NCBI GenBank assembly: GCA_029857855.1 | Contig: JAOUGG010000042.1 | Coordinates: 1-10,637 of the forward strand | Length of the DNA: 10,637 nucleotides | From: Acidimicrobiia bacterium | GTDB taxonomy: Bacteria; Actinomycetota; Acidimicrobiia; Acidimicrobiales; SZUA-35 | Direction: 5' to 3' | Shown here: positions 1 through 10,637 of the stretch, in pieces | Layout of the letters: every line of letters starts with the position of its first letter | Position numbering within the stretch: position 1 is the stretch's first letter | Made by a program: the position numbers and the translations under genes | The notes under the pieces: model-generated | Databases searched by the model: none | What the model was told of the DNA's origin: nothing | Seen by the model: the letters and a program-made list of their open reading frames with translations, nothing else

Positions 1-724
1 CCACTGCCGCGGCATCGTCGATGCTTGCGCCGCCGGCCAGAGCCTGCTCGACCGCCGAGGAGGTCATCGGGGTCGGGCCCATGTTGACCAGCGCCACGCG
101 GGCCGGATCGTTGTTCTTCGGCACGACGGCCGCCACACCGACGATCGCCCAGTCCTGGGCCCGGCGGTTGAACTTCTGATACGACCAGCCGGCGTTGGCC
201 GAGTTGGGGATCCGGATCTCGGTCATCAGCTCATCGGGGGCCAGGGCGGTTTCCAGGAAACCGGTGAACAGATCGCTTGCCGCGATCTCCCGTTCCCCGT
301 TCGGACCCTTGGCGATCACCGAACCGCCGAGGGCCAGCAGCGCCGCCGGCAGATCCGACGCCGGGTCGCCGTGGGCGATCGAGCCGCCGAGCGTTCCCTT
401 GTGCCGGACCGACGGGTCGCCGACCTGGGACGCCACATGGGCCAGCATCGGGGCCTGCGCCTTCAACAACTGGCTGGTTTCCAATGCCCGGTGGGTGGTC
501 AACGCGCCGATGGCGACGTGACCGCCCTCCTCCCGGATGTAGCTCAGATCGTCGAGGCGGCCGATGTCGATGATCACCGACGGGGTGGCCAGACGGAACT
601 TCATCAGCGGGATCAGGCTGTGACCGCCGGCCATGAGTTTGGCCTCGTCGCCGTGCTCGGTGAGCGCGGCGATCGCGGCGTCGGCCGAATCGGCCTCCAT
701 GTAGTCGAATGCGGCTGGAATCAT
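1..724 (-). CDS. coxM: CoxM-like FAD-binding medium subunit of a form II molybdenum hydroxylase (3' part off the left edge)
   Basis: This is the FAD subunit of a xanthine-oxidase-family hydroxylase. It passes electrons from the [2Fe-2S] subunit to an external acceptor, in the cytoplasm or at the membrane face. The 241 residues present cover most of the usual 280-290. The FAD-binding motifs are clear: AGGHSLIPLMKFRLA at residues 32-46 and TLGGSIAHGDPASDLPA at 111-127, both typical of CoxM and the FAD_binding_5 fold. The C-terminal CO_deh_flav_C region is only begun. The ATG overlaps the stop of the large subunit (ATGA), and a GGGAGG lies 6 bases upstream, so the start is secure and translation is probably coupled. 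It is last of three genes in the order S-L-M, the order I associate with form II clusters. The natural substrate is unknown. Confidence 0.95.
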   Translation of the reverse strand, partial: MIPAAFDYMEADSADAAIAALTEHGDEAKLMAGGHSLIPLMKFRLATPSVIIDIGRLDDLSYIREEGGHVAIGALTTHRALETSQLLKAQAPMLAHVASQVGDPSVRHKGTLGGSIAHGDPASDLPAALLALGGSVIAKGPNGEREIAASDLFTGFLETALAPDELMTEIRIPNSANAGWSYQKFNRRAQDWAIVGVAAVVPKNNDPARVALVNMGPTPMTSSAVEQALAGGASIDDAAAV

Positions 725-3117
725 GACTGGCCTCCCTTGGCGTTCTGAATTGCTTTCCAAACCCGGGCCGGCGTCGCCGGCATCGGCATGTCGTCGATGC
801 CGTAGGGGCTCAGGGCGTCGCAGATGGCGTTGATGACGGCCGCGGCCGAACCGATGGTGCCGGCCTCGCCGACCCCCTTCACCCCGAGCGGGTTCGAGGT
901 CGACGGGGTCACCGTCGACCCCAGCTTCAGGCTCGGAACCTCCATGGCCGAGGGCACCAGGTAGTCGAGGAACGACGGGTTCCGGCAGTTGCCTTCGGCG
1001 TCGTAGCTCGCACCCTCCCAGAGGGCTTGGGCCACGCCTTGGACGATGCCGCCATGAACCTGGCCCTCGACGATCAGCGGGTTGACCTGGTTGCCGCAGT
1101 CGTCGATGGCGGTGTAGTCGAGCAGCTCCACATTGCCGGTCTCCTCGTCGATCTCGACCACACACACATGGGTGCCGAAGGGGAAGGCGAAGTTGGGCGG
1201 ATCGAACGTCATCTGCTCCTGCAGGTTCGGCTCCATACCGTCGGGCAGATCGTGAGCGGTGAAGGCCCCGTAGGCCACACCCTGGATGGGCATGGTCTTG
1301 TCGGGTGACCCCTTCACCGTGAACGCACCTCCGGCGAACTCGAGATCGTCGGGGTTGGCCTCCAGTTGGTGAGCGGCGATGAGCCTGGCCTTGTCCACCA
1401 CCTTGTCGCACGCCATGGCGATGGCCACGCCGCCGACGGCCAGGGAGCGCGACCCGTAGGTGTCCATCCCGAGGGGGCTGATGGCGGTGTCGGAATGGAG
1501 GACCGTGACGTCGTCGGGATCGATGCCGAGCTTGTCGCCGACGATCTGGGACCAGGCCGTCTCATGACCCTGACCGTGCGGGGTCGAACCGGACACCACC
1601 TCGACCTTGCCGGTCGGCAGGAATCGCACGGTGGCGTGCTCCCAGCCGCCGGCGCCGTAGTTGAGACCGCCGAGAGCCCGGCTAGGGGCCAGACCGCAGA
1701 TCTCCACGTAGGTGCACAGGCCGATACCGAGATGCTTGGACTCGCCGGCGTCGCGGCGGCGTTGCTGCTCGGCCCGCAGGTCGGCGTAGCCGGCCATCTC
1801 CAGCGCGGCGTCGAGGTTCGGCGCGTAGTTGCCGGAGTCGAACACGAGGGTCGATGCCGTCTCCAGATTCTCGAACGCCTCTCCCCCGTTCAGGTAGTTG
1901 CGGCGCCGGATCTCGTCCGGGCCGACACCGACCCTGGCCGCCAGGAGATCCATGGCCCGCTCGATGGCGAAGCTGGCCTCCGGACGACCGGCGCCCCGGT
2001 AGGCGTCGGTCGGAGTCAGGTTGGTGAAGTAGCCGTCGCAGGTGAAACCGAAAGCCGGAACGTCGTAGACGCCGGTGTAGAGGAAGCTGCCGAGTAGCGG
2101 CACGCCCGGGGTGATCAGCATCATGTAGGCGCCCATGTCGGCGTCGATGTGAACCCGAACTCCGCCGATCTTGCCGTTCTCATCGGCTGCGACCTCGATC
2201 TTCTGCAGCTGGCCCCGACCCTGGTGGGTCGAGAACGCGGCCTCGGATCGGGTTTCGGTCCAGCGGACCGGACGACCGAGCCTGTGGGCCAGGGTCACCG
2301 CCAGGATCTCATCGGGGTTGATGTTGAGCTTGGCGCCGAATCCACCGCCGACGGCAGGGGCCACAACCCGGATCTTCATCTCCGGGATGCCGGTGGTGGC
2401 GGCCACCATGACCTTCAGGATGTGGGGCACCTGGGTGGCGCTGTAGAGAGTGATGTCGCCGCCGTGGGGTGACGGAACGGCGAGGACGCCGCGAGGCTCC
2501 ATCGCCGCCGGGATCAGCCGCTGCTGCTCGAATTCCGCGCTGATCACGTGAGTGGCGTTGGCGAAGGCCGCCTCCAGCGCATCGGGGTCGGGAACGAGCG
2601 GCCAGTGGTAGGCCTTATTGGAATCCAGATCCGAATGAGCGGTGGCGTCCCCGTCGCGGGCCTCGGCGATCGAGGAGACGACCGGCAGCGGCTCGTAGTC
2701 GACCACGACCTGCTCGGCAGCGTCGGCCGCGCCGTAGCGCGAGTCGGCCAGCACGAGTGCGATGATCTCACCGACGTGGTGGACCTCGCCGTTGGCCACG
2801 GGGTAGTGGGGCGGATTGACCATGTCGGCGGTCACCGGCCAGGCACAGGGCAGCGGGGCGGCCCACAGGCCCATGTCGGCGAGGTCGGCGCCGGTGTAGA
2901 CGGCGTGGACCCCGTCGGCCTCGGCCGCGGCCGACGTGTCGATCCCCGTGATCCGGGCGTGGGCCATGGTCGAACGGACCATACCCATCCAAAGCTCGCC
3001 CGGAGCGTGGATGTCGTCGACGTACTTGCCCTCACCGGTTAGGAGCTTGGGGTCTTCCTTGCGGAGCTTGCGGGTACCGATATTTGCACCGCTGGGTGCT
3101 TGTTCGGTGGTGGTCAT
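721..3117 (-). CDS. coxL: CoxL-like form II molybdopterin large subunit of an aerobic CO-dehydrogenase-type hydroxylase
   Basis: This is the catalytic subunit (798 residues, close to the usual 780-810) that binds molybdopterin cytosine dinucleotide and hydroxylates the substrate. The N-terminal a/b hammerhead domain spans about residues 15-145 and includes the LLTGEGKYVDDI stretch. The Mo-pterin domain follows with GGGFGAK (257-263), GQGHET (515-520) and GVGEAGT (748-754), whose Glu751 corresponds to the conserved active-site glutamate. The active-site loop reads AYRGAGR (372-378). True form I CO dehydrogenases carry AYxCSFR with the Cu/S-ligating cysteine, which is absent here, so CO oxidation is doubtful and another small substrate is likely. 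The ATG sits 2 bases after the small-subunit stop with GGGAGG 9 bases upstream. The gene overlaps the FAD-subunit gene by 4 bases. Confidence 0.96.
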   Translation of the reverse strand: MTTTEQAPSGANIGTRKLRKEDPKLLTGEGKYVDDIHAPGELWMGMVRSTMAHARITGIDTSAAAEADGVHAVYTGADLADMGLWAAPLPCAWPVTADMVNPPHYPVANGEVHHVGEIIALVLADSRYGAADAAEQVVVDYEPLPVVSSIAEARDGDATAHSDLDSNKAYHWPLVPDPDALEAAFANATHVISAEFEQQRLIPAAMEPRGVLAVPSPHGGDITLYSATQVPHILKVMVAATTGIPEMKIRVVAPAVGGGFGAKLNINPDEILAVTLAHRLGRPVRWTETRSEAAFSTHQGRGQLQKIEVAADENGKIGGVRVHIDADMGAYMMLITPGVPLLGSFLYTGVYDVPAFGFTCDGYFTNLTPTDAYRGAGRPEASFAIERAMDLLAARVGVGPDEIRRRNYLNGGEAFENLETASTLVFDSGNYAPNLDAALEMAGYADLRAEQQRRRDAGESKHLGIGLCTYVEICGLAPSRALGGLNYGAGGWEHATVRFLPTGKVEVVSGSTPHGQGHETAWSQIVGDKLGIDPDDVTVLHSDTAISPLGMDTYGSRSLAVGGVAIAMACDKVVDKARLIAAHQLEANPDDLEFAGGAFTVKGSPDKTMPIQGVAYGAFTAHDLPDGMEPNLQEQMTFDPPNFAFPFGTHVCVVEIDEETGNVELLDYTAIDDCGNQVNPLIVEGQVHGGIVQGVAQALWEGASYDAEGNCRNPSFLDYLVPSAMEVPSLKLGSTVTPSTSNPLGVKGVGEAGTIGSAAAVINAICDALSPYGIDDMPMPATPARVWKAIQNAKGGQS
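731..736 (-). promoter_or_regulatory. Ribosome binding site of the FAD subunit gene
   Basis: GGGAGG ends 6 bases before the ATG at 724 and lies inside the end of the large-subunit gene. It fixes the start that overlaps the previous stop codon. Confidence 0.75.
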
Positions 3118-3119
3118 GA

Positions 3120-3584
3120 TCAGCTACCTCCCTGACCGGAGGCCGACAGGACGGCCTTGACGATGTTGTGGTAGCCGGTGCAACGGCAGAGGTTGCCTTC
3201 CAGACCCTCTCGGACCTCGTGCTCGCTCGGCTTCGGGTTCTCGTTGAGCAACGACGTGGCGGCCATCACCATGCCCGGCGTGCAGTAGCCGCACTGCAGA
3301 CCGTGGCATTCCATGAACGCCTGCTGCATCGGATGCAGTTCGCCGTTCGAGGCCAGGCCCTCGATGGTGGTCACCTCGGCGCCCCGGGCTTGGACGGCCA
3401 ACATGGTGCACGACTTGACGGACTCGCCGTCGATGTGGATCGTGCACGCTCCACAGGAACTGGTGTCGCATCCGACATTGGTTCCGGTGAGCCCGAGATG
3501 ATCTCGGAGATAGTGGACGAGCAGGGTGCGTGGTTCGACGTCAGCCGACATTGCTCGACCATTCACGGTCATTTCGACCTGCAT
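3120..3584 (-). CDS. coxS: CoxS-like [2Fe-2S] small subunit of the molybdenum hydroxylase
   Basis: This is the iron-sulfur electron-transfer subunit, 154 residues against about 155-165 in the family. The N-terminal plant-type ferredoxin domain has ligands Cys39, Cys44, Cys47 and Cys59 (CDTSSCGAC and the later SC). The C-terminal helical [2Fe-2S] domain has Cys98, Cys101, Cys133 and Cys135 (QCGYCTPG and [14 protein letters not shown]). All eight ligands are present, so both clusters should form. It is the first gene of the S-L-M operon. The ATG at 3584 is preceded 4 bases upstream by AGGGGG. A second in-frame ATG four codons later is less well placed. Confidence 0.96.
3127..3132 (-). promoter_or_regulatory. 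Ribosome binding site of the large subunit gene
   Basis: GGGAGG lies 9 bases before the ATG at 3117, inside the last codons of the small-subunit gene. It supports the chosen start and tight operon translation. Confidence 0.75.
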
Positions 3585-3601
3585 GTGACCCCCTTCGGTT
3601 T

Positions 3602-3643
3602 GATGCGGTCTGGTTGCTAGCTAGCTCATGGCTCGATGCGGTC
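3602..3643 (-). promoter_or_regulatory. Possible operator: 9-bp direct repeats flanking a palindrome
   Basis: GATGCGGTC occurs at 3602-3610 and again at 3635-3643, 33 bases apart (about three helical turns). Between them is the perfect palindrome GCTAGCTAGC (3616-3625). The array lies 18-59 bases upstream of the small-subunit start. The geometry suits a regulator-binding site, but no known motif was recognised. Confidence 0.35.
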
Positions 3644-3742
3644 ACCACCGAGGGGCGGCGAGGCACGGTCCCCGAGCGTCAGCGAGGGCAGCCGCGCCGC
3701 ACCCGTACGAGGGGACGTGTAGAGCTTTGCACATCTTCGCCG

Positions 3743-3787
3743 CCGATGCACCACCGATGCATAATGCGCCACCCATTTTGGGTGGCG
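3743..3787. repeat. Tandem CCGATGCA repeats next to a 9-bp hairpin
   Basis: CCGATGCA occurs at 3743-3750 and 3754-3761, start points 11 bases apart (one helical turn). It is followed by a perfect inverted repeat, CGCCACCCA (3767-3775) against TGGGTGGCG (3779-3787), with a TTT loop. This could be a regulator site, or a terminator for the small membrane protein gene whose minus-strand frame ends at 3897. There is no long T run after the stem. Confidence 0.35.
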
Positions 3788-3896
3788 GTCTCAACCGGTG
3801 AACGCAACACCATCCGATTCTCTATGACAGCGAGGTGTTCAATGGGCGATCGCCCGACGCGGTCGATACCTGTCTCACGTGCGCCTGCCCAGCGAT

Positions 3897-4280
3897 TCAG
3901 GTCGCCTGCGGTGCGGTGTTCACACCGTGTCGGGCGCCGATTTCGGGCTGCAGGAGGAGGACGAGGATCACCACGTGGAGTGCGATCGCGACGGGGAACA
4001 TCGTCCGGCCTGCGAGCTCGAGCATGAAGAAGTCGGGCCACGGTGAGGAGATCTCGACCAGCCAGGCCGCGAGTGCGTCGAATGCGGCGACGACTGTCCA
4101 CACGACGGCGACCAACCAGGATGGGGGCGACGGCCGGAACCAGAGCAGCGCCGCGACAGCGACAGCGACGTGCTCGCGCTCGCTGCGTGGGGGAACGCCC
4201 ACCTCGACGACACGTGGGTGCCGCCGTCCGATTGGCTCGCGCCCGACGTCGAAGGCTGACGCCGCCCAGGCGGGGCACAA
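3897..4280 (-). CDS. Small hydrophobic membrane protein of unknown function (start uncertain)
   Basis: I do not recognise this protein. The frame has almost uniformly G/C third positions. It encodes hydrophobic stretches separated by short polar turns: roughly residues 37-77 (two segments split by FRPSPP) and 89-110 (MFPVAIALHVVILVLLLQ), so two or three membrane helices, ending in a short polar tail. The frame first opens with a TTG at 4280. The first ~30 residues are arginine-rich and unlike a signal, and a GTG at 4202 (about 101 residues) is an alternative. Neither start has a good ribosome site. It may be the surviving 3' part of a longer gene. It lies between the hydroxylase operon and the disulfide-formation pair, all on the minus strand. 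Confidence 0.45.
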   Translation of the reverse strand: MCPAWAASAFDVGREPIGRRHPRVVEVGVPPRSEREHVAVAVAALLWFRPSPPSWLVAVVWTVVAAFDALAAWLVEISSPWPDFFMLELAGRTMFPVAIALHVVILVLLLQPEIGARHGVNTAPQAT

Positions 4281-4412
4281 TCTCGGGCGGGCGATCGCTC
4301 GCGTAGGCGCCGTACTGGCGCTGCGACAGCCGGTGCCGGTTGCCTGGTGATATTCGTGGATGCGGGGCGCCCTGGGGCCTGCCCGGCCCGAGGATGCGGT
4401 GGCTCGAGTTGA

Positions 4413-5114
4413 CTACTCGGAGTCGGTGGCCGAACCCCCGGCCGTCGACTCCCAGATGGCCTGGATGGTCGACGGTTCGAGCTCGCCGGAGCTGCGTGCC
4501 ACGATGTTGTTGTCGGCGTCGACATAGAGGGCGTAGGGGAAACCACCGCCGCCGAAGAAGTTGAAGGCGTCGTTCGACGTGCTGTCCCGAATGACGGGGA
4601 CGTCGAATCCCTCACGATCGAACCAGGCAGCCGGCGGGTAGGCGCCGCCCCGGGAGGCGTCGACCGAGGTCGACACGCCGTAGATGTCGAGATTCTCGGG
4701 TTTGGCGCCCGAGTCGATCAGCTCGACGAGGCGGGGCACTTCGGCCTGGCAGTGGGGGCACCAGTGGGCCAGGAAGTAGATGACCTTGGCCCGACCGTCG
4801 TCTTCGATCACAATCTGTTCGTCGTTGAAACCGGTGCCGGTCAGCGTCGGCAACGGCTGGCCGATGGCGGCGTCGGTGCTGGGATCGGCGCTCACCCCCG
4901 ACTCGGACATCGGCAGGATGATGTTACCGTCGAGCTCGACCTCGCCGGTCTGCTCACCGTCGAAATCGACGGCATCCCGCTGGGTGGCGACGAAGGCGAT
5001 ACCGGCAAGACCGAGCACGAGGATGCCGATAATGGCGAACATGAACATCCTGTTCGACCCGGCATCGGGATTGACGGTCGGCTTCTTGGCGGAAGGGGTT
5101 TTGGTTTGAGCCAT
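4413..5114 (-). CDS. Membrane-anchored thioredoxin-fold thiol oxidoreductase (TlpA/DsbE-like, CPHC)
   Basis: This is an envelope thiol-disulfide oxidoreductase of 233 residues. A short basic cytoplasmic N-terminus is followed by one membrane anchor (about 23-43, MFMFAIIGILVLGLAGIAFVA), a linker of about 40 residues, and an AhpC/TSA-Redoxin-type thioredoxin fold (about 83-222). The active site is AHWCPHC, with Cys119 and Cys122, and the cis-proline is in GGFPYALYVD (Pro193). CPHC is the DsbA-type dipeptide, and with dsbB just upstream this points to an oxidant that DsbB re-oxidises. A reductive TlpA role remains possible. The ATG at 5114 was chosen because the longer frame (to 5291) adds a low-complexity Arg/Ser/Pro stretch overlapping dsbB. 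The gap to dsbB is 64 bases, same strand. Confidence 0.9.
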   Translation of the reverse strand: MAQTKTPSAKKPTVNPDAGSNRMFMFAIIGILVLGLAGIAFVATQRDAVDFDGEQTGEVELDGNIILPMSESGVSADPSTDAAIGQPLPTLTGTGFNDEQIVIEDDGRAKVIYFLAHWCPHCQAEVPRLVELIDSGAKPENLDIYGVSTSVDASRGGAYPPAAWFDREGFDVPVIRDSTSNDAFNFFGGGGFPYALYVDADNNIVARSSGELEPSTIQAIWESTAGGSATDSE

Positions 5115-5178
5115 GTGATTACTCTCGAATCGACTGTGGATGAGATGGATTTCGTCCGGAGAGGGTTGTTGCCCAACT

Positions 5179-5775
5179 TCAAAGGGTAGCCGCGGCGACG
5201 TCGACCGACTCCTCGGCCTCCCCTGTGTCACCGCTTTCGTGGCGGCGCCACACCGAGATCGCGGTGAGCGCGATGATGGCGGCGAAGCCACAGCCGGCCA
5301 TGGTGGGGATCGTCATGAAGCCGAAGTGGTTGACGTATTTGGTCGAGCACGGCGCCGCGGCGTCGCACAGTCCGCCGATCTCGGTACCGACCGCCTGCTC
5401 GTAGCGGTGGAAGATCGAGACGCACAGTCCGAGAACCGACAGGCCGCCGGCGAGGCGGGCCGGTGCCGTTCGCTTCGTGACCAGCGACGCGATCAGCAGG
5501 AGCGATGACGGGTACATGAACGCCCGCTGGATCCAGCAGTTGAGGCACGGAACGTAGCCGATCGCCTCAGAGAGGAGGAGTGAACCGACCATGGCCGTGG
5601 TCGCCACGGCGGCCGCCAGCTCCACCGCGACGGGACGCAGATTGGCAATCACCCGGAAGCGGTCGCCGATGAGCGCCGATACGAGAACAGAAACGGCGAT
5701 ACCGGCCGCCACCACGGCCAGCAAGGCGAAAAAGAACGTGATGGTGTTGGCCGTCGAGTACGACATGGAGCCCAA
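5179..5775 (-). CDS. dsbB: DsbB-family disulfide bond formation protein
   Basis: This integral membrane thiol oxidase takes electrons from a periplasmic thioredoxin-like partner and passes them to quinone. It has about 195-198 residues and four membrane helices. The two cysteine pairs expected for DsbB are present: PCLNC (Cys74/Cys77 counted from the ATG) after helix 2, and Cys134 and Cys140 (CDAAAPC) in the second external loop, followed by a typical GFMTIPTMAGCGF helix. The C-terminal tail is polar and acidic. An ATG lies at 5766, but GGAGGA at 5781-5786 is 5 bases from an in-frame TTG at 5775 and too far from the ATG, so the TTG is preferred. It is first of a two-gene unit with the CPHC oxidoreductase downstream. 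Confidence 0.92.
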   Translation of the reverse strand: MGSMSYSTANTITFFFALLAVVAAGIAVSVLVSALIGDRFRVIANLRPVAVELAAAVATTAMVGSLLLSEAIGYVPCLNCWIQRAFMYPSSLLLIASLVTKRTAPARLAGGLSVLGLCVSIFHRYEQAVGTEIGGLCDAAAPCSTKYVNHFGFMTIPTMAGCGFAAIIALTAISVWRRHESGDTGEAEESVDVAAATL

Positions 5776-5780
5776 GTGTA

Positions 5781-5786
5781 TCCTCC
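5781..5786 (-). promoter_or_regulatory. Ribosome binding site of dsbB that favours a TTG start
   Basis: GGAGGA lies 5 bases before TTG (5775-5773) and 14 bases before the ATG (5766-5764). It is the best ribosome site in the area, hence the TTG choice. Confidence 0.55.
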
Positions 5787-5883
5787 GACTCCCGGCAAAA
5801 CGGGGTGTTCGTCCCACGCTGCGGGTCCACCCCAAAGCGGAGCGATGGATCGAGCGCGCAGAAACCGCTCCATTGGGTGGCGA

Positions 5884-6066
5884 TCATGTCGGCACCGCAG
5901 GAGCTTGCGCAGTCTCAGCGACCGCGGCTTTGGTAGGCGCGGTCGGGTCGCCCGTCGAGGCGCTTCTGTCGGCGTTGTCATGACTGGTGCCCCCGCCACA
6001 CGTCGTGACGATGAGAGTGAGGGCGAGGCACACCCCCGCCAGACCGCGAACCCGTCGCTGCGCAAT
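5884..6066 (-). pseudogene. Short lipoprotein-like frame without a normal start codon
   Basis: On the minus strand a frame ending at TGA 5884-5886 encodes a basic segment (AQRRVRG), a hydrophobic core (LAGVCLALTLIV) and a lipobox-like TTCGGG, then a Ser/Thr/Ala/Pro-rich tail of about 40 residues. This is the layout of a lipoprotein signal peptide and linker. The only upstream initiators in frame are an ATT (6066) and a CTG; a GTG at 6033 would drop the basic region. No mature domain follows. It could be the remnant of a lipoprotein or a tiny lipoprotein with an unusual start. The remaining bases of 5776-6204 hold nothing I can name apart from the dsbB leader and the unassigned promoter of the M28 peptidase. 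Confidence 0.25.
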
Positions 6067-6204
6067 CAGCGGTGAGCTGGTTCGCCGAGCGCGGCACGCA
6101 AGTCAGCCACGATGCAGGTCATCGGGGCGTATTCACGCCTGCCCGACTTGGTCGAGTGACTTTCGCCTCTCATTTTCGGCGCCTCGAGGTCCCAGAGTGG
6201 ACAC

Positions 6205-8118
6205 ATGGGCGCTCCGAAGGGTTCTGAGTTGCCACCGGGCCGGCTGCCCTGGGATTCTGCCAATGGTCTGCGGATCGGTGCGTTGACCGGTGCGGTTCTG
6301 GGGGCTGCGCTGATGGCCGTCACCGGAATCCGGAGCTTCTGGCTCGTTGCGTTGACCTGTCTGGCGGGCGGGGTCATCGGGTTCTGGTCGCAGAAGCGGG
6401 AAACAGGTGGATCGGCGCGGACTGTCGGAACGTTGGGGTCGGTGACCACCTCGGCGTTGCTCCGGTGGGGTCTCGTCGTCGTGTTCGTCGGGATCGGCTT
6501 CTCCTCGCTCGCCACGCCTCGCTCGCTGTCGGTCGACGCGCCGGACTCAAGCTTTTCGGCGGAGCGCGCCATCGAGCATGTCGAGGCGATTGCGCGTGAG
6601 CCGCACCCGATGGGATCTACCGCGAACGCCGAGGTACGCGAGTACCTCGTGGCCCAGCTCAGGAGCAAGGGCCTCGAGCCCTCGCTGCAGACCGTGTCGG
6701 CCCCGAGCTACTACGGCGCCGCCGGCACCGTCGAGGTGGTGAACGTATACGCCACGATCGCGGGAACCGCCAGCACGGGAACGATCATCCTGGTCGCGCA
6801 CTACGACACGGAGCCATCAACGGCTGGGGCAAACGACAACGCTGCGGCCGTCGCCACTCTGCTGGAAGCAGGTCGTGTTCTGTTGTCCAGCGCCCCGCTC
6901 GGCAACGATGTGCTTCTGTTGTTCACCGACGGCGAGGAACCGTGGCCTCGGTACGGTTCTCCGGCCTTCATTGACGAAGGGCGGGTCACAGATCCGGCCA
7001 TTGTTGTGAACTTCGAGGCTGCGGGCACGTCGGGTCCGTCGCTGCTGGTCGAGATCAGCGGGGCCGAGTCGGCGATGGTTGCCGACTTCGCAGCCGCGGT
7101 GGACGACCCGGTCGCCTTCTCGTTCATCGGTGAGACCCTGGCGCTCCTCGGTGAAATCGGAACCGATTTCGATCCGTTTCGGGCCGCCGGAGTTCCCGGC
7201 TACCACTTCGCGTATATGCGCGGCTCGCCGGTGTACCACACCCTGGACGACGACCTGGACTCGGTGAGTCTCGACTCGCTTCAGCATCACGGTTCGAACG
7301 CAGTCGGCCTGGCCCGTCGCTTCGGCGATCGCGACCTCACCGTGCCGGTCGGCGGCGACGGCTCGGTGTACTTCACGCTTCGTCCGTTCTTCGTCCAGTA
7401 CCGATCCTGGGTCTCGACTGCAGCGGCGGGGATGGCCGCCCTGCTGCTGGGCCTGAGCCTGTATCGGACGGCCCCAGGGTCCAAGCCGTCGGCGGTCGTG
7501 ATGGCCCGAGACGCCGCCCGAGCGGTTCTTACCACGGTGGCGGTGACCCTGGCGACAACGCTGGTGTGGCTGGCCATCATCTCGATACGGTCGTCGCCGT
7601 CGGTGACAGAGAGCTACGTCTACCTTCTCTGCCTCGTGGGTGCCGGCGCTGCGGCCACGGCCTGGCTCGGCCGTTTCCGGTCGCGAATCCGGGTCGAGCG
7701 CTTCGCCGGATTCTCGATTGTCTGGGTCGTTCTCGGTGTGCTCACCGCCGTGAGCGCGCCCGGGTTCAGCTACCTGTTCGTGTGGCCGGCGCTGGCCGCG
7801 GCGGTCGCAGCGAACTGGGCGGTCCAGGAGCCCGATGGCGCCGCGGTGGCGCGATTCGCCCTGGTGGCGGGACCAGCGATCGTGCTGATCGTGCCTGCCG
7901 TCGAGTTCTACTTCCAGTTCGGCCAACCCCGCCCCGGCAACCCGGACTCCAGCTTCCCGACAGTGGCGGCGGTTGCGTTTCTCTTCACGACGCTCGCCGC
8001 CGGACTCATCCACGAGATGCGGTCGTTGCCCCGCCACGCGTCGTGCGGCGGCGACGCTCGTGCCGGACATGCAGCCTTTCTGCCCCGAGTATCGTTTGGC
8101 GATGGAGCCGGTCGCTGA
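6205..8118 (+). CDS. M28-family zinc metallopeptidase with N- and C-terminal membrane segments (ERMP1/Fxna-like plan)
   Basis: This 637-residue membrane protein has two or three hydrophobic segments in the first 105 residues. An M28 aminopeptidase domain (about 117-375) follows, then a C-terminal block of about six to seven hydrophobic segments (402-604). The zinc-site residues are visible in order: HYD (His199, Asp201), ANDN (Asp211), DGEEP (Glu244/Glu245), NFE (Glu271) and VYHT (His345). The site therefore looks complete, predicting cleavage of N-terminal residues from peptides at the outer face. The arrangement resembles the eukaryotic ER metallopeptidase ERMP1 and its bacterial relatives. 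The ATG at 6205 has only a weak AGAGTGG upstream. The last ~25 residues are polar and low in complexity. The 3' end overlaps the next plus-strand gene by 17 bases. The substrate is unknown. Confidence 0.9.
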   Translation: MGAPKGSELPPGRLPWDSANGLRIGALTGAVLGAALMAVTGIRSFWLVALTCLAGGVIGFWSQKRETGGSARTVGTLGSVTTSALLRWGLVVVFVGIGFSSLATPRSLSVDAPDSSFSAERAIEHVEAIAREPHPMGSTANAEVREYLVAQLRSKGLEPSLQTVSAPSYYGAAGTVEVVNVYATIAGTASTGTIILVAHYDTEPSTAGANDNAAAVATLLEAGRVLLSSAPLGNDVLLLFTDGEEPWPRYGSPAFIDEGRVTDPAIVVNFEAAGTSGPSLLVEISGAESAMVADFAAAVDDPVAFSFIGETLALLGEIGTDFDPFRAAGVPGYHFAYMRGSPVYHTLDDDLDSVSLDSLQHHGSNAVGLARRFGDRDLTVPVGGDGSVYFTLRPFFVQYRSWVSTAAAGMAALLLGLSLYRTAPGSKPSAVVMARDAARAVLTTVAVTLATTLVWLAIISIRSSPSVTESYVYLLCLVGAGAAATAWLGRFRSRIRVERFAGFSIVWVVLGVLTAVSAPGFSYLFVWPALAAAVAANWAVQEPDGAAVARFALVAGPAIVLIVPAVEFYFQFGQPRPGNPDSSFPTVAAVAFLFTTLAAGLIHEMRSLPRHASCGGDARAGHAAFLPRVSFGDGAGR

Positions 8119-8568
8119 GGAATTGGTCATGTACGGGTCACCAGCCGAGGCCCGGGGTCTCGCGTGGCCTTGGGTCGCCGAGCAGCTCGTCCGTGCGGGC
8201 GCCTACTGGACCGTGACGCCGAGCAGCGCGCATCCACACCCCGTCCGGTGTGGGGCGTATGGCTGCGAAACGTGCTGTACCTCAGCATCGGAAGTCCACG
8301 GTTGAACGCTGACGCACAAGTCGACCGTGCCGTCACCGTCCACCTCGGAAGCGTGACCGACGTGGTCATTGTCGAAGGCCTCATCAGGGGACCGAACCGC
8401 AACCGTCACGTGTTGGACGCATACAAGGCAAAGTACGACTGGGACTACACGATCGACGAGTACGGACCGTTCACCACCGTGGCTCCGACAACGGTGATGG
8501 CGTGGAGATCGGCCGGTTGGGCTGGGCGCGACGGCTTCCAGCAGACCGGCAAATGGCGATTCGAATGA
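8102..8568 (+). pseudogene. PPOX-family (pyridoxamine 5'-phosphate oxidase-like) flavoprotein gene with a one-base frameshift
   Basis: Two frames together give a normal PPOX-like protein. From ATG 8102 the first frame reads MEPVAEELVMYGSP... to WPWVAEQLVRAGAYW and SSAHPHP (to about 8242). The family-typical continuation PVWGVWLRNVLYLSIG, then VVIVEGLI and the C-terminal GKWRFE, is in another frame (from 8245 to the stop at 8568). Adding one C to the CCCC run at 8239-8242 restores HPRPVWGVW, the usual family sequence, with no other change. The gene is therefore either recently broken or carries a sequencing or assembly error in a C run. Intact members bind FMN or F420 and act as small-molecule reductases or oxidases. 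It overlaps the M28 gene and may be co-transcribed with it. Confidence 0.8.
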
Positions 8569-8757
8569 TCGGGGCCCGGGCGCGCCGAGGCCGCAAGAGG
8601 CCGGCGAGGCCGACGAAGAGAGGAGCGAATACCGGGACGAACACCGGGAGCACGATGCCGACGGCCGTGGCGTACCGGGGCGCCAGCCACCGGTCGAGTA
8701 TCAGCCCGCCGAGCAAATGGGTGCCCTCGCTCCATTGGTGGTAGGGGGCGCCTCCGA
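8563..8757 (-). other. Possible membrane-protein fragment, no start codon
   Basis: The minus-strand frame downstream of the pterin dehydratase gene encodes WSEGTHLLGGLILDRW and then a hydrophobic stretch (ATAVGIVLPVFVPVFAPLF and VGLAGLL) ending in RRARAP. G/C-rich third positions and two potential helices make it look coding. There is no ATG or GTG in this frame; a TTG at 8716 is the only candidate, and an ATG preceded at 13 bases by GGAGG is in a different frame. It then runs antisense into the PPOX gene. A frameshifted remnant or a chance frame are both possible. Confidence 0.2.
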
Positions 8758-8760
8758 GCG

Positions 8761-9063
8761 TCAGGTCTGGCCGAGCCGGCCGGCGGCCATCTCGGAGATC
8801 AGACGGGCGAACTCGAGGTCGAGATCGGTGATGCCGCCGAAGTCGTGCGTCGTCAACTGGATCTCGACCTTGTTGTACACGTTCGACCACTCCGGATGGT
8901 GGTTGAGCCGCTCGGCGGCCGCCGCCACCTCGGTCATGAAGTCGAAGGCCGTCTTGAACGTGTCGAATTCGAACGACGCCTTGATCTTCCCCCCGGACCG
9001 GACCCAGTCGCCGATCACGTCGAGCGTGGCATCCACCTCCGGGTTCGGGATACGGGAGGGCAT
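8761..9063 (-). CDS. phhB: Pterin-4a-carbinolamine dehydratase (PCD/DCoH family)
   Basis: This small cytoplasmic enzyme dehydrates 4a-hydroxytetrahydropterin to quinonoid dihydropterin, recycling the cofactor of aromatic amino acid hydroxylases. In bacteria lacking those it has been linked to pterin or molybdopterin metabolism. The 100 residues match the full family length. The signature is complete: AERLNHHPEWSNVYNKV (51-67), with His55 and His56, then TTHDFGGITDLDLEFA with His73, the three histidines expected in the active site. The ATG at 9063 follows the stop of the broken lyase gene by 9 bases on the same strand, so both were probably one transcript. No strong ribosome site is visible. 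No aromatic amino acid hydroxylase is in the window. Confidence 0.93.
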   Translation of the reverse strand: MPSRIPNPEVDATLDVIGDWVRSGGKIKASFEFDTFKTAFDFMTEVAAAAERLNHHPEWSNVYNKVEIQLTTHDFGGITDLDLEFARLISEMAAGRLGQT

Positions 9064-9072
9064 GATACGAGC

Positions 9073-9920
9073 CTAGTCGGGGTCGCTTGCCGACGTCGCC
9101 CCACCGTCGGCGAGCCGTAGCAGCGTTTTGAATGCCGCCGTCACCTGGTCGAGATCGGCGGCCAGCGCGGCATCGCCGATGGCGACCTCGAATCGATGCA
9201 CCTCCGGCACATCGGTCGGCCTGAGCGCCCCGTGGAGCCACAGCCCGTGGTCGCGGGCGACCGTGTCGCGGGCCGACAGCAGCGCCTCCCGGTCGCCGAC
9301 GAGATAGACGTGGAACATGTTGACCTTCGGCGGGTCGGGGTTGATCGTGATGCCGTCGATCCCGGCCAGGGCGGCCGCCACCTCCCGAGCCCGGTCCCGA
9401 TAGCGGGGCATCTTCTCCAAGCGGTCGTCGAGACGCATGGCGGCGGAGGCCCAGTTGGCCATCATGTTGTGGAGGTTGCCACCGCTTCGCCGTTGCCAGA
9501 TCGGGCACCGTCAAGGTGGACGGCGATTCCCCGCTCCCGGGTCGAGCGGCACAGCTCGACCAGGTCATCCCACGGGGCGAGCCGGCCGCCGTTCTCACGG
9601 GTCGGGAGCTCGACGATCAACGCCGCCATTGGTTCGGATACGGCGGCAACGTCTGATGACGTCATCGCCCGCTGAGTCTCACCGACCAGGCGTGCGCTGA
9701 GGCCGTGCAGCCGGTCGTAACCTCGTTCCTCGTGGAGCTCCAGATGGCAGGTCGGATGCATACCGATCATTCCCCCACCACGCCGCTCCACCCGCTCCAG
9801 CTCAGCGGAATCCGACTCCGGTTCGCCGCCATGGAGGGGCAGACACCGTCGCCGCAACTCGTCGCGCCACTCCTTCAGCTCCGCGTTCGGATCATCGTTC
9901 ACGGCAGCAGCTATCGTCAT
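9073..9920 (-). pseudogene. Beta-eliminating lyase / threonine aldolase-type PLP enzyme, broken by two internal deletions
   Basis: The first frame (9462-9920) carries family sequence: WRDELRRRC near the N-terminus, IGMHPTCHLELHEERGY, RLHGLSARL, ALIVELPTRENGGRL and HLDGAR (135-140), whose Asp binds the PLP ring nitrogen. Immediately after HLDGAR the family sequence resumes in another frame as IWQRRSGGNLHNMMANWAS, then DPPKVNMFHVYLV, to the stop at 9073. The intervening ~70 residues, including the Schiff-base lysine (family SFYKG), are missing. A second loss of about 50-60 residues, removing the phosphate-binding SGTMAQ region, lies between residues 33 and 48. With no lysine and a frameshift it cannot be active. 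Intact relatives cleave or eliminate beta-hydroxy or beta-substituted amino acids. The ATG is 4 bases from the divergent peroxidase start and has no good ribosome site. Confidence 0.85.
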
Positions 9921-9924
9921 CGAG

Positions 9925-10389
9925 ATGTCGAGCTTTCATGACCTCACGATGCCATCGATCACCGGCGAACCTGTGTCGTTCGACCGGTTTCGGGGCCGAA
10001 CCTGCCTGATCGTCAACGTCGCCAGTCGTTGAGGCCTCACCCCTCAGTACGCAGGTCTGCGTGCCCTCCACACCAACGAACATGACGACATCACCGTCCT
10101 GGCCTTCCCCTGCAACCAGTTCGGGAATCAGGAGCCCGGCACCAACGCCGAGATTCTCGAGTTCGCCACCTCGACCTACGACGTCAACTTCCCGATGTTT
10201 ACGAAGATCGACGTCAACGGCGCCGACGAGGCTCCGCTCTACACGCTGCTGAAGTCGGCCCAACCGGGTGACGGTGACTCGTCCGACATCGCCTGGAACT
10301 TCGAGAAGTTCCTGGTCGACGCCGGCGGCAACGTCACCAACCGCTTCGCTCCCCCGGTAACCCCGGAGGAAATCGCCACCCAGCTCTGA
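9925..10389 (+). CDS. gpx: Selenocysteine-containing glutathione peroxidase (in-frame TGA at the catalytic position)
   Basis: This thiol-dependent peroxidase reduces H2O2 and organic or lipid hydroperoxides in the cytoplasm (no signal peptide). Reading through TGA 10030-10032 as Sec36 gives a full-length 154-residue GPx: TMPSITGEPVSFDRFRG, then LIVNVASR-U-GLTPQYAGL, TVLAFPCNQFGNQEPGTN, VNFPMFTKIDVNG, and IAWNFEKFLVD. The catalytic tetrad is complete as Sec36, Gln69, Trp124 and Asn125. The stop falls exactly where every family member has Cys or Sec, and all sequence on both sides is intact. The position of the second (resolving) Cys of thioredoxin-dependent GPx is Ala81 (LEFATSTY), as in one-thiol selenoenzymes. 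A SECIS-like hairpin follows. Start: ATG 9925, weak ribosome site. Automatic annotation would probably give only a C-terminal fragment from an internal ATG. The alternative is a Cys-to-stop mutation in a decaying gene. Confidence 0.85.
10030..10068 (+). promoter_or_regulatory. Bacterial SECIS element directly downstream of the Sec UGA
   Basis: GTACGCA (10047-10053) pairs with TGCGTGC (10058-10064) through seven base pairs, one of them G-U, around a GGTC loop (10054-10057). The loop starts 21 bases after the TGA, inside the 16-37 base range I recall for bacterial SECIS elements. The core GCAGGTCTGC is identical to that of the E. coli fdhF SECIS as I recall it. A lower stem GAGG (10031-10034) with CCTC (10065-10068) is possible, with a 12-base bulge. 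Part of the loop also codes for the conserved Gly-Leu, so coding constraint explains some but not all of the match. Confidence 0.75.
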
Positions 10390-10456
10390 CGAAAGTTCGA
10401 CGGGGTGGGGTGGAGGTCGGCGGATGGGCGTCGCCCGAGCGCGCCCGGAAAACGGC

Positions 10457-10519
10457 GGAGGCCCCGGTCCTGATTTCCCAGTCCGTGGTGGACCAGGAAA
10501 TCACTGGGCCGGAGCCTCC
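10457..10519. terminator. Long imperfect inverted repeat between convergent genes, probable bidirectional terminator
   Basis: The left arm (10457-10478) and right arm (10496-10519) are imperfect reverse complements, sharing GGAGGC, CCGG and TGATTTCC blocks, with a 17-base loop that itself contains GTCC and GGAC. It lies between the peroxidase stop (10389) and the end of the minus-strand gene (10541). Read on the minus strand, it is followed after a few bases by TTTT. The other side has no T run. Confidence 0.5.
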
Positions 10520-10540
10520 CATGCTCGATATGAAGAGCGA

Positions 10541-10637
10541 CTAGCCGATTTCGCCCGGAGCCGGAACCGTCGGCAACTGCGTCACCGCAGCCGCCTGTTC
10601 GGCACCGATGGAGGCCAGCCAAGCCGCCGGGTCCTGC
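10541..10637 (-). CDS. C-terminal end of an unidentified protein (starts beyond the right edge)
   Basis: A minus-strand frame entering at the right edge encodes 32 residues, QDPAAWLASIGAEQAAAVTQ followed by LPTVPAPGEIG, and ends at TAG 10543-10541. Third positions are G/C-rich and the composition is protein-like. The convergent inverted repeat just downstream fits a true gene end. Too little is visible to name a family. Confidence 0.55.
   Translation of the reverse strand, partial: QDPAAWLASIGAEQAAAVTQLPTVPAPGEIG

Follow-up and report, generated by a model that had tools for sequence, protein, structure and literature searches.

Results and discussion

The glutathione peroxidase gene and its in-frame TGA

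The window, that is, the whole stretch of 10,637 nt which was analysed here, holds a gene for a glutathione peroxidase (GPx) on its forward strand. The reading frame is open from the ATG to the terminal TGA, except for a single internal TGA (Table 1). According to the initial annotation, this TGA lies exactly at the catalytic Cys/Sec position of a full-length family sequence with an intact Gln/Trp/Asn set, and our profile searches and alignments bear out all three points. The read-through product reaches 131.4 bits against the Pfam profile GSHPx (PF00255, gathering score 27) and covers it from position 1 to position 108 of 108. When the whole genome was searched with PF00255, the GPx locus of the window, with "1 TGA" inside, was the sole match. 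In the PDB alignment to yeast HYR1, for which the TGA was entered as C, the TGA slot coincides with the Cys of HYR1, and in an alignment of 12 rows it also falls on the catalytic Cys of Cys-type homologues. Across these 12 rows there is no variation at Q64, W123 and N124 (the Met not being counted). We take these residues to be the catalytic Gln/Trp/Asn set of GPx; together with the Cys/Sec slot they appear consistent with a GPx catalytic set. The gene is whole but for the one TGA that interrupts the frame at the catalytic Cys/Sec codon.

Table 1. Positions of the GPx gene and of its predicted recoding features in the window
Feature	Position	Strand	Remarks
Glutathione peroxidase gene, predicted Sec-type	9925..10389	+	ATG start, 154 codons + terminal TGA
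In-frame TGA, most likely a selenocysteine codon	10030..10032	+	catalytic position; residue 36 counting Met
Terminal TGA, taken as the true stop	10387..10389	+	end of the GPx reading frame
Predicted SECIS-like hairpin	10047..10064	+	7-bp stem, loop GGUC (10054-10057)
Hairpin core GCAGGTCTGC	10051-10060	+	starts 18 nt after the TGA

The adjoining gene on the reverse strand (9073-9920) is threonine-aldolase-like (Beta_elim_lyase) and is split into two frames which overlap at 9462-9465; on visual inspection, the central part of the domain seems to be absent, which may reflect decay, a deletion or a fault of the assembly. Further away, also on the reverse strand, positions 1-3584 look by eye like a molybdenum-hydroxylase-like operon, of which the [2Fe-2S] subunit (3120-3584) was confirmed by Pfam, and positions 4413-5835 look like a DsbB-like/redoxin-like pair. 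A conserved neighbourhood of the GPx gene was considered and rejected. In a search of 49 loci, whose flanks extended over 1.5 to 3 kb at most, neither the threonine-aldolase-like nor the pterin-dehydratase neighbour of the window was found beside the GPx gene at any of the 48 others.

Occurrence of the TGA in Acidimicrobiales

With the window GPx protein we searched 298 genomes of the order Acidimicrobiales and obtained a match at E ≤ 1e-10 in 154 of them. Among the matches listed, a GPx gene with one internal TGA is present in at least 43 of the 298 genomes. The comparison of close homologues, a check that the initial annotation had suggested, placed the TGA at the catalytic codon in 30 out of 30 loci fetched from these genomes. 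The GPx gene of the isolate Ilumatobacter nonamiensis YM16-303 (L049; 68% identity) likewise has a TGA.

The counts of Acidimicrobiales TGA genes given below refer to 32 distinct ones, consisting of the 30 fetched loci and two further named ones, with duplicates removed (L050, L051, L053 and L067, which equal L037, L041, L043 and L036, respectively). L054 and L060 also have the TGA and come from outside the order; they were excluded from these counts. Among 110 loci the catalytic-codon pattern skipped L056, L057 and L097, the codons of which are TGA, TGT and TGT, and for L069 and L116, with two pattern matches each, the first one was used. A GPx match with one internal TAG was seen in a further genome (G008:C188:5662-6105), in which no tRNA-Sec match was obtained.

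To describe selection on the gene, the window GPx was compared with 31 others. Downstream of the TGA, the average difference amounts to 18% at codon positions 1 and 2 and to 42% at position 3. All 31 comparisons yielded a dN/dS for this part, with a median of 0.22; upstream of the TGA the ratio was defined in 28 of the 31, and its median there is 0.32. These values point to purifying selection on both sides of the TGA.

The TGA might be thought to stem from a nonsense mutation, or from an error in base calling, the locus then being a Cys-type GPx pseudogene. The assembly is indeed broken into 978 contigs, and the threonine-aldolase-like gene next door (9073-9920, reverse strand) is itself split over two frames. 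However, since so many genomes share the one-TGA gene, and at the catalytic codon in every fetched locus, in other genomes as well as in the window's own, chance or a base error does not account for it. The purifying selection on the sequence downstream of the TGA and the invariance of a hairpin at synonymous sites, described below, speak against it as well, and we regard such an origin as very improbable. Still less probable is that translation starts only downstream of the TGA and yields a short product in place of the full-length enzyme. Eight database models of 120 aa and three of 99 aa, among the matches listed, do start after the TGA, but the sequence before it is under purifying selection too, and a GPx that had lost its N-terminus together with the catalytic residue could not function as such.

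A predicted SECIS-like hairpin downstream of the TGA

The 10-mer GCAGGTCTGC, the core of a predicted hairpin, is present 18 nt after the TGA in all 32 distinct Acidimicrobiales TGA genes. Codons +6 to +9 read TAC GCA GGT CTG in every one of them, and codon +10 is CGT in 31 genes and CGC in one. Nearby residues that are conserved in 29 or more of the 32 genes use two to four codons (four each for Gly +1, Thr +3 and Ala -3, three for Leu -8). At the positions which are frozen in the Sec genes, two to five codons are in use among 69 Cys genes, which come from a wider range of organisms. The identical GCAGGTCTGC occurs in Escherichia coli fdhF, at a distance of 15 nt downstream of the Sec TGA as compared with 18 nt in the window GPx. 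The fdhF SECIS element has a bulged U, for which the predicted window fold offers no counterpart.

When synonymous recodings of the window peptide were examined, 0.64% of them contained GCAGGTCTGC; its presence in the window alone is therefore only moderately unlikely, and the weight lies in its conservation. Compared to shuffled sequences, the fold is only modestly stable (z values of -0.68, -1.63 and -2.63 for a stretch of 62 nt, one of 46 nt and the 23-nt core, respectively). Because the stem hardly varies, there is no covariation to back it. A search of Rfam gave no score at the hairpin, with a sub-threshold SECIS_2 and a mir-584 match both located elsewhere. Situated closely downstream of the UGA and with a G in its short apical loop, the hairpin has the form expected of a bacterial SECIS-like element.

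The same hairpin was also seen in the Pseudomonadales TGA gene L056. A gammaproteobacterial Cys-GPx gene (L057:2265-2717, codon TGT) has TACGCAGGTCTTTGT after the catalytic codon, which may be read as the fossil SECIS of a former Sec form. In three family genomes (L130, L131 and L133), the TGA of the SelD gene is followed by GCAGGTCGTGC or GCAGGTCCTGC, with a GPx-like loop that all three share in the form GCAGGTC[G/C]TGC. No such loop was found after the TGA of L135, a selD from the window's genus. The Sec site of selD was readable by pattern in four out of six loci; L132 and L134 were left out.

Selenocysteine machinery

The initial annotation had called the gene a probable bacterial selenoprotein and had proposed to look for selA, selB, selC (tRNA-Sec) and selD in the same genome. 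The source assembly (G000) has 4.39 Mb in 978 contigs and is 81% complete. It contains a tRNA-Sec (C617:7469-7560, 67.3 bits), which ARAGORN also reports as SeC with the anticodon tca, and a selB ORF of 584 aa which scores 275.5 bits against an NCBIfam cut-off of 242.25. This SelB matches only the model positions 2-338 of 581, and its C-terminal part, which is the one expected to bind the hairpin, is not recognised by the model. A selA gene directly adjoins selB; it is cut by the contig end, covers positions 175-454 of 455 of its profile and remains, with 254.5 bits, under the cut-off of 267.9. For selD, the 81%-complete assembly gave weak matches below the cut-off and none above it. The proposed search was hence positive for tRNA-Sec and selB, partial and below the cut-off for selA, and negative for selD.

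A selD gene over the cut-off was found in 17 of the 21 family genomes searched, including the two other genomes of the window's genus in this set, and the simplest explanation for the gap in the source assembly would be its incompleteness. A link between selD and selA in gene order was considered and rejected. By eye, no selA is present among the ORFs of at least 150 aa around the selD of genome G191, so that the missing selD cannot be assumed to lie just past the contig end which cuts selA. Of the 17 above-cut-off SelD genes of the family, 16 have one internal TGA themselves.

Throughout the order, 176 of the 298 genomes gave a match to tRNA-Sec. This tRNA is present in 41 of the 43 listed TGA-GPx genomes versus 135 of the 255 others (Fisher p 1e-8, to be read with the caution that related genomes are not independent and that the 255 others may include further TGA genes). 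The two TGA-GPx genomes in which it was not found, G170 and G178, are 83% and 88% complete, respectively.

The catalytic motif was readable in 106 of the best 120 database proteins listed, the remaining 14 being left out. These 106 comprise 81 with C, 24 with W and one with R at the catalytic place. The 24 W rows (P0002, P0005, P0008 and others) could be taken to mean that TGA is read as another amino acid such as Trp, by a changed code or by suppression, and that the product is a non-Sec protein. But seven out of nine checked ORFs of the window, GPx included, end in TGA, thus TGA serves as a stop here. The presence of tRNA-Sec and selB in the genome argues against this possibility, too, and Trp is not known to serve as a peroxidatic residue. 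Furthermore, the W rows resemble the Sec forms in that they are without the helix-2 Cys discussed below (0 of 24), which would fit a TGA misread as Trp. We give a Trp-type decoding hardly any credence; probably, the W rows arose because the gene caller of the source read TGA as Trp. Gene models would then obscure Sec-GPx in two ways, by starting after the UGA or by reading it as Trp.

We conclude that the UGA is almost certainly decoded as selenocysteine in a bacterial Sec-type GPx. Gene integrity, TGA position, hairpin conservation, the machinery genes and the missing resolving Cys are what is seen in the sequence, and the earlier call of a probable selenoprotein gains support from tRNA-Sec, selB, the TGA homologues and the conserved SECIS-like hairpin, a feature absent from that earlier call. 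In such a scheme, SelB carrying Sec-tRNA(Sec) would bind the hairpin, which begins 15 nt after the UGA, with its core following at 18 nt. Selenocysteine would be inserted at the peroxidatic position, replacing the peroxidatic Cys, and the second UGA, which ends the gene, would terminate translation normally.

Relation to known glutathione peroxidases

Bacterial Sec-type GPx (GPX-like, PF00255, motif UxxT, with WP_010957027.1 as the listed example) belongs to the same Pfam family, the predicted Sec of the window being the U of U-G-L-T. What differs is its occurrence in Acidimicrobiales with one invariant hairpin order-wide. A GPX-like selenoprotein appears among the prokaryotic selenoproteins in PMC13188914 and PMC9312934, and the terms "Actinomycetota", "Actinobacteria" and "Acidimicrobi" are absent from the main texts of both. 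In PMC1794560, 12 selenoprotein families are given for Actinobacteria and one GPx is counted, under Treponema denticola, which is listed with Gpx. PMC1088965 lists five GPx in its Sargasso Sea table, and the GPx row of the GOS table in PMC2398784 gives 40. The initial annotation had considered Sec-type GPx uncommon in bacteria. This has to be qualified, as it is included among the selenoprotein families of prokaryotes (PMC13188914, PMC1794560 and PMC1088965) and is common in Acidimicrobiales. Among the titles and abstract beginnings of the open-licence literature, no paper on selenoproteins of Acidimicrobiales or Ilumatobacter was found. As a selenoprotein family of bacteria, the Sec-type GPx is already known, and new here are its breadth in one actinobacterial order and its probable misreading in gene models.

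Vertebrate Sec-GPx (GPX1-4) are members of the same family, and an alignment of the window protein to GPX4 chains in PDB spans residues 2-147. However, the SECIS of eukaryotes lies in the 3'-UTR (PMC1088965), whereas the window hairpin is part of the coding sequence and closely follows the UGA. The best PDB match, with 145.5 bits, is yeast HYR1/Gpx3 (3cmi), a thioredoxin-type Cys-GPx. HYR1 has a catalytic Cys and the motif "QFC", whereas the window protein has "EFA" at the place of QFC. The Cys of this QFC acts as the resolving Cys.

Resolving cysteine and possible Sec/Cys exchange

A helix-2 Cys is absent from all 32 Acidimicrobiales Sec rows, window included, and from both Sec rows outside the order. 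Among the Cys rows of the genome collection it is present in 68 out of 69, in all 68 at the column of the HYR1 Cys. The window GPx hence lacks the resolving Cys in helix 2 that characterises the thioredoxin-type (2-Cys) GPx. Of the 81 Cys-type proteins among the closest database matches listed, 58 have a helix-2 Cys and 23 have none; its position is the classical column in 19 and EI[C], three residues before, in 33.

In the Sec enzyme, hydroperoxides would be reduced through a cycle of selenol and selenenic acid. As the Sec form is without a resolving Cys, direct reduction of the selenenic acid by an external thiol is most likely, in place of a route through an internal disulphide. With regard to the thiol, an MshC-like gene of at least 398 bits was found in 19 of the 21 family genomes, all of them under the NCBIfam cut-off of 485. 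One such gene, when tested, scored 433 for MshC and 350 for cysS, the latter over the cysS cut-off of 340. The window's genome gave only weaker, partial MshC matches.

On a quick tree we counted 19 Sec/Cys changes, or 15 when the W rows were omitted; in the first tree, 96 of 206 inner branches had a support below 80. Nine independent pairs were available with starred branches and with W counted as Sec. On average, the helix-2 Cys went with the catalytic Cys in 5.5 of these, against it in 0, and showed no difference in 3.5 (median p 0.03; seven pairs without the W rows, p 0.125). This is suggestive of Cys forms gaining a helix-2 Cys on Sec/Cys exchange. A wider picture, which we offer tentatively and consider rather doubtful as a whole, is that the Acidimicrobiales Sec-GPx is a one-Sec peroxidase fed by a small thiol other than glutathione, e.g. 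mycothiol. Sec and Cys would have been swapped repeatedly in this group, with the Cys forms tending to gain a resolving Cys, often as EI-C-EF, three residues before the classical site.

Sec-GPx is best known from animals, but in Acidimicrobiales it is a common gene. The gene set described here offers a named isolate, a near-invariant hairpin for studies of SelB, and mixed Sec/Cys relatives which are useful for asking why selenium is kept. If the wider picture holds true, this clade would provide a natural series of cases in which to test what the replacement of Sec by Cys demands of a protein.
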